This document shows positions 1-64,000 of a stretch of 64,000 bases of DNA, piece by piece; position 1 is the first letter of the stretch; every line of letters begins with the position of its first letter. The stretch lies in the IMG/VR virus record IMGVR_UViG_3300009448_000011, positions 1 to 64,000 of that record. The stretch is one strand, 5' to 3'. A program made the translations under genes and the position numbers. Source of the stretch: a virus. The notes beneath the pieces are model-generated. The model was given only the letters and a program-made list of their open reading frames with translations, did no database searches and had not been told where the DNA came from.

Positions 1-1
1 A

Positions 2-1606
2 TTTAAGTCAGTAATTGCGGGCACTAATATTAATGTAAGTAATAATTCTACTTCTTTAACTATTAATACTGAGGCAGAAGCTAATACTGCAACTAATTTA
101 GGCACAGGAAGCGGAATTTTTAGTAATAAAGTAGGGGAAGATTTACAATTTAAATCACTAGTAGCAGGAACTAATATTGATTTAACTAGTAACAGTAACA
201 CTATTACTATTAATTCAACAGGAGGAGGAGGAGGAGAAGCCAACACTGCCTCTAATTTAGGAACAGGACTAGGACTATTTTTTTCTAAAATAGGAGACGA
301 CTTAAGATTTAAATCATTAACTTCAAGTAATCATATAAATTTTTTAGCCACGTCTAGTGAAATTAATATTTCCACTGCTGCAGAAATAAATACTGCGACT
401 AATGTAGGGACAGGGACTGGAATTTTTAGTAATAAAGTTGGAGAAGATTTAAGATTTAAATCACTAGTAGCAGGAACTAATATTAATTTAACTAGTGGTA
501 GTGACAGTATTACTATTAGTGCAGCAGGAGGAGGTGCAGCAGGAGAAATAAATACGGCATCTAATTTAGGAACAGGAATAGGAATATTTTCTGCTAAAGT
601 AGGGGTTGACTTAAGTTTTAAGTCATTAATTGCGGGAACTAATACTACTATAAACACTACTAGTAATGAAGTTACTATTAACAGTAGTGGAGAAGCTAAC
701 ACTGCTTCTAACTTAGGGACAGGAACTAATTTATTTGCGTCTAAAACAGGAATAGATCTACAATTTAAATCATTAACAACAGGAAGTAGATTAAGTTTAG
801 CGGCTACTGCTTCTGAAGTTAATATTACTACAACAGCAGAAGCTAATACTGCGTCTAATTTAGGAGCAGGGATAGGAATATTTGAATCTAAAAGTAGTGA
901 AGATTTAAGATTTAAATCATTAATTGCGGGAACTAATACTACTATAAATGCAGACAGTTCTTCTATTACGTTTAACAGTAGTGGAGAAGCTAATACTGCG
1001 TCTAATTTAGGAACAGGAACTAATTTATTTGCGTCTAAAACAGGGGTAGATTTACAATTTAAATCATTAATTGCGGGAACTAATACTTCTATTACTAGTG
1101 ATGCAACTAGTATTACTATCTCTAGTACGGGAGGTGGAGGTGGAAGTGGAGAAGTAAATACTGCATCTAATATTGGACCTGGAGGCGGCGTAGGAATTTT
1201 CAGTAATAAAGTAGGTGTAGACTTACAATTTAAAACTTTATTTTTTACTAGTTTTGACACAGTAGTAACAAGTGACGCTAATAGTATTACTATTGACAAA
1301 CATCCTAATCGTTTATTAAATAACGTATTTAGTTCAGCTAGTAATGTTACATTAACTAATGACAATTTTTCATATATTTATATTGAAGCATTAGCTAATA
1401 TAGATTTAATTTTGCCTACTAGCCCCCTTTCTAATATGTACTTTAAAGTAAGAAGTACAAATGGAACTAACACAATTACTATTAAAGAAAATGGATCTAC
1501 TATTTTTGTTTTAGGAATAGGCGTTAATAATGGAGCAGGAGTTAATACTTACATGTTGGCAGATTTTCATTATATAGATGGAGTTTGGATAAGTAATTTA
1601 TACTAA
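2..1606 (+). CDS. Repeat-built tail fibre protein, 5'-truncated by window edge
   Basis: Frame 2 is open from the window edge to the TAA at 1604-1606, so only the C-terminal 534 residues are visible and there is no ATG in frame. The protein consists of about eight modules of roughly 50 residues. Each opens with E-(A/I/V)-N-T-A-(S/T)-N, followed by LGTG-x-GIF, a DL-x-FKSL stretch and a Ser/Thr/Asn-rich beta segment (TNI...ITI). A non-repeated tip of about 90 residues ends in YIDGVWISNLY. Low-complexity, Gly/Thr/Asn-rich beta repeats of this kind are typical of trimeric phage tail fibres that contact the host surface. It is followed by further tail genes with spacings of a few bases, which suggests one late operon. 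The structural class is clear; the receptor is not. Confidence 0.8.
   Translation, partial: FKSVIAGTNINVSNNSTSLTINTEAEANTATNLGTGSGIFSNKVGEDLQFKSLVAGTNIDLTSNSNTITINSTGGGGGEANTASNLGTGLGLFFSKIGDDLRFKSLTSSNHINFLATSSEINISTAAEINTATNVGTGTGIFSNKVGEDLRFKSLVAGTNINLTSGSDSITISAAGGGAAGEINTASNLGTGIGIFSAKVGVDLSFKSLIAGTNTTINTTSNEVTINSSGEANTASNLGTGTNLFASKTGIDLQFKSLTTGSRLSLAATASEVNITTTAEANTASNLGAGIGIFESKSSEDLRFKSLIAGTNTTINADSSSITFNSSGEANTASNLGTGTNLFASKTGVDLQFKSLIAGTNTSITSDATSITISSTGGGGGSGEVNTASNIGPGGGVGIFSNKVGVDLQFKTLFFTSFDTVVTSDANSITIDKHPNRLLNNVFSSASNVTLTNDNFSYIYIEALANIDLILPTSPLSNMYFKVRSTNGTNTITIKENGSTIFVLGIGVNNGAGVNTYMLADFHYIDGVWISNLY
77..1297 (+). repeat. Eight degenerate ~147-165 bp modules in tail fibre gene
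   Basis: The module start codon GAA recurs at 77, 236, 383, 545, 692, 839, 986 and 1151, giving spacings of 159, 147, 162, 147, 147, 147 and 165 bp, all multiples of three. The longer units carry extra glycine codons (GGAGGAGG-type insertions) just before the next module. The modules are diverged but alignable, as expected for duplication within a fibre gene. Some stretches, such as the AAATCATTAATTGCGGG type, are nearly identical between units and could recombine. Confidence 0.85.
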
Positions 1607-1614
1607 GTAAAAAA

Positions 1615-1797
1615 ATGGCATCAAATAACTTTGTTTCAACTGGAACTGGATTTAGATCAAATATACCTACGTCTACTGCTAATTTTGAAAAAGTAATTAG
1701 CGGTAGATTATATATTCCTCGTAGAATGAGTGTCACTATTGATGATACTCTTGTAAACACTTTTATAGTAGAAAACGTAACTAATCAAAGAGTTTAA
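1615..1797 (+). CDS. Small hypothetical tail-region protein (60 aa)
   Basis: A 60-residue ORF starts with ATG eight bases after the tail fibre stop and ends five bases before the next gene, so it fits the tightly packed late operon. Its composition (FVSTGTGF, PTSTANF, IPRRMSVTIDD) resembles a beta-rich structural peptide, with no membrane segment and no recognisable motif. I do not recognise the family. Support comes from packing and strand. The antisense ORF across it has no such context. Confidence 0.5.
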   Translation: MASNNFVSTGTGFRSNIPTSTANFEKVISGRLYIPRRMSVTIDDTLVNTFIVENVTNQRV

Positions 1798-1802
1798 ATA
1801 TT

Positions 1803-2762
1803 ATGACTTTAGTTTTTGGAAATGGCGGAACACCCTCGGGCAATAATCCTTATGTAGGGTTGTCTTATACTACTGCAATAGAATTAATAACACATATTCA
1901 TGATGTTTTAGTAAGTGCAGGCTGGACTTTAGTTTCAGGATCAATTGCAGGGGCTAATATTACTATGGAAGGAACGTCTAGTGCAGGCAACTGTAGAACT
2001 AACTTTACTGCATCAGCAGGAATTCTTAGTGTAGCAGTAGGAATTTCTTCAATAGTCACTTCCGCTTTAACTTATCAATATTCTACAGGAGCTAGTAATA
2101 CTATTTTTATTACTGCTGATACTCACGCAGGAGCTATAGCTAATTTTCCTTCAAGTGGAGTAGGAGAAGTAGGGCATTTTGGATTTCCTAATTTAATATA
2201 TAGCAATGACAGTACTGCTATATATTGTGGAAAAGCTTTTACAATGGCGGATACAACCACCTATCCTGTTACAATGCCCTCAGGCTCAAATACAGCTTAT
2301 GATTTATGTCAAGTTGTATCTGCAGCATTTTCAGGGGGCCCTACACTACTTGGAGATGCTTATTCTAATTCAGCAACAGCTAGCCCACTTAGTACAGGTG
2401 TGAGTTATCCTGTGCATACTACTTTTAATATAAATTCAGGAGTTAGAGGTATGGCGGCAGGAAATCTTCCTTCTTCCTCTACTAACACTAATACAGCTTA
2501 TTTTGGGCATATAGGAGGTAATGATACAAGAAGTAATTTACCTATTGCAGGCCCCTATTATTATTTAGAAGGTAGAGGAAGTTCTACTTCGTATGGTAAT
2601 ACATTAGGAACAGGGATTGCACCTACATTAAACATGAGAGGCTTAATTCCATTTCTTGCTACTGGATTTAGTCATTTATCTTCTTTTACACAATGGAATA
2701 CTAGTAGCAATAAAGTATACATAACAGGAGATATTGGATTTCAAGGAATGAGGATTGCCTAA
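1803..2762 (+). CDS. Putative tail protein, paralog of the next gene
   Basis: This 319-residue protein begins MTLVFGNGGTPSGNNPY and is clearly paralogous to the gene immediately downstream. Shared blocks are the N-terminal GNN.Y.G..Y..A, the central TNTNTAYFG.IG.ND.RSNLPI and the C-terminal PFLATGFSHL.SF.QWNTSS, VYITGD and FQGMRIA stretches. No enzymatic motif or signal peptide is visible, and it is rich in Ser, Thr, Gly and Asn. Its place between two fibre genes suggests a fibre-tip, receptor-binding or baseplate-associated structural protein; this is inference from context. Its stop codon shares one base with the next ATG (TAATG), so translation is probably coupled. Confidence 0.7.
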   Translation: MTLVFGNGGTPSGNNPYVGLSYTTAIELITHIHDVLVSAGWTLVSGSIAGANITMEGTSSAGNCRTNFTASAGILSVAVGISSIVTSALTYQYSTGASNTIFITADTHAGAIANFPSSGVGEVGHFGFPNLIYSNDSTAIYCGKAFTMADTTTYPVTMPSGSNTAYDLCQVVSAAFSGGPTLLGDAYSNSATASPLSTGVSYPVHTTFNINSGVRGMAAGNLPSSSTNTNTAYFGHIGGNDTRSNLPIAGPYYYLEGRGSSTSYGNTLGTGIAPTLNMRGLIPFLATGFSHLSSFTQWNTSSNKVYITGDIGFQGMRIA

Positions 2763-3754
2763 TGCCCTTAATTTTTTCAAATGGAGGGACTCCTGTAGGA
2801 AATAATGCTTATCAAGGCGTTACCTACACTTCCGCTTTGCAATTGTATAATCATCTTTCTTCTATTTTAATAAAAGCAGGATGGCTTTCTACAGGTTCTT
2901 CGGGAAATACTTATTATTTTAAGTGTTTTTATGGGAATTTACAAAGTCAAAATATTCATTTTATTTTTACAGATAACTTTAATAATACAACACAAGGAAG
3001 ATTAGGGTTTTATATACAAAATCATACAAACACAAGTAGTCATTATATTGAGTTCACTACAGGGAAAGAAAATACTATATTTATTGCAGCAAATAATTAT
3101 GCAGTAGCCATAGCTAATTTTCCTTTCGTAGGTACTGCTGAAATAATTCATTTAGGTTACTTAGATAATTTAGAGAGAGTATCTACTGAAGTGATTCAAA
3201 ATGCGACATATGCTTACGCGTATATTGGAAAAGCATTTACTGTATTAAATAATGACAGTGTATACCCTAGAACTATAAGTTCTACCAAATTATCTGGATA
3301 TGATTATTGTAATAGAGCAAGTGACAATGATTCTTCTCTTGGGTCTCATTTTGCAGGAACTGCGAGTATTAGTATTGCTTCAGCAATTCCTTTACACACT
3401 ATTCAAAATATAAATTCTGGGGCTAGAAGTTTAGCTGTAGGAAATTTAGCTGTCACAACTACTAACACTAATACAGCTTATTTTGGAAATATTGGAAATA
3501 ATGACGAAAGAAGTAATTTACCTATTATTGCACCTTACTATTATTTAGAAGGAGAAGGTGCAGTAAATATTATAGGAAATCTATTTGGATCTACTAGAGG
3601 AATAGGGGTTGCACCTACATTAAATTTTAGGGGAACAGTGCCATTTCTTGCTACTGGATTTAGTCATTTACCTTCTTTTAGTCAATGGAATACTAGTAGT
3701 GGCCACGTATATATAACAGGAGACGTTTCTTTTCAAGGAATGAGAATTGCTTAA
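2762..3754 (+). CDS. Putative tail protein, paralog of the preceding gene
   Basis: This 330-residue protein starts MPLIFSNGGTPVGNNAY and ends TGDVSFQGMRIA, matching the upstream 319-residue protein at both termini and in the TNTNTAYFG block. The middle third is strongly diverged. That pattern, with conserved ends and a variable centre, fits a tandem duplication in which one copy changed its binding surface. It is linked by TAATG overlaps both to the gene before it and to the 115-residue gene after it. No known domain can be named. A structural tail role is inferred only from its neighbours. Confidence 0.7.
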   Translation: MPLIFSNGGTPVGNNAYQGVTYTSALQLYNHLSSILIKAGWLSTGSSGNTYYFKCFYGNLQSQNIHFIFTDNFNNTTQGRLGFYIQNHTNTSSHYIEFTTGKENTIFIAANNYAVAIANFPFVGTAEIIHLGYLDNLERVSTEVIQNATYAYAYIGKAFTVLNNDSVYPRTISSTKLSGYDYCNRASDNDSSLGSHFAGTASISIASAIPLHTIQNINSGARSLAVGNLAVTTTNTNTAYFGNIGNNDERSNLPIIAPYYYLEGEGAVNIIGNLFGSTRGIGVAPTLNFRGTVPFLATGFSHLPSFSQWNTSSGHVYITGDVSFQGMRIA

Positions 3755-4101
3755 TGTTAACTAGTGTTGAAATAGGGTGGACAGTATTATTTAATGATCA
3801 TACTGGAACTAAGTGCCCGGCTTTAGTAACCAAAACATATACTGCTAATGATGCCCAAAGTACATTAGATCTTCATGTAGTTGGAATAAAAAATAATTCT
3901 TCTTTTGCTAGAGGTAAACTTGCAGTAGAGTATGGAGTGGATACTATTGGTAAATGGGAATATAGTGTTACCCGAGATATTAGAATTAATAAAAATGATT
4001 TACCAATAAATGGAGAAAGTTTAATATACAACTCAACTACTGATATGTTTGAAACTGAAACAGTAAATACAAATGTAGATATTGACGGAGGTACTTTTTA
4101 A
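3754..4101 (+). CDS. Small putative tail/fibre-associated protein (115 aa)
   Basis: The start codon overlaps the preceding stop (TAATG). The 115-residue product has a beta-rich body (WTVLFNDHTGTKCPALVTKTY, HVVGIKNNSSFARGKLAVEYG) and ends in DIDGGTF. The next gene, a fibre, also ends in IDGGTF, so the two C-termini may share a short fold or assembly signal. No enzyme motif is visible. It is probably a structural or fibre-attachment protein, but I cannot assign a family. An 84-bp gap follows, containing TTAACT hexamer repeats at 4158-4180. Confidence 0.6.
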   Translation: MLTSVEIGWTVLFNDHTGTKCPALVTKTYTANDAQSTLDLHVVGIKNNSSFARGKLAVEYGVDTIGKWEYSVTRDIRINKNDLPINGESLIYNSTTDMFETETVNTNVDIDGGTF

Positions 4102-4157
4102 AATATTTGCTTATTTAACTCTTTTTCTATTCATTAAACTTTAATTAGATTACATTA

Positions 4158-4180
4158 TTAACTTTAACTTTAACTTTAAT
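4158..4180. repeat. Intergenic TTAACT hexanucleotide microsatellite
   Basis: Three full TTAACT units and part of a fourth lie just upstream of the fibre gene start at 4186, in an otherwise featureless AT-rich 84-bp gap. Copy-number change here would alter the spacing upstream of that start codon. Confidence 0.6.
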
Positions 4181-4185
4181 TTTTT

Positions 4186-5517
4186 ATGTCAGTTAAAATT
4201 CAAATTAAGCGCTCTTCAGCTACTGCGTCTCCCAGTACAATATTGGATATAGGAGAATTAGCGTATTCTTATTTAGGTAGTACGTTATACATAGGAGGAG
4301 TAGGAGGAGTAGGGGCTTCACCTATTCCAATAGGAGGTAGTGGAACTTTTGCTACTATTAATTCACCTATATTTACTGGAGATCCTCAAGTACCGACTCC
4401 TGCGGGTAATGATAACGACACATCTATTGCAAATACTGCCTGGGTTAAAGGTTTATCATTATCTAATTTTTTAACTCCTACAGGAAATATTAATTGGGGT
4501 AATAATAAATTAACTAACTTAGCCACTCCAACGGCAGCTACAGATGCTGCTAATAAAGGGTATGTTGACGGGTTAGTACAAGGATTAGATAGTAAAGAAT
4601 CTGTTAGGATGAAAACAACTGCTAACATTGTAGTTGCTGCCCCTGGAAATACTGCCGCTAACTTTGATGGAGTAGTACCTGTTCTTGGAGACAGAATATT
4701 ACTAACTAATCAAACAGTTCCTAGTGAAAATGGTATTTATGTTTACGACACTAATACTACGCCATTAATAAGAAGTAGCGATGCAACAACTAGTGCTCAA
4801 GTTACTGCAGGGCAATATATGTTTGTAGAAGAAGGGACTATTGCGGGGGATAGTGGTTGGATTTTAATTACAAATAATCCTATTGTATTAGAAACTACTG
4901 CATTAACCTATACACAATTTAATGGGGTAGGAGCTATTGTAGATGGAGGGGGGTTAGCGTATACAGGAAATGTATTAAATATAGGAACAGCATCTTCTTC
5001 ACGGATTGTAGTTAATGCAAATAATATAGATTTAGCGAGTACAGGAGTTAGTGCAAACACATATATTGGATTCACAATAGATGTGTATGGAAGAGTAACG
5101 GCAGTAGCTACTCCTACTACATTAGCAGGATATGGTATAACGGATGCACAAGGTTTAGATAGTGATTTAACTGCTATATCTGCGTTAACAACAACAGGAT
5201 TATTAAGTAGAACAGGAACAGGAACGTTTAGTACAAGAACATTAACAGGAACAACTGACAGAGTAACAGTTACGAATGGAGATGGAGTTGCAGGAGCACC
5301 TACGATAGATATTGCGGCTACGTATGTAGGTCAAACATCAATAACAACATTAGGAACAATAGCAACAGGTACGTGGCAAGGAACGATAGTAGGGGCTCAA
5401 TATGGAGGTACAGGATCTGACTTAACAGGAATAGGCAGTGCGGATTATTTAATTAAAACTAATGCAACAGGAACTGCGTTAATTACGACTAATTTTATTG
5501 ATGGAGGCACGTTTTAA
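4186..5517 (+). CDS. Tail fibre protein
   Basis: This 443-residue product has a phage fibre signature. The N-terminus reads MSVKIQIKRSSATASPS, then GELAYSYLGSTLYIGG, the form seen in many cyanophage and marine phage fibres. Next come PIFTGDPQVPTPAGNDNDTSIANTAWVKG-like and TDAANKGYVDGL segments typical of fibre stalks, and then repeated Gly/Thr-rich beta segments such as TTLAGYGITDA and ATGTWQGT. The C-terminus ends IDGGTF, like the 115-residue gene upstream. It probably forms a trimeric fibre on the virion, with the variable C-terminal half contacting the host. A 33-bp gap separates it from the next gene. Confidence 0.8.
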   Translation: MSVKIQIKRSSATASPSTILDIGELAYSYLGSTLYIGGVGGVGASPIPIGGSGTFATINSPIFTGDPQVPTPAGNDNDTSIANTAWVKGLSLSNFLTPTGNINWGNNKLTNLATPTAATDAANKGYVDGLVQGLDSKESVRMKTTANIVVAAPGNTAANFDGVVPVLGDRILLTNQTVPSENGIYVYDTNTTPLIRSSDATTSAQVTAGQYMFVEEGTIAGDSGWILITNNPIVLETTALTYTQFNGVGAIVDGGGLAYTGNVLNIGTASSSRIVVNANNIDLASTGVSANTYIGFTIDVYGRVTAVATPTTLAGYGITDAQGLDSDLTAISALTTTGLLSRTGTGTFSTRTLTGTTDRVTVTNGDGVAGAPTIDIAATYVGQTSITTLGTIATGTWQGTIVGAQYGGTGSDLTGIGSADYLIKTNATGTALITTNFIDGGTF

Positions 5518-5550
5518 TATATACTAAAAGAAACTAAATAGATATAGTAC

Positions 5551-6180
5551 ATGACTAGTATATTTAATACAATAGAAGTCAATACTGGTAGGGTAGCCAG
5601 AATAATAAACTTTTTAGAAAGTTCTTCTGAATTCTTTGTAGCAATAGGAAAATCCACCCCATGGGAAACCTCATATGGATTAAATATCACAGATACAAAT
5701 CCGCCGTTCCCGCTAGAGAATCAAAAAGAAATAGTAGAACCTATTTTATATAAACGAATTGAAATAGGGGTAGGAGGTACTAGTATTATTGCTCCTGCCA
5801 CTACTCAAACTCATTGTTCTGATTTTGATATAAACACAGAAGTACTGTCTTCTAATGTATTAGTGCAAGAAAGTACTGCGCAAAAAAACTTTAGATTTTT
5901 TACATTAGAAGAATTAAAAAATCAACAAGGAGAAATTATTAAAAATCCAGAATTTGTATATGTTCAAACTGAAATAAAAGATACAGAATACACACAAAGT
6001 AGTTGGAGAAGTTCTGCGTTATATACTAAGTTATTTTTAAAAGAAAATGTTCCTAGTAATTTAACTTTATATACTCCTGATCAAGTAAAAGGCGGGTTAT
6101 TACATCATTTAACATATAACACCCCTGTATTTCGACAATTAAATAAAACCCATAAGTTTGAATATATTATAAATGTGTAA
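5551..6180 (+). CDS. Putative baseplate protein (209 aa)
   Basis: The 209-residue product contains EFFVAIGKSTPWETSYG followed by a Pro-rich NPPFPLENQKEIVEPILYKR segment. FVAIGK(S/T)xPW near the N-terminus followed by a proline-rich turn resembles gp8-like baseplate wedge proteins and related structural proteins of T4-like and jumbo phages. The rest is beta-rich with no enzyme motif. It sits two bases before a giant DUF4815-type protein. The baseplate assignment rests on this short signature plus context and is tentative. Confidence 0.5.
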   Translation: MTSIFNTIEVNTGRVARIINFLESSSEFFVAIGKSTPWETSYGLNITDTNPPFPLENQKEIVEPILYKRIEIGVGGTSIIAPATTQTHCSDFDINTEVLSSNVLVQESTAQKNFRFFTLEELKNQQGEIIKNPEFVYVQTEIKDTEYTQSSWRSSALYTKLFLKENVPSNLTLYTPDQVKGGLLHHLTYNTPVFRQLNKTHKFEYIINV

Positions 6181-6182
6181 TT

Positions 6183-9100
6183 ATGTCCTTAAATAACTAT
6201 AGAAATAATCCCAATTATCCTGACAGATATACTAGAAATAAAGAATGGAAAAAAGTGCTACCAATATCAGGTAGACCTATTCAAGCGGCAGAATTAACAG
6301 AAATTCAATCTATTATTCAAGATAATATTAAACAAGGGTTTGATACTTTATTTAAAAATGGAAGTATTATACAAGGATTAAGGATATCCACAGTATCACG
6401 TACATTTGATACTATAACTATTTCTATTAGTAATGGGCAATTATATATTGAAGGAATTATTGTAAATGTTAATCAAGCAACTTTAAGTATTCCTACTAAT
6501 GATATTTATAATGTAGTGGTAATTGTGAATGAAAATATCATTACTGAAAACGAAGATGATAGTTTAAGAGATCCTATTAAAGGTGGATTTGTATTAGGTA
6601 CACCTGGAGCAGCAAGATTAATATGGAGCACTAGTATAGGATTTAATACTACTAGTGAAATCATTGAAAATTCTTATGCAATAGGTCAGGTAATTAATGG
6701 AGTAGTTTTACAGAAAGAATTAAATGCTTTTTATGAAATAGAAAAAGTAATGTCGCAGTTTATTTATGAAAGAAGCGGCAATTTTTGTGTAGAAGGATTA
6801 GATACGAGTAGTATTGGATTGGATAAAAGATCTTCTTCTAATATAACGAAATACAATTCTCTTAAATCTGCAGTAGATGCCGCAGAAAATAATAAACAAA
6901 GTTCGCTAGCTAACCTAGTTGCTTTTCAAGGTTTAGTAAATACATTAAATACACAAGTACAAGAAGCACAGATTCAATCTTCCATTAATCCTACTGCGCA
7001 AAATAGTACAATACTGAGTTCTCTCCAGACACAATTATCCAAAGCTCAATCAGAATTTAGTAGATACTCCAATGAATTAGCGACTTCTCAAAAAGCGTTA
7101 GAAGCCGCTGCTTCTACTTTAAATAATTCAGAAAGTTTATTAACAGATCAACAAATTTTAAGTGTAGGCCCTGGTATTGCATATATAGAAGGATATAGAG
7201 TTTGTTTAAATTCGCCTACTAGATTATTTATACCTCAATCGTTACCTTCTACCTCAGTAGAAGCCACAACTTTTACTTTTAGAGGGTTAGTTTCTCAAAG
7301 TTTACGAGAATTTAGTTTAAAATCAGGTATTACTACAGAGCAAAATAATCAACAATATGTAAGTGTAGAAATTGATTTTAAAAATCTGCAAGTTAATGCA
7401 AATATTAATCCAATCCTTCCCACTAATAACTTTAATATTTCTGTTTTCTATAAAATTAATAACGCGTCTTCTCTTACTTTTATTATTGAAAATTTAATTA
7501 ACTCAATTAATGCTCCTACTTTATTGAATTCTAATATCTCATATAAACTATTTAATAATAGTGTTAGCGGTACACCAGAATTAACAGAAGATGCTAATGG
7601 AGAAATAGTAACAGAAGAAATAATAAAAAGTATATTATCAAAGTACATATTAACTACAAGTCCAACAAACACAAGTTTATTATTTAGTGCAACTAATTTT
7701 ACATTAGAAGCACCAAGTATTGTAATAGATGTGAAGTCTAAATTATATTTAAAAAGTAATGATAGTGTTGTAAGTAATCTATCTAATATTGGAGTAAGTA
7801 CAGCGTCACAATCATTATCTGAGCCTATATCTACATCAACGTATCAATTAGGATTTAGACCTGTTCAAAGAATCAATAGATTAGTAGCAAATTTAGAGAC
7901 TACTACTACTATAACGAGAGATGAAAACGATAGTGTTGATTTATTAAATGAAGATAGTGTAATAGGGATTAATTTAGTAAGTCAAACAGTAGGAGGTATT
8001 ACTAATATATTCAGTAGTGCTAATTATTATGCAACGCAGTCAGGAATAGGATGGAGACCGAATGCAACAGCGATACCAGCAAATGGAACTGCGTATCAAG
8101 TTTCTTTTATATACACAGAACCGCTAATTGAAGATACAGATTTTATTTTAAATAATAGTACAGATAGTATAGAGTTTATAGGAAGAACGCCAGCAGTCAA
8201 TAATACGTTTAATGTAGATTATTCTTATTCGTTATCTAAAGCGGGAATAATTACGTTAGATAAAGACGGAATATTAAGTTATTTATTATCGGCGCCTGCT
8301 AAAAATCCTATAGTGCCGGCGATCCCTAATAATAAATTAGGACTTTCTAGTTTTATATTAAGTAGTATAGATATAAATATAAATCAATTAGATTGTAAAA
8401 GACAAACAGTATCTGATTTATACAATTTAGCAGAAAGAATCAAACAAAATACTTTTAATAATCAAATACTAAAAGCGGATATTTATGCTTTAACTAACGC
8501 ACTTGCTTCAGGTAGTAATCCTATAGGAGTATATACAGATCCAATTATCAATCTAGATAAAATTGATGTTAAACAAACTACAGCTTCTATTGTGCCAGGA
8601 GTACAAGGATTTATGTGTGGTTTTTCTAGAAAAGAAAGTGAAACAAATTATAGTTTAACAAACACAACAAGCACTATTATTAATAATGAAATAGGAACAC
8701 CTCATTATGCAATTTTGCCTTTCACTGAAGTAAAGTTTTTTAATCAACCTAGGGCTACAAAAATAAGAGAAATAAACGCCATATCTAATTCCATTCAAAA
8801 AAGAGGACGTTTATATTCAAATTATAAATATGTATTTCTAACCGAAGAAAGTACAGAACCGTTTCCTGCGTCGACTATGTTCAAATCGACTATATTAAGC
8901 TCAAGTATGAAAATATCGCCATGTGATCCTATAACAAGAAGTGGTAATTTTTTTTCAGCGGTCAATAATAATTCAGAATTAGTTAAAAATATAATAACGA
9001 ATGTAAGAAATATATTAGGGCCGTATGGGAGTAAAATTATTCAATCGTTTATATCAAGATTACCTATATCAGTAAGTAATACGGATAATAATAATTTTGT

Positions 9101-10742
9101 GGCTAGAGCTTTTAATAATTATAAAGTTAAAGCAATTCAAATAGAATTAAAAGCGGAAGACTTGCCAGCAAATATTAAAGGTTTTAAAGTGTATGTAGAT
9201 GGTTATAAATGGTATAACTATACATTAAGAAATGGAACTATGAGTTCTATTGGAACTGGAACGTTTGCAGATGCTCAAGATGGATTTACTATTAAACCTG
9301 ATGGTACTGCTGAGTTAGCAATTATACTACCTGAAGAATTAAACACAGGAACGCATACTATTGAAATTAAAAAAGAAGGAGAGGGGTATTGTAAAACAAA
9401 TATACATTTTTATAATCCGCTTGTGAATCAATTAGTATTAACACCGCTTAAGGCTTGGAATACTTTTCCTATTACAACTAGCTCTGCTGAATTTTCCGCT
9501 TTAATTCCTTTAGATAATGCTAGTGAAGATTTAAATTTACTAGGTATTGATCCTAATTTAAACATAGAAGTAGTAGATAATACTATTAGTTTTACGCCTA
9601 CTATAGAAAAAGCTTTTCCACCTAAATACAGTACGTTAACACAAACGTTTGTACCTAATGAAGATTATTTTATTACAAAAGTAGGAATCAAGGTTGCGGA
9701 AGCACCCACAGGGCCCTATAACGAACTAAATATTTTATTACTAGACACTAATCAACAAATTCCTTTAAAACAAGTAAGAGGAATTGCGGCATCTCCTTCG
9801 TCTTACAATATAACTAATATTAGTTTATCTACTGAAGGAGTATACACTTACTTTAATTTTAATACTCCCCAATATATTAAACGTAATTATAAATACGGAA
9901 TAGGGTTAGAAAATTATTTAGGAGCAACTTTTAACGCTAATTACTCAGTTTATTCTGCTATTGCAGATGATATAGACATTAATACTAATAGTATTATAGG
10001 AGAACAATTATTTATTGATGGAGAACTTTTCACTTCTCAAGACGGATCTTCTTTATCTATAGAAACTAAAGAAGATTTAACTATGGAAATTTATCGCGCT
10101 GATTTTCAACCTTCTTCTGAAATAAATTTAGGTCTATTTACTACTGTCGGCGGCATTAATTTCTTTTGTTACAATACTTTAGATATTATTCCTCTAGGAA
10201 CAGAAATTAATTACTTTTATAAAATAGTTAATTCAACAGAATGGATTTCATTTAAACCAAATAGTGTACTATGTTTAAATGTAGATGCAGCAGGTATAGA
10301 AATTAAAGCAGTATTATTATCTAACTTTAAAAACCTGAGCCCTTTTCTATTATTGAAAGGATCTAGTTGCACTATGTATAATACAAATTTAAATAGTGTA
10401 GTTATTTCTAATCAAGTAGAATATCCTCAACCTTATAAAAAAATAACAATTATTATAGACTACATTAAACCTTCAGATACTGACATTGAAGTTTTTTATA
10501 GTCCAAATGATGGGTTTACTTTTCAAGGAGTAGAATGGAAAAAATTAACTCTTAATAATAATTCTACTATAGTCTTAGATAGTGTTTTACAAATATACAG
10601 GTCTACCTACTATTTAGAAGAAACTTCTTATATTTATATTAATTTAGATGAAAGAGTTAAGTTTCGTTATAGGTTAGATTTAACCTCTACTAATACAGGC
10701 ATAAGTCCTCTAGTTAAAAATATACAAACATATGTGGAATAA
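6183..10742 (+). CDS. Giant DUF4815-type baseplate/tail protein (1519 aa)
   Basis: The N-terminus (YPDRYTRNKEWKKVLPISG, then RPIQAAELTEIQSIIQDNIK and GFDTLFKNGSIIQG) matches the DUF4815 signature of phage structural proteins: a charged RxxxxKxW stretch, a xxAELxEIQ helix and an LFxxGxIIxG strand. An internal coiled-coil-like region lies at about residues 215-310 (AAENNKQSSLANL, LQTQLSKAQSEFSRYS). A GPGIAYIEGYRV segment follows, and then about 1150 residues of beta-rich sequence. DUF4815 proteins are usually encoded among baseplate and fibre genes. It shares one base with the next gene, its paralog (TAATG). The family call is good; the exact position in the virion is unknown. Confidence 0.75.
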   Translation: MSLNNYRNNPNYPDRYTRNKEWKKVLPISGRPIQAAELTEIQSIIQDNIKQGFDTLFKNGSIIQGLRISTVSRTFDTITISISNGQLYIEGIIVNVNQATLSIPTNDIYNVVVIVNENIITENEDDSLRDPIKGGFVLGTPGAARLIWSTSIGFNTTSEIIENSYAIGQVINGVVLQKELNAFYEIEKVMSQFIYERSGNFCVEGLDTSSIGLDKRSSSNITKYNSLKSAVDAAENNKQSSLANLVAFQGLVNTLNTQVQEAQIQSSINPTAQNSTILSSLQTQLSKAQSEFSRYSNELATSQKALEAAASTLNNSESLLTDQQILSVGPGIAYIEGYRVCLNSPTRLFIPQSLPSTSVEATTFTFRGLVSQSLREFSLKSGITTEQNNQQYVSVEIDFKNLQVNANINPILPTNNFNISVFYKINNASSLTFIIENLINSINAPTLLNSNISYKLFNNSVSGTPELTEDANGEIVTEEIIKSILSKYILTTSPTNTSLLFSATNFTLEAPSIVIDVKSKLYLKSNDSVVSNLSNIGVSTASQSLSEPISTSTYQLGFRPVQRINRLVANLETTTTITRDENDSVDLLNEDSVIGINLVSQTVGGITNIFSSANYYATQSGIGWRPNATAIPANGTAYQVSFIYTEPLIEDTDFILNNSTDSIEFIGRTPAVNNTFNVDYSYSLSKAGIITLDKDGILSYLLSAPAKNPIVPAIPNNKLGLSSFILSSIDININQLDCKRQTVSDLYNLAERIKQNTFNNQILKADIYALTNALASGSNPIGVYTDPIINLDKIDVKQTTASIVPGVQGFMCGFSRKESETNYSLTNTTSTIINNEIGTPHYAILPFTEVKFFNQPRATKIREINAISNSIQKRGRLYSNYKYVFLTEESTEPFPASTMFKSTILSSSMKISPCDPITRSGNFFSAVNNNSELVKNIITNVRNILGPYGSKIIQSFISRLPISVSNTDNNNFVARAFNNYKVKAIQIELKAEDLPANIKGFKVYVDGYKWYNYTLRNGTMSSIGTGTFADAQDGFTIKPDGTAELAIILPEELNTGTHTIEIKKEGEGYCKTNIHFYNPLVNQLVLTPLKAWNTFPITTSSAEFSALIPLDNASEDLNLLGIDPNLNIEVVDNTISFTPTIEKAFPPKYSTLTQTFVPNEDYFITKVGIKVAEAPTGPYNELNILLLDTNQQIPLKQVRGIAASPSSYNITNISLSTEGVYTYFNFNTPQYIKRNYKYGIGLENYLGATFNANYSVYSAIADDIDINTNSIIGEQLFIDGELFTSQDGSSLSIETKEDLTMEIYRADFQPSSEINLGLFTTVGGINFFCYNTLDIIPLGTEINYFYKIVNSTEWISFKPNSVLCLNVDAAGIEIKAVLLSNFKNLSPFLLLKGSSCTMYNTNLNSVVISNQVEYPQPYKKITIIIDYIKPSDTDIEVFYSPNDGFTFQGVEWKKLTLNNNSTIVLDSVLQIYRSTYYLEETSYIYINLDERVKFRYRLDLTSTNTGISPLVKNIQTYVE

Positions 10743-13700
10743 TGAGTATAACTACCTATAACATTAACAATTCGTTATCTAGATTTAAGTATAATAAAAA
10801 TTGGAATAAGATTTTATTTAAAGGTGACAAAAAACTGCAAACAACGGAAATTGAAGAAGTTCAAGATGTAATAAATAATCAAATACAAAAAGCATTTAGT
10901 TTTTTATATAATTTTTATACAATTATCAAAGGGTGTCAGGTAATAATAATTAAGGTTACTGAAACTACTTACGAATGTTTATTAACAGAAGGACAAGTTT
11001 ATTTAGAAATAAAAGAACAATATGGTTATTTTATTGATACAAAATCTATTAAGTTTACTATTGATAGAATAAATACTACAGAAATAGGAGTTGTTTTTAC
11101 TTTTAATACATTTAAAGATGAACCTGAATTAAGAAATAGTCATACAGGAGGAGCAGCGTTTGGAAGTGAAGGAAGCGGAAGATTAAATATAGAAAGTACT
11201 ATTATTATTTCGCCTAAAAATAATCCGTATGTGGGAGGATTTTATCCTATTGCTTTAATTAAACCGAAAACTATTTCATTTGTAAGTAATAATAATGATT
11301 TAAGCGATGGAGCGCCAGATATTCTTTACTATAGAAATGAAGAATTAACAAAATTATATAATGAAAAGAATTTATCTACTTATATAAAAAAATTAATTGA
11401 ATTAAGAATATATGAAACTACGGGAGATTTTGTAGCAGAAGGTTTAAATTGTTTTATAAATAGCAAAACTAATACATTATGTATTAGCCCAGGGATAGCG
11501 TATATTAATGGCATCAGGATAAAGACAAATTATAATACATATTATAGTTTAGACCCGGAAGAAATAAATACTAGTAGTTTAGGATTAAATAAACAATATT
11601 TATTTTATTTAACAGATAAAGGAATTTTTAGTTATAACGAAGCACCTAATAGTGAAAATAATTTATTAGAAACTCCTGCAAATTCTATTGCGCTATGTTA
11701 TTTACTATTATATAACCGAGATAATTTAATATTAGACTATTCATTAATAGAGGCCCCGACTAGATTGCCTTCTATTAATGAAATTCTTAATATGGATAGA
11801 TCTAATGAAGCTAATAATAAAGAATTAACTGAACTTATTTTAAAAGCCAATTTACTTAATTTAACTTCAAACTCTATTAATGAAGAATTAAACGGAATAT
11901 TCATAGATAGCTTTAATAATCTAGATAATAGTGATATATTTTTCCCTGAGTATAATGCTTCAATTTTACCTGCAATACAAGCAATCTCGTTACCTTTTAC
12001 TTCTTCTGTAAAAGATAATAGAAATTTTAATATTGATCAAAGTGGGAGCAATATTTTAATAGAAACCACTTTGAATGAAAATAATGAATTAGTTCCTTAT
12101 TTTGCAACCATACAAGGTACTGAAACTAAATTATTTAAAAGTCCTTCTAATATCACACAGAGTAGTTTAATTCCTGCTTTTGTTAATACAATACTTGTAA
12201 CAACGTCTCCTTCAATAATTTACAAATCAGATACATCTACTTTTGTAAATTACGCGCACCCTGATATTAAATTTTTAACAGGATTAGAAGTAGCGCCTAC
12301 TATACAAACGCCTTTTAATAATAATACATACACAAGAGTTGTTACAGTAGAAGGCAAAGGGTTTCCTTCCCTTCAAGATAATATAAAAATTCTTATTAAT
12401 AATATTGTTATTAATAATTTAAATATATTAAAAGGAACAGGAGGATCTATTAATGGAACAATCAAAGCTAATTTAAGTGGTAATGTTAAGTTTACGTTTG
12501 CTTTGCCTTTTATAAAAAACACAGACGTATTTATTGTTTCTTTATCTTATGGAAATGTAGAAGGAGCGGCTCAAATACAGGTAGTAGATCCAGAAAAAGA
12601 AAGAGTAGATAGAGAAAATACAGGAGTTTTTGTAAAAAATATTAATGAAAGATTTAATGTTATTAATTCAGGATTAAGTCAAATTATTCAAATAGTTTCG
12701 CCCATTCAAGTTAATGCTATTGAGTGCACTATATTAGATTATCCTTCTATTCAGGAAGGAGATCTACTTAATGTTCAAATATGTAGAGTAAACTCTTTAA
12801 ATATCCCTGTGGAATGCTTAGGGTATGGTACTATTTCTTTCAATGAAGTGAAACTTTTAACTTCAGAAACTTCTATTTTACCCTCTTCTATAATAAAATT
12901 AAATAAACCAGTTATTTTAGCTAGAGGTAAATATGGAATAGTATTTAATACGGGAATAGGAGGAGTAAAAATTGGAACAACGCAAGCATCAAATGGGAGA
13001 ATACAAGATGGAAGAAACTTTTTTAGTGATCCGTTAAAATTAGAAGTAATGCATTTTGAAGAAGGATGGTTTAAATCGACGTCAATAGACAATATTGCGT
13101 GTGATTTAATACTACACAATCCTGTAGGGTTTTTATCTTCTACGATTATAAATGTAGATACGGTAGAAGGAGAACCGTTTGATATGTTAGATTTAAATAT
13201 TTCTATTACTAATGATACAGAGACATATGTAAATGTATACGTATTAGATAATTTAAATAATTATCAAGTAGTAAAAAACGGGGCGTTCTTTTTTAAAGAA
13301 CCATTAACGTCTACAAAAATAAGAATAGATATGAAGGGAACAAATGTAACGCATCCTATTCTTAATTTAGATAATCTTAGTATTAACCTAATAAATACAA
13401 AAAAGGAAGCTAAGTGGATATCACGTAATCAAGAATACGAAAGTCCTTATACAAACCTTTCATTTTCTGTAGATGTTTATAAACCAAACGCGGCTGTTTA
13501 TAAATTTTATTTTAGTTCTAATAAAGGGGTATCTTGGCAAGAATTATTAAATCCTACTTTAGAGTTAATAAATGAAAATTTACCTTTACATAAGTATAGT
13601 TTCAAAGAAATTAATTTACCGTTCACTTCTATAAATTCAGAAATTAGGCAACGAACTAATTTAAGATATAAGATAGAAATAGAGATGGATAATTTAGAGG

Positions 13701-13744
13701 GGATATATCCTTTTTTTAAAAATATAGTATCAATAACTAGTTAA
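10742..13744 (+). CDS. DUF4815-type baseplate/tail protein, paralog (1000 aa)
   Basis: The N-terminus (RFKYNKNWNKILFKGDKKLQ, TTEIEEVQDVINNQIQKAF) aligns with that of the 1519-residue protein just upstream. Both also share a CISPGIAYINGIRI-type segment (GPGIAYIEGYRV upstream) preceded by an YE(T/R)(T/S)G(D/N)F motif. The C-terminal half differs and includes PFNNNTYTRVVTVEGKGFP, which resembles an Ig/IPT-like beta domain, and a terminal VDVYKPNAAVYKFYFSSNKG region also echoed in the upstream protein (about residues 1430-1500). It is therefore probably a duplicated structural protein forming adjacent baseplate or fibre-base parts. Confidence 0.7.
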   Translation: MSITTYNINNSLSRFKYNKNWNKILFKGDKKLQTTEIEEVQDVINNQIQKAFSFLYNFYTIIKGCQVIIIKVTETTYECLLTEGQVYLEIKEQYGYFIDTKSIKFTIDRINTTEIGVVFTFNTFKDEPELRNSHTGGAAFGSEGSGRLNIESTIIISPKNNPYVGGFYPIALIKPKTISFVSNNNDLSDGAPDILYYRNEELTKLYNEKNLSTYIKKLIELRIYETTGDFVAEGLNCFINSKTNTLCISPGIAYINGIRIKTNYNTYYSLDPEEINTSSLGLNKQYLFYLTDKGIFSYNEAPNSENNLLETPANSIALCYLLLYNRDNLILDYSLIEAPTRLPSINEILNMDRSNEANNKELTELILKANLLNLTSNSINEELNGIFIDSFNNLDNSDIFFPEYNASILPAIQAISLPFTSSVKDNRNFNIDQSGSNILIETTLNENNELVPYFATIQGTETKLFKSPSNITQSSLIPAFVNTILVTTSPSIIYKSDTSTFVNYAHPDIKFLTGLEVAPTIQTPFNNNTYTRVVTVEGKGFPSLQDNIKILINNIVINNLNILKGTGGSINGTIKANLSGNVKFTFALPFIKNTDVFIVSLSYGNVEGAAQIQVVDPEKERVDRENTGVFVKNINERFNVINSGLSQIIQIVSPIQVNAIECTILDYPSIQEGDLLNVQICRVNSLNIPVECLGYGTISFNEVKLLTSETSILPSSIIKLNKPVILARGKYGIVFNTGIGGVKIGTTQASNGRIQDGRNFFSDPLKLEVMHFEEGWFKSTSIDNIACDLILHNPVGFLSSTIINVDTVEGEPFDMLDLNISITNDTETYVNVYVLDNLNNYQVVKNGAFFFKEPLTSTKIRIDMKGTNVTHPILNLDNLSINLINTKKEAKWISRNQEYESPYTNLSFSVDVYKPNAAVYKFYFSSNKGVSWQELLNPTLELINENLPLHKYSFKEINLPFTSINSEIRQRTNLRYKIEIEMDNLEGIYPFFKNIVSITS

Positions 13745-13751
13745 TAATAAT

Positions 13752-13940
13752 ATGACAAATTTACCTACAAATACTTACTATCAAAATGGAATTCTTATTA
13801 ATGGAAATCATACCAGTAATAATATTAATGATAGAGTTAAACAATTAGAAAAAAAAGTAAATAATTTAATAGAGGAGTTAATTAATGTCAACAAGCGTCT
13901 TGATGAATTCAGTAATAGAGAAATTAACACAAAGACCTGA
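13752..13940 (+). CDS. Small coiled-coil protein (62 aa)
   Basis: After a short N-terminal segment (TYYQNGILINGN), residues 28-55 form a clear heptad coiled coil (NDRVKQLEKKVNNLIEELI, NVNKRLDEF). The 3' end overlaps the next gene by 56 nt in another frame. A GAGGAG Shine-Dalgarno sequence for the next gene lies inside this ORF at about 13873-13878, which suggests translational coupling. It is probably a small structural or chaperone-like tail protein. The family is not recognised. Confidence 0.55.
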   Translation: MTNLPTNTYYQNGILINGNHTSNNINDRVKQLEKKVNNLIEELINVNKRLDEFSNREINTKT

Positions 13941-14325
13941 AAAAACTACTCAACTTATTTTTAATTCTGATAATGCTTTAAAAAAACAAAAAGAATTAAA
14001 AACAAGAGTGACGTCTTTATACATAGACGAAAGTTCTTTTATAACACTAGCTGCTTTTTTTCAAAACATAGATATATCTATATTTACTGATGAAGAATTA
14101 AGGTTTCTTTTGTCTTTTAATTATTCAACAATTACAGCTATCAAAATATTGCCAAACGAAGCGTTAACTAATTTAAAAGTTCCTTATTATGATTTAAATA
14201 ATACAATAATTAATATGCCTTTTAATTTATTAAATAACTTAGGAAAAGATTTTAAAAAATTACATAGTATTAATAAAAGTTTAAGTTTAGAATATTTAAT
14301 TAGTTATTTAATAAGTCAAATCTAA
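13885..14325 (+). CDS. Hypothetical late protein (146 aa)
   Basis: The start at 13885 is supported by a GAGGAG ribosome-binding site seven bases upstream, within the preceding ORF. The stop shares a base with the next ATG (TAATG). The product is mostly helical and charged at the N-terminus (KKQKELKTRVTSLY), with a leucine-rich C-terminus (LNNLGKDFKKLHSINKSLSLEYLISYLI). No motif or membrane segment is recognised. Its place among tail genes suggests a structural or assembly role. Confidence 0.6.
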   Translation: MSTSVLMNSVIEKLTQRPEKTTQLIFNSDNALKKQKELKTRVTSLYIDESSFITLAAFFQNIDISIFTDEELRFLLSFNYSTITAIKILPNEALTNLKVPYYDLNNTIINMPFNLLNNLGKDFKKLHSINKSLSLEYLISYLISQI

Positions 14326-17288
14326 TGACCATTACGGAAAACCCCAAAACTCAAGAAAATATAGAAAAGAATACTTCTAAAATTGAAGAAGTAAAAGTTC
14401 AGTTAGAAAATGCAACCACTGCTGCGGATGCTTTGTTGCAAATATATAAAGAGGGGCAATCTAAAGTTAAAAAGTTAGGAGAAACACATGAAGGTATACA
14501 AATAGGGCCTTGGAAAAATTTAAATGATGGAGGTGTAGGGGCTTCTAATAATAATATTTTTGTATTTATACAAGCACCTCCTATGTCTAATGTATATAAT
14601 AATACCTCTGAAATAATTAAAAAAAATAACCTAGTAACATCAGGCCCTAAAACAAAGAATTATTTTGAATTATTTACAACATACGCAGTGTCTATTGCTA
14701 ATATATTAAAACCTCAACTAACTGAAACTAAAACCCAATTAGCGGCAGCAAATGTAGCTAAGTTTCAACAAACCCTAATAGATGTAACTAAATTATTATT
14801 AGAAGAACATTCTATTGGAGTTCAAATAATTAAAGAAATTATAACTATTACTAATTCAGAAATTAATAAAACTGATAGCATTATTTATAAAGGAGAATTA
14901 GCTTATGGGCCTTTTAGTACTACAGAAATAGCTTTATTTACTTTACCGCAAGATTTATTAGATATATTGCCTATATGTAATAAAGCTATAGATCTTATTC
15001 GAGATTTAATTGTTAAATTAGATACACTACTTAATGTTTCTGAAGATATTTTAAAGAGAGCTATATTATCTAATGCAGGGTTAACTCAAAATACAGATGA
15101 TCCTAATACTTTTAATACAGTGTCTGTTGAAGAAAAAGATCCTTGGGGAATTAGATTTTCATATGTTAAAAGTATTACAGGGCAAGTATATGAACAAGAA
15201 CAACAAGTTATTAGGGGTAATAGTACCTTAACAGAAGATCAAGAAAAAGGAAATATTAAAACAGCAACAAAAGAAGATTTTCTTATAGAAAATAATCCAC
15301 AATTATTAAATAATACTATTCAGCAAAAAAGAAATTTTTATTTTCAATTATTACCCGCTATAAAATCAAACTTACCTGTTAGTGGCGGAACGGATGTTCC
15401 TGGGGCTATGCCTGGTATTCAATTTAGAATTGAGAATAATATTGTAAAACATAAAATACCTGGGTTTGCTCCAATTTACCAACCAATAGGTATTGATAGT
15501 ATTAAATGTACTTTAGTAGGTATGTTTAGTGGCAATGATGGAGTTGATATTTCTTCTGCTTATTCTGATGATATAAGTGCTGGATTATTATTAGATGGAA
15601 AAGAATTAACTTCCAGTCTTAAAACAGGAACTAATTTAGAACAATCCACAGGCAATACTTCTAACCCCAATTTTGATAAAGTTGGTACTGATAGTAGTGG
15701 ATTACCTATTCCTTCTACTTACAAAAGCACTACTTCTTCTAATGTAGCTGTTTTATCCGAAGACGCTTTTAAAGGTGCACAAGATTTTTATAATGAAATA
15801 GTTCTTTCAGGTCGCGAAGTTGAAATAGAATTAAATCTAAGAAAAAGTTCAGGTGCTTTAGAAGGCGGGGGCGGCTCTCCAGGTCCTTTTAGAGATCCTG
15901 AAACAGGTAATCCTAAATTTAATGGTTTAATTAAACGATTAGATTTATATTACGTAAGAAGGGATAGATGTTGGTTTATTATTGATTTAGAAATAACTAA
16001 TTCTGGGTTAATAGGAACGGAATGTATTAACTTAACAAATATAATAGAAGAAGCAACTGAGTTATTTGAAAGTGTAGTAGTTCAAGAAGAATTAACTAGA
16101 GCAGAATTAGATGCATGTTTTACAAATCCTGTAACATTTAATTATAAAAAAGAAAAGGCAGGACTAGCTTTAGTAGTAGATATGAATAGTGGGTTAAGTT
16201 ATGAATACTTTATAGCAGATGATTCATTAAATAAAGGAACATATCCTACTTCTTTATTAAATACACTTAATATAATAGGAACTCAATATGATCAGCTTAC
16301 ACTTACCTCTAAATCTTTTGGGGCACATAAAAAAACAACTACATTTAATTACTTAATAGATATTATAATTACAGCTACTGTTGAAATAAAAGGTCAAACA
16401 GAAATAAAAGGATTTACATGGGCGACTAATAAAATACCTATTAAGGGTAAAGGGGGGTTTGCTAGATATAATAAAAATAATAAATTATTTTATAGAACAG
16501 ATAGTAAAGGAAACATAAAAGATAAAAATCCTTTAGGAAATTTAAAAAGCATATTTTCTCTAATACATTATAGGGAAGCCTCTGATTCACAAGAGGGTAT
16601 TGATTTTCTTTTAAATGAATATTTAAGTTTAGTTACTCCTAAAAAAGAATTTTGCACAACTGAATCAGTAAAAAAAGAAGGTACAGATATAGATACTGTT
16701 ACTAATGAAACAAAGTCAAAGACACCTTTTTTAGATCAAAATTCTATTCAACAAGAAGACGTTGATACAAATGAAGTGCCTATAAAAGAAGAAACAGGAA
16801 TGACTTTTACAGTGTCTTCAAAAACATCAACAGTACTAGATACAAATCCTCTTGTTTCTTTCACTGAAGAAGAGCAAAAAATAAAGATTGCAAAAATTGC
16901 CACTTCTTATGCTTTTGTAAATACAGAATTTATAAAATATTTACAAATTTTAGCTAATCAAGAAACTGAAAATCGAAAAAACCTTCATTTTCGAGTAGAA
17001 CAATTTTATCAATCTGTTAGAGAATCTTCCTTACGTATAGTAGGATTAGAGAATATTTCATTACAAGATTATATTCGTATAAAACCAGGAAGTTTAACAG
17101 CAAGTGCTATTAATTTAGATTATATAAATATATCTGCACAAATAGAAATTCTCAAACCTCCTATTAAAGTAATTACTTCAAAAGGAGAACAAGCTTTAAA
17201 TCCAAATATACATACTATTTCTTGTAAAGCTTATACGACAACGTCTTCCGTATATTTAATTACAGATTACCAATTTAACGGTTTATAA
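14325..17288 (+). CDS. Large hypothetical structural protein (987 aa)
   Basis: This protein has no family I recognise. The first 60 residues are a helical, coiled-coil-like segment (IEKNTSKIEEVKVQLENATT). Residues of roughly 110-250 are mainly helical (TETKTQLAAANVAKFQQTLI, AIDLIRDLIVKLDTLLNVSE). The centre contains Gly/Pro-rich linkers (GALEGGGGSPGPFRDPETGN). The C-terminal part is beta-rich, with a conspicuous RLDLYYVRRDRCWFIIDLEI segment. There is no signal peptide or enzyme motif. Tight packing with tail genes on both sides, starting one base into the previous stop and ending five bases before the next ATG, argues for a virion structural protein, possibly baseplate hub or wedge. Confidence 0.65.
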   Translation: MTITENPKTQENIEKNTSKIEEVKVQLENATTAADALLQIYKEGQSKVKKLGETHEGIQIGPWKNLNDGGVGASNNNIFVFIQAPPMSNVYNNTSEIIKKNNLVTSGPKTKNYFELFTTYAVSIANILKPQLTETKTQLAAANVAKFQQTLIDVTKLLLEEHSIGVQIIKEIITITNSEINKTDSIIYKGELAYGPFSTTEIALFTLPQDLLDILPICNKAIDLIRDLIVKLDTLLNVSEDILKRAILSNAGLTQNTDDPNTFNTVSVEEKDPWGIRFSYVKSITGQVYEQEQQVIRGNSTLTEDQEKGNIKTATKEDFLIENNPQLLNNTIQQKRNFYFQLLPAIKSNLPVSGGTDVPGAMPGIQFRIENNIVKHKIPGFAPIYQPIGIDSIKCTLVGMFSGNDGVDISSAYSDDISAGLLLDGKELTSSLKTGTNLEQSTGNTSNPNFDKVGTDSSGLPIPSTYKSTTSSNVAVLSEDAFKGAQDFYNEIVLSGREVEIELNLRKSSGALEGGGGSPGPFRDPETGNPKFNGLIKRLDLYYVRRDRCWFIIDLEITNSGLIGTECINLTNIIEEATELFESVVVQEELTRAELDACFTNPVTFNYKKEKAGLALVVDMNSGLSYEYFIADDSLNKGTYPTSLLNTLNIIGTQYDQLTLTSKSFGAHKKTTTFNYLIDIIITATVEIKGQTEIKGFTWATNKIPIKGKGGFARYNKNNKLFYRTDSKGNIKDKNPLGNLKSIFSLIHYREASDSQEGIDFLLNEYLSLVTPKKEFCTTESVKKEGTDIDTVTNETKSKTPFLDQNSIQQEDVDTNEVPIKEETGMTFTVSSKTSTVLDTNPLVSFTEEEQKIKIAKIATSYAFVNTEFIKYLQILANQETENRKNLHFRVEQFYQSVRESSLRIVGLENISLQDYIRIKPGSLTASAINLDYINISAQIEILKPPIKVITSKGEQALNPNIHTISCKAYTTTSSVYLITDYQFNGL

Positions 17289-17293
17289 TTAGG

Positions 17294-18250
17294 ATGATAA
17301 ATAATTATTTAGATTTAATTTTTCAACAACGAAATAAAAATCCTTTATACCAAAAAGATTATAGATTAATTTATTTATCATCTAGGCTTAATAGTTTAGA
17401 CGAATTAAATAAATTAAAACAATGGCCTAATATAAAATTTACAAATGTAGTATATAGACCTACTTCGTTATACAAAGATGTAAAAGACAATTATTACTAT
17501 GAATTAATAGATACAGGAATAACAAGTAATACTACATTTGAAGAATGGAAATTCTTTTATATTCCGCTTAGTAAGTATAATGACTTAATTAATATATATC
17601 CTAATATATTGCCGACATATCAATATTATGATATAAAGCAAGCAAGTAATATATTAATACAAACAATTAGTTATCAAATACTGATACCGTATTCGCGGCC
17701 AAATATTCATTATTATAAGACGAGTAATGAAAAAAATAAACATCCACTGGCATCTTTATTTAGATTCACAGGATATAGTTTTTTAGGGCCAACAGGAGAT
17801 ATGTTGTATGAATATATAGATACAAGTACGTATTGTGATGATGAAACAGTGACATATTACTCAAATATGAGACCGTTATATTTTCACAATGATAGTTATG
17901 TAATAAGTACGTATGCACTACAAAATGAAAATAGTTTATTTTCTCAGAAATATAATCCGCCGTCGAAAGCAGAATTATATTTAGGAATAATAGAAGAATT
18001 ACAATTCACGGGTAAGGTTACAACAAAAGATTTTTCTTCTATTAAAAAATGGTATGAATATAATATTATAGAAACGAGCCAACAAGTTGGTAAAATTTTA
18101 CTAACCTCAGCTCCTACAAATCTATCATTAGATTTTGTTAAATTACAATTAAATAATACTGATATAGGGTTTAAGTTTAACCTAACATTTAATACAAGCT
18201 ATATTAGTATTAATCAAACAAGTTCAAATAATAAAATAATATTAACTTAA
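17294..18250 (+). CDS. Hypothetical structural protein (318 aa)
   Basis: The product is rich in Tyr, Asn and Ile (PTYQYYDIKQASNILIQTIS, ILIPYSRPNIHYYKTSNEKN) and shows no recognised domain, signal peptide or membrane segment. It starts five bases after the 987-residue gene and ends one base before the 171-residue gene, so it belongs to the same late transcription unit. A structural role is an inference from position only. Confidence 0.6.
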   Translation: MINNYLDLIFQQRNKNPLYQKDYRLIYLSSRLNSLDELNKLKQWPNIKFTNVVYRPTSLYKDVKDNYYYELIDTGITSNTTFEEWKFFYIPLSKYNDLINIYPNILPTYQYYDIKQASNILIQTISYQILIPYSRPNIHYYKTSNEKNKHPLASLFRFTGYSFLGPTGDMLYEYIDTSTYCDDETVTYYSNMRPLYFHNDSYVISTYALQNENSLFSQKYNPPSKAELYLGIIEELQFTGKVTTKDFSSIKKWYEYNIIETSQQVGKILLTSAPTNLSLDFVKLQLNNTDIGFKFNLTFNTSYISINQTSSNNKIILT

Positions 18251-18251
18251 C

Positions 18252-18767
18252 ATGATACCAACATATACATATGCGATTAAAGAGAAATTACTTGTAGATT
18301 ATTTAGGTAGTAATTTAATTATTGCCTTAATATCTAATATTAATTTAGGAATAACAGACACTCCTAATGCCGCCCAATTAGAAGCTCGAAGAAATTATGC
18401 TACGTCTAATTTAATTAATGAAGAAATTGGCAATGTAAGCTTAAAAGGATATAAACGGCATCTTATTCCAAATAATACAATTGTTACTCAAGTAATTTCT
18501 TCTAATCAAACAGAAACTACTTTAAACGCATCGTTTACTGCTTTTGGAGATAATTTTGATCCTTTTACTCATATTGTAGTATTAAGAGGGGCCAACATAA
18601 CAGGAGCTTCTACTAGTAATGGAAATAATAGAGGAGACATAGTAGGAACAATTATTTTCATCGAGCCAGTAAATAATGTATTAGCCCCTTTTACGCCATA
18701 TACATTATTAGAAGGAAGCACTTTTAACTATACTTTTAAGTTAGTTAATGCGACCCAAGTCATATGA
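18252..18767 (+). CDS. Hypothetical structural protein (171 aa)
   Basis: The 171-residue product is beta-rich in its C-terminal two thirds (NTIVTQVISSNQTETTLNAS, FDPFTHIVVLRGANI), and its N-terminal third is more helical. No family is recognised. Its stop overlaps the next start as ATGA (18764-18767), a typical coupled arrangement. Like its neighbours it is probably a tail or neck structural protein. Confidence 0.6.
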   Translation: MIPTYTYAIKEKLLVDYLGSNLIIALISNINLGITDTPNAAQLEARRNYATSNLINEEIGNVSLKGYKRHLIPNNTIVTQVISSNQTETTLNASFTAFGDNFDPFTHIVVLRGANITGASTSNGNNRGDIVGTIIFIEPVNNVLAPFTPYTLLEGSTFNYTFKLVNATQVI

Positions 18768-19648
18768 TTAAATTACAATTAATTAAAGAATTAAAAAGAA
18801 GAGTTCCTTGGATTCTAACTACATATGGAGGAGTAGAAACCTTTATTAGTTACGTTAAAGAATCTTTAAAAATAAGTAGAAATGAAACTTTTAAATCATT
18901 AACTCCTTCTCAAAAAGTAGAGTTATTTAATTTTTTAAATTTAATTTTAAAATATGAAAATGATATTTTACTTCTTTCTCCTTGGAATTTATTTATAGAC
19001 TTAAGATTAGGTATAAATTCCAATAAGTCTATAAATATTGAAGAACCTTATCAAGTATTTAATTTAAACGGTGATTTATTATATACAGTTAGATCACATT
19101 TAGGAGTTTTTGGAGAAAGCAGATTAGATAAAAACTTAATTTTAAATTCTGTAAATACTAGTGGTTACTTTTTGAAATATAAAAATTACCTAGGGCAGCC
19201 TAATATTAAATTTTTATTAATAAATCTTCATTCTAAAAATTCAACAGTATCAAATCAAGATTTTAGAATATTGGAAGAAAATACTATTAGTAATTTATCA
19301 ATTATTAATAATACAGGAAGATCTATCCCTATATTTAAAACAGATAGTACTTTAAATACATCTTCTAATTTTATATATAATAGACCAGAAAATCTTCAAA
19401 TTATTAAAAATAATGATATGTTTACATTTAATGTAACTAATTCTTGTTATTTATTAATAGAAGAGTTTGTAACTTTAACGCAAACAAAAATAACTTATCC
19501 AGACAGCAATATAGTTTTTATAAAAGATGCAAGTTCTCCTATTTTTGTAGGAAGTAATATTGATGTTACGTTACTAAATAGAATGTTTAATACAGTAGTA
19601 CAATATAGTAATAAACCATTAGATGATGTAATTACATTAACGTCTTAA
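18764..19648 (+). CDS. Hypothetical structural protein (294 aa)
   Basis: This gene starts inside the previous stop (ATGA). The first 70 residues are helical and basic (LQLIKELKRRVPWILTTYGG, SLTPSQKVELFNFLNLILKY). The remainder is beta-rich with many Asn and Ser residues. No enzymatic motif is seen. It immediately precedes the terminase gene (six-base gap), so it closes the tail/neck block. A structural or assembly protein is the most economical reading. Confidence 0.6.
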   Translation: MIKLQLIKELKRRVPWILTTYGGVETFISYVKESLKISRNETFKSLTPSQKVELFNFLNLILKYENDILLLSPWNLFIDLRLGINSNKSINIEEPYQVFNLNGDLLYTVRSHLGVFGESRLDKNLILNSVNTSGYFLKYKNYLGQPNIKFLLINLHSKNSTVSNQDFRILEENTISNLSIINNTGRSIPIFKTDSTLNTSSNFIYNRPENLQIIKNNDMFTFNVTNSCYLLIEEFVTLTQTKITYPDSNIVFIKDASSPIFVGSNIDVTLLNRMFNTVVQYSNKPLDDVITLTS

Positions 19649-19654
19649 CTATTT

Positions 19655-22600
19655 ATGAATAAATCTAATAACAATCCTAACGAACATTTTTTTAACGATT
19701 TTATTAATGAAATGACGGCGGCAAATCTACAATCACAAGGCAACATGTCTATAATTGAATTTGCTAACAGAATTATTTTTAATAATGATCCTGACTTTCA
19801 ACTTTTTCCAACACAAAAAGCAATATTAAAATCATTTTATAAAGAACCTTTAACTCAACAAGAACAAGATATTTTAGTTGATTGGGTAAAAGAAGAACGT
19901 TCTACTTGGGTTCATGATAGAAAATATATTTCTTTAGTTTTAGAAGCTGGTAGACGCGCAAGTAAAGCACTTGATTTAAATACGCTAATTGAGACTCCTG
20001 AAGGAACTAAAAAATTTAGAAATATTAAAAAAGGAGATTATGTATTTGGGGTTAAGGGAACTCCTGTTAAAGTATTAGAGGAAACTGAAATATTTCATAA
20101 TCATAATATATATGAATTAACGTTTGATGATGGTTCTAAGGTGAAATGTGATGAGGGTCATCTATGGAAAACTAAGGACAACGCTTCTAAAAAAATAGGT
20201 AATTCTACAATAAAAACAACTAAAGAAATAGTTAATAGTTTATTTATAAAAAGAAAAGACGGGACATTAGAACCTAATCATAGTATTGAATTAGCAAAAC
20301 CTTTAAAATACTCAAAACAATCTTTATTAATACATCCTTGGGTACTAGGAGTTTGGTTAGGAAATGGAACTTCTCGCAAAGGGGAAATTACAGCTAGTAA
20401 AGAAGATATTTATTTTATAATGAATAAATTTAATAAACTAGGTTACTACGTTACAGGGGAATCTAGTAATGATTATACATATAAATTTTATTCTGAAAGA
20501 TTAAATAAAGAATTACAGCAATTAAATTTATTAAAAAATAAACATATTCCTACTAAATATCTTTATTCTTCTTTAGCACAACGCATTCATTTATTAAAAG
20601 GATTAATGGATACTGACGGAACAGTATCTAAAAAAGGTAAAACGACTTTTATAAATACCAATTTTAATTTAACAGAAAGCGTGTTTAAACTTGCCGTATC
20701 TTTAGGGGCTTATGCAACTAGAGCTAAATATCCAAGCAGTTATATTACAAATAATACTAAAACATCTTCAAAAATCTATGAAGAAATAAGCTTAAGATCT
20801 GATATTTTTCCTATATCTGTACCAAGAAAGATAAAAAGATATACACCTTGTACAACTGACAATAACAAAAGATTTATTACATCTGCAATTTTAATACCTA
20901 CCTTACCTGTTAAGTGCATCACTGTTGAAGGTGGTTTATTTTTAATAAGTAATAATATTATTACTCATAATTGTAATTCTTCTTCCGCAATTATTGCTAC
21001 TACTAAAGGTGATATTACTTATGGTGAATTACATGAATTACTTTCTAAAAAACAAAAAGTAGGTATTTATACTTATGATTTTAGTAAAAATATAGTTAAA
21101 AGTTTTTTGACGTATGATATTAAAAGTGAGTTAAATGCAGTAGAGCAAACATATTTAGTAAGAACAGAAACAGGAAAAGTAGAAATAGTAAATGAGAATC
21201 ATCCTTTTCTTACATGGGGAGGAAAAAATAAACCTGTTCCATATTGGAAACAATTAAAAGATCTAAAAAAAGGAGACTTAATTGCAACATCTACGCATCT
21301 ACCTTTATTTGGGACCCACAAATTAGACAAAGACTATTTAGAAATAATAGCAATTGCGTTAACTGCGTATTCTCTGGAAGCAAATCCTCAAGGTAAAAAA
21401 GATTTTATACCTAAAATTGTTAAGTATTTTAATATAGGTATTATAAAGAAGGATAAATTTAAAGAGACACTACGTTCTTATTTAAAAAACGTAATTGACA
21501 GTCTTAGTACAGAATTATTAGGAAGTTTAGATAAAGAAAGTTTGCATACTTTATTATTTTATATTTTAAAATATGGAAGAATGCTTATGGATGAAACTGC
21601 ATTCAGAGAGAATGATGGATACAATCAAACGTTATGTATAAAGATTAGATTAGAAAAATTTGTAGGACTAATTGCCCGTCAATTTTTAAAATTTGGAATC
21701 ACTACTGATTGTGTTCCTCAAGATAAATTCAAAAAGCAATTTTGGATATATAATACAGAGAGTATACACGTACTACTAGCCACGTTTGGGTATGACATAT
21801 TTAAAGGGGAAGAATTCATAAGAAAGAAATTATGTAAAAAGAACAAAAGTTTAGTTAGTAATGGATCAACAAAAGAAAATGTATTACCTAGGGGGATACC
21901 GCATAGTTGCAAAGGAACAAATGAACCTAGCAAAAGAGGTCACAAAAATATACTACAAAAGTATCATGAAGAAAATAATACGTTAACACTGCAATTATAT
22001 GATTGGTGTACTAATGAAATTAATTGGGAATATATAGGTGAAATCACGCCATATGCAATTGAACAAACTATTGCGTTAGAAGTAGCAGATACTCATGTAA
22101 TAGGAAATGGTATTATTTCACATAATTCTACAATGGCATCTATTATTGCTTTAAAAGAATTTTATGACTTAATAATTTTAGATAACCCTCATAAACAGTA
22201 TGGAATTTTAAGTGGATCTCCTATTGCTATATTAGTAATGGCTCAATCACAAGCTCAAGTAAAAGAAACAATATTTGCTGCTATTAGAGGTTACGCAAAT
22301 AATTCTAGATATTTTACTGCGTTACAAAATAAAGGCGAAATAGAAATATTATCTGAAGAAATTAGATGTTATAGCAAGAATGTATCTATCTTTGCAAAAC
22401 ATACTAATAGTAAATCGTTGGTAGGGTATACACTTAAATGTATGTTACTAGATGAAGTTGCTAGATTTGAGACAATAGGAGAAGAAGGTAAAAATAAAGC
22501 TTTTGAAATTTGGGAAAATATTGGTGCGGGGGGTTCTACTTTTGGGCATCATTTTAAAAAAGTGGCTATATCTTCTGCTTGGGAACCTAATGATCCTATA

Positions 22601-24673
22601 GAGATTTTATATAATAGAGCCCAGAGAGATCCAAATACTCTTGCTTTTAAACTTACTACTTTTCAAGTTAATTTAAATTTAAAAAAAGGAGTTACTCCCG
22701 TTATTGTTTCTGATTATACTAACGATTTTATTAAAGCTCGTAGAGAATATGAAGGTATACGTTTTACTAAATTTAATACTTTTATTGATATAGAAAATCT
22801 AGATAAAGCAGCTACCTGCGTTAGTATTATTGATGCAATTCCTTCTCAAATAGATACTAAGACTAACACAGGATATAAGTATTATGCAGGTGTAGATATT
22901 TTAAGAATAACTCCCAATACACCAGAAGATTCTGTTAGTTTTATACATGTAGATCCTGCTTTAAAAAAAGATAGTGCAGCTTTAGCAATTGCTCGCACAG
23001 TATTGGTAGAAGATACATGGAAAATACAAATAGATGCGTTACTAAAATGGGAACCTCATACCGACAATAAAGGTTTAAAAAGAATAGTTTCTTTTATTGA
23101 TATAGAAGATAAACTAAAAGAAATTATTTCTAAAAGACGTGTCGGTAAAGTAACTTTTGATCAGTGGAATTGTTTACAAGAAGATTCTTTAATTTTAACT
23201 AAAAACGGCTTTAAACCACTTAATACTTTGCAATTACATCAAGAAGTAATATCTAATAAAGGTGTTAATAAAATAGTTAATTTAGAAAAAAAAGAGAATA
23301 TACCTACATTAAAAATAACTACAGAAAAAGGGTATGTGATTGAAGGAACATATAACCATCCTTTATTAACAACAGACAATATTTTTCAAGAATTACAAAA
23401 TTTAAATATTGGGGATAAGTTAAGATTAAATATTCCGGTAGTAACTACTGTTAATAAACAACCTAGTTTATATCAAGAACATGAAGCGTTAGTTTTAGGT
23501 TATTTAATAGCTAAAGGACATTGGGGAGATTTTAAAGATAATATAAGATTTTCTAATCTAGAAGAAGACGTTATAAATGATTATAAATTTAGTATTAAGC
23601 AACTAATAAGAACACAACCTCATGTTTATTCTAGAGTCTCTAGTAATCCTAATAATCCAATTTTGAAAGAAGTATCTGTAACTAATAAAAAGTATTATTG
23701 CAAACTAACTAAAGATTTAGATTTACAAACAGAAGATTTTAATAAAAAAATTCCCAACTATATATTTACTGCTACAAAAAAAGAAATTGGATTATTAATT
23801 TCTGGATTGTTTGAAGGAAAAGGAACTATATACATACAAGAAGCCACTTTAAAAAAATCAGCAAGATTATTTATAGAGTTAACTACTGTTTCTAAAAAAC
23901 TCAGTATTCAATTACAACAATTATTATTATATTTAGGTATTAAGTCTACTCGTAACAAATATTATAAAAAACCTTATTTTGAAGATAATATTATTTATTA
24001 CAAAGTAGTTATTTCAGACTATGATTTAATACATTTTAAAAATGCAGTAGGATTTAGGGGCTACTTAAAAAGCAATGAATTAGAAAAAGCTATTTTGTTA
24101 TTAAATACTAATACAGTAGATAATTTTAACGATAGAATTATTTCTATCAAAAAAACTATGTCTACAATTATGCATATGGAGGTTTCAGGAGATCATACTT
24201 ATTGTTCAGAATTTATAAACCACAATAGTCAATCTCTTATACAAAAATTAAATGCTCAAGGAATTGATGCTCAAACAGCTTCGTGTAGTCGAGAAAATCA
24301 ATTTATTTATTTCACTTTATTTAGAGATTTATTAGCGCATAATTATATAGTATTACCTAAGGATAGTTTATGGTCTAACAATGCAATCACAGAATTATCT
24401 GAATTAGTATTACGGCCTAATAGACAAATAATACATCCAACTGCGGGTAAAGATTTAGCGGATGCTATTGTTAATGCGGTATATCAATGTCATCAACATA
24501 TGATCCAAACTGGATTAACTTTAAATATAGGATTAAGTGCAGAAAATATTCCTTCTGTAGGATTAACGCCTCTTGCCCATATTAATGTAACAAATAGTAA
24601 AACTAGTAAAGAACGCTTAAAATTAGGCACTGCCATAGATAGACTTTATAATACTAGAGCCAGGCGTATTTAG
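19655..24673 (+). CDS. terL: Terminase large subunit precursor with three inteins
   Basis: The 1672-residue precursor collapses to a 600-residue terminase once inteins at residues 105-439, 440-824 and 1173-1524 are removed. Joined exteins give a Walker A of GRRASK (99-104) plus ST (825-826), a Walker B CMLLDE (D933, E934), and the RNase H-like nuclease acids D1100 (FIHVDPA), D1169 (KVTFDQW) and D1600 or D1603 (GKDLADAI). The enzyme should use ATP to drive DNA into procapsids and cut the concatemer. The first two inteins sit together in the ATP-binding loop and the third follows the second nuclease acid, so unspliced precursor should lack both activities. Inteins make up 1072 of 1672 residues. 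It lies between tail genes and the giant virion protein on the same strand. Confidence 0.93.
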   Translation: MNKSNNNPNEHFFNDFINEMTAANLQSQGNMSIIEFANRIIFNNDPDFQLFPTQKAILKSFYKEPLTQQEQDILVDWVKEERSTWVHDRKYISLVLEAGRRASKALDLNTLIETPEGTKKFRNIKKGDYVFGVKGTPVKVLEETEIFHNHNIYELTFDDGSKVKCDEGHLWKTKDNASKKIGNSTIKTTKEIVNSLFIKRKDGTLEPNHSIELAKPLKYSKQSLLIHPWVLGVWLGNGTSRKGEITASKEDIYFIMNKFNKLGYYVTGESSNDYTYKFYSERLNKELQQLNLLKNKHIPTKYLYSSLAQRIHLLKGLMDTDGTVSKKGKTTFINTNFNLTESVFKLAVSLGAYATRAKYPSSYITNNTKTSSKIYEEISLRSDIFPISVPRKIKRYTPCTTDNNKRFITSAILIPTLPVKCITVEGGLFLISNNIITHNCNSSSAIIATTKGDITYGELHELLSKKQKVGIYTYDFSKNIVKSFLTYDIKSELNAVEQTYLVRTETGKVEIVNENHPFLTWGGKNKPVPYWKQLKDLKKGDLIATSTHLPLFGTHKLDKDYLEIIAIALTAYSLEANPQGKKDFIPKIVKYFNIGIIKKDKFKETLRSYLKNVIDSLSTELLGSLDKESLHTLLFYILKYGRMLMDETAFRENDGYNQTLCIKIRLEKFVGLIARQFLKFGITTDCVPQDKFKKQFWIYNTESIHVLLATFGYDIFKGEEFIRKKLCKKNKSLVSNGSTKENVLPRGIPHSCKGTNEPSKRGHKNILQKYHEENNTLTLQLYDWCTNEINWEYIGEITPYAIEQTIALEVADTHVIGNGIISHNSTMASIIALKEFYDLIILDNPHKQYGILSGSPIAILVMAQSQAQVKETIFAAIRGYANNSRYFTALQNKGEIEILSEEIRCYSKNVSIFAKHTNSKSLVGYTLKCMLLDEVARFETIGEEGKNKAFEIWENIGAGGSTFGHHFKKVAISSAWEPNDPIEILYNRAQRDPNTLAFKLTTFQVNLNLKKGVTPVIVSDYTNDFIKARREYEGIRFTKFNTFIDIENLDKAATCVSIIDAIPSQIDTKTNTGYKYYAGVDILRITPNTPEDSVSFIHVDPALKKDSAALAIARTVLVEDTWKIQIDALLKWEPHTDNKGLKRIVSFIDIEDKLKEIISKRRVGKVTFDQWNCLQEDSLILTKNGFKPLNTLQLHQEVISNKGVNKIVNLEKKENIPTLKITTEKGYVIEGTYNHPLLTTDNIFQELQNLNIGDKLRLNIPVVTTVNKQPSLYQEHEALVLGYLIAKGHWGDFKDNIRFSNLEEDVINDYKFSIKQLIRTQPHVYSRVSSNPNNPILKEVSVTNKKYYCKLTKDLDLQTEDFNKKIPNYIFTATKKEIGLLISGLFEGKGTIYIQEATLKKSARLFIELTTVSKKLSIQLQQLLLYLGIKSTRNKYYKKPYFEDNIIYYKVVISDYDLIHFKNAVGFRGYLKSNELEKAILLLNTNTVDNFNDRIISIKKTMSTIMHMEVSGDHTYCSEFINHNSQSLIQKLNAQGIDAQTASCSRENQFIYFTLFRDLLAHNYIVLPKDSLWSNNAITELSELVLRPNRQIIHPTAGKDLADAIVNAVYQCHQHMIQTGLTLNIGLSAENIPSVGLTPLAHINVTNSKTSKERLKLGTAIDRLYNTRARRI
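19967..20971 (+). other. TerL intein 1: class 3 (WCT) intein in Walker A
   Basis: This intein covers precursor residues 105-439 (335 aa). It starts with Ala (ALDLNTLIETPEG), not Cys or Ser, and ends IITHN. It carries the class 3 splicing signature: Trp171 in GHLWKT (block B), Cys421 in VKCITVEG (block F) and Thr437 in THN (block G). The +1 residue is Cys440, which is also the first residue of intein 2. LAGLIDADG-like motifs are LGVWLGNG (catalytic acid replaced by Asn) and LLKGLMDTDG (intact), so the homing endonuclease is probably impaired. It is homologous to the intein in the PIF1-like helicase (shared YLYSS and LKGLMD blocks). Confidence 0.9.
20972..22126 (+). other. TerL intein 2: class 1 intein abutting intein 1
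   Basis: This intein covers precursor residues 440-824 (385 aa). It begins with a Cys1 block A (CNSSSAIIATTKGDITYGEL), has a block B ENHPFLTW and a DLKKGDLIA segment, and ends GIISHN followed by Ser825 of the extein. No extein residue separates it from intein 1. A canonical LAGLIDADG pair is not obvious in its 250-residue insert, so any endonuclease is degenerate or of another type. Boundaries follow from the HN end, Cys1 and restoration of GRRASKST. Confidence 0.85.
23171..24226 (+). other. TerL intein 3: class 1 intein in nuclease domain
   Basis: This intein covers precursor residues 1173-1524 (352 aa). It starts CLQEDSLILTKNGFKPL, has a block B YNHPLLTT, and ends EFINHN followed by Ser. 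Excision joins FDQWN to SQSLIQKL, an uninterrupted terminase nuclease segment. LAGLIDADG-like motifs read VLGYLIAKG and ISGLFEGKG, with the catalytic acid position occupied by Lys in both. The homing endonuclease is therefore predicted to be inactive while the splicing residues are intact. Confidence 0.9.
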
Positions 24674-24685
24674 ATTAAAATATAG

Positions 24686-24728
24686 GTATAAACATGCATA
24701 ATAATAAATATATTGTGCATGTTTATAC
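24686..24728. promoter_or_regulatory. 13-bp perfect inverted repeat downstream of terL
   Basis: The arms GTATAAACATGCA (24686-24698) and TGCATGTTTATAC (24716-24728) are perfectly complementary with a 17-nt AT-only-like loop. No T-run follows on either strand, so it does not look like an intrinsic terminator. It covers an alternative ATG at 24694 and ends one base before the ATG at 24730, so it could control access to that start or mark an RNA-processing site. Confidence 0.7.
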
Positions 24729-24729
24729 T

Positions 24730-25554
24730 ATGAAAGTTCCTATATACATAGATTTTAAGTTAAATACTAGTTATTTAAGGTCTAATGAATTTGATTTAAA
24801 TAAAGAAGATCCAATTGATTTATACACAGATCCTTCAAATATTACTATTGCAGACCAGCCTTATATTTTAGCGCCTCGTTATTTTATTAAAATTTATAGC
24901 CCGGCCGACCAAGATAGATTTACTATTAAAATTCCTATACATAAAAGTATTAATTCCTTACTTAAAAATCAAATCAGAGTTGTATTAGAACCTTCTCTTT
25001 CTTATGGAATTAATAGTAGCTATAAAGTAGATTATTATGAATGGATTCCTAATATTAATCTATCAGCTTCAATTTCTATTAAAAAACTTAAAACAGAATA
25101 TTGGCATGTTCCTTATTTAGATTATAATTACACTGCTAACTATAACTATAATTATAATTATAATTATAATTATAATTACATTTATGCTTCAAATTACTAT
25201 ACAGAAACGTCTTCTTTAAATTATTCCCGTCTAGTAAATAAACAAGTTCCTTCTTTACGATCTATTGTTGGAAATGTAGTTACAGACGTAATAACAGATA
25301 GTAATTTTTCAGATATATTTTGTTTTCCTTTAAATAGTTATACAGAATTTACTGAACAAATAATCACAGAAACTTTTAATTTTAATGATGAAAGTTTATT
25401 GTGGAATTTTAGCAAAGCATTAATTTCTTCTACTTTAGTTAGAGATATACAAACTGTAGATGGAGATTTAGTAGACGGGCCTACTTTATCTACAGTCAAT
25501 TATATACTTCCTTTCAGTAATACAGAATTGCTAATTCAAGAAAATTGTTCTTAA
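24730..25554 (+). CDS. Hypothetical structural protein with Asn-Tyr repeat
   Basis: I choose the ATG at 24730 (MKVPIYIDFKLNTSY) because the in-frame ATG at 24694 lies inside the arm of a perfect 13-bp hairpin and its 12 codons are just hairpin sequence. The 274-residue product is beta-rich and contains a (Asn-Tyr) dipeptide tract of about eight units encoded by a TATAAT hexamer microsatellite. No family is recognised. It stands between the terminase and the giant tape-measure-like protein, so a virion role is likely but unproven. Confidence 0.6.
   Translation: MKVPIYIDFKLNTSYLRSNEFDLNKEDPIDLYTDPSNITIADQPYILAPRYFIKIYSPADQDRFTIKIPIHKSINSLLKNQIRVVLEPSLSYGINSSYKVDYYEWIPNINLSASISIKKLKTEYWHVPYLDYNYTANYNYNYNYNYNYNYIYASNYYTETSSLNYSRLVNKQVPSLRSIVGNVVTDVITDSNFSDIFCFPLNSYTEFTEQIITETFNFNDESLLWNFSKALISSTLVRDIQTVDGDLVDGPTLSTVNYILPFSNTELLIQENCS
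25141..25176. repeat. TATAAT hexanucleotide microsatellite (Asn-Tyr tract)
   Basis: One TATAAC and five TATAAT units run in tandem within the gene at 24730-25554 and encode alternating Asn and Tyr. The unit is a multiple of three, so slippage changes protein length but not frame. Confidence 0.85.
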
Positions 25555-25663
25555 AAAAGCTCAATGGGATTTTAAATCTTTTTCTACAAAGATAGAAAGA
25601 CTAGTTTCATACTCCACCCAAACCCCTGTATTTTCACAACATTGATTTTTAATTTTCATAAAT

Positions 25664-28600
25664 ATGCAAAATATAAGCAATAATTCACCTGAAGTGTTTG
25701 GTCCTAGTTTTAAGTCTATAGAAACATTTGGCCCTAGTACTAAACAATTTGAAGATAGTAAACTAGTAGATTTTAATAATCTTAAAGCCACGAAAAAAGA
25801 TATTAATGTACTAAATTATAATCAAGAAGCAATAAATACTTCTATGAGTAATATAAAAACAATTATATCTAAGACAGCAAGTATACCTAAGGATATATTT
25901 TCTAACTTATCTTTTAGTAATAGTAATAGTAATAGTAATACAACGTCGTTACTATCTAGAGTATCTAGAGTACCAGGAGAAGCTAAAAAAATATTACAAC
26001 GTCAAGGATTAGAAGAAGAACAAGCACGTTTAGTAACTATAGGTGCTTTAGGAAGTATAGGAGTTGCTACTACAATAGGGGGAGGAGTAGGGTTAAATCA
26101 ATTAATAAAAAACCCAGCGCCTGCCCTAAATGTTCTTAAAACAATAACTAATTCTAAAGTAGGAAAAACTGGTTTAATAGGAACAGCAGCAGTAGCAGGA
26201 TTATTATTATTAAATAGTAAAAGAGGGGATGCGGCTGAAATAAGTCAAAGTATATACGCAAAAGATACTTCTTTTGAAATAGATCCCGCTGAATTTTCCT
26301 CAATAGATGCGGATACGTTTTATATAAAAAATAAAGGAAAAGTTAGATTAGAAGGGGCGGACTCTCCAGAATTATCTGTGTATGATAAAGTTCACGCCAA
26401 AACTAACAGAGAAAAATGGGAAGCCAAAAGAGCACATGAAAAAAAATTAAAAGATGTACGTAGTGATCATAAAAGATCTAAAGTAGATTATAATACTCAA
26501 GATCAAGGAAACGAAGCTAGAGCAGTTGCAGATAAATTTATTAAAAGTGCTCAAAATATTAACTTAACTATAGAAAGTCAAGATGTATATGGAAGAAAAG
26601 TAGTTTCTATAGCTAATGAAAAAGGAGAATTATTAAGTGATCGTCTAGTTAGGGAAGGATTAGCCTTTACAGAATTACCTTCTTCTGAGCATTTTGATGG
26701 TTCTGATGCAGCATACAATAGATATAATTCTATGATAGAAGCATATCAACAAAAGATTGGAATTTTTGCTAAAGAAGATTTTATAAATCCAACTGATTTT
26801 AGAAAAGGTAAAGTAGATCCTAAGATACATGGATTCAAAAAAAGACTAGAGACTGAAATTAAGTCACAAGAATTTAAAAAACAAGGATTAGCTAATAATG
26901 AATATGCGTTTATATTATCAGATGAAGATACTTATTTTACGCTTTCTGCCTCTTTAGGTGCTTCTGCGCATTATGGAGCAAGTATTGAATCTACCTTAAT
27001 GAAACAAGCCGGATATGATTCGTTAGCTAATGTAGTACCTTATAAAGGATTAGCAGAATCATTAATGGAGTACAATAATACTCTTTTAGGGAATGAACCA
27101 CTTAGTAGTTGGGAAAGATTTGCGGCCCAAGCTTACGACACAGGCTTATCTGCAGGAGGAGTTGGTAATTGGCTTAATAGAAGTGTATTTATCCCTAAAG
27201 GTTGGGGCAGATTATACAAAGATGAAATAGGAGCATTACCTTCCATTGCAGGTATTGCTGGAAAAATATTAGATGAAAGTTATTTATATTACGCAAACAT
27301 GAACCCTGACGCGGCGTTACTAGGGCAAGATTATAAGTCAGGATTAAGAAGAAACGTAATGGAAGATAAATCAGGAATGTTTCAAACTATGTTTGAAGAC
27401 ACTACCTCTTTTGCATTAGCAATGGCCCAATCTTTAGGAATGTACGTAGCAGTCACACAACCTTTAGAAATGTTAAGTGCTAATATCAGTAAATCTTATA
27501 TAGATAATACTTTACAAAGTGTATTACTAAGTAATACTGCAAGAAATGGAGGAATATTACCAATACCAAAAATACCGATAGGGAGAATAGCGGCGGAATA
27601 TTATTTTGGGTCTAATTTAGCATCGTATACGCATAAAGAAGGAGGATTAGCGTCAGCAGTATTTGAACAAAAAATATTAAAAGATACACCTGAAACACCC
27701 GCATTTTTTGCTCATAACGGAGGAGAAAAATCTGGATATAAAGTGCAATTAATGATACAAAGGGGAAGAGCAGAGACAATAATGAAAGGAATATTTAAAC
27801 CTTTCTTAATGGATGTAATTAATCCTTTCAATGCTAGTGTTTCTGGATCTATGCAAGAGCCCAATTCACCTACAGGGGCTAGAAGAATAAATAGTTATGA
27901 TCAATTTAATTTAGCAGTAGACAAATTAATTAAAACAATATCGAAACCTGTAGATTTAGATTTAAAATTCAAAGCAAACGAAAGTTTTTCTTTCAGAGGA
28001 ATTGAGAGTATACAAGTAGAGAACATTAGTGAAGATATTAAAATAGCGGCAGCTAAAAGTAACAAAAAAGAAATACATATTAAAAGAAGTGCGTTAGTGC
28101 CTGTTTCTGATTTTTCTACTTTATCTAGTGTGTATAAAAGTTCCACAAATAAAATCAACACTCATTTAATTCAAAATAATGAAGAATTATTTAAGATTTT
28201 AACTGATAAAAATGGAGCGGCACTTTCTGCAGAAGTTGCGCACAATATCATGTTTAGAAATGGAGGTAAAAAAGAAGCTTTAAAATTAGTGCCGCAAATA
28301 CAAAAAAATAAAGTTGATATTTTATTTGAAAGAAAAGAACAATTAAGAATTGCTAAGCAAGGACTTAGTAGACAATTAGGAGTACATGCAGATCAATTAG
28401 AAATTACTACAACAGGCACAGGAAGTAGATATAAAACTAATATTGCGGCAGCGTTGCAAGATATATTAGAAATGATACCTTTAAATCCATTAAAATGGGG
28501 TTTATTTAATGGATCTGCAGAATATGCAGATGAGTTTATATCAGTAGGACAACTATTTAGTTTTAGAGATGCTGCAGATTATACTGAAAGAGTATTGACA

Positions 28601-31600
28601 GGACAAACATCTATTAGTGCAGTATTTAAACAATTTGAAGTAGTAACAAATGACGTAGACGTACATGGTAAAAGAGTGTTATTTGACCAGAATATTTCTA
28701 ATAAAGTAAAAGCTAGATTAGAGAGTGTAGATAGAATACTGGGTCAAGTATGGACAAATATAAAATCTTTATGGGCCCCAGAACCTAAAGATACTATAAA
28801 AATAGTAGAATTTACTAAACAATTTAGAAAGCAAGAAGTTCTAGTACTTAAGGCTGCTGAAAAGGCTAAAATGGAAGGTTTTAGATTTGCACATAAAGCT
28901 AATACTTTAGATCCGTCTAAAGCTTCTTTAGATATGGTAGTAGGAAATGTAGATGAAAGTGTTGACTTATTAGATAAAGTTTTAGATTATAGTCATGCTG
29001 TTAAAAAAGATGGAATATCTTTAGAAAGTATGAATAGAGCAATAGATAGTGCGGGTATTCGAGATGTTACTGGCCAGTTAATGCGTAATTCAAAAAGATT
29101 TAGTGGCAATGTTAGAGCAGAAGGACTATTACAAGACACTAAGAGTTATTTTGCTGTTGCTGTATTTATGGGTTTAGCGTTAAATAATATGATGCAAAGT
29201 ACTAAAGGAACATCTATAGCTACTCAAGTAGGCTTTGCACTTTTTGGAGAAGATGAAGACCTAGCAGTTAAATTTGAAGCTAATAGATTTATCCCTACAG
29301 AAGTTTTAACAGTGGCTTTAAATAATGCTGGGATTGGTGTTAGTCAAACAGCAGTAAATTTTGTTACAGATTCTGCATTAATAGCAGGTACATATGGCTT
29401 AGGATATTCTGTAGCTAAAAGAATGACTACTGAAAATTATCTACCATATACTTTTGATATAGAAACTGTGCAAAAAATGGCACAAAGAGAAGCAATAGAA
29501 ATTGTAGATAAAGTAGGTAGATCAGTAGATAAAAGTATTATTACTAATATGGCCCCGGGTCATGATTCGATAATTAAAGTTAGAAAAACAGTATCAAATA
29601 CAGACAACATTCATTTTATTACAGAAACAATATTAACAAGAACTAATGAAGGATTTAAAACAGAAAGAATATTACAAAAATATGCAGAAAATGTTCCAAC
29701 TAGAGCGTTTATGTTTGGTGCTATTGCGTTATTAGCTACAAATGCGTTAAGAGAAGTAGCAGTATCTACGTTAACAGCTATGTCAGAATCCCCAGACGAT
29801 AAGATATATTTTGGAATGGTGGCAGGGTTAGGTTTGGGAGGATTGTTATTAGGGGCGTGGGCGGATAATAGTTATGTAGCTAAGACTGTAAAGCAAGGAA
29901 AAGAAGTAGCAAAAGCAAGGGGTCAAATTTTAGATGCTGGTAAAAACATATTTAAAACTAAAGCAGTTACAGGAGCTATAGCGGGTGCTTTTATTGGTGG
30001 AGCTTTTTGGATGGTAAACTCTGCATTAGATCCTGATGTAAAACAAAAAGGTTCACTAGATCCTTTAATAGCAGGTGTTGGGTTAGGGATAGGTGCAGGT
30101 ATATTTAAATCTAGTGCTGGATTAGGATTAGGAGTAGGTATAGTTGCTGCATCTGTTATGAGCGCTTTAAATTGGGCAGGAATAAGAGTAACTAAAATAG
30201 GAAGAGGAGGAAAAGAATTAGATCCTGAAAGTACTAAATTAGTAGCGCAATTATCTAGTTATTCAAGTGCGGTATTAGAAAAAGAAAATAATGATAATAC
30301 ATTTAGTGTAGGAATGTCTGCGTATGCGGCTCAATTTGGAGGAACTAAAACGTTAGCAACAAATATAGCTAGTGTAGGAGAAACGCAAGTAATAGCAAAA
30401 CAATCGCCATTACCTATATTACAATTTTTTGTAGCAGAAAAAATAGAAGGTAGAAGAGGAGAAGTTAAGGAAAGAACGGGACCTGATAGTGAAAGAACTA
30501 TTAGAAAATATAGTTTAGGTATTCAATCGGGAGCAATATTGGGAACATCTTTATCTGTAGAATTACCTATTGCGTATACGCCTGGAGAAGGATTTTTTGG
30601 ATTTACATATAATTCTGAAAATAATTTAATGGCTGTACCAAACTTTGCTATCAAAGTAGGGGTTTGGGCGGCAGCAGCCACAGCAGGAGTAGGTATTGTG
30701 TATAATACTGCGGGGTGGATGAGTAAACAAGTTTATAATTTAACAGGAGCACAAATGTTTAATGCAGCTTCTGCTAATTTTAATCAAGCCGCTGGAGATT
30801 TATTTTCTGCAAGTAGATTTGTAATGAATGCTTCAGAAAAAATAACTTCATTTTTCATTAGAACTAGTGTAAGCATTTTTTCTACATTACAGGGAACTGA
30901 TGCTCAAATGGCTTATGAATTATTTAAAAATTCTGTACCTAGAGCCACTCAAGCAGCAGATATGCTAAGAGAATTTAGTACTGCGGAACTAAGTGTAATG
31001 AGTCCAGGAGAGACTGCAAAATTAAATACTTTAGACAATGTAGATGGAGCTAAAGGATTATGGGGAGAAATTAAAGAAGGAGGAAAATTAAGATATGCAG
31101 ATCAAATTAAATATTTAGCAATAGGAGCGTTTCTGGGAGGAGTTGCAGGAAGTCTTACTAGTGATGTAGTTAAACATTTTAAATTAAAGTCAAGTATAGC
31201 TGCTAACGAAAGTCAAGAAACGTTATTAAAAATAGAAGATCAAGAAGAAAGAAGAAAAGCTATTTATCTTGCGATAGGAGGTTCTGCAGGAGGTATACTA
31301 AATTTAAATATTCGTAGTAGTATTCCTTTAATAAAAAGTTTTAGTAGAAATCCTTCCACAACTGTAATTGAATTTTTAAAAAGTAAAAATACTCATGCTG
31401 CTTCTATGGCAGAAGATATAGAAAGAACCATGACAAAAGTTGGGTCTAATATGTCAAATAATAAGTATGTTTCCATTGTTTTAAATAATAAAATTACAAA
31501 ATTTGTATTTAAAAATAGTGCTTTATTAAGTAAAAATAAATTAGGCGGAATATTTTTTGCAGCAACTATTTATAATTATGCCAAAACAAGCAGTGAGTTT

Positions 31601-34600
31601 GGTATAGCTCAAATGATGGATCGTCATATTGTATATGATAATAAAGGAAATGCTTATGATGATTATAATTTAAATACTAAAGGTAACTTTTTACATCATG
31701 CAGGAGTAGCAGGAATTTTAGGTTTAGGTACTACTGGAATTGCTTCTATAACTATATCTCCTAATAGAAATCAAAGACAAACATTAATTAATTTTGCTCA
31801 AAAAGAACTAGCAAATATACAAGGAATTAAAACTACAGGTGTACTAAATAAAATAAAAGTACAAGGAACTAATATACTATTTTCTGTGAGTAGGTGGGCC
31901 TCAGATAAAGAATCAACAACATTACTTAAAAGTTTATTAAATCTTAATAATGAATTTAAAGACTATGAAGAGTACTTAGAGGGAGTTCGGGGTAATCCTG
32001 CGGCAAAATTACCAACTCATTTAGAAAAAGTAGAAGATGTTTTAAAATTAAGACATGCTTTAGGAAAAGAAGAATTACAAGAGTTTATTGCTTTACAAAA
32101 TCAAAAAGCAAAAGGACTTCCTTTCGCAACAGAAGAAGAATCTACTTATAAAAAATTCTTAACAAATATAGATGAAAAATTAACTCAAGTTAATGGAAAG
32201 GGAATATCTAAATTAAATAATTTAGATAAAGGGTTTCAGCGTATTTCTTCTTTAACTTCTTTTAGTAAAAGAGCAACTGCCTTTTTAGTTGTAGGGTACT
32301 TAGTAAAGTTAGGAATAACTACGGTAGGTAATCAAGGGGGAGAAATAGGAAAAGATAGTTATTTAGATAGACTATATAACAAAGCTAATCAAGTAGGTAA
32401 AATAGGACAGCGTAGACAAGATGGAAGTATTGTCGGTTTAGAAGGGTTTATAAGCATAGGTGCAGATGCTTTACGTATAATAACTGGGAGAGATATTGCG
32501 GATTTAAATACTGTAGTCAGTAGTCTTGATGGAAAGATGATTAAGAGTACAGGACAAAAATTAAGAACAAATGCAAAAGGAATTGCTGATTTACAAAAAG
32601 GAGTAAAAGATTTATCAGAAATGTTAATTGTAGACAATCCTAATGCTTATTTAGCTACTTTTGATTTTGGGGGAAGAACATTACGCAATGATGATAAAGG
32701 ATTAACATCTTCTTCTTATTTTCAATTACAAGGGCCTGGGCAAGATATTTCTACAGCTACTTATTCAATGGCGTCTAAATTTATTTTTTCACAATATACA
32801 GGAGGACGAGGTAGACTTAGTGGCATTATTGATAAAGGGTTAGCTACTTTTGATAAAAATAATCCAGATACTTGGGATGTAGCAACAGTTAATATTAGAA
32901 ATGCAACTAGTATGATGGATGCAATGAAAAATGCTAGACAATATTCTAGAGACACTTCTGCCGCCTTAGCAGGAGATAGTTTAGCAAATATGATATTATC
33001 TTTACGTCAAGAAGCACTTGCACATATTGCGTGGCAACCAACAGATAGTCTTTATACTAATATGTTCTGGGAAAACTATGAAAAACTTAAAGTTAGAAAA
33101 AATCCTTCAAATGTTAATAAATTTTTAAACAAATTAGCCCGTAGTGAAAAAAGTGTATTAAATGAATTTGCTAAATTAATGGAAGAAGGTATTTTTGAAA
33201 ACTTTTTTACTAAATCAGCAATAACTAATGTAATATTTTTTACTGGTAGTGGTAAGCAACCGCCTCAAAGAGGTAATGCTCAATTCATGTCTACAGATAT
33301 TTCTCAGTTATGGTATCAAACACAAGATTTATCTGTTCAAGCAGAAATGTTTAAACAAAGTAGAATAGAACTATATGATCAATATTTCGATAAAGTAATT
33401 ATGCCACTTTCTAGTTCTGGCATTTTTGCTATAATTCCAGAGTGGATGAAAATAGCTGGAATAAGTTTTACTGTAATAGGGGTGTCTGCCGTAATTGTTA
33501 ATAGTATAGCGACTATAACAGAAAATAAAACTTTTAATCAAAGTACAAGTGAATTATTAGATATTTTTGGACGTGTCGAAAATACAATAGGGCCCAAAAT
33601 GAAGGCATATCCTAACGATACTAAAAAAATAATAAAAGAATTAAAAGAACATATAGCTCAGGGACAAAAATATAATTGGAATGTAGATGGACATATCGCT
33701 AAAGGAAGTTCAATAGTTCCTGGGTCTAATTCTGTAATAGGTTTATTAAATATTGGTCAAGAGGGCAAAGCACTTCATGTTCGTTTTGAAATTAATCCTT
33801 ACTTTGAAGCATTAGATGTAAAAGATAGTAATATTTTTATTAACACTTTAGAAACTAAAGGAGAGCACTTAAGAAATCTATTTACATATGTAGAAGACAC
33901 TTTAGATGAAAGTAATAAAACAATAGGAAGAACTCGTAAAAGTATTGCTTCTTCTTTATTAGACCATAGAGAAGTACAAAAATGGTTTAATAAAAATAGT
34001 ACTGGTAATATTATAGAAAGTGTTTATGATATATTCACTACAACACACACAATAATAAGTAAATCTGAATTTATAGGATCTGCTGTAACTAATTTTCAAG
34101 ACAAATTCAAACAAGGTTTAGATAGATTGTTTGATTTAAATGATATGAATAAAGTAAATCATCATTTATTACAAACAGTAATGGTAAATGGTGAAGAAAT
34201 GTTAGTAGCAGAACTATTAGATCCTGATTTTCATACAAGTGGAATATCTAATGCCGATGAATTTGGCCCTGCTACTTCTTTAGAATCAAGAAAACAAGTA
34301 TACATACAAAAATATCAAGAAGCCAAATTAAAGTTTCAAAAAGAAGTACAAGAAATTGTAGAACAAGAATATTCTAAAATTGCTTTTAAGGGTAAGGGTT
34401 CAACTTTAATAGACGATACTGCTCAAATTGCAGAAGCAAACCGAAAAGCTCTTATGGCTATAAAAACAAAAATGGTTGACCCTAGTAGCTCTATTGGAGC
34501 TGTTGTAAAAGGTGCAGGAATAATACAAGCTACTACTTTACTAGATCAACAAGCAACTATAAGCGAAGCAACAAAAGGTTCTCAAAGAAAATCAAATAAA

Positions 34601-36358
34601 AGTATTGTTAGAGATAATTCAGTTAAAGGAAATCCTATAGATACTTTTACAGACGATGTATGGGAAACTTTACATTATACGCGGCCTTTAGGTAATGTAG
34701 GTTTTTGGGATAATTTAGCTGCAGGAGGTAAAGGTTTAATAGTTGCCGGCTGTACTTTTTTTGATGTACTAAGTGGTGCAGATGTACTAGGTTCTTATTT
34801 AAGAGTAGCAGAAATACAAAGTAATCCGTACGCGACAGATTTAGATAAAGAAATGGCTAGTAAAGAGTTAGGAAGATCGTTACTAGCTTCGTTAATAGGG
34901 GTAGGACTGGGACTAGCAAGTAATAAATTGTTAGGAATATTTGGTAACGAAAAAGTAAGAAATTTTTTAACTAAACCTAGTAATATAGTGAAGAGTGCTT
35001 TAGGGTTAGTAACAGGAGGGTTAATAGGAGGGGCAGCGTGGAAAAGTATTATTGGACCAGGGTTGGATAAATTAGCCAAAAAAGGTTCTTCTAGTAATAT
35101 AGAAAATAGACTAAATAAAGGATTTGCTGACTTAGGGTTTACTGCAGGAGATTTCTTAGGTAAAGTTGCGAGCGCTCCTGTAATAGGGGCATATAATTTA
35201 GGAAATAAAATTGGAATTGGGAAAGAAGCGGCTTTTTTTACTGGAGGTTTTTCTGGAGGCTTTGTTTTAGGAAGTATAGTTGGAACAGGACTTGCTGCTT
35301 TTGGTTTATCAATAAGTTTACCTGTATTGGCTTTATCTACGGTAGGGGTGGGGTTAGCAGTAGGGGTTGCCGCAATATTTGGGGGCAAACAGATGACTAG
35401 TGGTATGTCATATGCTACTAAAGAATTTATGAAAATTCCTATTATAGGTCAATCTATAGGATTAACAGATCCCTACAGAGCCATAAGAAATCAAGAAAGA
35501 TTTAAACATAATTTTAAAGATAGTCCTTTCTTGTTAGGGTATGTTGGAGATATTGTTAATAGTAATTGGATGCAATTATTGTCTGCTGCAGAAAACCCAG
35601 GAGGCAGAGATACTGTTGCTTTATTATTTGGGGATGTATTGGGTCAAGGAGAAGAATATAATACTGGTTCTGCTTGGAAACAAAATGCAGCAGAGAGTTC
35701 TATAGGAGGCCCCCGACCTATTATTGATGAAGTAATTCAAAATGAATTACGTATTAGAGCGGAAGCTTATTCTGATGCAGTAATTGGGCGTTATAGTTGG
35801 GAGCAAATACTAGCACATGCAGATAATAGTAATGTAATTAAATCACAAGAAGCATTACAAAGAGCTGAAAAAGTTAAGATACAAGAAAAGGCTAGGGCTC
35901 AATTATTAAAAAGTGCTAAAGATGCAGGAGGCCCTACTGCTGCGCTTAAAACAGGTAATTCTAGAACAAGTGCAGTAACTCAACAACAATTAGCAAAAAT
36001 AGAACAAGTATATAATGATTTAGACACATATGGAAAACCTCATGTACAAGTAACTGCTGCAAGTGTAACAACACATAAATCTAAAACAAGTAATTCTGAT
36101 TTAAAAGCAGGAGATAAAGCCAAGGCTCAAACTATTAATCCAGGGGGTACTTTATTAGCCCCCATTACTAAAAATCATGTATATAAAACTAAAGTAGTAA
36201 TTAATAATAAAATGGCAGTAATTAATTTTAATAAAGAACAAGACCCCATGAACCCTATTTTATTAGCACAAGCAGAAGTTATGGGGGCTAATAAAGCAAA
36301 TTCACCTGATGTACAAACACAAGTGAATTCTTATAATGCTTATAAAAATGAAAATTAA
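25664..36358 (+). CDS. Giant tape-measure-like virion protein with SNase domain
   Basis: This 3564-residue protein has a disordered N-terminus with a (Ser-Asn) tract at about residues 84-92. Hydrophobic Gly-rich segments follow at about 123-146 and 169-184. A complete staphylococcal-nuclease domain lies at about 205-340: R228, D233 and E236 in RLEGADSPE and R311 in YGRKV match SNase R35, D40, E43 and R87 in order and spacing. The rest has many Gly/Ala-rich membrane-like segments alternating with long helical stretches. Length, position after the terminase and multiple hydrophobic segments suit a tail tape-measure protein whose transmembrane parts help genome injection; a separately packaged inner virion protein is the alternative. 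The end overlaps the convergent gene at 36355 by four bases. Confidence 0.75.
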   Translation: MQNISNNSPEVFGPSFKSIETFGPSTKQFEDSKLVDFNNLKATKKDINVLNYNQEAINTSMSNIKTIISKTASIPKDIFSNLSFSNSNSNSNTTSLLSRVSRVPGEAKKILQRQGLEEEQARLVTIGALGSIGVATTIGGGVGLNQLIKNPAPALNVLKTITNSKVGKTGLIGTAAVAGLLLLNSKRGDAAEISQSIYAKDTSFEIDPAEFSSIDADTFYIKNKGKVRLEGADSPELSVYDKVHAKTNREKWEAKRAHEKKLKDVRSDHKRSKVDYNTQDQGNEARAVADKFIKSAQNINLTIESQDVYGRKVVSIANEKGELLSDRLVREGLAFTELPSSEHFDGSDAAYNRYNSMIEAYQQKIGIFAKEDFINPTDFRKGKVDPKIHGFKKRLETEIKSQEFKKQGLANNEYAFILSDEDTYFTLSASLGASAHYGASIESTLMKQAGYDSLANVVPYKGLAESLMEYNNTLLGNEPLSSWERFAAQAYDTGLSAGGVGNWLNRSVFIPKGWGRLYKDEIGALPSIAGIAGKILDESYLYYANMNPDAALLGQDYKSGLRRNVMEDKSGMFQTMFEDTTSFALAMAQSLGMYVAVTQPLEMLSANISKSYIDNTLQSVLLSNTARNGGILPIPKIPIGRIAAEYYFGSNLASYTHKEGGLASAVFEQKILKDTPETPAFFAHNGGEKSGYKVQLMIQRGRAETIMKGIFKPFLMDVINPFNASVSGSMQEPNSPTGARRINSYDQFNLAVDKLIKTISKPVDLDLKFKANESFSFRGIESIQVENISEDIKIAAAKSNKKEIHIKRSALVPVSDFSTLSSVYKSSTNKINTHLIQNNEELFKILTDKNGAALSAEVAHNIMFRNGGKKEALKLVPQIQKNKVDILFERKEQLRIAKQGLSRQLGVHADQLEITTTGTGSRYKTNIAAALQDILEMIPLNPLKWGLFNGSAEYADEFISVGQLFSFRDAADYTERVLTGQTSISAVFKQFEVVTNDVDVHGKRVLFDQNISNKVKARLESVDRILGQVWTNIKSLWAPEPKDTIKIVEFTKQFRKQEVLVLKAAEKAKMEGFRFAHKANTLDPSKASLDMVVGNVDESVDLLDKVLDYSHAVKKDGISLESMNRAIDSAGIRDVTGQLMRNSKRFSGNVRAEGLLQDTKSYFAVAVFMGLALNNMMQSTKGTSIATQVGFALFGEDEDLAVKFEANRFIPTEVLTVALNNAGIGVSQTAVNFVTDSALIAGTYGLGYSVAKRMTTENYLPYTFDIETVQKMAQREAIEIVDKVGRSVDKSIITNMAPGHDSIIKVRKTVSNTDNIHFITETILTRTNEGFKTERILQKYAENVPTRAFMFGAIALLATNALREVAVSTLTAMSESPDDKIYFGMVAGLGLGGLLLGAWADNSYVAKTVKQGKEVAKARGQILDAGKNIFKTKAVTGAIAGAFIGGAFWMVNSALDPDVKQKGSLDPLIAGVGLGIGAGIFKSSAGLGLGVGIVAASVMSALNWAGIRVTKIGRGGKELDPESTKLVAQLSSYSSAVLEKENNDNTFSVGMSAYAAQFGGTKTLATNIASVGETQVIAKQSPLPILQFFVAEKIEGRRGEVKERTGPDSERTIRKYSLGIQSGAILGTSLSVELPIAYTPGEGFFGFTYNSENNLMAVPNFAIKVGVWAAAATAGVGIVYNTAGWMSKQVYNLTGAQMFNAASANFNQAAGDLFSASRFVMNASEKITSFFIRTSVSIFSTLQGTDAQMAYELFKNSVPRATQAADMLREFSTAELSVMSPGETAKLNTLDNVDGAKGLWGEIKEGGKLRYADQIKYLAIGAFLGGVAGSLTSDVVKHFKLKSSIAANESQETLLKIEDQEERRKAIYLAIGGSAGGILNLNIRSSIPLIKSFSRNPSTTVIEFLKSKNTHAASMAEDIERTMTKVGSNMSNNKYVSIVLNNKITKFVFKNSALLSKNKLGGIFFAATIYNYAKTSSEFGIAQMMDRHIVYDNKGNAYDDYNLNTKGNFLHHAGVAGILGLGTTGIASITISPNRNQRQTLINFAQKELANIQGIKTTGVLNKIKVQGTNILFSVSRWASDKESTTLLKSLLNLNNEFKDYEEYLEGVRGNPAAKLPTHLEKVEDVLKLRHALGKEELQEFIALQNQKAKGLPFATEEESTYKKFLTNIDEKLTQVNGKGISKLNNLDKGFQRISSLTSFSKRATAFLVVGYLVKLGITTVGNQGGEIGKDSYLDRLYNKANQVGKIGQRRQDGSIVGLEGFISIGADALRIITGRDIADLNTVVSSLDGKMIKSTGQKLRTNAKGIADLQKGVKDLSEMLIVDNPNAYLATFDFGGRTLRNDDKGLTSSSYFQLQGPGQDISTATYSMASKFIFSQYTGGRGRLSGIIDKGLATFDKNNPDTWDVATVNIRNATSMMDAMKNARQYSRDTSAALAGDSLANMILSLRQEALAHIAWQPTDSLYTNMFWENYEKLKVRKNPSNVNKFLNKLARSEKSVLNEFAKLMEEGIFENFFTKSAITNVIFFTGSGKQPPQRGNAQFMSTDISQLWYQTQDLSVQAEMFKQSRIELYDQYFDKVIMPLSSSGIFAIIPEWMKIAGISFTVIGVSAVIVNSIATITENKTFNQSTSELLDIFGRVENTIGPKMKAYPNDTKKIIKELKEHIAQGQKYNWNVDGHIAKGSSIVPGSNSVIGLLNIGQEGKALHVRFEINPYFEALDVKDSNIFINTLETKGEHLRNLFTYVEDTLDESNKTIGRTRKSIASSLLDHREVQKWFNKNSTGNIIESVYDIFTTTHTIISKSEFIGSAVTNFQDKFKQGLDRLFDLNDMNKVNHHLLQTVMVNGEEMLVAELLDPDFHTSGISNADEFGPATSLESRKQVYIQKYQEAKLKFQKEVQEIVEQEYSKIAFKGKGSTLIDDTAQIAEANRKALMAIKTKMVDPSSSIGAVVKGAGIIQATTLLDQQATISEATKGSQRKSNKSIVRDNSVKGNPIDTFTDDVWETLHYTRPLGNVGFWDNLAAGGKGLIVAGCTFFDVLSGADVLGSYLRVAEIQSNPYATDLDKEMASKELGRSLLASLIGVGLGLASNKLLGIFGNEKVRNFLTKPSNIVKSALGLVTGGLIGGAAWKSIIGPGLDKLAKKGSSSNIENRLNKGFADLGFTAGDFLGKVASAPVIGAYNLGNKIGIGKEAAFFTGGFSGGFVLGSIVGTGLAAFGLSISLPVLALSTVGVGLAVGVAAIFGGKQMTSGMSYATKEFMKIPIIGQSIGLTDPYRAIRNQERFKHNFKDSPFLLGYVGDIVNSNWMQLLSAAENPGGRDTVALLFGDVLGQGEEYNTGSAWKQNAAESSIGGPRPIIDEVIQNELRIRAEAYSDAVIGRYSWEQILAHADNSNVIKSQEALQRAEKVKIQEKARAQLLKSAKDAGGPTAALKTGNSRTSAVTQQQLAKIEQVYNDLDTYGKPHVQVTAASVTTHKSKTSNSDLKAGDKAKAQTINPGGTLLAPITKNHVYKTKVVINNKMAVINFNKEQDPMNPILLAQAEVMGANKANSPDVQTQVNSYNAYKNEN
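25916..25939. repeat. AGTAAT hexanucleotide microsatellite (Ser-Asn tract)
   Basis: Four AGTAAT units encode Ser-Asn repeats near the N-terminus of the giant virion protein. The multiple-of-three period preserves frame on slippage. Confidence 0.8.
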
Positions 36359-37044
36359 GTGGGGGGCAATAAAGCATTAAATAGTGCTTTATCTTGTTCT
36401 AATTTTTGTATGATTACTTGAGCAGTATTTGGATCAATAGTTCTAATAGTATCAATTACTAAATATTTAAACTCGTCTAATTTTTGCTGTTGATTTACAG
36501 TTTTAAGTATTTCTTTAGCATCTCGTGTCAAAGTTCTAATATCTTTTAATACTTCTAGTATTACTTGTTCTCTAGTAGTTTTACCTTTAAAGAACTCTTC
36601 TTTATTAGTGCTTCTAATTTCTTCTAAATGATCTTGTAATTGTTCAAAAATAATTTGCATTCGTTCTTGAACATTAAAAATATTTCCATAATTTTTAACT
36701 TTCCTAGTATGCATAATATTAGAATAATTATCATACCAATATTTCAATTCATCTATGGTAATACCTTGCCCACTAATAATACTTAAACTTTGCGCGGTAT
36801 CTTTTAATGAAACTCCTGAATTAGCAAATTTAACTGCATGTTCTGATAAACCAAATCTATCTATTTTATGTTCTTCTATTTTTATATAGTAATCTTCATT
36901 TTCTTGCAAACTACCTATAATAAGAGCAAAACTTTCTTCTAAATCTGAAAATTCTTTTATTCCAAAAACGCCCGTATTAACAATAGCTTCTTTTAATTTT
37001 AATTGAAAATCTAGTAGATATGGTTTTAGTTTTACTTCAATCAT
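36355..37044 (-). CDS. HTH-containing protein, possible terminase small subunit
   Basis: The 229-residue product is mostly helical. Residues of about 67-105 (LSEHAVKFANSGVSLKDTAQ ... TIDELKYWYDNYSN) look like a helix-turn-helix of the kind used by small terminase subunits and phage DNA-binding proteins: a 'G-V-S-L-x-D-x-A' recognition turn followed by a W-Y-containing helix. The C-terminal half is a long helical, coiled-coil-like region (ERMQIIFEQLQDHLEEIRST). It overlaps the upstream sigma-like gene by eight bases, so the two are co-translated. Small terminase or a transcription regulator are both possible; neither is certain. Confidence 0.5.
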   Translation of the reverse strand: MIEVKLKPYLLDFQLKLKEAIVNTGVFGIKEFSDLEESFALIIGSLQENEDYYIKIEEHKIDRFGLSEHAVKFANSGVSLKDTAQSLSIISGQGITIDELKYWYDNYSNIMHTRKVKNYGNIFNVQERMQIIFEQLQDHLEEIRSTNKEEFFKGKTTREQVILEVLKDIRTLTRDAKEILKTVNQQQKLDEFKYLVIDTIRTIDPNTAQVIIQKLEQDKALFNALLPPT

Positions 37045-37426
37045 TTTCGTTATAAGTATCTTGATATATAATATCTACTCCATCTAATTTTTCAATTAAA
37101 GGAATTTCATTATTATACGAAGTACCGTGCATTAGCCAATTTTGTAAGATATACATTGCTTTATCCCATTGTCTTTTTAATGTACTACTATCCAGAAACA
37201 ATGATTGCGCAATATCAGACCTACTTCTATTTGTCATATATCTATACGTAAGTAATCTATGCAAAGTAGGATCTGTTGTTTTTAATTTTATTAACGCTTC
37301 TTTTACTTGTTCGTAACTAAATACTTGATCAATTTCTTCTGTACAACATCTATATTCTTTTTTCCAAGGAAATTCAACCCTTAAATAAATAGTTAATAAC
37401 CTTAATCCTGGATGACTTCTTGCCAT
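37037..37426 (-). CDS. Sigma region 4-like HTH protein (129 aa)
   Basis: Residues of about 42-100 (VKEALIKLKTTDPTLHRLLT, NRSRSDIAQSLFLDSSTLKR, then QWDKAMYILQNWL) have the layout of sigma-70 region 4. An L-x-x-R-Y helix is followed by an R-S-D-I-A turn, an S-S-T-L-K-R recognition helix and an A-x-x-x-L-x-x-W-L helix. At 129 residues it is too short for a full sigma factor and lacks region 2, so it may be a late-gene activator or sigma-appropriating protein. Upstream lies an AT dinucleotide run inside a 13-bp inverted repeat (37426-37483), a likely control site. It overlaps the downstream HTH gene. Confidence 0.55.
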   Translation of the reverse strand: MARSHPGLRLLTIYLRVEFPWKKEYRCCTEEIDQVFSYEQVKEALIKLKTTDPTLHRLLTYRYMTNRSRSDIAQSLFLDSSTLKRQWDKAMYILQNWLMHGTSYNNEIPLIEKLDGVDIIYQDTYNEND

Positions 37427-37483
37427 ATTGTTAATATATATATATATATACGCTAAATTTAATACATGTGTATATTAACAATA
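37426..37483. promoter_or_regulatory. Inverted repeat with (TA)n spacer upstream of sigma-like gene
   Basis: The arms TATTGTTAATATA (37426-37438) and TATATTAACAATA (37471-37483) are complementary over 13 bp, and the loop contains a TA dinucleotide run. It directly precedes the start codon at 37426. It may be an operator/promoter for the sigma-like gene or a processing hairpin between it and the RecB-like gene. Confidence 0.5.
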
Positions 37484-37509
37484 AATAGGCAAAATGTCAA
37501 ATAAAATAT

Positions 37510-38646
37510 TTAAAATGAGACAAGAAAATCATCAGAAAAAGAATGTCGAGTAGAAAATTCGTAGGATTGGGGCCAACAATTTTTAAGAAAAGGACAAGGA
37601 GCATTAAAGCTATTTAAACAAGCAGAATATCTAGAATCAGGATAATGTTTAACAAAGTTATTATTAATAATATTGTTGATAACAGTATTAAAACCTTTTA
37701 TTACTTCTGTCTGTAATTCTTTATCCACAGGAACTAAGACTAAATCATTTTTTAACAAAGATAAAATACCAATATATTCAATAGGTTGTTGTAAAACATA
37801 TTCTGCTCCTGCGGCATATAACAGTAATTGTTGATTATGTTGTACAATACTTTTATTAAAAGTTTCTTTAGATGTTTTATAGTCTATTACAGCAGTAACT
37901 AATTGACCATTTACTTGCACTTTAGAAATATTATCAATAAATCCATTTAAATATATATTTGGATGTGTGCAATCAGGAAAAGGAACTGGATTTATTAAAG
38001 TGTTAGTTTTTTTATCCCAATTACTAAGGGGCAATTCTAAATGTAAAATATCTTTAAATTCTTCAGGAGTGCTGTACTTAGAAGCTAGTTTAAATGATTT
38101 AGAAAACACATCAGTAATGGAAACTAATTCTAGTCCATTTTTACCACTTTGAATAGTGTAATCAATTAGTTCTTTTCTATCTGCTAATCGTAATCTTTTA
38201 ACTTCAGATTTCCAAATTCCTGTTTGTTCAGGAACTTTAGGTACTTCTCCTTTTCCTGTGCGAATAGCGTCTACTCCTCTATAACGAAACGAAGCTCTTA
38301 AATATAAATTAGAAATATCTTCATGATATTCTAATAATTCTCCTAATATACTTTCAATAGAAACAATACCTATTTTACCAAATTCAGTAGAAAGTATTTT
38401 AAAAAAAGCATCTTGGGCATTGTTAACTTCAGGATCTTCTACTCCATATAAATATTCAAGAGTAGCATGCATTAATGTTCCTGTTAAAGTAGCAGTACTT
38501 TGATTATATACATCTAATTTATCTACATACTTTAATTTAAACATTTGAGAACACTCTTTATATGTTTTAATTTTACTAACTGAAAATGTTCTATAATCAT
38601 TCTGCGAAGTATACTGAGATGTTTCAGTTATTTTATTAGATTTCAT
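37510..38646 (-). CDS. RecB/Cas4-like PD-(D/E)XK exonuclease
   Basis: The 378-residue product has the RecB/Cas4 nuclease order. FSVSKIKTYKECSQMFKLKY comes at the N-terminus (the 'S-x-S-x-I-x-x-Y-x-x-C' start), then GTLMHATLEYLYG (motif I His), YLNGFIDNI (motif II Asp), AVIDYKTSK (motif III D-x-K) and QQLLLYAAG (QxxxY motif). A C-terminal Cys-bearing segment (SACLNSFNAPCPFLKNCW) together with the N-terminal Cys could hold an Fe-S cluster as in Cas4. It probably acts as a DNA exonuclease in phage recombination, replication or host DNA degradation. It sits next to a RuvC-like resolvase. Confidence 0.85.
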   Translation of the reverse strand: MKSNKITETSQYTSQNDYRTFSVSKIKTYKECSQMFKLKYVDKLDVYNQSTATLTGTLMHATLEYLYGVEDPEVNNAQDAFFKILSTEFGKIGIVSIESILGELLEYHEDISNLYLRASFRYRGVDAIRTGKGEVPKVPEQTGIWKSEVKRLRLADRKELIDYTIQSGKNGLELVSITDVFSKSFKLASKYSTPEEFKDILHLELPLSNWDKKTNTLINPVPFPDCTHPNIYLNGFIDNISKVQVNGQLVTAVIDYKTSKETFNKSIVQHNQQLLLYAAGAEYVLQQPIEYIGILSLLKNDLVLVPVDKELQTEVIKGFNTVINNIINNNFVKHYPDSRYSACLNSFNAPCPFLKNCWPQSYEFSTRHSFSDDFLVSF

Positions 38647-38666
38647 TGGTGTTAATTAAGTTATTT

Positions 38667-39200
38667 TTAGTGCGATTTTTTCAAACTAAGACCGTAGGCA
38701 GCTATACAAATAGCATCTGCTAATCCATCACTAGGTTTAGTTTGTCTTTTACTAGTAAATAAATAACTATTACCGTATGTTTGTTCTACATAGGCAATAG
38801 CAGGTAATTTAGTTTTTTTATAATTATAAGGATTTATATCATCAGGATTTACTTTTTTAAAAATAGAAGTCTGCCAATCTTGTGCATTAATTTCTTGTAA
38901 ATTATCACACTGCGCAAAACATAATCCGTGTAATAATCCAAATTGATACATTGTTTTACTACCACTAGACATTCCTTGACTTCTTAAAATAAACTGTCTT
39001 TCTATATAAATACCTTCTACAATTTCTACATTATTGGAAGTATATTTTGTTATAAACTCATACACAATTTTTAAATCTATATAATTTCCTTTTCGATGGG
39101 GTCTAGTGCATAACGGCATTTTTATTATATCCACTATTCCTGTTGGATTAAGAACACAAATCCCGCCATTCAATCCAGGGTCAATACCTATAATATTCAT
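38667..39200 (-). CDS. RuvC-like Holliday junction resolvase
   Basis: The 177-residue product shows the RNase H-fold resolvase pattern: D7 in GIDPGLNGG, E67 in YIERQ, an AQDW segment typical of RuvC-type phage proteins, and D158/D162 in KPSDGLADAICIAAYG. The size matches RuvC. It would cleave branched DNA before packaging or resolve recombination intermediates, acting with the neighbouring RecB-like nuclease. A hairpin with a T-run separates it from the upstream gene, so it may have its own transcript. Confidence 0.85.
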   Translation of the reverse strand: MNIIGIDPGLNGGICVLNPTGIVDIIKMPLCTRPHRKGNYIDLKIVYEFITKYTSNNVEIVEGIYIERQFILRSQGMSSGSKTMYQFGLLHGLCFAQCDNLQEINAQDWQTSIFKKVNPDDINPYNYKKTKLPAIAYVEQTYGNSYLFTSKRQTKPSDGLADAICIAAYGLSLKKSH

Positions 39201-39207
39201 ACGATAT

Positions 39208-39235
39208 AAAAAAAACTATATTAATATTATAGTTT
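39208..39235 (-). terminator. Intrinsic terminator between two - strand genes
   Basis: On the - strand an 8-bp stem AAACTATA/TATAGTTT (39235-39228 and 39220-39213) with a 7-nt loop is followed by a run of T. The stem overlaps the stop codon of the gene at 39234-39590. It fits a rho-independent terminator before the resolvase gene, although the stem is entirely AT-rich apart from one pair. Confidence 0.55.
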
Positions 39236-39590
39236 AATATCTTTTACGAGATTTAATTAAAAAATCCCAATAACAAGTAATTAAATAAAATTCTTGATCT
39301 ATCCAATTACCTATAATAGTTAATCCTCGTAATTTATTGGAATATTTTTCATAAGATGTATTTAATAAATTACGATCTAATAATGTATATCTTATGTCTT
39401 GATAACTATATTTTTTAGTCCCATAGTTTAAAGTAAGCAACATCATATTAGTAGTAATTGCTCTTTGTTGTTGTTTTCTTTCAACATGTAGAACATCTTT
39501 TTCATTACTAACTATATGAAGTTGCTTAATTAAAATAGAGTTATCATTAGCAATAAGAGAGTCTAATTGCTTAATGTTTCTCATGATCAT
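39234..39590 (-). CDS. Hypothetical protein (118 aa)
   Basis: The 118-residue protein has no recognised family. It is basic and rich in Lys, Arg and Tyr (YGTKKYSYQDIRYTLLDRNL), with a C-terminal LITCYWDFLIKSRKRY stretch. Its start overlaps the upstream gene's stop (ATGA, 39587-39590), placing it in the replication operon that begins with the helicase and primase. A hairpin terminator follows. Confidence 0.55.
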   Translation of the reverse strand: MIMRNIKQLDSLIANDNSILIKQLHIVSNEKDVLHVERKQQQRAITTNMMLLTLNYGTKKYSYQDIRYTLLDRNLLNTSYEKYSNKLRGLTIIGNWIDQEFYLITCYWDFLIKSRKRY

Positions 39591-39955
39591 TTACCTAAAC
39601 TAATAAACTCTTCAAATAATACAATGTCATCTTTAAAATAAGTCTCATATAACTCTAATTTAAAACTTTTATAGTTAGTAAGTCTGAAAGGCATATCTAA
39701 AAATTGAATTACTGCTTCATTATCATAAGCAAGTTTTTCTTTCTCACTAAATTGTGTTCCTAACCCTAACATTATAAATAAAGCGTTAACTATTCTAATG
39801 TTATTAACATAAGTGTTTAGTTCATAGTCATCTTCTAAATTTACTGCATGAGAAGCTAAACGATAATCAATTAATTTAATTATAAAGTTTAAATCTAAAT
39901 TATGGTCTGCTGCAAATTGAACTATATCTTTTATTAATAAGTTTACTAAATTCAT
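39587..39955 (-). CDS. Hypothetical protein (122 aa)
   Basis: This acidic, mostly helical 122-residue protein (LVNLLIKDIVQFAADHNLDL, SEKEKLAYDNEAVIQFLDMP) matches no family I recognise. ATGA overlaps with both neighbours (39952-39955 and 39587-39590) make coupled translation likely. Context suggests a small accessory to replication, but the sequence does not show a function. Confidence 0.55.
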   Translation of the reverse strand: MNLVNLLIKDIVQFAADHNLDLNFIIKLIDYRLASHAVNLEDDYELNTYVNNIRIVNALFIMLGLGTQFSEKEKLAYDNEAVIQFLDMPFRLTNYKSFKLELYETYFKDDIVLFEEFISLGK

Positions 39956-40572
39956 GAATTTTTATTTTTAAGTATATTATTTAAATCAATTAATTCTCTC
40001 AAAAACCAAGCAGGTTTAGGTTCAATATTTTTACATAAAGAAATACAATTACTTAATATATAATTAGAAGGTAAAAATTTAAAAGTACATATTAAATCTT
40101 TATGCGCATTAATATTTTTTTCTAGTTCTATATAATTTACTTTATGTATATAATGATTAGATCTTCTTATTAAATATTGTTTACGATAAAAACACGCACA
40201 TAATACTGTTAATTTTTCATCCCATGTTTCTGGAATGGTTATTTTATTAATCTTTAACGGTCGATGTTTTGTAAGGGATACTGATTTGTAATAACTCATT
40301 ATTTTAGATTCTGCTTCCAAAATAGAATAAGAACCTTTACTATTTATAGTAGTTGCAGGTATAGAAATCATACTAAATCTAGTTTTTAAAAGATAATCAT
40401 ATTCGCTTAAATTAGAAGGAATTTCATTAAAATTAAAAGGAGCGGGATCTAATAACACAGAAGGAATAATTTCTTTATTTAATTTGTAAAAATTATGTAA
40501 AAACCCTACAGTAATCCAAGGTCCTATTAACGCACTAGAAGGTCCTTTAAACGTATATAAATTTAATTTCAT
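39952..40572 (-). CDS. Hypothetical protein downstream of primase (206 aa)
   Basis: This 206-residue, Leu/Ile/Lys-rich protein begins MKLNLYTFKGPSSALIGPWI, contains PETWDEKLTVLCACFYRKQY and ends with a short lysine/asparagine tail. No motif is recognised. It shares one base with the primase stop (TAATG) and overlaps the next gene by ATGA. It may be a primase- or helicase-associated factor; that is inference from the operon only. Confidence 0.5.
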   Translation of the reverse strand: MKLNLYTFKGPSSALIGPWITVGFLHNFYKLNKEIIPSVLLDPAPFNFNEIPSNLSEYDYLLKTRFSMISIPATTINSKGSYSILEAESKIMSYYKSVSLTKHRPLKINKITIPETWDEKLTVLCACFYRKQYLIRRSNHYIHKVNYIELEKNINAHKDLICTFKFLPSNYILSNCISLCKNIEPKPAWFLRELIDLNNILKNKNS

Positions 40573-41822
40573 TAGTCTCCGAGTATTTTTAAAACATATT
40601 GTAATGGGGTTAGATCCGCAGGAATAAATTTTTCTAAGTGAATAAAGCCTCTATTAGTTGCATTAATAAGTTTGGCTGCCGTTTTATGATAAGTCATATC
40701 TCCTTTATGTAGTTCTATATAGTGTTCAACAATATCTTTAGATAGACTATTTAGTTCTCTTATTAAGTTGGAAGAATTACATTCTAAATAAAGATAAAAA
40801 TCATTAATATCCTTAACTAAATTGTTATTAAAAGATAAGCCTTCTGGGACCATGACTGTTTTGATCAGCACTTCTTTACCTAAATACAATTGTAGACTTA
40901 CTAGTTGTTCTAGTACAATTCTCCACGATTTAAATTGACCTGGAAAATGGGGATGATCTACCTCAAACCTATCATTATCAAACACAGCAATAATTGTATT
41001 AAAATCTTGAATTTTATTACTTTGTTTAAGTATTTTAGCTAAGCCCATTAATCCCACTACATTGCATCCACTTTGTTTTAATATATACGCATCCCCTACC
41101 CCTTCTACTAAAAATAAAACTTTTTTATTATTTTTATATAACTGTATATGTTTTTCAAATAATAAATAATCCTTGCATGAATTAATTATCGGTATTGCTT
41201 TAGTATCTAAGTATTTATACTCAGTACATTCTCCTGGAAAAAAACGACCAGTCAAATGTACTAAATGTCCTTGTAAATTATAAACAGGAAAGATTATACG
41301 ATTAAAAAGAAACTCACCTGTAGTATTAGCAAGGTTATGGCGTCTAAGAGCATTTATATTTATAGAATAATCTTTTAATACATTATTAGTAGGAGCATAT
41401 CCTATTTCTTCTTGTTTAATAAAGTCAGGGGTAAATCCTCTACTAAATAAATAATCTTGTGCTTTAGAATCTTTATTTAATTCATTATTATACGCACTAA
41501 GTACAGAAGAAAGAAATTCTGTACGTGTAGTATAAAATTCTTGCTGAACTTCAATATCAATATTACCTATATTTTCTAAAAACAACAGCGCTTCGTAAAA
41601 AGAACACTGTTTTATTTTTTGATAAATAGAAAGTTTATCTCCTTTAACATTACATTTAGAACTAAAACATTTAAAGTAATATTCATATAAGTACCCTTTA
41701 TTTTTAGAAAAACAAAACGGACAATCTACTGTACCTTTATTTTTATTAAATCCAATATTTAACTCCATCCAGCTATTACTTTCTCTTGCTAATTCAATTC
41801 TATTTAAAAATAAGGAATCCAT
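40572..41822 (-). CDS. DnaG-type DNA primase
   Basis: The 416-residue product has an N-terminal zinc finger (C34, C37, C52, C57 in CPFC ... KCFSSKC). A catalytic core follows with KAQDYLFSRGF and LFNRIIFPVYNLQGHLVHL, as in DnaG (RxxFPxxxxxGxxxxxxGR). The TOPRIM domain has E240 in LVEGVGDAYIL and D282/D284 in VFDND. It would lay RNA primers for phage replication. It lies four bases downstream of the PIF1-like helicase gene in the same operon. There is no fused DnaB-type helicase domain, so priming and unwinding are on separate proteins. Confidence 0.9.
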   Translation of the reverse strand: MDSLFLNRIELARESNSWMELNIGFNKNKGTVDCPFCFSKNKGYLYEYYFKCFSSKCNVKGDKLSIYQKIKQCSFYEALLFLENIGNIDIEVQQEFYTTRTEFLSSVLSAYNNELNKDSKAQDYLFSRGFTPDFIKQEEIGYAPTNNVLKDYSININALRRHNLANTTGEFLFNRIIFPVYNLQGHLVHLTGRFFPGECTEYKYLDTKAIPIINSCKDYLLFEKHIQLYKNNKKVLFLVEGVGDAYILKQSGCNVVGLMGLAKILKQSNKIQDFNTIIAVFDNDRFEVDHPHFPGQFKSWRIVLEQLVSLQLYLGKEVLIKTVMVPEGLSFNNNLVKDINDFYLYLECNSSNLIRELNSLSKDIVEHYIELHKGDMTYHKTAAKLINATNRGFIHLEKFIPADLTPLQYVLKILGD

Positions 41823-41826
41823 ATTT

Positions 41827-44067
41827 TTATTGTATCCATTTTAAATACGAAGGATCTATAAAACAACATTTAATTAAATCTTCAGGAGTTCCTACGATAA
41901 CAAGTCCTTCGGGAGTTTTAACTCTACTCAAAGCAGTATAAATCATGCCACTTTGTTTAGATAAGAATCTTTGTCCCTCGCCGTTAATACATAATTGAAC
42001 TTTATCTAAGGTAAGTCCTTGAACTCTGTGTATAGTAGCCGCGCTAGCTAATCTAGCTCTCATAACAGTTAACTTTCCTATGGCTTCTTGTTTGTTTGCA
42101 AAACGATTTTTACTAAAATCAAAATGAAGTAATTCTTGAGGTTTTAAAAATATTTCTTTATTTTTTCTAAGTAATGAAAGATATAAAGTATTTTTCCATA
42201 AATCAGTAACTATGGCAGTATCCCCGTTAGCAAACCCTTCTTTTAAATTATTATATAATAATTGAACTAATGAACCTTTTTTAACTTCTAGCTTTAAAGG
42301 AAAATTATTCCAAGTAGGATGGGGCACACCTGTTAAAGTTGCATAATAACACCTACTTTCTCCTCGTAGTCTTTCAAGACAAATTTTATTATGCATTTCT
42401 ACTTCATTATTTGTTGAAAAAAAAGTAGTACCTCTAAAATAACTATCTACTTCTGGCACAAAACTAATATTATTTTTAAGCCAATCTAAACATTCATGAA
42501 TTTTTCCTTTTCTTATACAACTTAAAGCTTCTATAAACTCTTTATTATCTTGTCTTTTAACTTCTGTTAAATACTTTATTTCAAATCTTTGCCAACATTT
42601 AGCTCTAAAAATAGGGGCCCCTTCTACTGGGGCTAATTGGGCTAAATCTCCACTAATTAATAATCCTAAATCTTTATTATAGTCTTTATTAAATCTATCT
42701 AAAGATAAAACAATTAAATCTAATACGCTGGCGCTTATTAAGGAAATTTCATCAATTACTATATTATTATATTTCTTAGCAATCTTACTTAATGATTTAT
42801 CTATTGTTTTTGTACAAAACGCTCTTAATAAACTTTCTGCATTAAAATATCCTAACGCTGAATTAATAGTGGTAGCTTCTGTAGCATCTCTAATAGATCC
42901 TAAATTTAAAGCAGCTATCCCTGTGGTAGCAGTTCTTAACGCAAATTTAGGATCTTCTTGTATTTTTGAGTTTATATAATAACTATTATGTGTGACTACA
43001 AAGTTTTCCACTACATATGTGTGTAAAGGATTTTCTACCTGTATACATCTGCCATCTTTTTTTCCTACATAAATTATGTCAACTATTTTTTTATTTAAAA
43101 TATCTCCTATTTTTCCTTCTATAAATAAGTCACTTTTTCGTTGTAATGAAAATATATTTAAATTAATTCTAATAGAAACATTGTATTCTGTTGGAAAATT
43201 TTCATTACCTATATATTGTTCTAATTTAGCTATACCCCCTAACGATCTAACTAAAAACATTACATCATTTGCTAATTTATTAGATGTAGTATTAAATGTC
43301 ATTTTTTTAACTTTAGAAGGGCTTAAATTAATATCTCCCCTACTATCCATTAATCCTTTTAATATTTTTAATCTATCTGAAATTGACGAATATAAATAGT
43401 TATTAGGAATAAATTTACAGGAATTATAAAACCACAATAAACCTAAATCTGAAAGATATTGTTTTATTTCACTAGATAGCGTAAATGTACCTGAAGACTT
43501 ATTTAAAGGTGTTTGTAATAATGTAGTTTTAATATTTAAAGGTAATAAGTTATCAAAAATAAGTTTAATTTCTATTGCATCTTTTAAAGGACAACTAACT
43601 GTTATTTGTTCCTGAAAATTTCCATTTCCTAACATATATCCTAATATATAAGGATGTAATGTTAACAGTTGTGCGTTTATATTAATAGGACTACATAAAG
43701 GAATAGAATATTTATAGCTTTTTATTTTATTATCACTTTTAAAATCTTTTAACATTTCTTTTGTAGAAAGCACTTTATACTTATTTCTCTTTAATGATTT
43801 TAAGTTTGTTGTTTGTACTTTCCATAAATGATCTTCACAAGCTTCTATAAACGTGTCGTCATTAAATACTACTTTATATATATTTAAGTCTTTTCCTTCC
43901 CATATATTTAAAATTTTAGTGGGATTTCCATCCTCACATATTACTTCACTATTAATTGTTAATTCTTTATTCTTAATATATCCTTCAGGCGTTAACACTA
44001 ATGTTTCATTTGTTAGTAATTTTCCAGTTCCTGCTGAACCAAATAAAGCGTTTAATCTAGTTTCCAT
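41827..44067 (-). CDS. PIF1/RecD-like SF1B helicase precursor with intein
   Basis: The 746-residue precursor contains a 345-residue intein (residues 17-361) inside Walker A; splicing restores GSAGTGKS and a 401-residue helicase. Other motifs are motif Ia TATTGIAALNLG, Walker B NIVIDEIS, motif III SGDLAQLAPVEG, motif IV LTEVKRQD, motif V ASAATIHRVQGLTL and motif VI YTALSRVKTPEGLVIVG. These identify a PIF1/Dda-type 5'-3' helicase, probably the replicative or recombination helicase. The N-terminus before Walker A is only nine residues. It begins on the last base of the upstream 72-residue gene (TAATG) and is followed by the primase. Confidence 0.9.
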   Translation of the reverse strand: METRLNALFGSAGTGKLLTNETLVLTPEGYIKNKELTINSEVICEDGNPTKILNIWEGKDLNIYKVVFNDDTFIEACEDHLWKVQTTNLKSLKRNKYKVLSTKEMLKDFKSDNKIKSYKYSIPLCSPININAQLLTLHPYILGYMLGNGNFQEQITVSCPLKDAIEIKLIFDNLLPLNIKTTLLQTPLNKSSGTFTLSSEIKQYLSDLGLLWFYNSCKFIPNNYLYSSISDRLKILKGLMDSRGDINLSPSKVKKMTFNTTSNKLANDVMFLVRSLGGIAKLEQYIGNENFPTEYNVSIRINLNIFSLQRKSDLFIEGKIGDILNKKIVDIIYVGKKDGRCIQVENPLHTYVVENFVVTHNSYYINSKIQEDPKFALRTATTGIAALNLGSIRDATEATTINSALGYFNAESLLRAFCTKTIDKSLSKIAKKYNNIVIDEISLISASVLDLIVLSLDRFNKDYNKDLGLLISGDLAQLAPVEGAPIFRAKCWQRFEIKYLTEVKRQDNKEFIEALSCIRKGKIHECLDWLKNNISFVPEVDSYFRGTTFFSTNNEVEMHNKICLERLRGESRCYYATLTGVPHPTWNNFPLKLEVKKGSLVQLLYNNLKEGFANGDTAIVTDLWKNTLYLSLLRKNKEIFLKPQELLHFDFSKNRFANKQEAIGKLTVMRARLASAATIHRVQGLTLDKVQLCINGEGQRFLSKQSGMIYTALSRVKTPEGLVIVGTPEDLIKCCFIDPSYLKWIQ
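42985..44019 (-). other. Class 3 intein with Leu1 in helicase Walker A
   Basis: Residues 17-361 of the helicase precursor start with Leu (LLTNETLVLTPEG) and end VVTHN followed by Ser. The class 3 triad is present: Trp82 in DHLWKV, Cys341 in GRCIQVEN and Thr359 in THN. Insertion is at GTGK|S, the same position relative to the P-loop as TerL intein 1, and the two inteins share blocks such as YLYSS and LKGLMD. Both LAGLIDADG motifs have lost the acid (LGYMLGNG, LKGLMDSRG), so homing is probably dead. Confidence 0.9.
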
Positions 44068-44285
44068 TATAAAGAAGTCCTTTTCAAATTATCTACTGAA
44101 AGTTTTTTAACAATAGTATCGCCGTGCACCCAAGCAAGCTCATGTTCATTCAAATAAATTTGTTTATATAAGTCAATCATTTTAGCAAATAATTCTGTAT
44201 ATTCCATACCACTTTGAGTTTTAACAAAGTTGATAAAATAGGAGGATTCTCCTTTTAATACAAGTGTAATAGTAAGTTCATTCAT
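44067..44285 (-). CDS. Small hypothetical protein upstream of helicase (72 aa)
   Basis: The 72-residue product (LTITLVLKGESSYFINFVKT, then a C-terminal NEHELAWVHGDTIVKKLS) is not recognised. A shared base between its stop and the helicase ATG (TAATG) makes translational coupling likely, supporting a real gene. No membrane segment or metal site is visible. Confidence 0.5.
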   Translation of the reverse strand: MNELTITLVLKGESSYFINFVKTQSGMEYTELFAKMIDLYKQIYLNEHELAWVHGDTIVKKLSVDNLKRTSL

Positions 44286-44297
44286 TTTTTAAAGAAT

Positions 44298-44570
44298 TTA
44301 AAATCCTAATTGAATTTTATTTAAATTGTCAAATAAATTGTTATGTGTTTTGGTATCCAGTATTAAATTAGTAAAATTCAAAGACTGATTAAACCTTAAA
44401 GCTTGCGCGGGTGTTAAACTAACACAATATAAATTAAGATCTTTATGTGTATTTATCCTAGCCCTTAATTCTAATTTTGATAAATTTTCTTTACTTAAAA
44501 TTAATTCTGTATCAAATCTTTTTAGTACAGAAGAATACAAAAATACATAAATTTTTTCTTGAGATTTCAT
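44298..44570 (-). CDS. Small hypothetical protein (90 aa)
   Basis: The 90-residue product (KIYVFLYSSVLKRFDTELIL, then LRFNQSLNFTNLILD) has no recognised motif. It is the first gene after a GC-rich intrinsic terminator at 44576-44597 and runs in the same direction as the helicase-primase operon, which it may lead. The evidence is size, packing and strand only. Confidence 0.5.
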   Translation of the reverse strand: MKSQEKIYVFLYSSVLKRFDTELILSKENLSKLELRARINTHKDLNLYCVSLTPAQALRFNQSLNFTNLILDTKTHNNLFDNLNKIQLGF

Positions 44571-44575
44571 GTTAT

Positions 44576-44597
44576 AAAAAAAAAGGGGCTCCCCCCT
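44576..44597 (-). terminator. Intrinsic terminator after C39-like peptidase gene
   Basis: On the - strand, AGGGG, a 4-nt loop and CCCCT are followed by a run of nine T. The G:C stem is conspicuous in this AT-rich genome. It lies directly downstream of the peptidase gene stop at 44623 and ahead of the next operon. Confidence 0.85.
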
Positions 44598-44622
44598 CTA
44601 AATATTAAATTAATTCGAAAAT

Positions 44623-45417
44623 TTAAACTAGTGAATTAAATTGTGTAAATATTCCTTGCCAACGCCAATCAAATTCAATTTCAGGCATCCAATATATTCC
44701 TTTATGTTTATCACTATAATTAGTAGAAGGCTTAGTTCCCCAAGGATCATAGATTAAGAATCCTTTAGTTTTATCATAATCAACAATTACAATAATATGC
44801 CCCCCAGCTCTAAAACTTTTTGTTAAACCTTTGTGGTAAATATTAACACAAGTAATTTTAGTTTTATCTAATTCTTCTAAAAGTGCTTTTTTACCTGCAT
44901 TGGAATACTTACATTTAACTCCAAAAGACTTACAAACATTATGTACTATATCCCATGAAGCAGAATTGTTATTAGCATATTTTCCATATTTATTAGAATA
45001 TACCCTAGTAACAAATTCATTGTCATTTACTAACTGCCCTTTATTATTTTTTCTTAATATAAAATCTACATACATTGAGTGGCTAGAAGAACTACAAGAA
45101 ATTGCCCAAGATTGAACATTATCTCTTTGACTAAAATACTTAATAGATAAATCTTCTGCTTTTTGTGTATTTTGTTGAAATAAATTAGTCCGCCATAACG
45201 CAATAAACTTATCAAGCGTTGGTTTACTTAATTGTAATTCTAACCAACTTAGATCTGCCTCTGTAGCCTCAATCCAATCAGAACTTTTTATTAACTTTAA
45301 TTTTGTAGCCGCAGGAGTCTTTAATAATAAATTACCCAGATACTCTACTGCCTCAATTTGATGCGGTTCTTTTTTATAATACTTCTTAACATTAATAAGC
45401 GATATATTTGTGCTCAT
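44623..45417 (-). CDS. C39-like cysteine peptidase, candidate endolysin
   Basis: The 264-residue product carries a papain-fold C39-like pattern: Cys108 in SQRDNVQSWAISCSSSSHSM, His207 in RAGGHIIVIVDY and Asp224 in FLIYDPWGT. About 95 helical residues precede this (EPHQIEAVEYLGNLLL ... FIALWR), possibly a substrate- or wall-binding segment. Peptidase_C39-like domains occur in some phage lysins and virion peptidases. Two small genes lie just upstream, one with a strongly hydrophobic C-terminus, so a lysis cassette is plausible. An alternative is a protease acting on host or phage proteins. A strong terminator follows, and an ACATTTT triple repeat lies in the upstream gap. Confidence 0.65.
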   Translation of the reverse strand: MSTNISLINVKKYYKKEPHQIEAVEYLGNLLLKTPAATKLKLIKSSDWIEATEADLSWLELQLSKPTLDKFIALWRTNLFQQNTQKAEDLSIKYFSQRDNVQSWAISCSSSSHSMYVDFILRKNNKGQLVNDNEFVTRVYSNKYGKYANNNSASWDIVHNVCKSFGVKCKYSNAGKKALLEELDKTKITCVNIYHKGLTKSFRAGGHIIVIVDYDKTKGFLIYDPWGTKPSTNYSDKHKGIYWMPEIEFDWRWQGIFTQFNSLV

Positions 45418-45488
45418 CTATTTCTATTTACTTCTATTTTTACATTTTACATTTTACATTTTAAGTTAAAATTAACGGTAAAAAGTAA

Positions 45489-45671
45489 TTAAAACATTAA
45501 AATTAAAATTAAAATAAATTTTCTAATTAATTCAAAACATACTCTTACTACTTTTTCAATAAAAGAATAAAAAGGATTTAATACATATATCTGCACAATA
45601 ATTAGTGTTTGTTCAGGATAATGTAAAAAGTAAAAATACCCTTCTTTTACTTTATTTATTAAGTTTTTCAT
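45489..45671 (-). CDS. Small hydrophobic protein, possible holin (60 aa)
   Basis: The 60-residue product has two hydrophobic stretches (TLIIVQIYVLNPFYSFI and CFELIRKFILILILMF) after a short charged N-terminus with basic residues. It directly precedes the C39-like peptidase gene. Its ATG overlaps the stop of the small ORF upstream (ATGA). The size and hydrophobicity allow a holin or another membrane-active lysis peptide, but no family is recognised and AT-rich sequence produces hydrophobic ORFs by chance. Confidence 0.4.
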   Translation of the reverse strand: MKNLINKVKEGYFYFLHYPEQTLIIVQIYVLNPFYSFIEKVVRVCFELIRKFILILILMF

Positions 45672-45844
45672 AAGCTTTTTATTATTTTTTTAATGGTAAT
45701 TAATTTACCTAAAATTTTAATACTTGGTTTTTTGTTTTGTAAGACACAATATAGACAATATTTTAACCAAGTCTCTCTACAAAAGTAAGCACAATACATA
45801 TGTACGTATATACTTACAGATAATTTGTTTAATAAAGATTTCAT
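45668..45844 (-). CDS. Small Cys-rich, basic ORF (58 aa)
   Basis: A 58-residue ORF starts at the ATG at 45844 and its TGA overlaps the ATG of the next ORF. The product begins MKSLLNKLSVSIYVHMYCAY, has four cysteines in the middle (YCAYFC ... YCLYC) and ends with a lysine-rich tail. The ATGA overlap supports it; the weak ribosome-binding site and small size do not. Function is unknown. Confidence 0.35.
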   Translation of the reverse strand: MKSLLNKLSVSIYVHMYCAYFCRETWLKYCLYCVLQNKKPSIKILGKLITIKKIIKSL

Positions 45845-45860
45845 TTTTTTAATTAAATGA

Positions 45861-45904
45861 GAATTCCCCCGTCAAGCAAGTGCGCTATAACGGTGGATAG
45901 TTCA
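45861..45904. other. GC-rich hairpin resembling an IS200/IS605 right end
   Basis: GAAT, then a C-run CCCCCGT, a 17-nt loop and ACGGTGG, then TTCAC, has the same order as the right end of the TnpB element at 60946-60993 (GAAT, CCCCCGC hairpin, GGCGGG, TCAA). No transposase gene accompanies it, so it may be a solitary end or palindrome-type derivative. It abuts the stop codon of the PD-(D/E)XK gene. Confidence 0.4.
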
Positions 45905-46318
45905 CATTAGGCGTATTTTCAATTCAGTATATTTTAAATTATGGGATAGTTTAAAAACTTCTACGTCATATAAACAACAGATCTTTTCAAACACATCATA
46001 ACCTTTCCAAGTACTTAAGCCTTTGCCAAACAAAACAATTAATAATTTTTTAGGAGGATTAAAAAAATAAGAATAACACAAAATTTGGCCTAGGGCTTCT
46101 TTTGCATTAGTATATATTTTGAATTCTACTATATATTTTTGAGTAACTAGATCAATATAACCTAAAGGAGTTTTAACTTCTGATTTTCCTAAATGTCTAA
46201 AATTATCTACACATTGTTTTTCTTGACCTTTATTAGGTGTTTTAATTTTACGGGGCTTTTTTGCTTTAATTAAGGCATTAGCTAGTAATTGTTGTCTAGG
46301 TGACGTAGGCTTAGTCAT
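45902..46318 (-). CDS. PD-(D/E)XK nuclease-fold protein (138 aa)
   Basis: The 138-residue product has a restriction-endonuclease-like core. It shows an early Glu in KSEVKTPLG, Asp in GYIDLVTQK, EFK in YIVEFKIYT, then a Gln helix KEALGQILCYSYFF. The N-terminus is basic (KAKKPRKIKTPNKGQEKQ), which suits DNA binding. It may be a phage-encoded structure-specific or defence-related nuclease. It overlaps the dNMP kinase gene by eight bases. Its stop codon falls within an IS-end-like hairpin region, so its C-terminus may have been altered by an insertion. Confidence 0.6.
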   Translation of the reverse strand: MTKPTSPRQQLLANALIKAKKPRKIKTPNKGQEKQCVDNFRHLGKSEVKTPLGYIDLVTQKYIVEFKIYTNAKEALGQILCYSYFFNPPKKLLIVLFGKGLSTWKGYDVFEKICCLYDVEVFKLSHNLKYTELKIRLM

Positions 46319-46868
46319 TTAAAATAGTAAACACAAGGTCATATATAGCATCTGTAAATAATTGCGAACCATCATTTTGTATTACAGTAGTACATATATC
46401 AGGCCCTAAATCTAAATAGCTTCTACTATCCCCGTTAAATGTATGCCCTTCTCTTTCAATTTTTACTAGAATTATATTATGAGCTCCGTATTCTTTTATT
46501 AACACTTCAGCTTCTTCTGTGAATCCACTATCAGAAATAACAATTAATTTATTGTTATACTCTTTTAATTCTTCTGCTAAGATTTTACCAAATATATTTT
46601 TTCCATGAGTTGGTTTAAAATATAATTCAGATACATTTATATATGCTTGACGTGGTGTAATTCCATAAAAGTCACAATTAGGAAGATCTTTTACTTCTTC
46701 ATAATAATTATAAGGACGATTAATAAATCCATATAAGGCATGAGTCTTTTCTTTAAGGATGCCTGCAAATTTTACTTGTCTAGTATTTTTAAAAGTTTTA
46801 ACTATATAAGTTGCTGCAAAATCTTTGCCACTACTAGGTGGCCCATTAAGTAATATAATTTTCATCAA
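46311..46868 (-). CDS. Deoxynucleoside monophosphate kinase-like P-loop protein
   Basis: The 185-residue product starts KIILLNGPPSSGKDFAATYI, with a Walker A at residues 9-16 in which Asp follows the GK, as in T4 gp1-type dNMP kinases. It continues with KFAGILKEKTHALYG, ITPRQAYINVSE and KLIVISDSGFTEEAEVL, blocks shared with that family. It would phosphorylate dNMPs from degraded host DNA to feed phage replication. It overlaps the nuclease-like gene downstream and follows the 531-residue gene. Confidence 0.7.
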   Translation of the reverse strand: MMKIILLNGPPSSGKDFAATYIVKTFKNTRQVKFAGILKEKTHALYGFINRPYNYYEEVKDLPNCDFYGITPRQAYINVSELYFKPTHGKNIFGKILAEELKEYNNKLIVISDSGFTEEAEVLIKEYGAHNIILVKIEREGHTFNGDSRSYLDLGPDICTTVIQNDGSQLFTDAIYDLVFTILND

Positions 46869-46927
46869 ATAACAATATAAATTTTTTTGTAATCAATTCC
46901 CTTCAGACATACCTATCCTATGTCAAC

Positions 46928-48523
46928 TTAATTCTTGCTCTCCAATTGAGTAGTTTTATTATTAACTTTTAAGCCAGCGTATTCGTCTTTTATAGCCTTA
47001 ATGGTTATATTAATTAAGTCAGCATATGCCTTTGCAACTTCACATTTAATAACTGAAACATTATTAATTTTGTGAAATATTAATTGTTGCGATAATTCTT
47101 CGTTAGGTTGTTCGTTAATAGGAAAAGCAGAACCTGAAATTGTGGCGAATCCAAATTGATCAATATTAACTACTGTTTTGTTATCAACACCTAGTGCTTG
47201 ATTAAGTAACAAAACATTATTATATGAAACTCTTGCTTCAACTTTAGACATAGGTTTTAATTCAATTTGTAATATATTAGACAATTGTTTTAATTTAATT
47301 AAAGCTGAACTTAATAGAATACCGCCATCGTGTTGATACGATACAGATTCATTATGCAAATCTTTCAAATATTCTCTTTCATATCTTTGAAGATTCTCAG
47401 ATGTTTTGGCCATTTTGGAAAATGATTTACAAGTTTGCATCCATTTGCTTAATTTCTTTGTAAACTTTTTAAGTGCAGTACCTAGCACTATTAATACTTT
47501 CAATTGACCAAGGAAGTTCAACTTACCTGCAATTTCATCATTCAAAATTAACTTTTGCAAAGTAAATCTATTTTTAGACGCCACTTTGTTAAGAGTTCTA
47601 GGAATACGCGCACCGTTCAAAACACTTAAAAATGCAATTTTTAAACTTCCTTTTGTTAATTCAGGAATATTAATTTCATTATTAAGAATTCCTTCTAGCC
47701 CACTAGAGTCAAACATTTTTGTTAAATGTTGATGTGCAATAGTAATATGACATTTAACTGCGTCAACATTAATAGTCTCAGCTCCTGACATCGAGTAAGA
47801 CCTTAATTCTTTTGATAGATTCAAATAGCCGCCGCCAACCTCATACAATCTACAACCCTGTACAGGTTCAATATACTCAGGAATATACTTAAATATACCA
47901 CTTGAAAAATCTCTTGAAGTAGTACGCGCCAACATTGCTTGAAAACACCGTATATTGTGCGCCAACTTTAATTTTAAACTTTTTCTTTTTTTTAAATTTG
48001 TTTGTTGTTTAAACTCGGTATGAATATTTCGTAATCCCGCTATAATACCAAAAGCATTAAAAGGACATTCTTTCTGATCTTTGAATTTAAATCTATTTTT
48101 TTTAATTAAAGATTTTGCACTCAACGAAACATTTTCCAAAACAGAATAAGTACGTTTTTTTAAACCACTTTTAACCAACAATTCTTTAATTGCCAAATCA
48201 TCTAAAGTTTCAATCACAATAGGTGCAACTTTAAAAGCTGTACAAAAATGACGATATTGATTATATCCTGATTTTGTAATTAAACCTTTGGCGATTAAAG
48301 AATTAACATTGGCGCCTTGAAAAAACTTTTGTTTAAAAGACCAAGGAATAGGCACGCCTAGCCAATTATCATCTTTGTTTACAGCCAAATTATTTAAATG
48401 ACAATTTAACAAATGAATGAACCACATTTTTGTTTTTTCATTTTCACCCAATAACAAATCTTGCAAATATTCATTTTGCAATTTATAGACTCTTAAAGAA
48501 CATTGAGTGAATAATTTAGTCAT
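46928..48523 (-). CDS. Putative polymerase-palm-like protein (531 aa)
   Basis: I do not recognise the family with certainty. Three blocks appear in the order expected of a family A-type palm: INVDAVKCHITIAHQHL (motif A-like, Asp followed by an aromatic/His helix), KGSLKIAFLSVLNGARI (motif B-like, Lys then N-G), and SYQHDGGILLSSALI (motif C-like HD). The N-terminal third is helical and basic (SLSAKSLIKKNRFKFK), suited to nucleic acid. It could be a divergent DNA or RNA polymerase or a primase-polymerase. It neighbours nucleotide-metabolism genes. Codon choice (more C and G at third positions) looks slightly different from its neighbours. Confidence 0.4.
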   Translation of the reverse strand: MTKLFTQCSLRVYKLQNEYLQDLLLGENEKTKMWFIHLLNCHLNNLAVNKDDNWLGVPIPWSFKQKFFQGANVNSLIAKGLITKSGYNQYRHFCTAFKVAPIVIETLDDLAIKELLVKSGLKKRTYSVLENVSLSAKSLIKKNRFKFKDQKECPFNAFGIIAGLRNIHTEFKQQTNLKKRKSLKLKLAHNIRCFQAMLARTTSRDFSSGIFKYIPEYIEPVQGCRLYEVGGGYLNLSKELRSYSMSGAETINVDAVKCHITIAHQHLTKMFDSSGLEGILNNEINIPELTKGSLKIAFLSVLNGARIPRTLNKVASKNRFTLQKLILNDEIAGKLNFLGQLKVLIVLGTALKKFTKKLSKWMQTCKSFSKMAKTSENLQRYEREYLKDLHNESVSYQHDGGILLSSALIKLKQLSNILQIELKPMSKVEARVSYNNVLLLNQALGVDNKTVVNIDQFGFATISGSAFPINEQPNEELSQQLIFHKINNVSVIKCEVAKAYADLINITIKAIKDEYAGLKVNNKTTQLESKN

Positions 48524-48530
48524 TCAGATA

Positions 48531-48971
48531 TTATAACACATGTTTAAGATGAAGGTGAGAAAAAATAGAATCAAGGTTAGAACATTTTTCAAAATTAAGA
48601 AAAAAAGGATGGTGATAGAATTTTGGAGGGAGTCCCACCAAAATTACTCGTTTTCCAAGTTCTAGGGCCATGCCCAATTCCAGTAGAGTGCCTATCATAG
48701 GAAGATGCCCCAAAGTATCTACCTTTGCAATGATGATATCTGAGTGTTTAATGTCCCAGCGATCACGTCGTAGAATATACAAAGGATTGGTGGTTAAGTT
48801 CGCATCATTTAAAATTTCGGTAGAAAGATATTCAAGTGAATTTAAATAGCGAGTAGGTGACAAAACATTATATCCGTATTTTGTTAATGAAGTCCCAAGA
48901 GTTTCTCGCCACTGAGTAGCTTCCTTAAAAATTAATCCGTTAATACTGCCTGCCAAATAGACTGTTTTCAT
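48531..48971 (-). CDS. Nucleoside 2-deoxyribosyltransferase-like protein
   Basis: The 146-residue product matches the nucleoside 2-deoxyribosyltransferase layout. It has VYLAGSINGL at the N-terminus, TQWRETLGTSLTKYGYNVLSP, then a LRRDRWDIKHSDIIIAKVD segment (DxxxIxxSDxIxAxxD), and GTLLELGMALELGKRVILVG containing the catalytic Glu. It would exchange bases on deoxynucleosides or remove modified nucleotides, fitting the adjacent dNMP kinase. The start at 48971 is four bases downstream of the CpeS-like gene stop, giving a compact operon. Confidence 0.8.
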   Translation of the reverse strand: MKTVYLAGSINGLIFKEATQWRETLGTSLTKYGYNVLSPTRYLNSLEYLSTEILNDANLTTNPLYILRRDRWDIKHSDIIIAKVDTLGHLPMIGTLLELGMALELGKRVILVGLPPKFYHHPFFLNFEKCSNLDSIFSHLHLKHVL

Positions 48972-48975
48972 TATT

Positions 48976-49410
48976 TTAAAGTTTTTTTTCCTGATAAGAA
49001 CCCGACAATATTAAATCACCTTGACTTAAATCTTTGTTTTGTTTGTACCCAAAAGTCCGCCTTGTTTTAAAAGAATCGTTTAAAAATACAATTTTTTCAT
49101 CAAAAATGACATTATTATAGATTGTAAGTGTATGCAATACTTTGTGTGAAATAGAAAGAATGCGGGAAGTAGTAGGATGAGAGGTAAAGTAGCCAGAGCC
49201 CCGTTGTATTTGAGTATCGTCGTTAAAAGTACAATTAAAAGAACCTTTGCCGTTAATGGAAGACCAAACAACGTCATAATAGTTAACAAAAGGATTAGTC
49301 CAAGTAAAGGTAGTAATGAAACTTTTGATAGTGCCGGAAGTAGGATAAAGATAAGTACGATGACTTTCCCAAGTACCCAAACTGCGATTAAAAAAAGAAG
49401 TTAATTTCAT
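48976..49410 (-). CDS. CpeS/CpcS-like phycobiliprotein lyase
   Basis: The 144-residue product starts FFNRSLGTWESHRTYLYP, matching the 'FF...S.G.W.S.R.Y' opening of S-type chromophore lyases. It continues with a lipocalin-like series of strands: GSFNCTFNDD, SRILSISHKVLHTLTIYNN, FDEKIVFLNDSFKTRRTFGY and a terminal GSYQEKKL. This family attaches bilins to phycobiliprotein cysteines. A phage copy implies a phycobilisome-containing cyanobacterial host and manipulation of light harvesting during infection. The start overlaps the UvsW-like gene stop (ATGA). An alternative is another small lipocalin-fold protein. Confidence 0.6.
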   Translation of the reverse strand: MKLTSFFNRSLGTWESHRTYLYPTSGTIKSFITTFTWTNPFVNYYDVVWSSINGKGSFNCTFNDDTQIQRGSGYFTSHPTTSRILSISHKVLHTLTIYNNVIFDEKIVFLNDSFKTRRTFGYKQNKDLSQGDLILSGSYQEKKL

Positions 49411-50906
49411 AAAAGGTTAATATTTTCTTTACCATATATAGTAGTAGCAATTTGAATTCTATTTTGGGATTGATTTTTAAACCAAAACTGAGTATCTATA
49501 AAATCAATAACAGTAGGAAATTGTTTGCCGTCTTTCTTACGTAATAAACGGCCGACGCGTTGTATAAAATCATTACTAGATTTACCTGCGGCGGCCAAAA
49601 TAATACTAGAAAGACTAGGAATATTGATACCTGCAGTAAGAACTTTAGGACCAGCAATAACGCCATTTATTTTACTATCCTTTAAATCTTGAATAATAAG
49701 TTCTCTTTTTTTCTTAGAAAGATAGCCACTAATAATAGGAAAATTCAAACCATGTTGTGATAAGAGAGAAGAAATAATATCAGCATGATTGCCATCGCCT
49801 TTAACTTTATTAACAATAATAATAATAGGACCTTGTTTCTTATTAACTTCTTCAATTGCTTTAGTAACAATAATATGATTACGACCTGAATTATTTATAA
49901 TTAAATTATTATAAACAAGAGGTAAAATTTTATATCTATGAGAGTCAGAAAGAGTACTAATATTAGCGGCATTTTTTTGCAAAGAAGTAGGTAAAAACCC
50001 TTTAGGAGAAGTATAGAAATAAAATTTAGGTTGCATTATAATATTTTGTTGTATTAAATCCAGTTCAGAGATAGTACAAATACGAGAACCAAAAAAGGCT
50101 TCTAAAAAGAGAGAGTGAGGGCCAACAATGTCGGGAGTAGCAGAAAAAGCCAAAGAAATGCGGCGATTAGTTAAGTGTTCAATTAAAGATTGAAAAGTAG
50201 GATTACAAGTTAAATGACATTCATCAGTCAACAAAACATCGACAGAATTTAAATAAGATTTTGATTTAGATAAATTAGATAAAGAATTAGGAATACCGAC
50301 AGTGACATCATTAAAGATATAATGTCCATCGCCGACAATACCGATATTAATTAAAGGAGAATGAGAGAGAGAAAAATAGTCATTAATATCGTGAGTCATT
50401 TGATATAACAAATTAATAGTAGGAACTGTAATTAATACTTTCAAATGATCTTGAGTAAATATTTTAACTAATTCGCCGATACAGAAACTTTTCCCAGAAC
50501 TAGTAGGAGATTTTACAATGCCGCGTTTAAATTGTAAACAAGAGGTTACAATTTGTTTTTGGTGAGGACGTAAGATAGAGCTAAGAGAGAGAGAGTGAGG
50601 AATATATTTAGGAATAGTAGAAACAATTTCCAAATCAGAGCGTGAAATAACGGTATTATCGTCCCAAATATCTGTTAAGAGTCTAGAAATAAAACCTGAG
50701 TACAAAAAAACATCCCAAGTATTATTATTATTTTTAGTAGCTTTAAAGAGATATTTTTTAGTAGCGGCAAGAGTCAAACAATTAGGACTAAAAAGAGATA
50801 GAGTAGCTTCATCAATAAAGTGTACTAATTCTTTAGATAAATACTCTACATACTCTCGGGGACATTCTTTCAATATAGAATATGTAGGTGAATATTTTAT
50901 TTTCAT
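49407..50906 (-). CDS. UvsW-like SF2 helicase
   Basis: The 499-residue product has SF2 motifs in order: LRPHQKQIVTSCLQFKRG, Walker A SPTSSGKSF, motif Ia ITVPTINLLYQM, DECH in LLTDECHLTC, SATP, then helicase C-terminal motifs GVIAGPKVLTAGINIPSL and FIQRVGRLLRKKDGK. The length and the roughly 120-residue N-terminal domain match T4 UvsW, a branch-migration helicase used in recombination-dependent replication and fork reversal. It overlaps the CpeS-like gene by ATGA. A purine-rich 140-bp gap precedes it. Confidence 0.85.
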   Translation of the reverse strand: MKIKYSPTYSILKECPREYVEYLSKELVHFIDEATLSLFSPNCLTLAATKKYLFKATKNNNNTWDVFLYSGFISRLLTDIWDDNTVISRSDLEIVSTIPKYIPHSLSLSSILRPHQKQIVTSCLQFKRGIVKSPTSSGKSFCIGELVKIFTQDHLKVLITVPTINLLYQMTHDINDYFSLSHSPLINIGIVGDGHYIFNDVTVGIPNSLSNLSKSKSYLNSVDVLLTDECHLTCNPTFQSLIEHLTNRRISLAFSATPDIVGPHSLFLEAFFGSRICTISELDLIQQNIIMQPKFYFYTSPKGFLPTSLQKNAANISTLSDSHRYKILPLVYNNLIINNSGRNHIIVTKAIEEVNKKQGPIIIIVNKVKGDGNHADIISSLLSQHGLNFPIISGYLSKKKRELIIQDLKDSKINGVIAGPKVLTAGINIPSLSSIILAAAGKSSNDFIQRVGRLLRKKDGKQFPTVIDFIDTQFWFKNQSQNRIQIATTIYGKENINLL

Positions 50907-51049
50907 ATGACATATTTAATCTTTTTAAATACCAGTTAATATATTTTAACACAATTTTTATTTTACCTAAAACATATTAACTAGTTAATTTAAAAAAAAT
51001 AAATTAAAGAGGGAGAGAGAGAGAAGTTAAGGAAGAATAATATATTTAA

Positions 51050-52303
51050 TTAAAAAGGCATACTATCGAGATCATAATCAGAAGGCTGAGAGATAGTACG
51101 AATAGAAGGAGAAGGAGAAGGAGAAGGAGAGGAAGGGACATTAATAGTACCATCGACTTGAATAGAAGTAGAAGGTTCAAGAGTTAAAGATTCAATAGTA
51201 GGAGAAGGAACTTCAACGGACCAAGATTTAAAAGCACGAGAATACTCAGGAATAAAAACTGCGCCGAGACTTCCAAAATGAGCTTGAAAGAGAGGAGAAG
51301 GGCCAGGGCTTTTGCGATAAGTCAAAGAAAGATAGTGAAATACAGGATTACGGAGGGGATCACGAGAATTTTTAAATTGGAAATGTAAGTCGCGACAATA
51401 AGATTCAAAACCAACGACAGAAAGATCAGGATCTCTTTTACCATTAGAGGATTTAATAGAGCGACCTTGAATATTAGTTTTACTTAAAGGAACTTCCATA
51501 AAAACAAATTCGCCAATATTGTTGCCATTAAGATCTAAAAGAGAAGAAACAGGATAGCTAACATTAGACATAACATAAGAAGATTTGCCATTAGCATCAG
51601 TTGTTTTAACATTTTTACGAACAAGGACTTCAAAAACAGCGAGATAAAGTTTGCCACGAGGGTCGCAAGAAATACGTTTATCAGAACCACCGTCACCAAT
51701 ACCGGGAATAACTTCAGTAGAGAAGCCACATTTAATACAATCAGAACAACTAGTAGTTTTTTCGCCTCTATAACCGACTAAGCCCAATTTTTCCACAGAA
51801 GGATTAGGTTTAGTATTATTAACAGACCATTTATTAGTAGACATATCCTTTTCAAAAGCATACTTCATACCATAAGGAACAGTAGGAAGAGCTTTAATTA
51901 ATTGACCTTTCTCTGTATAGCCAAGAACAGAACAAAGAACATTTGTTTTTTCACCATCAAAATATCTTAATTCATCACGTTGTTGATAGAGCATTACAGC
52001 GCCACGAAGTTCAATTACATTACCTAATTCAATAGGCTCACCACCTTCTTCTTTAGGAGGTAGAAATAGATATTCACTTTCTCTAATAGAGGGATTACCA
52101 TCATTATGTAAAGAAGTCCATTTAATAACACCATCAGATTTATGTGTATCAAAAACACTTCTAATTTTTTTAGGACGAGAATAAGAAGTAGATTTTTTAC
52201 TACCACCTCCTGAATAAAAATCAGAAGAACTATCCAAGTTAATATTTAATTCTTCCGCCAATAACAATAAATCATTATTATTTGTTTTAATTAAATCCGA
52301 CAT
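51050..52303 (-). CDS. Putative ssDNA-binding protein with acidic tip
   Basis: The 417-residue product ends in a low-complexity Ser-Pro tract followed by DYDLDSMPF, like the DDDIPF tip by which bacterial SSBs recruit partners. The body is beta-rich, with four cysteines in two clusters (CSDCIKCGF and SCDPRGK), a possible zinc site as in T4 gp32. It lies among the helicase, clamp-loader and clamp genes. A gp32/SSB-like role in coating single strands fits, but I cannot confirm an OB fold by eye. The N-terminal LLLLAEELNINL segment and Gly/Ser linker could mediate self-interaction. Confidence 0.5.
   Translation of the reverse strand: MSDLIKTNNNDLLLLAEELNINLDSSSDFYSGGGSKKSTSYSRPKKIRSVFDTHKSDGVIKWTSLHNDGNPSIRESEYLFLPPKEEGGEPIELGNVIELRGAVMLYQQRDELRYFDGEKTNVLCSVLGYTEKGQLIKALPTVPYGMKYAFEKDMSTNKWSVNNTKPNPSVEKLGLVGYRGEKTTSCSDCIKCGFSTEVIPGIGDGGSDKRISCDPRGKLYLAVFEVLVRKNVKTTDANGKSSYVMSNVSYPVSSLLDLNGNNIGEFVFMEVPLSKTNIQGRSIKSSNGKRDPDLSVVGFESYCRDLHFQFKNSRDPLRNPVFHYLSLTYRKSPGPSPLFQAHFGSLGAVFIPEYSRAFKSWSVEVPSPTIESLTLEPSTSIQVDGTINVPSSPSPSPSPSIRTISQPSDYDLDSMPF
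51105..51132. repeat. GGAGAA hexanucleotide microsatellite (Ser-Pro tract)
   Basis: Tandem GGAGAA/GAAGGA units on the + strand encode the (Ser-Pro) tract near the C-terminus of the SSB-like protein on the - strand. The period is six, so frame is kept on slippage. Confidence 0.75.
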
Positions 52304-52322
52304 TTTAAATTTCCTTATTTGA

Positions 52323-53150
52323 TTAATTTAGATTAAATAAATTACGAACAGTAGAAACAGTTAAGTTTGAATAATTATGTACTACATAATCAAAAATAAA
52401 TACAGCTTCTTGTATTCTTATTTTTCCTTTATAGAACGCATCTTTAAAAATCATGTAATATAAAAGTAATTGAGGAGCATAAGTTTCGAGACTTTTAAAA
52501 ACCTGAGAATTATTATGAGGGCCTCGTATAAAAAGTAGAAACAAATCAGTTGTGTTTATATGTAATAAATACTTTTTAGAATCAGTGGCATACATATTTA
52601 ATAAATAAGTTTTAGAAGCATCGCTTGTTTTATTATATAGAAAATCCAAATCTGGAATAGAAAATTTTTTATTACCTCGTTCTTGATAAAGAAAAAATAA
52701 ATAACGAACTTCATTTTTCCATTTAGTAGGATTAGAGTTAAATTTTTTTATACAATATTCTGACCAAAAATAAGGCCAAGCATCTATATCTAAAATAGAA
52801 GACACACATAAAATTTCATGTTGATATTGCAGAGGACATAAAGAAAATTCTGTTACCCCTTCTAACTCTAAAAATCGTTTATATACCTTAGTATTTTTAA
52901 TTATTAAATACGTTTTATTATTCTTATTTTGCCTATACTCTTTTTTTAATATTTCTTCTCCTTCATAATTAACAATATAAATAGTCATATTAAGTTCTCC
53001 TAAAGAATCATAAGAAACACTATTAAGGAGAGTATTAGAAATATGTAGTAGAGAATTAGTAGTAGAAAAAGAGAGTAATTTTTGTTCTACATTAGTATTA
53101 AGAATATGATATTTTACAAGATTAAAAGGAGAATTACTAATTATTAACAT
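52323..53150 (-). CDS. Hypothetical protein coupled to clamp loader (275 aa)
   Basis: The 275-residue product begins MLIISNSPFNLVKYHILNTN and has a Rossmann-like N-terminal half (LNMTIYIVNYEGEEILKKEY, KTYLIIKNTKVYKRFLEL). A helical C-terminal half follows (YAPQLLLYYMIFKDAFYKGK), a general layout compatible with a clamp-loader delta-type subunit (AAA+-like fold without an active P-loop). Its start overlaps the AAA+ clamp-loader gene by 14 bases, suggesting stoichiometric production. The delta assignment is inference; no Walker motifs are present. Confidence 0.45.
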   Translation of the reverse strand: MLIISNSPFNLVKYHILNTNVEQKLLSFSTTNSLLHISNTLLNSVSYDSLGELNMTIYIVNYEGEEILKKEYRQNKNNKTYLIIKNTKVYKRFLELEGVTEFSLCPLQYQHEILCVSSILDIDAWPYFWSEYCIKKFNSNPTKWKNEVRYLFFLYQERGNKKFSIPDLDFLYNKTSDASKTYLLNMYATDSKKYLLHINTTDLFLLFIRGPHNNSQVFKSLETYAPQLLLYYMIFKDAFYKGKIRIQEAVFIFDYVVHNYSNLTVSTVRNLFNLN

Positions 53151-54381
53151 AATACTTTAGATATTCCGACCAAGTAGTAAAAGAAAAATTAGCCATTTTA
53201 ATTGGCTTTGAAGTTAAAGGTTTTCCAACCAATTTTTCTAATTGAGAAGTAACTAGTTTACTAACTTTTACTACATTTAAACTTTGAGGTGGAGATTGAG
53301 ATTGAGATTGATTTAAAGATTGAGATTGAGATTGAGATTGAGATTGAGATGAAAGAGATAATAAACATTTACCTTGATAAAGTTTAAAAATAGAAACAAC
53401 AGGAATTTTATAAGAAGATTGAAGCCAAAAAGACAAAGAACTAAGAAAGTGAATACCTTCGAGATTCAAATTTTGAGAAACCAAAAAGGATAAAAAATAA
53501 GAAATAGCAACTTCTTCATTAGTTAAAATAGTTTTAAAAAAAGAAGAGGTATTATCCCAAGAGTTAGATTGAAGACTAAGAAGTAAAGAGTGACAAGATT
53601 CAAGATTCAAGCCGCCTAATTTTTCAGAAGAAATATGAGAAGGAGTTAAGAGAGAAAGAGAGCCTTCAGATTTAGTAATAAAATACTGTAAAGTTTGCCA
53701 AGCTTTTCTAACATTACCGTTAGACAAATAGGCGATTAAATCAGCACAAGAAGGATGAAGATCCGAATAAAAAAATTGAAGTTTAGAACTAATAGAAGAA
53801 GAAGAAATAGGAGATAAAGAAAGTTCAATACAGCGACTTTCGATAGCCTCTCTAACGATAGAATCCATTTTATCTAAATCCATAGAAATCAAAATAACGG
53901 TAACATTATCAAGAGCAAATTCTAAGGAATCAAGAAAGGGGCTAATAGATTGACGAGAAGCAGATTGAACTTCATCAATAATAATAAATCTACGATTATT
54001 ATCATGTCTAACATTATCATGAGTTAAAACTGTAGTAGATTTAGTAAGACTAATTAAATCAGAAACAGCTTCCTTAAACACTGAAGCTTCTGTAATAGAA
54101 TAATAAGTAATATTAGGATGTTGATTTTTATGTATGGTTTTAGAACAAGAAGAACAGTGATTACAAGGTTGAAAATCGTGTTCTAAACGTTGTTCACAAA
54201 GAGTAGCTTTAACATAGAGTTGAGCAATAGTAGTTTTACCTGAGCCACTACCGCCACTAATAATCAAGCCACTAGGATGTTTATTAGTTTTAATAACAGA
54301 TTTCAAATAATTAGCGGCGCCATCTTGTTCTAGATATTCATCCCAAGTAGAGGGACGATAGTCATTAATAGAGTTAGTCAT
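53137..54381 (-). CDS. AAA+ clamp loader subunit (DnaX/gp44-like)
   Basis: The 414-residue product has Walker A GGSGSGKT (43-50), a zinc module of four cysteines (C62, C73, C76, C79) as in DnaX, Walker B FIIIDEVQ (D136, E137) and the clamp-loader SRC sensor motif in EAIESRCIEL. The C-terminal region includes a (Ser-Gln) repeat tract at about residues 340-370, then a short basic tail. It should form the ATPase ring that opens the sliding clamp encoded at 56568-57740. It overlaps the UDG-like gene by ATGA and the 275-residue gene by 14 bases. Confidence 0.85.
   Translation of the reverse strand: MTNSINDYRPSTWDEYLEQDGAANYLKSVIKTNKHPSGLIISGGSGSGKTTIAQLYVKATLCEQRLEHDFQPCNHCSSCSKTIHKNQHPNITYYSITEASVFKEAVSDLISLTKSTTVLTHDNVRHDNNRRFIIIDEVQSASRQSISPFLDSLEFALDNVTVILISMDLDKMDSIVREAIESRCIELSLSPISSSSISSKLQFFYSDLHPSCADLIAYLSNGNVRKAWQTLQYFITKSEGSLSLLTPSHISSEKLGGLNLESCHSLLLSLQSNSWDNTSSFFKTILTNEEVAISYFLSFLVSQNLNLEGIHFLSSLSFWLQSSYKIPVVSIFKLYQGKCLLSLSSQSQSQSQSQSLNQSQSQSPPQSLNVVKVSKLVTSQLEKLVGKPLTSKPIKMANFSFTTWSEYLKYYVNN
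53283..53352. repeat. GATTGA hexanucleotide microsatellite (Ser-Gln tract)
   Basis: Two runs of GATTGA-type units, split by a short interruption, encode the Ser-Gln dipeptide tract of the clamp loader. The period of six keeps the frame. Confidence 0.85.
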
Positions 54382-55178
54382 AAAGTTTCTTTTAAACCCA
54401 TTACATTATTATAATTTGTAACAACCAATTTTTTAATTAAGATCATATCTTGATTCCAATGCCAAGTAGGAGAGCCCACAATAACAGGTTTAATAGGTTT
54501 AGTAGATTGAACAGAGAGTTTACCTTTTAGATTTAGGCTACTAGAAGAAATGTCCATAGCAGTATAGCGAGAGATGTCGAGAGGATTAAAAGTAATTAAA
54601 GTAGGGTGAGTAGAATTATAAGTAAAGACGGTACGACGACTAGAATAGAGTTTTTGATTGGGATGTAATAATTTAGCAGCTTCAGTGCCACAAAGTAAAA
54701 TAGGGCAAGTAGGATTATATTTAGAAATAACATTTATTTCTTTTTCGAGCCATTTTATTTTACAAGAGCGAATATAGTGATCTTTAATATCAACTTTATC
54801 GCCTCTAGAATCAAAAGGACTGCATTTAAGTATATTAGTAAAAGCAATTTTATCATAGAAAGGTTTTAAAGTTTGTGGAAAATGAACATCCCAATCAAAA
54901 TGAAAGATAGTAGAATATTGAAAAAAGCGGCCGGCATTAGGCTTATCTATAGATTCTGTTTTAAGATTAGGAGCAAAACTAAAACCCTTTTTAAGTTCTT
55001 CTCGAGAAGGAAAAGGAGCAATAATAATTAAATTAACATTAGAAAGGCCGCCAAAAGTATGACCACCGATTGCGGAGCCACAAGAAAGAGCACAATTATT
55101 ACAATTAGAATCAAAATCTGGTAATAGTCTATAAACTCTTTTAGAAGGAGGAGAAGAAGGCAAGTGACCTTTAAGCAT
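54378..55178 (-). CDS. Uracil-DNA glycosylase superfamily protein
   Basis: The 266-residue product has an N-terminal Cys cluster (C26, C29, C33 in CNNCALSCG), followed by LIIIAPFPSREELKKGFSFA in the position of the family 4/5 GExPG loop. Next come a FTNILKCSPF segment in the usual N-x-x-K-C-x-P place, a further cysteine and WLEKEI, and PILLCGTEAAKLL. This order resembles Fe-S-type uracil-DNA glycosylases. The C-terminal His motif is less clear (THPTLITFNP). It could repair deaminated phage DNA or act as a replication-linked glycosylase-like protein. It overlaps the clamp loader by ATGA. Confidence 0.7.
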   Translation of the reverse strand: MLKGHLPSSPPSKRVYRLLPDFDSNCNNCALSCGSAIGGHTFGGLSNVNLIIIAPFPSREELKKGFSFAPNLKTESIDKPNAGRFFQYSTIFHFDWDVHFPQTLKPFYDKIAFTNILKCSPFDSRGDKVDIKDHYIRSCKIKWLEKEINVISKYNPTCPILLCGTEAAKLLHPNQKLYSSRRTVFTYNSTHPTLITFNPLDISRYTAMDISSSSLNLKGKLSVQSTKPIKPVIVGSPTWHWNQDMILIKKLVVTNYNNVMGLKETL

Positions 55179-55189
55179 AAATAATAGAA

Positions 55190-55579
55190 TCAGACATATT
55201 GTTTAAAAACAGAGGAATTTACTTCAAACAAATCAATAAAAGAAGTTTGTAAGACAACTAAATTAGCAATAGGAAAAAGAGGGTCAAGAGTAAGAGGTTG
55301 TGTAGATAGCAAAGAGAGAGACAAAGAAGTAGATTGTTTAGGGGCAACAACTTGACAAGAATCGACAATAGAACAAAGAGGTAAAAGAGGTAAAAGAGTA
55401 TATAACAAAGTAATAGGGGATTCACTATAAAGAAGAACGCCTAAATCTAAAGTAGTAATTAAATTTGGAGATAAAGTAAGAGAAAAAGGAGAATAGACTT
55501 TATAGCCAGTAGGCAGACAAAATTCTAACTGACTATTATGGCTAGAAATTGTTTTAGTAAAAATTATTTTATTTATCAT
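55190..55579 (-). CDS. Hypothetical protein, possibly dUTPase-fold (129 aa)
   Basis: I start at the ATG at 55579 (MINKIIFTKTISSHNSQLEF), since the longer frame upstream overlaps the HNH gene and is probably a shadow. The body (LPTGYKVYSPFSLTLSPNLI, then TLDLGVLLYS and a late FPIANLVVLQTS) follows the strand order of dUTPase-like proteins: a 'GY..YSP' early turn and a 'PIAxLVV' late strand. The RSS and DYRG catalytic motifs are absent. It is at best a non-catalytic relative. It is packed between the HNH and UDG-like genes. Confidence 0.45.
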   Translation of the reverse strand: MINKIIFTKTISSHNSQLEFCLPTGYKVYSPFSLTLSPNLITTLDLGVLLYSESPITLLYTLLPLLPLCSIVDSCQVVAPKQSTSLSLSLLSTQPLTLDPLFPIANLVVLQTSFIDLFEVNSSVFKQYV

Positions 55580-55592
55580 AGTTGTAAAAGAA

Positions 55593-56195
55593 TCACAAAA
55601 ATTTAAGAGACATATTAAAAATAAGTTTGGATTGTTGAAAAGGAAGATTAAGCAACAATTCTTTAAACAAATCGGCCCCAAAGTTTTGACTAGTGGCCTT
55701 AATAGATCTGATGAGAAGTTCACAAAAGTTCCCAACGCCAAACAAATTAACGCGATCAATATCAAATTTAACTTCTGCGTTATGGTAGTAGGCACTAGTA
55801 GAACAGCAAACAGAAGTAATATCAGCGATAACTTTGTTATTTGTGGGGGTAGTATACCAAAGATTGGAAATATGATTATCAGAAGGATTGTGATTTAAGT
55901 GATGAACTTCCACAGAACCTTTCAAAATCTTATGACCAAAATAGAGTTTTTTCCAACCTTTCCAGACATATAGAACTACTTGATGCATGCCCACAATTTG
56001 TTTTTTCTTGTTTGAGGCATGTAGTTTAAAGAAACAAGCATTTTTCAACAATTTAAACAAGGCTGGATTTTGGGTTTGAGTTAAAAACTTATAGCCATTT
56101 TTGTTAACAAAAAACCTAGCAGAAGGCAACAAAGTTTTAATTTTCTCTAATTTAACTTTGAGACTTTTTATACTTTGATTGTTAAATTGTTCCAT
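55593..56195 (-). CDS. HNH homing endonuclease
   Basis: The 200-residue product contains an HNH motif at about residues 95-120 (VEVHHLNHNPSDNHISNLWY), with His98-His99 and the downstream N-x-x-x-N-L-W typical of phage HNH_3-type enzymes. An upstream IVGMHQVVLYVW segment fits the strand before the HNH. Such proteins are mobile DNA endonucleases, often free-standing between phage genes. It follows a structured, terminator-bounded non-coding region (56196-56567). Relative to its neighbours it interrupts a run of replication genes, consistent with homing into the gap. Confidence 0.8.
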   Translation of the reverse strand: MEQFNNQSIKSLKVKLEKIKTLLPSARFFVNKNGYKFLTQTQNPALFKLLKNACFFKLHASNKKKQIVGMHQVVLYVWKGWKKLYFGHKILKGSVEVHHLNHNPSDNHISNLWYTTPTNNKVIADITSVCCSTSAYYHNAEVKFDIDRVNLFGVGNFCELLIRSIKATSQNFGADLFKELLLNLPFQQSKLIFNMSLKFL

Positions 56196-56228
56196 GATTT
56201 TTTATTATTTTTATTATTTTAATTATTT

Positions 56229-56272
56229 TAATTAAAAAATAAAAGCAATCAGAAATAGATCTAATTGCTTTT
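56229..56272 (-). terminator. Intrinsic terminator of candidate ncRNA
   Basis: On the - strand a 13-bp stem (AAAAGCAATTAGA paired with TCTGATTGCTTTT, one G:T pair), a 6-nt loop and a T-rich tail lie between the ncRNA region and the HNH gene start. This is a classical rho-independent form. Confidence 0.85.
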
Positions 56273-56539
56273 AAAGTAGTATTAAGTGCGCCTTTAACTG
56301 TATTTTAATAATTCGGATAGTCACAGTAAAACTATCTATGCTTTCCTACTGCACAACCATTTAAACAAAACTTTTAAAAAAAGTAAAATCTAAGGGGCTC
56401 TGGACTAGGTGATGGGTGCCTATCCCTTCTGATGATTAAAGTCGAGTCTTCTAGACAGATATTTAATTTTAAGGTAACAAGTAAAGGCTAAGATTAATAT
56501 CTATACTCCTAATCAGGACAATATAGATATTAATCTTAG
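56235..56539 (-). ncRNA. Candidate structured non-coding RNA
   Basis: The 372-nt gap between the clamp and HNH genes has no ORF but much structure. The 5' end is an 18-bp perfect stem (56522-56539 with 56488-56505) whose loop holds an inner TCCT/AGGA stem. Then follow an AAGGG/CCCTT stem enclosing TAGG/CCTA, a GATAGT/ACTATC hairpin (about 56310-56335), a possible TGTGC/GCGCA closing stem, and finally an intrinsic terminator. A TATAAT -10 (56549-56544) with a weak TTGTTA -35 at a 19-nt spacer would start transcription at the first stem. No known RNA family is recognised. An intron remnant linked to the HNH gene is an alternative, but no group I core was found. Confidence 0.55.
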
Positions 56540-56567
56540 AAATATTATAACATAAAATTACTTAAAA

Positions 56568-57740
56568 TTAACAATTAGCCTCATAAATAATAACATCACT
56601 AGAGACGTCATCTTGTTTATGAGAACACAAATGAATAACTTTAATAGGAGTTGAGTTTTTAACATCAATTTTTTTAATATTAATTTGAACAGTATCAAGA
56701 GGAAGAATTTTATGTTTAGGGCCACCCATAGCGCGAAGAGCTTTAATAATATGGCCAACAGAAAGATTAATTTTCTCAAAAATACCTTGAGTAGAAACTT
56801 TCAAAGAAGAAGGAATAATAATATTACTTTTACTACTATCAATTTTAATATGAAATTGGGAGAGTTCGAGATCAACTTCAAAGTTAATAATATTAGTTTC
56901 AGTAGAATCATAACTTTGCCATTTAATACTTTCAGTAATATCTTCATATTCGACTTGAATAAAGGAATTACAAGGTTGAGAAATAATAGTATCAACTTTA
57001 AGAACAATATTATTAGGAGAATTATCAACTATAAAACACATTTCGCCTTCATTAGAATAAAACTTAAGAGAGTTAAGAGAAGAGCTAAAAGAAAGCATTA
57101 CCTGATCGCCGAGGAGAGGAATAATACGAAGAAGAGCGGGTCTAATAGCGCCTTTAAAATGGCCAGTACTATTAGTAGAAGTAATAGATTTATAGCGAAT
57201 ATAGCTAGTTTCAGTAAATTGAACATACATAAAGATAGTAGAAGAATTAGTAGTAACAAATATTTCTCTATCATTATAAGAATTAGCACAAGCAATAGGA
57301 ATCAAGTCCAAGAAATAAGAAAGAGAGGGACAAATATCGACATAAGAAAGAGGATCAAATAATTTATCAGAAAGAAGACTATCTTGACTAAAATATTGAT
57401 TATCAACAATAGAGCCAAAAGGTTTCATTTCATAATGTAAAAGATTATTATTACTAGAGATTTCCAAGCCATATTTAGGATTAAGCTTAGCAGTCATTGC
57501 TTTTAATTTATTAGAGAGAACAATTTGGCGACCTTCTTCAACAATATCAACTAAAAGTTTCAATTTAACAGAATGACTAGTCAAATCAACAGTAGTAATT
57601 TCGAGAGTCCCTTCCGCTTTATTTGTTTTTAACTCAATACATTGTTCCACACTATTAAGTTGTTTTCTTATACTAGGAATCGAGCAAATAGCATTAATGA
57701 TTTTTTTATAATCAGCTATATTTTCTATTCTAACTTTCAT
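56568..57740 (-). CDS. Sliding clamp (DnaN-like)
   Basis: The 390-residue, beta-rich, acidic product begins KVRIENIADYKKIINAICSI, an opening helix after a first strand as in beta-clamp domains. It has three weakly repeated halves, including the LSNKLKAMTAKLN and FEKINLSVGHIIKALRAMGG helices. The length matches DnaN and exceeds T4 gp45. The genomic setting with clamp-loader genes supports a processivity clamp. I see no catalytic motif. Sequence similarity by eye is modest, so the call rests on length, composition and context. Confidence 0.6.
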   Translation of the reverse strand: MKVRIENIADYKKIINAICSIPSIRKQLNSVEQCIELKTNKAEGTLEITTVDLTSHSVKLKLLVDIVEEGRQIVLSNKLKAMTAKLNPKYGLEISSNNNLLHYEMKPFGSIVDNQYFSQDSLLSDKLFDPLSYVDICPSLSYFLDLIPIACANSYNDREIFVTTNSSTIFMYVQFTETSYIRYKSITSTNSTGHFKGAIRPALLRIIPLLGDQVMLSFSSSLNSLKFYSNEGEMCFIVDNSPNNIVLKVDTIISQPCNSFIQVEYEDITESIKWQSYDSTETNIINFEVDLELSQFHIKIDSSKSNIIIPSSLKVSTQGIFEKINLSVGHIIKALRAMGGPKHKILPLDTVQINIKKIDVKNSTPIKVIHLCSHKQDDVSSDVIIYEANC

Positions 57741-57780
57741 AATATTATTTATATTCTTTATTATTAATAATCAATTACAT

Positions 57781-57810
57781 TTGACATACTAAGTTATGGT
57801 ATGTTATACT
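57781..57810 (+). promoter_or_regulatory. Sigma-70 promoter of cassette A
   Basis: TTGACA (57781-57786), an 18-nt spacer and TATACT (57805-57810) form a near-consensus vegetative promoter. The spacer holds an ACATAC/GTATGT dyad that could bind a repressor. The homologous cassette B has the same -35 (with TAC following), the same spacing and a perfect TATAAT. Confidence 0.8.
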
Positions 57811-57834
57811 TTAAAAAAGGAAAAAGAGAATAGA

Positions 57835-58419
57835 ATGAATTTAGAAACTTGTCAAAACTTAAGCTTGATAATAGAAAAAGACCAAACAATTGAAGTAATT
57901 GAAATTTGGGCAAAAGTATTATATATAAGAAGAAGCAAAGGAAGAAATTCATTTTATTCGAAGAAAGGAATAACAAAAGAAACAGAAGGAATATTTTGTA
58001 ATAACTTAAAAGTTTCAGAAAATTATAAAAGCCTTTTTAAAAAATACCACCCCGATTTAAACAAAGGAAAAGAAAGTTATGTTGACATTTCAAAAAACAT
58101 TAATAGATGGAAAAACTTATTACTTGAGAGTGGACAAAGAGAGTTTGATCAACAATTATATACAGAGCTTATTGAGTTTTGTGGACCACTCACATCCATT
58201 TTCACTATTGGAACCAGAGCAAGTTTTATCGCAAAACAAACGTGCGGATCTATCAACATCCCTCAATTTAGTTCTGAACAGGAATTTGTTGAGTGGAAAG
58301 CAGCGCCAAAGCAAGTTGCTTCCAGGCAAGCGTTCCTTGATAGCCAACTTACTAGAGCTCAAATCATCAAAAAGTACGGTAAATCCTACTATGATTATGA
58401 AAGAGATCTTCCTTTTTAA
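57835..58419 (+). CDS. Cassette A ORF1, J-domain-like protein (194 aa)
   Basis: I choose the ATG at 57835 (MNLETCQNLS) because it aligns with the start of the cassette B homolog and follows a purine-rich ribosome-binding region. The 194-residue protein has EVIEIWAKVLYIRRSKGR, then YKSLFKKYHPDLNKGKESYV, which resembles the helix II-HPD-helix III part of a J-domain. CGPLTSIFTIG, SSEQEFVEWK and a terminal ERDLPF are shared with cassette B. The last 341 nt also encode ORF2 in another frame. A strong promoter stands just upstream. It is + strand among - strand genes, suggesting an acquired unit. Function is unknown; the J-like resemblance is weak evidence for chaperone interaction. Confidence 0.7.
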   Translation: MNLETCQNLSLIIEKDQTIEVIEIWAKVLYIRRSKGRNSFYSKKGITKETEGIFCNNLKVSENYKSLFKKYHPDLNKGKESYVDISKNINRWKNLLLESGQREFDQQLYTELIEFCGPLTSIFTIGTRASFIAKQTCGSINIPQFSSEQEFVEWKAAPKQVASRQAFLDSQLTRAQIIKKYGKSYYDYERDLPF

Positions 58420-58825
58420 TCCTGACCAGGACACTATAATACGTCCTTACGGATTAGAAAAAAATCAAATGTATAGTAATTATATGCCAACGGGCAAAGA
58501 AAGCAAAAATTATTTAAGGAGTTACATTAATAAAGCAGAATCTTTAGGGATCAAAGTCAAAGCTTTCAATTTTAACATTTGCGGTCCTGTTGTCACACAA
58601 GAAGCTATTGAATTCGCCAATTACATGAATATTGCAATTAAAGAATTAAATGGAGTGAAAATACAAATCAATGTATTCACTTTGGAACAATTAATCAAAG
58701 AATTAATGACAAATATAAATGGAAACAAATGGTTCATCACTTCGCAAGTTCCAAGTATATGCTGGGGAAAAGATCAGGTACAATATTTAATTTCAGAAAA
58801 AAAAGCTATATTAACAGAAAGTTAA
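58079..58825 (+). CDS. Cassette A ORF2, dual-frame overlapping protein
   Basis: The 248-residue ORF (MLTFQKTLIDGKTYYLRVDK) overlaps ORF1 by 341 nt in another frame. It is homologous along its full length to the cassette B ORF2: shared QK.LI.GKTYYL, VD.SHPFS.LE, STSL.L.LNRN, MKEIFLF, GKESKNY.RSY and LEQLI. Conservation of both frames in both cassettes argues that the overlap is coding. A shorter product from the ATG at 58397 (MKEIFLF, 142 aa) is also possible. No known family is recognised; a mobile-element nuclease is a guess. Confidence 0.65.
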   Translation: MLTFQKTLIDGKTYYLRVDKESLINNYIQSLLSFVDHSHPFSLLEPEQVLSQNKRADLSTSLNLVLNRNLLSGKQRQSKLLPGKRSLIANLLELKSSKSTVNPTMIMKEIFLFNPDQDTIIRPYGLEKNQMYSNYMPTGKESKNYLRSYINKAESLGIKVKAFNFNICGPVVTQEAIEFANYMNIAIKELNGVKIQINVFTLEQLIKELMTNINGNKWFITSQVPSICWGKDQVQYLISEKKAILTES

Positions 58826-58898
58826 CGTTCTGATTCATCTATTCCTTCAGACTTATCAATTTTATTCATTTCGCCCCAAAGACCATCTAAATTTTCTT

Positions 58899-58936
58899 CA
58901 TCAGAACCCTCATTGTTCTGATGATTCTTTTTTTTT
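58899..58936. terminator. Terminator of cassette A
   Basis: On the + strand, CATCAGAAC and GTTCTGATG form a perfect 9-bp stem with a 7-nt loop, followed by ATTC and nine T. It would end cassette A transcripts. It lies within the 3' end of the opposing gene at 58910-59383, whose A9 run is the complement of this T-run. Confidence 0.8.
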
Positions 58937-59383
58937 CTCAACCTTACTAAAGTCTTCAGTTACAGTATTAAAAATTTTAATAATAGCTTGTTTTTCTTGT
59001 AGAAACTTCATTAAGGCACTTGTTAGTGAAGTATTACATTCACTAACAACATGCATAGAATATTCAAGATAAAGATCATCAGGGTTCAAAGAACTAAGAG
59101 AAAGAATACCTTCAAGACCAGGCTGAACACTCATAATAATATTAATCAAAAAATCGGGGCTTATAAAAAGAGGAACTTCTATAGGCAAAACAATACGAAT
59201 TAAATGATTAGATAAAGGATAAATTTGAGAAAAACCGTACGAAGTTTCTCCTTCAATTAACCACCCTTTATCTTCTAAAAATTTAACATTACAAAATTCT
59301 AAATATTGAAATAATATTTTATTATTACGAATAGAAAGCATATATTCGTAAGGATTAAAATTAGGATTAGGAGTAGAAAGCAT
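58910..59383 (-). CDS. Hypothetical protein with possible slippage-extended acidic tail
   Basis: The 157-residue product is not recognised (YGFSQIYPLSNHLIRIVLPI, LSSLNPDDLYLEYSMHVVSE). Near its end the codons AAA AAA AAA GAA contain nine consecutive A (58936-58928). In the +1 frame after this run, 33 further codons are open to a TAA at 58824-58822, encoding a very acidic tail (NEGSDEENLDGLWGEMNKID ... GIDESER) with no stops. Loss of one A, by mutation or transcriptional slippage, would give a 58822-59383 gene. The N-terminus contains a 42-bp duplication, so the true start may be the ATG at 59341 or 59383. Confidence 0.6.
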   Translation of the reverse strand: MLSTPNPNFNPYEYMLSIRNNKILFQYLEFCNVKFLEDKGWLIEGETSYGFSQIYPLSNHLIRIVLPIEVPLFISPDFLINIIMSVQPGLEGILSLSSLNPDDLYLEYSMHVVSECNTSLTSALMKFLQEKQAIIKIFNTVTEDFSKVEKKKESSEQ

Positions 59384-59406
59384 ATATTCGTAAGGATTAA
59401 AATTAG
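59332..59406. repeat. 33-bp direct repeat with 42-bp period at gene start
   Basis: An identical 33-bp sequence occurs at 59332-59364 and 59374-59406 (both begin TAGAAAGCATATATTCG). It duplicates 14 codons including the ATG of the gene at 58910-59383. It lies 36 bp from the left end of the TnpB element and may stem from repair or replication slippage near it. Confidence 0.9.
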
Positions 59407-59644
59407 TTTTAAAAAAATTGACTTTTTGTTATTTTGATTTACCTAAAATAGCAGAATGCCCCCATCAGAACGGTACTCCGTTTGGTGGCGGGATGAATGC
59501 GAGTGAGGCGACGATTGCCTGTCCTCCTTCCGAGATCTACCGATTGTCGGGATTGTCGGACAGGCATAAGGAGACGAACAAATTCATTGCTTATTCAATG
59601 TTTTATCTGAGTTTTTCTGGATAAAATTATGCTATCATAGTTTC

Positions 59645-60907
59645 ATGATAGTTAGAGAAGCCAAGCTAAAATACGGTACAGCAGAGCAATATTCTGCCAT
59701 TGATAAAGCCATCCGAACAGCACAGTTCATTCGGAACAAAGCCGTTCGCTATTGGATGGACAATCAAGGTACGAGTAAAGCCGATCTGTACAGTATCTGC
59801 AAAGACTTGGCTAAAGAGTTTGACTTTGCTAAAAAGCTTAACTCCGCTGCTCGTCAGGCTAGTGCTGAACGTGCTTGGGTTGCTATCTCTAGCTTCTACA
59901 CCCGATGCAAAAAGCGGCTCACTCCAGTTGGGTCTCCCAACCATGGAAGTAAGACAAAACAAGGCGTAGGCAAGAAAGGTTTTCCAAAGTTTAAGAAACA
60001 TTGTCGTTCTGTTGAGTATAAGGTTTCAGGATGGAAACTATCGAAAGATTGCAAATCGATCGCATTCACTGATGGTTTTGAGATTGGAACATTATCGATA
60101 TTTTGCAACAATGAAACTCAAGAAGACTTGCATAGGCTGAAAATTAATCGTGTGCGGATCGTGCGGAGAGCAGACGGGTATTATGCCCAATTCTGTTTTG
60201 ATGCAGATCGTAAAGAGCAAGGGGAATATTCAGGCAATGTTGTCGGATTGGATTTAGGGTTGAAGTTTTTCACCAAAGACCAAAACGATAATGCTGTAAT
60301 ATATCCACAGTTCTTGAGAAAGGCCCAGATGCAACTCAAGAAAACTCAACGTCGATTAAGCAAGAAATTTGTGAAGGGTGCCAAACCCCAATCAAACAAC
60401 TACCACAAGGCGCAAAAACAACTAGGAAGAATTCATCTCAAAATTCAACGCCAGCGAAAAGATTGGGCGATAAAAGCCGCCCGAAACGTAGTGATATCTA
60501 ACGATGTCGTGGTGTATGAAAATTTGAAGATTGCGAACATGGTCAAAAATCATCATTTGGCTAAGTCAATTTCCGATGCTGGTTGGTATCAATACACTCA
60601 ATGGCTGGACTACTATGGCAAGATTTGGGATAAAGCAGTTGTGGCAGTATCGCCAAACTATACGTCTCAAGATTGCTCTAATTGCGGTCATCGAGTGAAA
60701 AAGTCTCTTAGTACCAGAACGCACTCATGCCCCAACTGCAAAATTGAAATTTGTCGCGATACGAATGCGGCTTTGAATATCTTGCACAAGGGATTGAACA
60801 TTCTTGGTGTTGAGTGGGACAAAAACAGTACTTCTGGGCAAGAAGGATCTGCCTCTGAGAATGAGGGAAAGCGCGGGGAGAGATGTACCTCTACAGTCGA
60901 TGAGTAA
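59645..60907 (+). CDS. tnpB: TnpB (OrfB) RNA-guided nuclease
   Basis: The 420-residue product has the TnpB layout: an N-terminal WED/REC-like part, then a split RuvC with D203 (VGLDLGLKFF), E292 (VVVYENLKI) and D372 (CRDTNAALNIL). Its zinc finger uses C344, C347, C362 and C365 (CSNCGH ... CPNCK). All catalytic residues are present, so it is probably active. TnpB uses an RNA made from the element's right end to cut empty donor sites and so favour element retention. The Ser/Gly/Glu-rich C-terminus after residue 390 overlaps the RNA-coding end. Codon use is unlike the AT-rich phage genes. Confidence 0.95.
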   Translation: MIVREAKLKYGTAEQYSAIDKAIRTAQFIRNKAVRYWMDNQGTSKADLYSICKDLAKEFDFAKKLNSAARQASAERAWVAISSFYTRCKKRLTPVGSPNHGSKTKQGVGKKGFPKFKKHCRSVEYKVSGWKLSKDCKSIAFTDGFEIGTLSIFCNNETQEDLHRLKINRVRIVRRADGYYAQFCFDADRKEQGEYSGNVVGLDLGLKFFTKDQNDNAVIYPQFLRKAQMQLKKTQRRLSKKFVKGAKPQSNNYHKAQKQLGRIHLKIQRQRKDWAIKAARNVVISNDVVVYENLKIANMVKNHHLAKSISDAGWYQYTQWLDYYGKIWDKAVVAVSPNYTSQDCSNCGHRVKKSLSTRTHSCPNCKIEICRDTNAALNILHKGLNILGVEWDKNSTSGQEGSASENEGKRGERCTSTVDE

Positions 60908-60993
60908 TTAAAGACTGCAAGTAATTCTCTGTGAACCGCGAATAAGAATCCCCCGCTATATCGGTACTTCGATTAGCGGCGGGAGTATGTCAA
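60865..60993 (+). ncRNA. Candidate TnpB guide (omega) RNA scaffold
   Basis: The end of tnpB and the right end of the element can fold: CGCGG (60872-60876) with CCGCG (60936-60940) and GAGAGA (60878-60883) with TCTCT (60926-60930), followed by the right-end hairpin. In characterised TnpB elements the omega RNA comes from this region and reads into flanking DNA as guide, here AAAAAGTCAATG. The assignment is by position and folding only. Confidence 0.5.
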
Positions 60994-61036
60994 AAAAAGT
61001 CAATGAAAAAAGTAAAAAAATTAATAGTTAAAAAAA

Positions 61037-61459
61037 TTAATAGTTAAAAATATCTATAGTTGTATTATTGTTAGTTCGTTTAAAGATATAACTATTATTT
61101 TGATAGAGGGTGTATTCTTTTAATTGAATACCAGGAGTGATCAAGTCATAATCAAAAGCAACAATAGCATAGCCAGTGCCATCATTAATAGTCCAGGTTA
61201 TATAGAACTTACTTTTCAAATATTGATCATAGCTAGTATCCATGTCGTAGTAGATACCGTAGGGGGTAGTATTTTCCAGGTAAATTTGGCTAGAAGAAGT
61301 AGCACAATAATTCGATTCTGTCAAACCCAACCACATATTATCGGGAGAACAAGTATTTTGAGAATTTGGCTCGGTTAATTGAAGTTCTGCAGAGGCAGAA
61401 GAACCGCTGATCAAAATACTTAAAATAACTACAATGCCGATTTTCAAATTATTAAACAT
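61037..61459 (-). CDS. Secreted/exported protein with signal peptide (140 aa)
   Basis: The first 24 residues (MFNNLKIGIVVILSILISGS then SASA) form a classical signal peptide with an ASA|E cleavage site. The mature 116 residues are beta-rich with two cysteines (NTCSPDNMW and SNYCATSS) that may pair, and an aspartate/tyrosine-rich middle (YGIYYDMDTSYDQYLKSKFY). No family is recognised. It should be exported to the host periplasm or surface and could act in superinfection exclusion or lysis. Its downstream terminator was split by the TnpB element. Confidence 0.65.
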   Translation of the reverse strand: MFNNLKIGIVVILSILISGSSASAELQLTEPNSQNTCSPDNMWLGLTESNYCATSSSQIYLENTTPYGIYYDMDTSYDQYLKSKFYITWTINDGTGYAIVAFDYDLITPGIQLKEYTLYQNNSYIFKRTNNNTTIDIFNY

Positions 61460-61587
61460 TATTTTTTTTATAGTAAATAGTGAATATTAAATAAATTACA
61501 TATTTTCAATTAAAGCAGCAAAATGTCCTCCTTCGGACTAGTATTCCAGTTAAAGGAGGGTAAGGAAGTAATGTTAACAATTTTTTT

Positions 61588-62190
61588 TCATTTAGCGGCC
61601 CAACTAGTACCCAATTTACATTCTGCTTTAGAAGGAAAATCAGGCACTAATTTATGTAATAATTCATCCATTGCTTTTTTCATTCCTAATTCTTGTGCAG
61701 CAGCATATTCATAAGAAATATCTTGAAATTTATATTCAGGAATATAAACTTCCCCATCTTTTCTTACATTTACTACTTCACCTTGTCCAGGGATATAAGT
61801 AATACATTCATCATGAACTAAGCCTACGATATAGCCTGGAGAAGAATGTTGTTTATACTTAGTATTAAGCTGAGTAAAAAACTGATCGATATAATGTGCG
61901 GCGCGTTTTGTCATAATACTAGAAAGGCCTTGTATAATGGTATTACAACCTTTACGCATAGTAGCGCCATCATTTTCTATTCCGTGAGCATTACCTTCGC
62001 CAACGAAATAGCGTCTATTTGTTATAGGACATTGTACCCATTTTTGATATCTAGCCAAAGAACTAGTATTATCAATATAGACTTGCAATTCTGGAAATAA
62101 ATTAAAATAGTTTTTAAGAAGTTGTTCAGCAACCTTAATATCTATTTGAAGAGCGGTAGAAATTCTATTAGCACTTCCACCATAAATTAC
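61588..62190 (-). CDS. DNA polymerase family A, C-terminal exon
   Basis: This exon encodes the last 200 residues of a family A DNA polymerase. It begins at VIYGGSANRIS, the second half of motif B (O helix), has LLKNYFNLFPELQVYIDNTS and AMDELLHKLVPDFPSK segments typical of the family, and includes motif C YIVGLVHDECI. It is in frame with the exon ending at 63475. Joining them gives RRDRGKVCGFT|VIYGG, matching the T7 spacing of eight residues between the motif B Lys and Tyr. Without splicing the polymerase would be split inside its nucleotide-binding helix. A 7-bp CCTCCTT/AAGGAGG hairpin lies in the 128-bp gap downstream. Confidence 0.9.
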   Translation of the reverse strand, partial: VIYGGSANRISTALQIDIKVAEQLLKNYFNLFPELQVYIDNTSSLARYQKWVQCPITNRRYFVGEGNAHGIENDGATMRKGCNTIIQGLSSIMTKRAAHYIDQFFTQLNTKYKQHSSPGYIVGLVHDECITYIPGQGEVVNVRKDGEVYIPEYKFQDISYEYAAAQELGMKKAMDELLHKLVPDFPSKAECKLGTSWAAK

Positions 62191-62243
62191 CTTAAACCCT
62201 AAATTTTCATCTAGGTTTGGACTATACCTTTTAATGTAATTAT

Positions 62244-62273
62244 TTGACATACATTAAAACACCGTGTTATAAT
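62244..62273 (+). promoter_or_regulatory. Consensus sigma-70 promoter of cassette B
   Basis: TTGACA (62244-62249), an 18-nt spacer and TATAAT (62268-62273) are both perfect hexamers. An AACACCGTGTT palindrome in the spacer could be an operator. It reads antisense to the intron and polymerase. Confidence 0.85.
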
Positions 62274-62300
62274 TAGTATAACAAAGAAACATTTTAGATA

Positions 62301-62879
62301 ATGGACATACAAACAGCGGCGAATTTACAAGAATTAATAGAACAAGATCCTTTAATAGAATTAATCGAAATATGGGATAAAGTTTTATACATAAGAAAAG
62401 TAAAAGGCCGAGGAAGGTTTCATACTAAAAAAAATATTACTTTGTTAAAAAGTGGAATATACATCAATACAAAATATATACTCCAAGAATACAAAAGACT
62501 TCAAAAAAAATATCACCCTGATTTAAACAAAGGAAAAAAAAATTATGTTGAAATTTCAAAAAGCATTAATCAATGGAAAGACTTATTATTTGAATGTGAC
62601 GAAAGAGAACTCAATAGAACAGTATATCAGTTACTTATTACAACATGTGGACCGCTCACATCCATTTTCAGCATTGGAAAATCAGCAGACTTTATTTGGG
62701 GGCAAGAGGCCGGATTTCTCCACATCCCTAGATTTAATTCTGAACAGGAATTCAAGGAATGGAAAATTCCCTTTAGGAATTGGGCGGAAAAACTCGATGA
62801 TTGCCGATTGCCTAGAAGTAAAAGGAAGTTCTCAGATGTTGAGCACTACGGAGTTAATGAAAGAGATCTTCCTTTTTGA
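62301..62879 (+). CDS. Cassette B ORF1, J-domain-like protein (192 aa)
   Basis: This homolog of cassette A ORF1 starts MDIQTAANLQELIEQDPLIE and shares LIEIWDKVLYIRK, the J-like block YKRLQKKYHPDLNKGKKNYV, CGPLTSIFSIGK, NSEQEFKEWK and the terminal ERDLPF. It is 28 nt downstream of a consensus promoter. The last 335 nt are also ORF2 in another frame. It lies inside the group I intron but antisense to it, so it is not translated from the polymerase mRNA. The role is unknown. Intron-borne ORFs are usually homing nucleases, but I see no LAGLIDADG, GIY-YIG or HNH motif here. Confidence 0.7.
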   Translation: MDIQTAANLQELIEQDPLIELIEIWDKVLYIRKVKGRGRFHTKKNITLLKSGIYINTKYILQEYKRLQKKYHPDLNKGKKNYVEISKSINQWKDLLFECDERELNRTVYQLLITTCGPLTSIFSIGKSADFIWGQEAGFLHIPRFNSEQEFKEWKIPFRNWAEKLDDCRLPRSKRKFSDVEHYGVNERDLPF

Positions 62880-63276
62880 TGCAGCAGAAACTATTGTTCC
62901 TACTTATGATGTTTCTATGTCTGATTTTCAATCTCAATATTTTCCATTGGGGAAAGAAAGCAAGAATTATTTCAGAAGTTATGTGCAGGAAGCACTTAAT
63001 AGAGGCATCAAAGTGAAATCATTTACTTTTTGGTTTGCGGGCCCTCTAGTGTCTATTGAAGCCATCAAATTTTCTATTTATTGGAATCGCGTGATCAAAC
63101 AAATAGGTGGAATTCAAGTAGAAATCAAAGTTTTGTCTTTGGAACAATTAATTAATTACATCATTTCCAATATTCCAACAAAAAAATGGTATGTATTAAA
63201 TCAACATCCTTCTGTTTGTATGAGTAGAGCGCAGGTTGAAGCTCTAATAGAAGCTCAACTAGCCATTTTAGTATAA
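62545..63276 (+). CDS. Cassette B ORF2, dual-frame overlapping protein (243 aa)
   Basis: This homolog of cassette A ORF2 starts MLKFQKALINGKTYYLNVTK and overlaps ORF1 by 335 nt in a different frame. Conserved blocks include VDRSHPFSALE, STSLDLILNRN, MKEIFLF, GKESKNYFRSY, GIKVKSFTF, GPLVSIEAIKF and LEQLI. The ORF1 stop and the MKEIFLF codons share an AAAGAGATCTTCC sequence identical in both cassettes, possibly a reinitiation site for a 139-residue short form (ATG at 62857). No family is recognised. A hairpin terminator follows 27 nt after the stop. Confidence 0.65.
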   Translation: MLKFQKALINGKTYYLNVTKENSIEQYISYLLQHVDRSHPFSALENQQTLFGGKRPDFSTSLDLILNRNSRNGKFPLGIGRKNSMIADCLEVKGSSQMLSTTELMKEIFLFDAAETIVPTYDVSMSDFQSQYFPLGKESKNYFRSYVQEALNRGIKVKSFTFWFAGPLVSIEAIKFSIYWNRVIKQIGGIQVEIKVLSLEQLINYIISNIPTKKWYVLNQHPSVCMSRAQVEALIEAQLAILV

Positions 63277-63303
63277 TCTTTTAATATCTAATTATCTTTA
63301 AGT

Positions 63304-63340
63304 CGCCTTGTACATTAATGTATTTAGGCGTTTTTTATTA
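63304..63340 (+). terminator. Terminator of cassette B, also intron P8-like hairpin
   Basis: CGCCT (63304-63308) and AGGCG (63326-63330) enclose a TACAT/ATGTA inner stem and are followed by TTTTTTATT on the + strand. It would stop cassette B transcription. On the - strand the same hairpin follows the R element and may serve as the base of P8. Confidence 0.7.
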
Positions 63341-63474
63341 TGTATTCTTAAAAGTCTCTGAACCATTTTATAAACTTTCATTTATAGCTGGCTGCTGATT
63401 GACATATAGTATTTTTTAAACTACTTAGTGTTCCAGCAATTGAGTGTTTTTTACTTCACCATAATTTACAATTT

Positions 63475-63738
63475 AGTGAAGCCGCAGACTTTACCACGGT
63501 CTCTTCTTGTCCATCCATTCATATCTTTTTTAGCTTCTTTAATAACATTCCATTTAGGAACAGTAGCTAATTCAGGGTACATTCCAATAGCCGAAACTAC
63601 ATGAAGATCCCCGTCAGGATTAGGATATGTTTCTTTTGTATGTGGATTAATAAGAAAGGGATTATGCACTTCGGCATCGAAAAACGCATTAATCATTCTC
63701 TCTATTTTTGCTATACAAGCAATAGCTCTTACTTCTTG
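63475..63738 (-). CDS. DNA polymerase family A, internal exon (motif A to B)
   Basis: These 88 codons begin QEVRAIACIAKIERMINAFF, the second half of motif A (D-x-S-x-Q-E-V-R). They include PDGDLHVVSAI, equivalent to the 'DIHxxTA' block, and end TRRDRGKVCGFT, the first half of motif B with its catalytic Arg and Lys. The catalytic Asp of motif A is missing, because upstream codons run into a TAG at 63754-63752. The exon is therefore flanked by introns on both sides. An intronic G at 63739 and the in-frame 264-nt length support the boundary. Confidence 0.8.
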
Positions 63739-64000
63739 CAATATAGTTTTATTCTATACTGGCACTACTCTTCACCATCTCTATTAAGTACAGGTGTTTT
63801 ACGTCAGTGCTCTACTCTTGCCCAATTAATATAATAGAATAATAGTTCTAATTAATTTGCTAGATCGGGATTAGTTTACTATCACTTTCCCCGAATTGGT
63901 AAAATATTTTTTATACTATTTCTAATATAAACGACCCTTTTTTATTGTATTTATTTGTTTGACATTCAGCCATATAAGAGATACAATAAAAAAAAGACAA
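63739..64000 (-). other. 3' part of second group I intron in DNA polymerase
   Basis: The sequence upstream of the internal exon is non-coding and has group I features on the - strand. A td-like P4-P5 block (CGGGGAA ... AATCCCG, 63893-63865) is followed by GCACT (63810-63806) pairing with AGTGC (63766-63762) as P7, then a TATAG/CTATA P9 hairpin and a terminal G at 63739. The 5' part and exon 1 lie beyond the window. Insertion is at motif A. Confidence 0.6.
63959..63987 (+). promoter_or_regulatory. Sigma-70-like promoter at window edge
   Basis: TTGACA (63959-63964), a 17-nt spacer and TACAAT (63982-63987) read rightwards out of the window. As in cassette B, it lies near the 3' side of a polymerase intron and points antisense, so it may drive a third cassette copy. 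Confidence 0.55.

Follow-up and report, generated by a model that had tools for sequence, protein, structure and literature searches.

Two inteins of different class abut at one bond in the Walker A motif of a phage large terminase

An intein is regarded as a self-sufficient unit with two splice junctions that belong to it alone. What, then, is to be made of a gene where one intein ends and another begins with nothing of the host protein between them? This question is raised by a large terminase (TerL) gene in a viral record 105,687 bases long, of which bases 1-64000 are the stretch analyzed here (the window). An earlier sequence-only reading had placed two different inteins back to back at the same Walker A bond of this protein, at positions 19961-22135.

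The list of open reading frames gives the TerL frame as 19655-24673 on the plus strand, 1672 amino acids with no internal stop. The gene adjoins a very long open reading frame, as it does in Microcystis phage LMM01 and its kin. Between K104 and S825, 720 codons run without a stop, an outcome whose chance is about 10^-30 at the local base composition; the other five frames carry 30-105 stops each over this stretch. The frame divides as follows.

19655-19966, plus strand: TerL N-extein, residues 1-104, ending in the Walker A sequence GRRASK (open reading frame; alignment with LMM01 and My-WqHQDG)
19967-20971, plus strand: intein 1, class 3, 335 residues (105-439), ALDLNT...IITHN (homologous over its entire length to class 3 inteins in phage terminases)
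20165-20167, plus strand: Trp B:12 of intein 1 (W67; W171 of the precursor), invariant in the alignment with relatives
20363-20365, plus strand: LAGLIDADG block C of intein 1, catalytic Asp changed to Asn (LGNG; LGDG in 42 of the 42 class 3 relatives counted)
20915-20917, plus strand: Cys F:4 of intein 1 (C317; C421 of the precursor), the initiating nucleophile, invariant in the alignment
20969-20974, plus strand: Asn439-Cys440, the scissile bond that is C-terminal for intein 1 and N-terminal for intein 2 (from the sequence)
20972-22126, plus strand: intein 2, class 1, 385 residues (440-824), CNSSS...GIISHN, with a degenerate homing endonuclease core (PF14890; homologues at the same K^S/T bond; model and Foldseek)
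22127-23170, plus strand: TerL middle extein, residues 825-1172, starting STMASI, with Ser825 as the +1 residue of intein 2 (47% identity to the LMM01 terminase)
23171-24226, plus strand: intein 3, class 1, 352 residues (1173-1524), at the nuclease-domain site TFDQWN^SQSLIQ (Pfam matches; site empty in LMM01)
24227-24673, plus strand: TerL C-extein, residues 1525-1672, plus the stop (alignment)

Does removal of the inserts give back a terminase? Judged from its alignments, the protein encoded at 19655-24673 is related to the large terminase of LMM01. Inteins 1 and 2 both split the Walker A lysine from its serine (GRRASK^S). Excising the two in silico gives GRRASKSTMASI, which aligns without gaps with intein-free relatives and so bears out the earlier proposal that their excision restores Walker A. 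When all three inserts are removed, the junction aligns with those of LMM01 (GRRGGK-SVLAS), My-WqHQDG (GRRGSK-SAMAS), and L008, an IMG/VR contig of 251,780 bases (GRRGSK-STIAS). Compared with the intein-free terminases of LMM01, My-WqHQDG, and MaMV-DH01, the spliced TerL has no missing or extra residue at either site. Identity to LMM01-type terminases is 46-49%, with no gap at the junction, and L008 is a closer relative, at 59%; the K^S site is empty, too, in the LMM01-like contigs L008-L024 and L029-L031. Once the inserts are left out, Walker A and the ATPase and nuclease domains are all present. For the ATPase to be active, both inteins would have to leave. The middle extein is the only TerL match in the 105.7-kb record, which may be incomplete.

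At the seam, the DNA reads ACT CAT AAT / TGT AAT TCT, encoding T H N / C N S. As had been claimed, intein 1 ends in THN and the cysteine of intein 2 is the very next residue. That two complete inteins of different class abut at one bond, with no residue between them, is confirmed at the level of sequence. It follows from the zero-length gap that the bond Asn439-Cys440 serves intein 1 as its exit and intein 2 as its entry. The exact borders agree with the further claim that Cys440 is both the +1 residue of intein 1 and Cys1 of intein 2, and this one cysteine is predicted to have to serve the removal of both. The same borders (19967 and 22126) mean that the limits first given lay in the right region but overshot it by a few codons on each side.

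The seam might, of course, be a product of assembly, two alleles of one phage population, each with one intein, having been joined. The junction is known from a single record, and no second contig with its exact pattern was found in a search from which near-identical records may be hidden. The seam is, however, codon-exact at both intein ends, and misassembly is considered very unlikely because the junctions are not spanned by any repeat of at least 14 bases on which an assembler could have changed paths. It is just as improbable that the 720 residues exit as one composite intein, to which intein 1 would contribute its N-terminal half and intein 2 its C-terminal half. By themselves, the outer borders (A105 and N824) would make a legal intein at K^S. 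However, each block has complete N- and C-terminal splicing motifs of its own, and the two share little sequence (no mutual blastp match at E<=1).

The class of intein 1 is read from its kin. In tblastn it matches 726 phage records, with E values down to 2e-48; the matches listed run from residue 1 or 2 to residue 335, and many belong to annotated terminases. From end to end it aligns with the terminase inteins of Synechococcus phage B23 and of Mycobacterium phages Gaia and Nebkiss, and it also matches class 3 DnaB inteins in PDB. As expected of class 3, its first residue, Ala105, is not Cys, Ser, or Thr, His B:10 is present as H65, and the C-terminus is H334-N335. Trp B:12 (W67), Cys F:4 (C317), and Thr G:5 (T333) are in place, as they are in the B23 and Nebkiss inteins; an assignment to class 2 was rejected because all three of these are there.

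The +1 residue of intein 1, Cys440, is another matter, since Ser or Thr is customary. Class 3 inteins carry Ser or Thr at this position, the Bvi IcmO intein with its Cys+1 being the sole exception reported, and two class 3 inteins still splice when their Ser+1 is replaced by Cys (PMC5222942). The exception and the mutants make a Cys+1 on a class 3 intein unusual, yet chemically acceptable. Intein 1 thus resembles Bvi IcmO, except that the Cys+1 of the latter comes from the host protein, whereas here it comes from a second intein. Among the best 80 class 3 relatives in IMG/VR, with borders extracted, the +1 residue is Ser in 53, Thr in 27, and Cys in none; 45 of these 80 have Lys at -1, and a second intein directly follows the class 3 intein in none of them. 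In the B23 terminase, a class 3 intein is the sole occupant of the equivalent K^T bond.

Intein 2 has Cys440 first, His823-Asn824 last, and Ser825 at +1, as class 1 inteins should. It matches the Pfam family Intein_splicing (PF14890) with E 2e-7, the match ending exactly at residue 385, although its score alone, 31.4 bits, is under the curated cut-off of 35.8. Searched alone, it gave no tblastn match in phage records and no sequence match in PDB. It aligns end to end, however, with terminase inteins at K^S/T, and the second intein of L026, in an LMM01-like terminase, aligns with residues 1-385 (E 6e-30). L032, L035, L132, L133, L136, L138, L139, L140, and L148 have a single intein at GRRGTK^S/T or at a sequence close to it. 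A tree of splicing domains puts intein 2 in a supported ten-row set (98/99) with L026_B, L132, L133, L034_2, L142, and the G^S inteins, although its branch is long and its exact position unsure; within that set, the G^S inteins (L143, L146, L147, and the first intein of L026) form a group of their own (93/95). On these alignments and this tree, intein 2 belongs, as a diverged member, to a family that in other phages occupies K^S/T by itself.

Structure prediction, too, points to an intein. An AlphaFold model of intein 2, built from six sequences, has a mean pLDDT of 71, with values of about 90 in large parts of the splicing halves, and Foldseek against PDB returns solved full-length inteins first (PI-PfuI, TliVMA). 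In block B, His77 is kept and Asn replaces Thr (NENH); relatives have T or S, and intein 2 is alone in this within the aligned family. The Ala of intein 2 at F:4 was considered as a sign of dependence on intein 1 and dropped, relatives that sit alone having Ala, Ser, or Gly there. The earlier assignment of intein 1 to class 3 and intein 2 to class 1 is therefore upheld by signature residues in alignments with relatives, and the splicing-domain homology that both blocks ought then to have was found, for intein 1 by tblastn and for intein 2 by Pfam and alignments.

A further set of LMM01-like terminases in IMG/VR (L143-L146) carries a 149-residue class 1 mini-intein at GRG^SSKS, three residues upstream of K^S and starting at residue 114 of the L143 frame. 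These mini-inteins form a clade separate from the K^S/T inteins.

How rare is such an arrangement? Two other IMG/VR contigs have, like this record, two inteins in one Walker A: L026 (3300039159_000083), reading GRGG/C...HN/SK/C...HN/STIA, and L034 (3300015370_000076), reading GRR/C...HN/SGK/C...HN/T. There, however, 2 (L026) or 3 (L034) host residues lie between the inteins, and both inteins begin with Cys1 and are class 1, so that no cysteine is shared. The view that abutting pairs are rarely if ever described stands to the extent that zero distance with two classes occurs, among the contigs compared, only in this record; it needs tempering to the extent that L026 and L034 crowd the same Walker A. 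No natural abutting pair was found in the open-access literature. Nor was one found among the open reading frames listed from 199 genomes of one bacterial phylum, with a profile that misses class 3; the bacterial frames listed with two intein matches have them hundreds of bases apart (G145:C68, 7842 to 8395; G066:C1, 38162 to 38694). When viral contigs were scanned with intein 1, with intein 2, or with the middle extein as a single sequence, nothing matched; the relatives in viral contigs came from profile scans.

How, then, might two inteins leave by way of one cysteine? Probably, GRRASK is handed to Cys440 as intein 1 leaves ahead of intein 2, which then splices; in this account, both activity and order are inferences. 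Here, Cys421 would take GRRASK as a thioester and hand it to the side chain of Cys440. In class 3 inteins, the branch at the F block comes before the branch at +1 (PMC5222942). Asn439 would then cyclize, freeing intein 1. GRRASK would stay behind on Cys440 as a thioester, the very species that intein 2, with its native Lys at -1, would form in its own first step. Intein 2 would shift GRRASK to Ser825, directly or, once the thioester has reverted to the amide, by starting afresh, and cyclization of Asn824 would leave K104 joined to S825.

This order is favored in part because intein 1 and Cys440 are translated before the rest of intein 2. That both inteins retain the main catalytic residues of their class supports the account as a whole, as does the presence of relatives of each alone at K^S/T elsewhere. 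With intein 1 first, intein 2 keeps the Lys that its family has at -1, and intein 1 must use Cys+1. The opposite order, in which intein 2 goes first, Asn439 is joined to Ser825, and intein 1 then splices with Ser+1, appears unlikely, but it has its attractions. It would give intein 1 the Ser+1 of its family and an ordinary context, and intein 1 may prefer Ser825 because Ser or Thr, never Cys, stands at +1 in its best 80 relatives; the Cys1 and Ser+1 of intein 2 are canonical as well. The cost would be that intein 2 starts with Asn at -1, where its family has Lys, and that a thioester at Asn439 could cyclize and cut the chain. The order of splicing had been said to matter. It does for the inteins, whose neighbors differ with the order, but the final protein is identical either way.

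Two further points weigh against the account that has intein 1 leave first. One peptide bond may be unable to fit both Hint active sites simultaneously, and intein 2 lacks the block B Thr. Because intein 1 would leave a thioester identical to intein 2's first product, the second reaction may start half done. It is conceivable, though doubtful, that intein 2 goes further and skips its own N-S acyl shift, depending on intein 1 so that the pair forms one coupled two-step machine. The NENH of block B would fit dependence on a thioester made in advance, a slender hint.

The homing functions have fared less well than the splicing functions. None of inteins 1, 2, and 3 has the intact LAGLIDADG catalytic residues of a mobile intein: intein 1 has one change in two motifs (LGNG, with LMDTDG intact), and intein 2 has neither acidic motif left. 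Because intein 2 has lost both and intein 1 shows one change, the pattern would suit a history in which intein 2 was there first and intein 1 came later, at the N-terminal seam of intein 2. Intein 3 matches LAGLIDADG_3 with E 1e-10 and Intein_splicing with E 8e-7, ending at residue 352; both of its LAGLIDADG acidic residues have become Lys (LIAKG, LFEGKG).

The loss of endonuclease residues in all three, together with the Asn in block B of intein 2, would also suit a gene in decay, where one intein, or the whole TerL, is inactive and the precursor only cleaves or stays unspliced. This is held to be improbable. The frame is open for 1672 codons, splicing residues are retained while endonuclease residues decay, the exteins are well conserved, and the record, which may be incomplete, holds no second TerL.

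The 105.7-kb phage record holds at least six inteins. A second class 3 intein in the window (42985-44019, minus strand; 345 residues; Leu1, HLW, RCI, THN) sits in a helicase with AAA_30/PIF1-type domains, at the Walker A site GSAGTGK^S, and its endonuclease motifs are changed too (LGNG, LMDSRG). Another intein interrupts a ribonucleotide reductase large subunit (L131, record 84500-89500, match near 86 kb; SNL^C...LVGN^CAEI); its penultimate residue is Gly, not His, and its endonuclease motifs look intact (TGDG, LDSDG). A further one, CFKPGEP...THN^C, lies in a metallopeptidase/VWA-like protein (L130, record 77500-81500, match near 79 kb), with altered endonuclease motifs (LAKG, FDGEG). The window also encodes a 420-residue transposase family protein at 59645-60907 on the plus strand (PHROG 506, integration and excision).

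Known systems approach this arrangement without reaching it. According to PMC5050341, class 3 and class 1 inteins are both found in phage terminases, and splicing has been shown for TerL1-b, -c, and -e. The mycobacteriophage TerL1-a site described there falls between the invariant Walker A Lys and Thr, the same bond as here, and lies one residue from the TerL1-b site, as against zero here; the passages covered describe no terminase with both TerL1-a and TerL1-b, and no abutting pair. The TerL of cyanophage Mic1 has inteins in its ATPase and nuclease domains, comparable to inteins 1 and 2 and to intein 3, but one per site, whereas two share K^S here (PMC7156551). In haloarchaeal MCM, a single gene likewise holds two inteins (MCM-a and MCM-d), one following the Walker A lysine, but their sites are distinct, and their study concerned homing interference, not a shared splice junction (PMC10643990).

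In this terminase, one peptide bond is both exit and entry, and one cysteine belongs to two different splicing mechanisms. It is thus a natural test case: can intermediates of splicing pass from one intein to another, how rigid is the order of the steps, and how does a second parasite settle precisely at a site already taken, where the homing target should have been destroyed? If the relay from intein 1 to intein 2 works, it may find use in ordered protein ligation.
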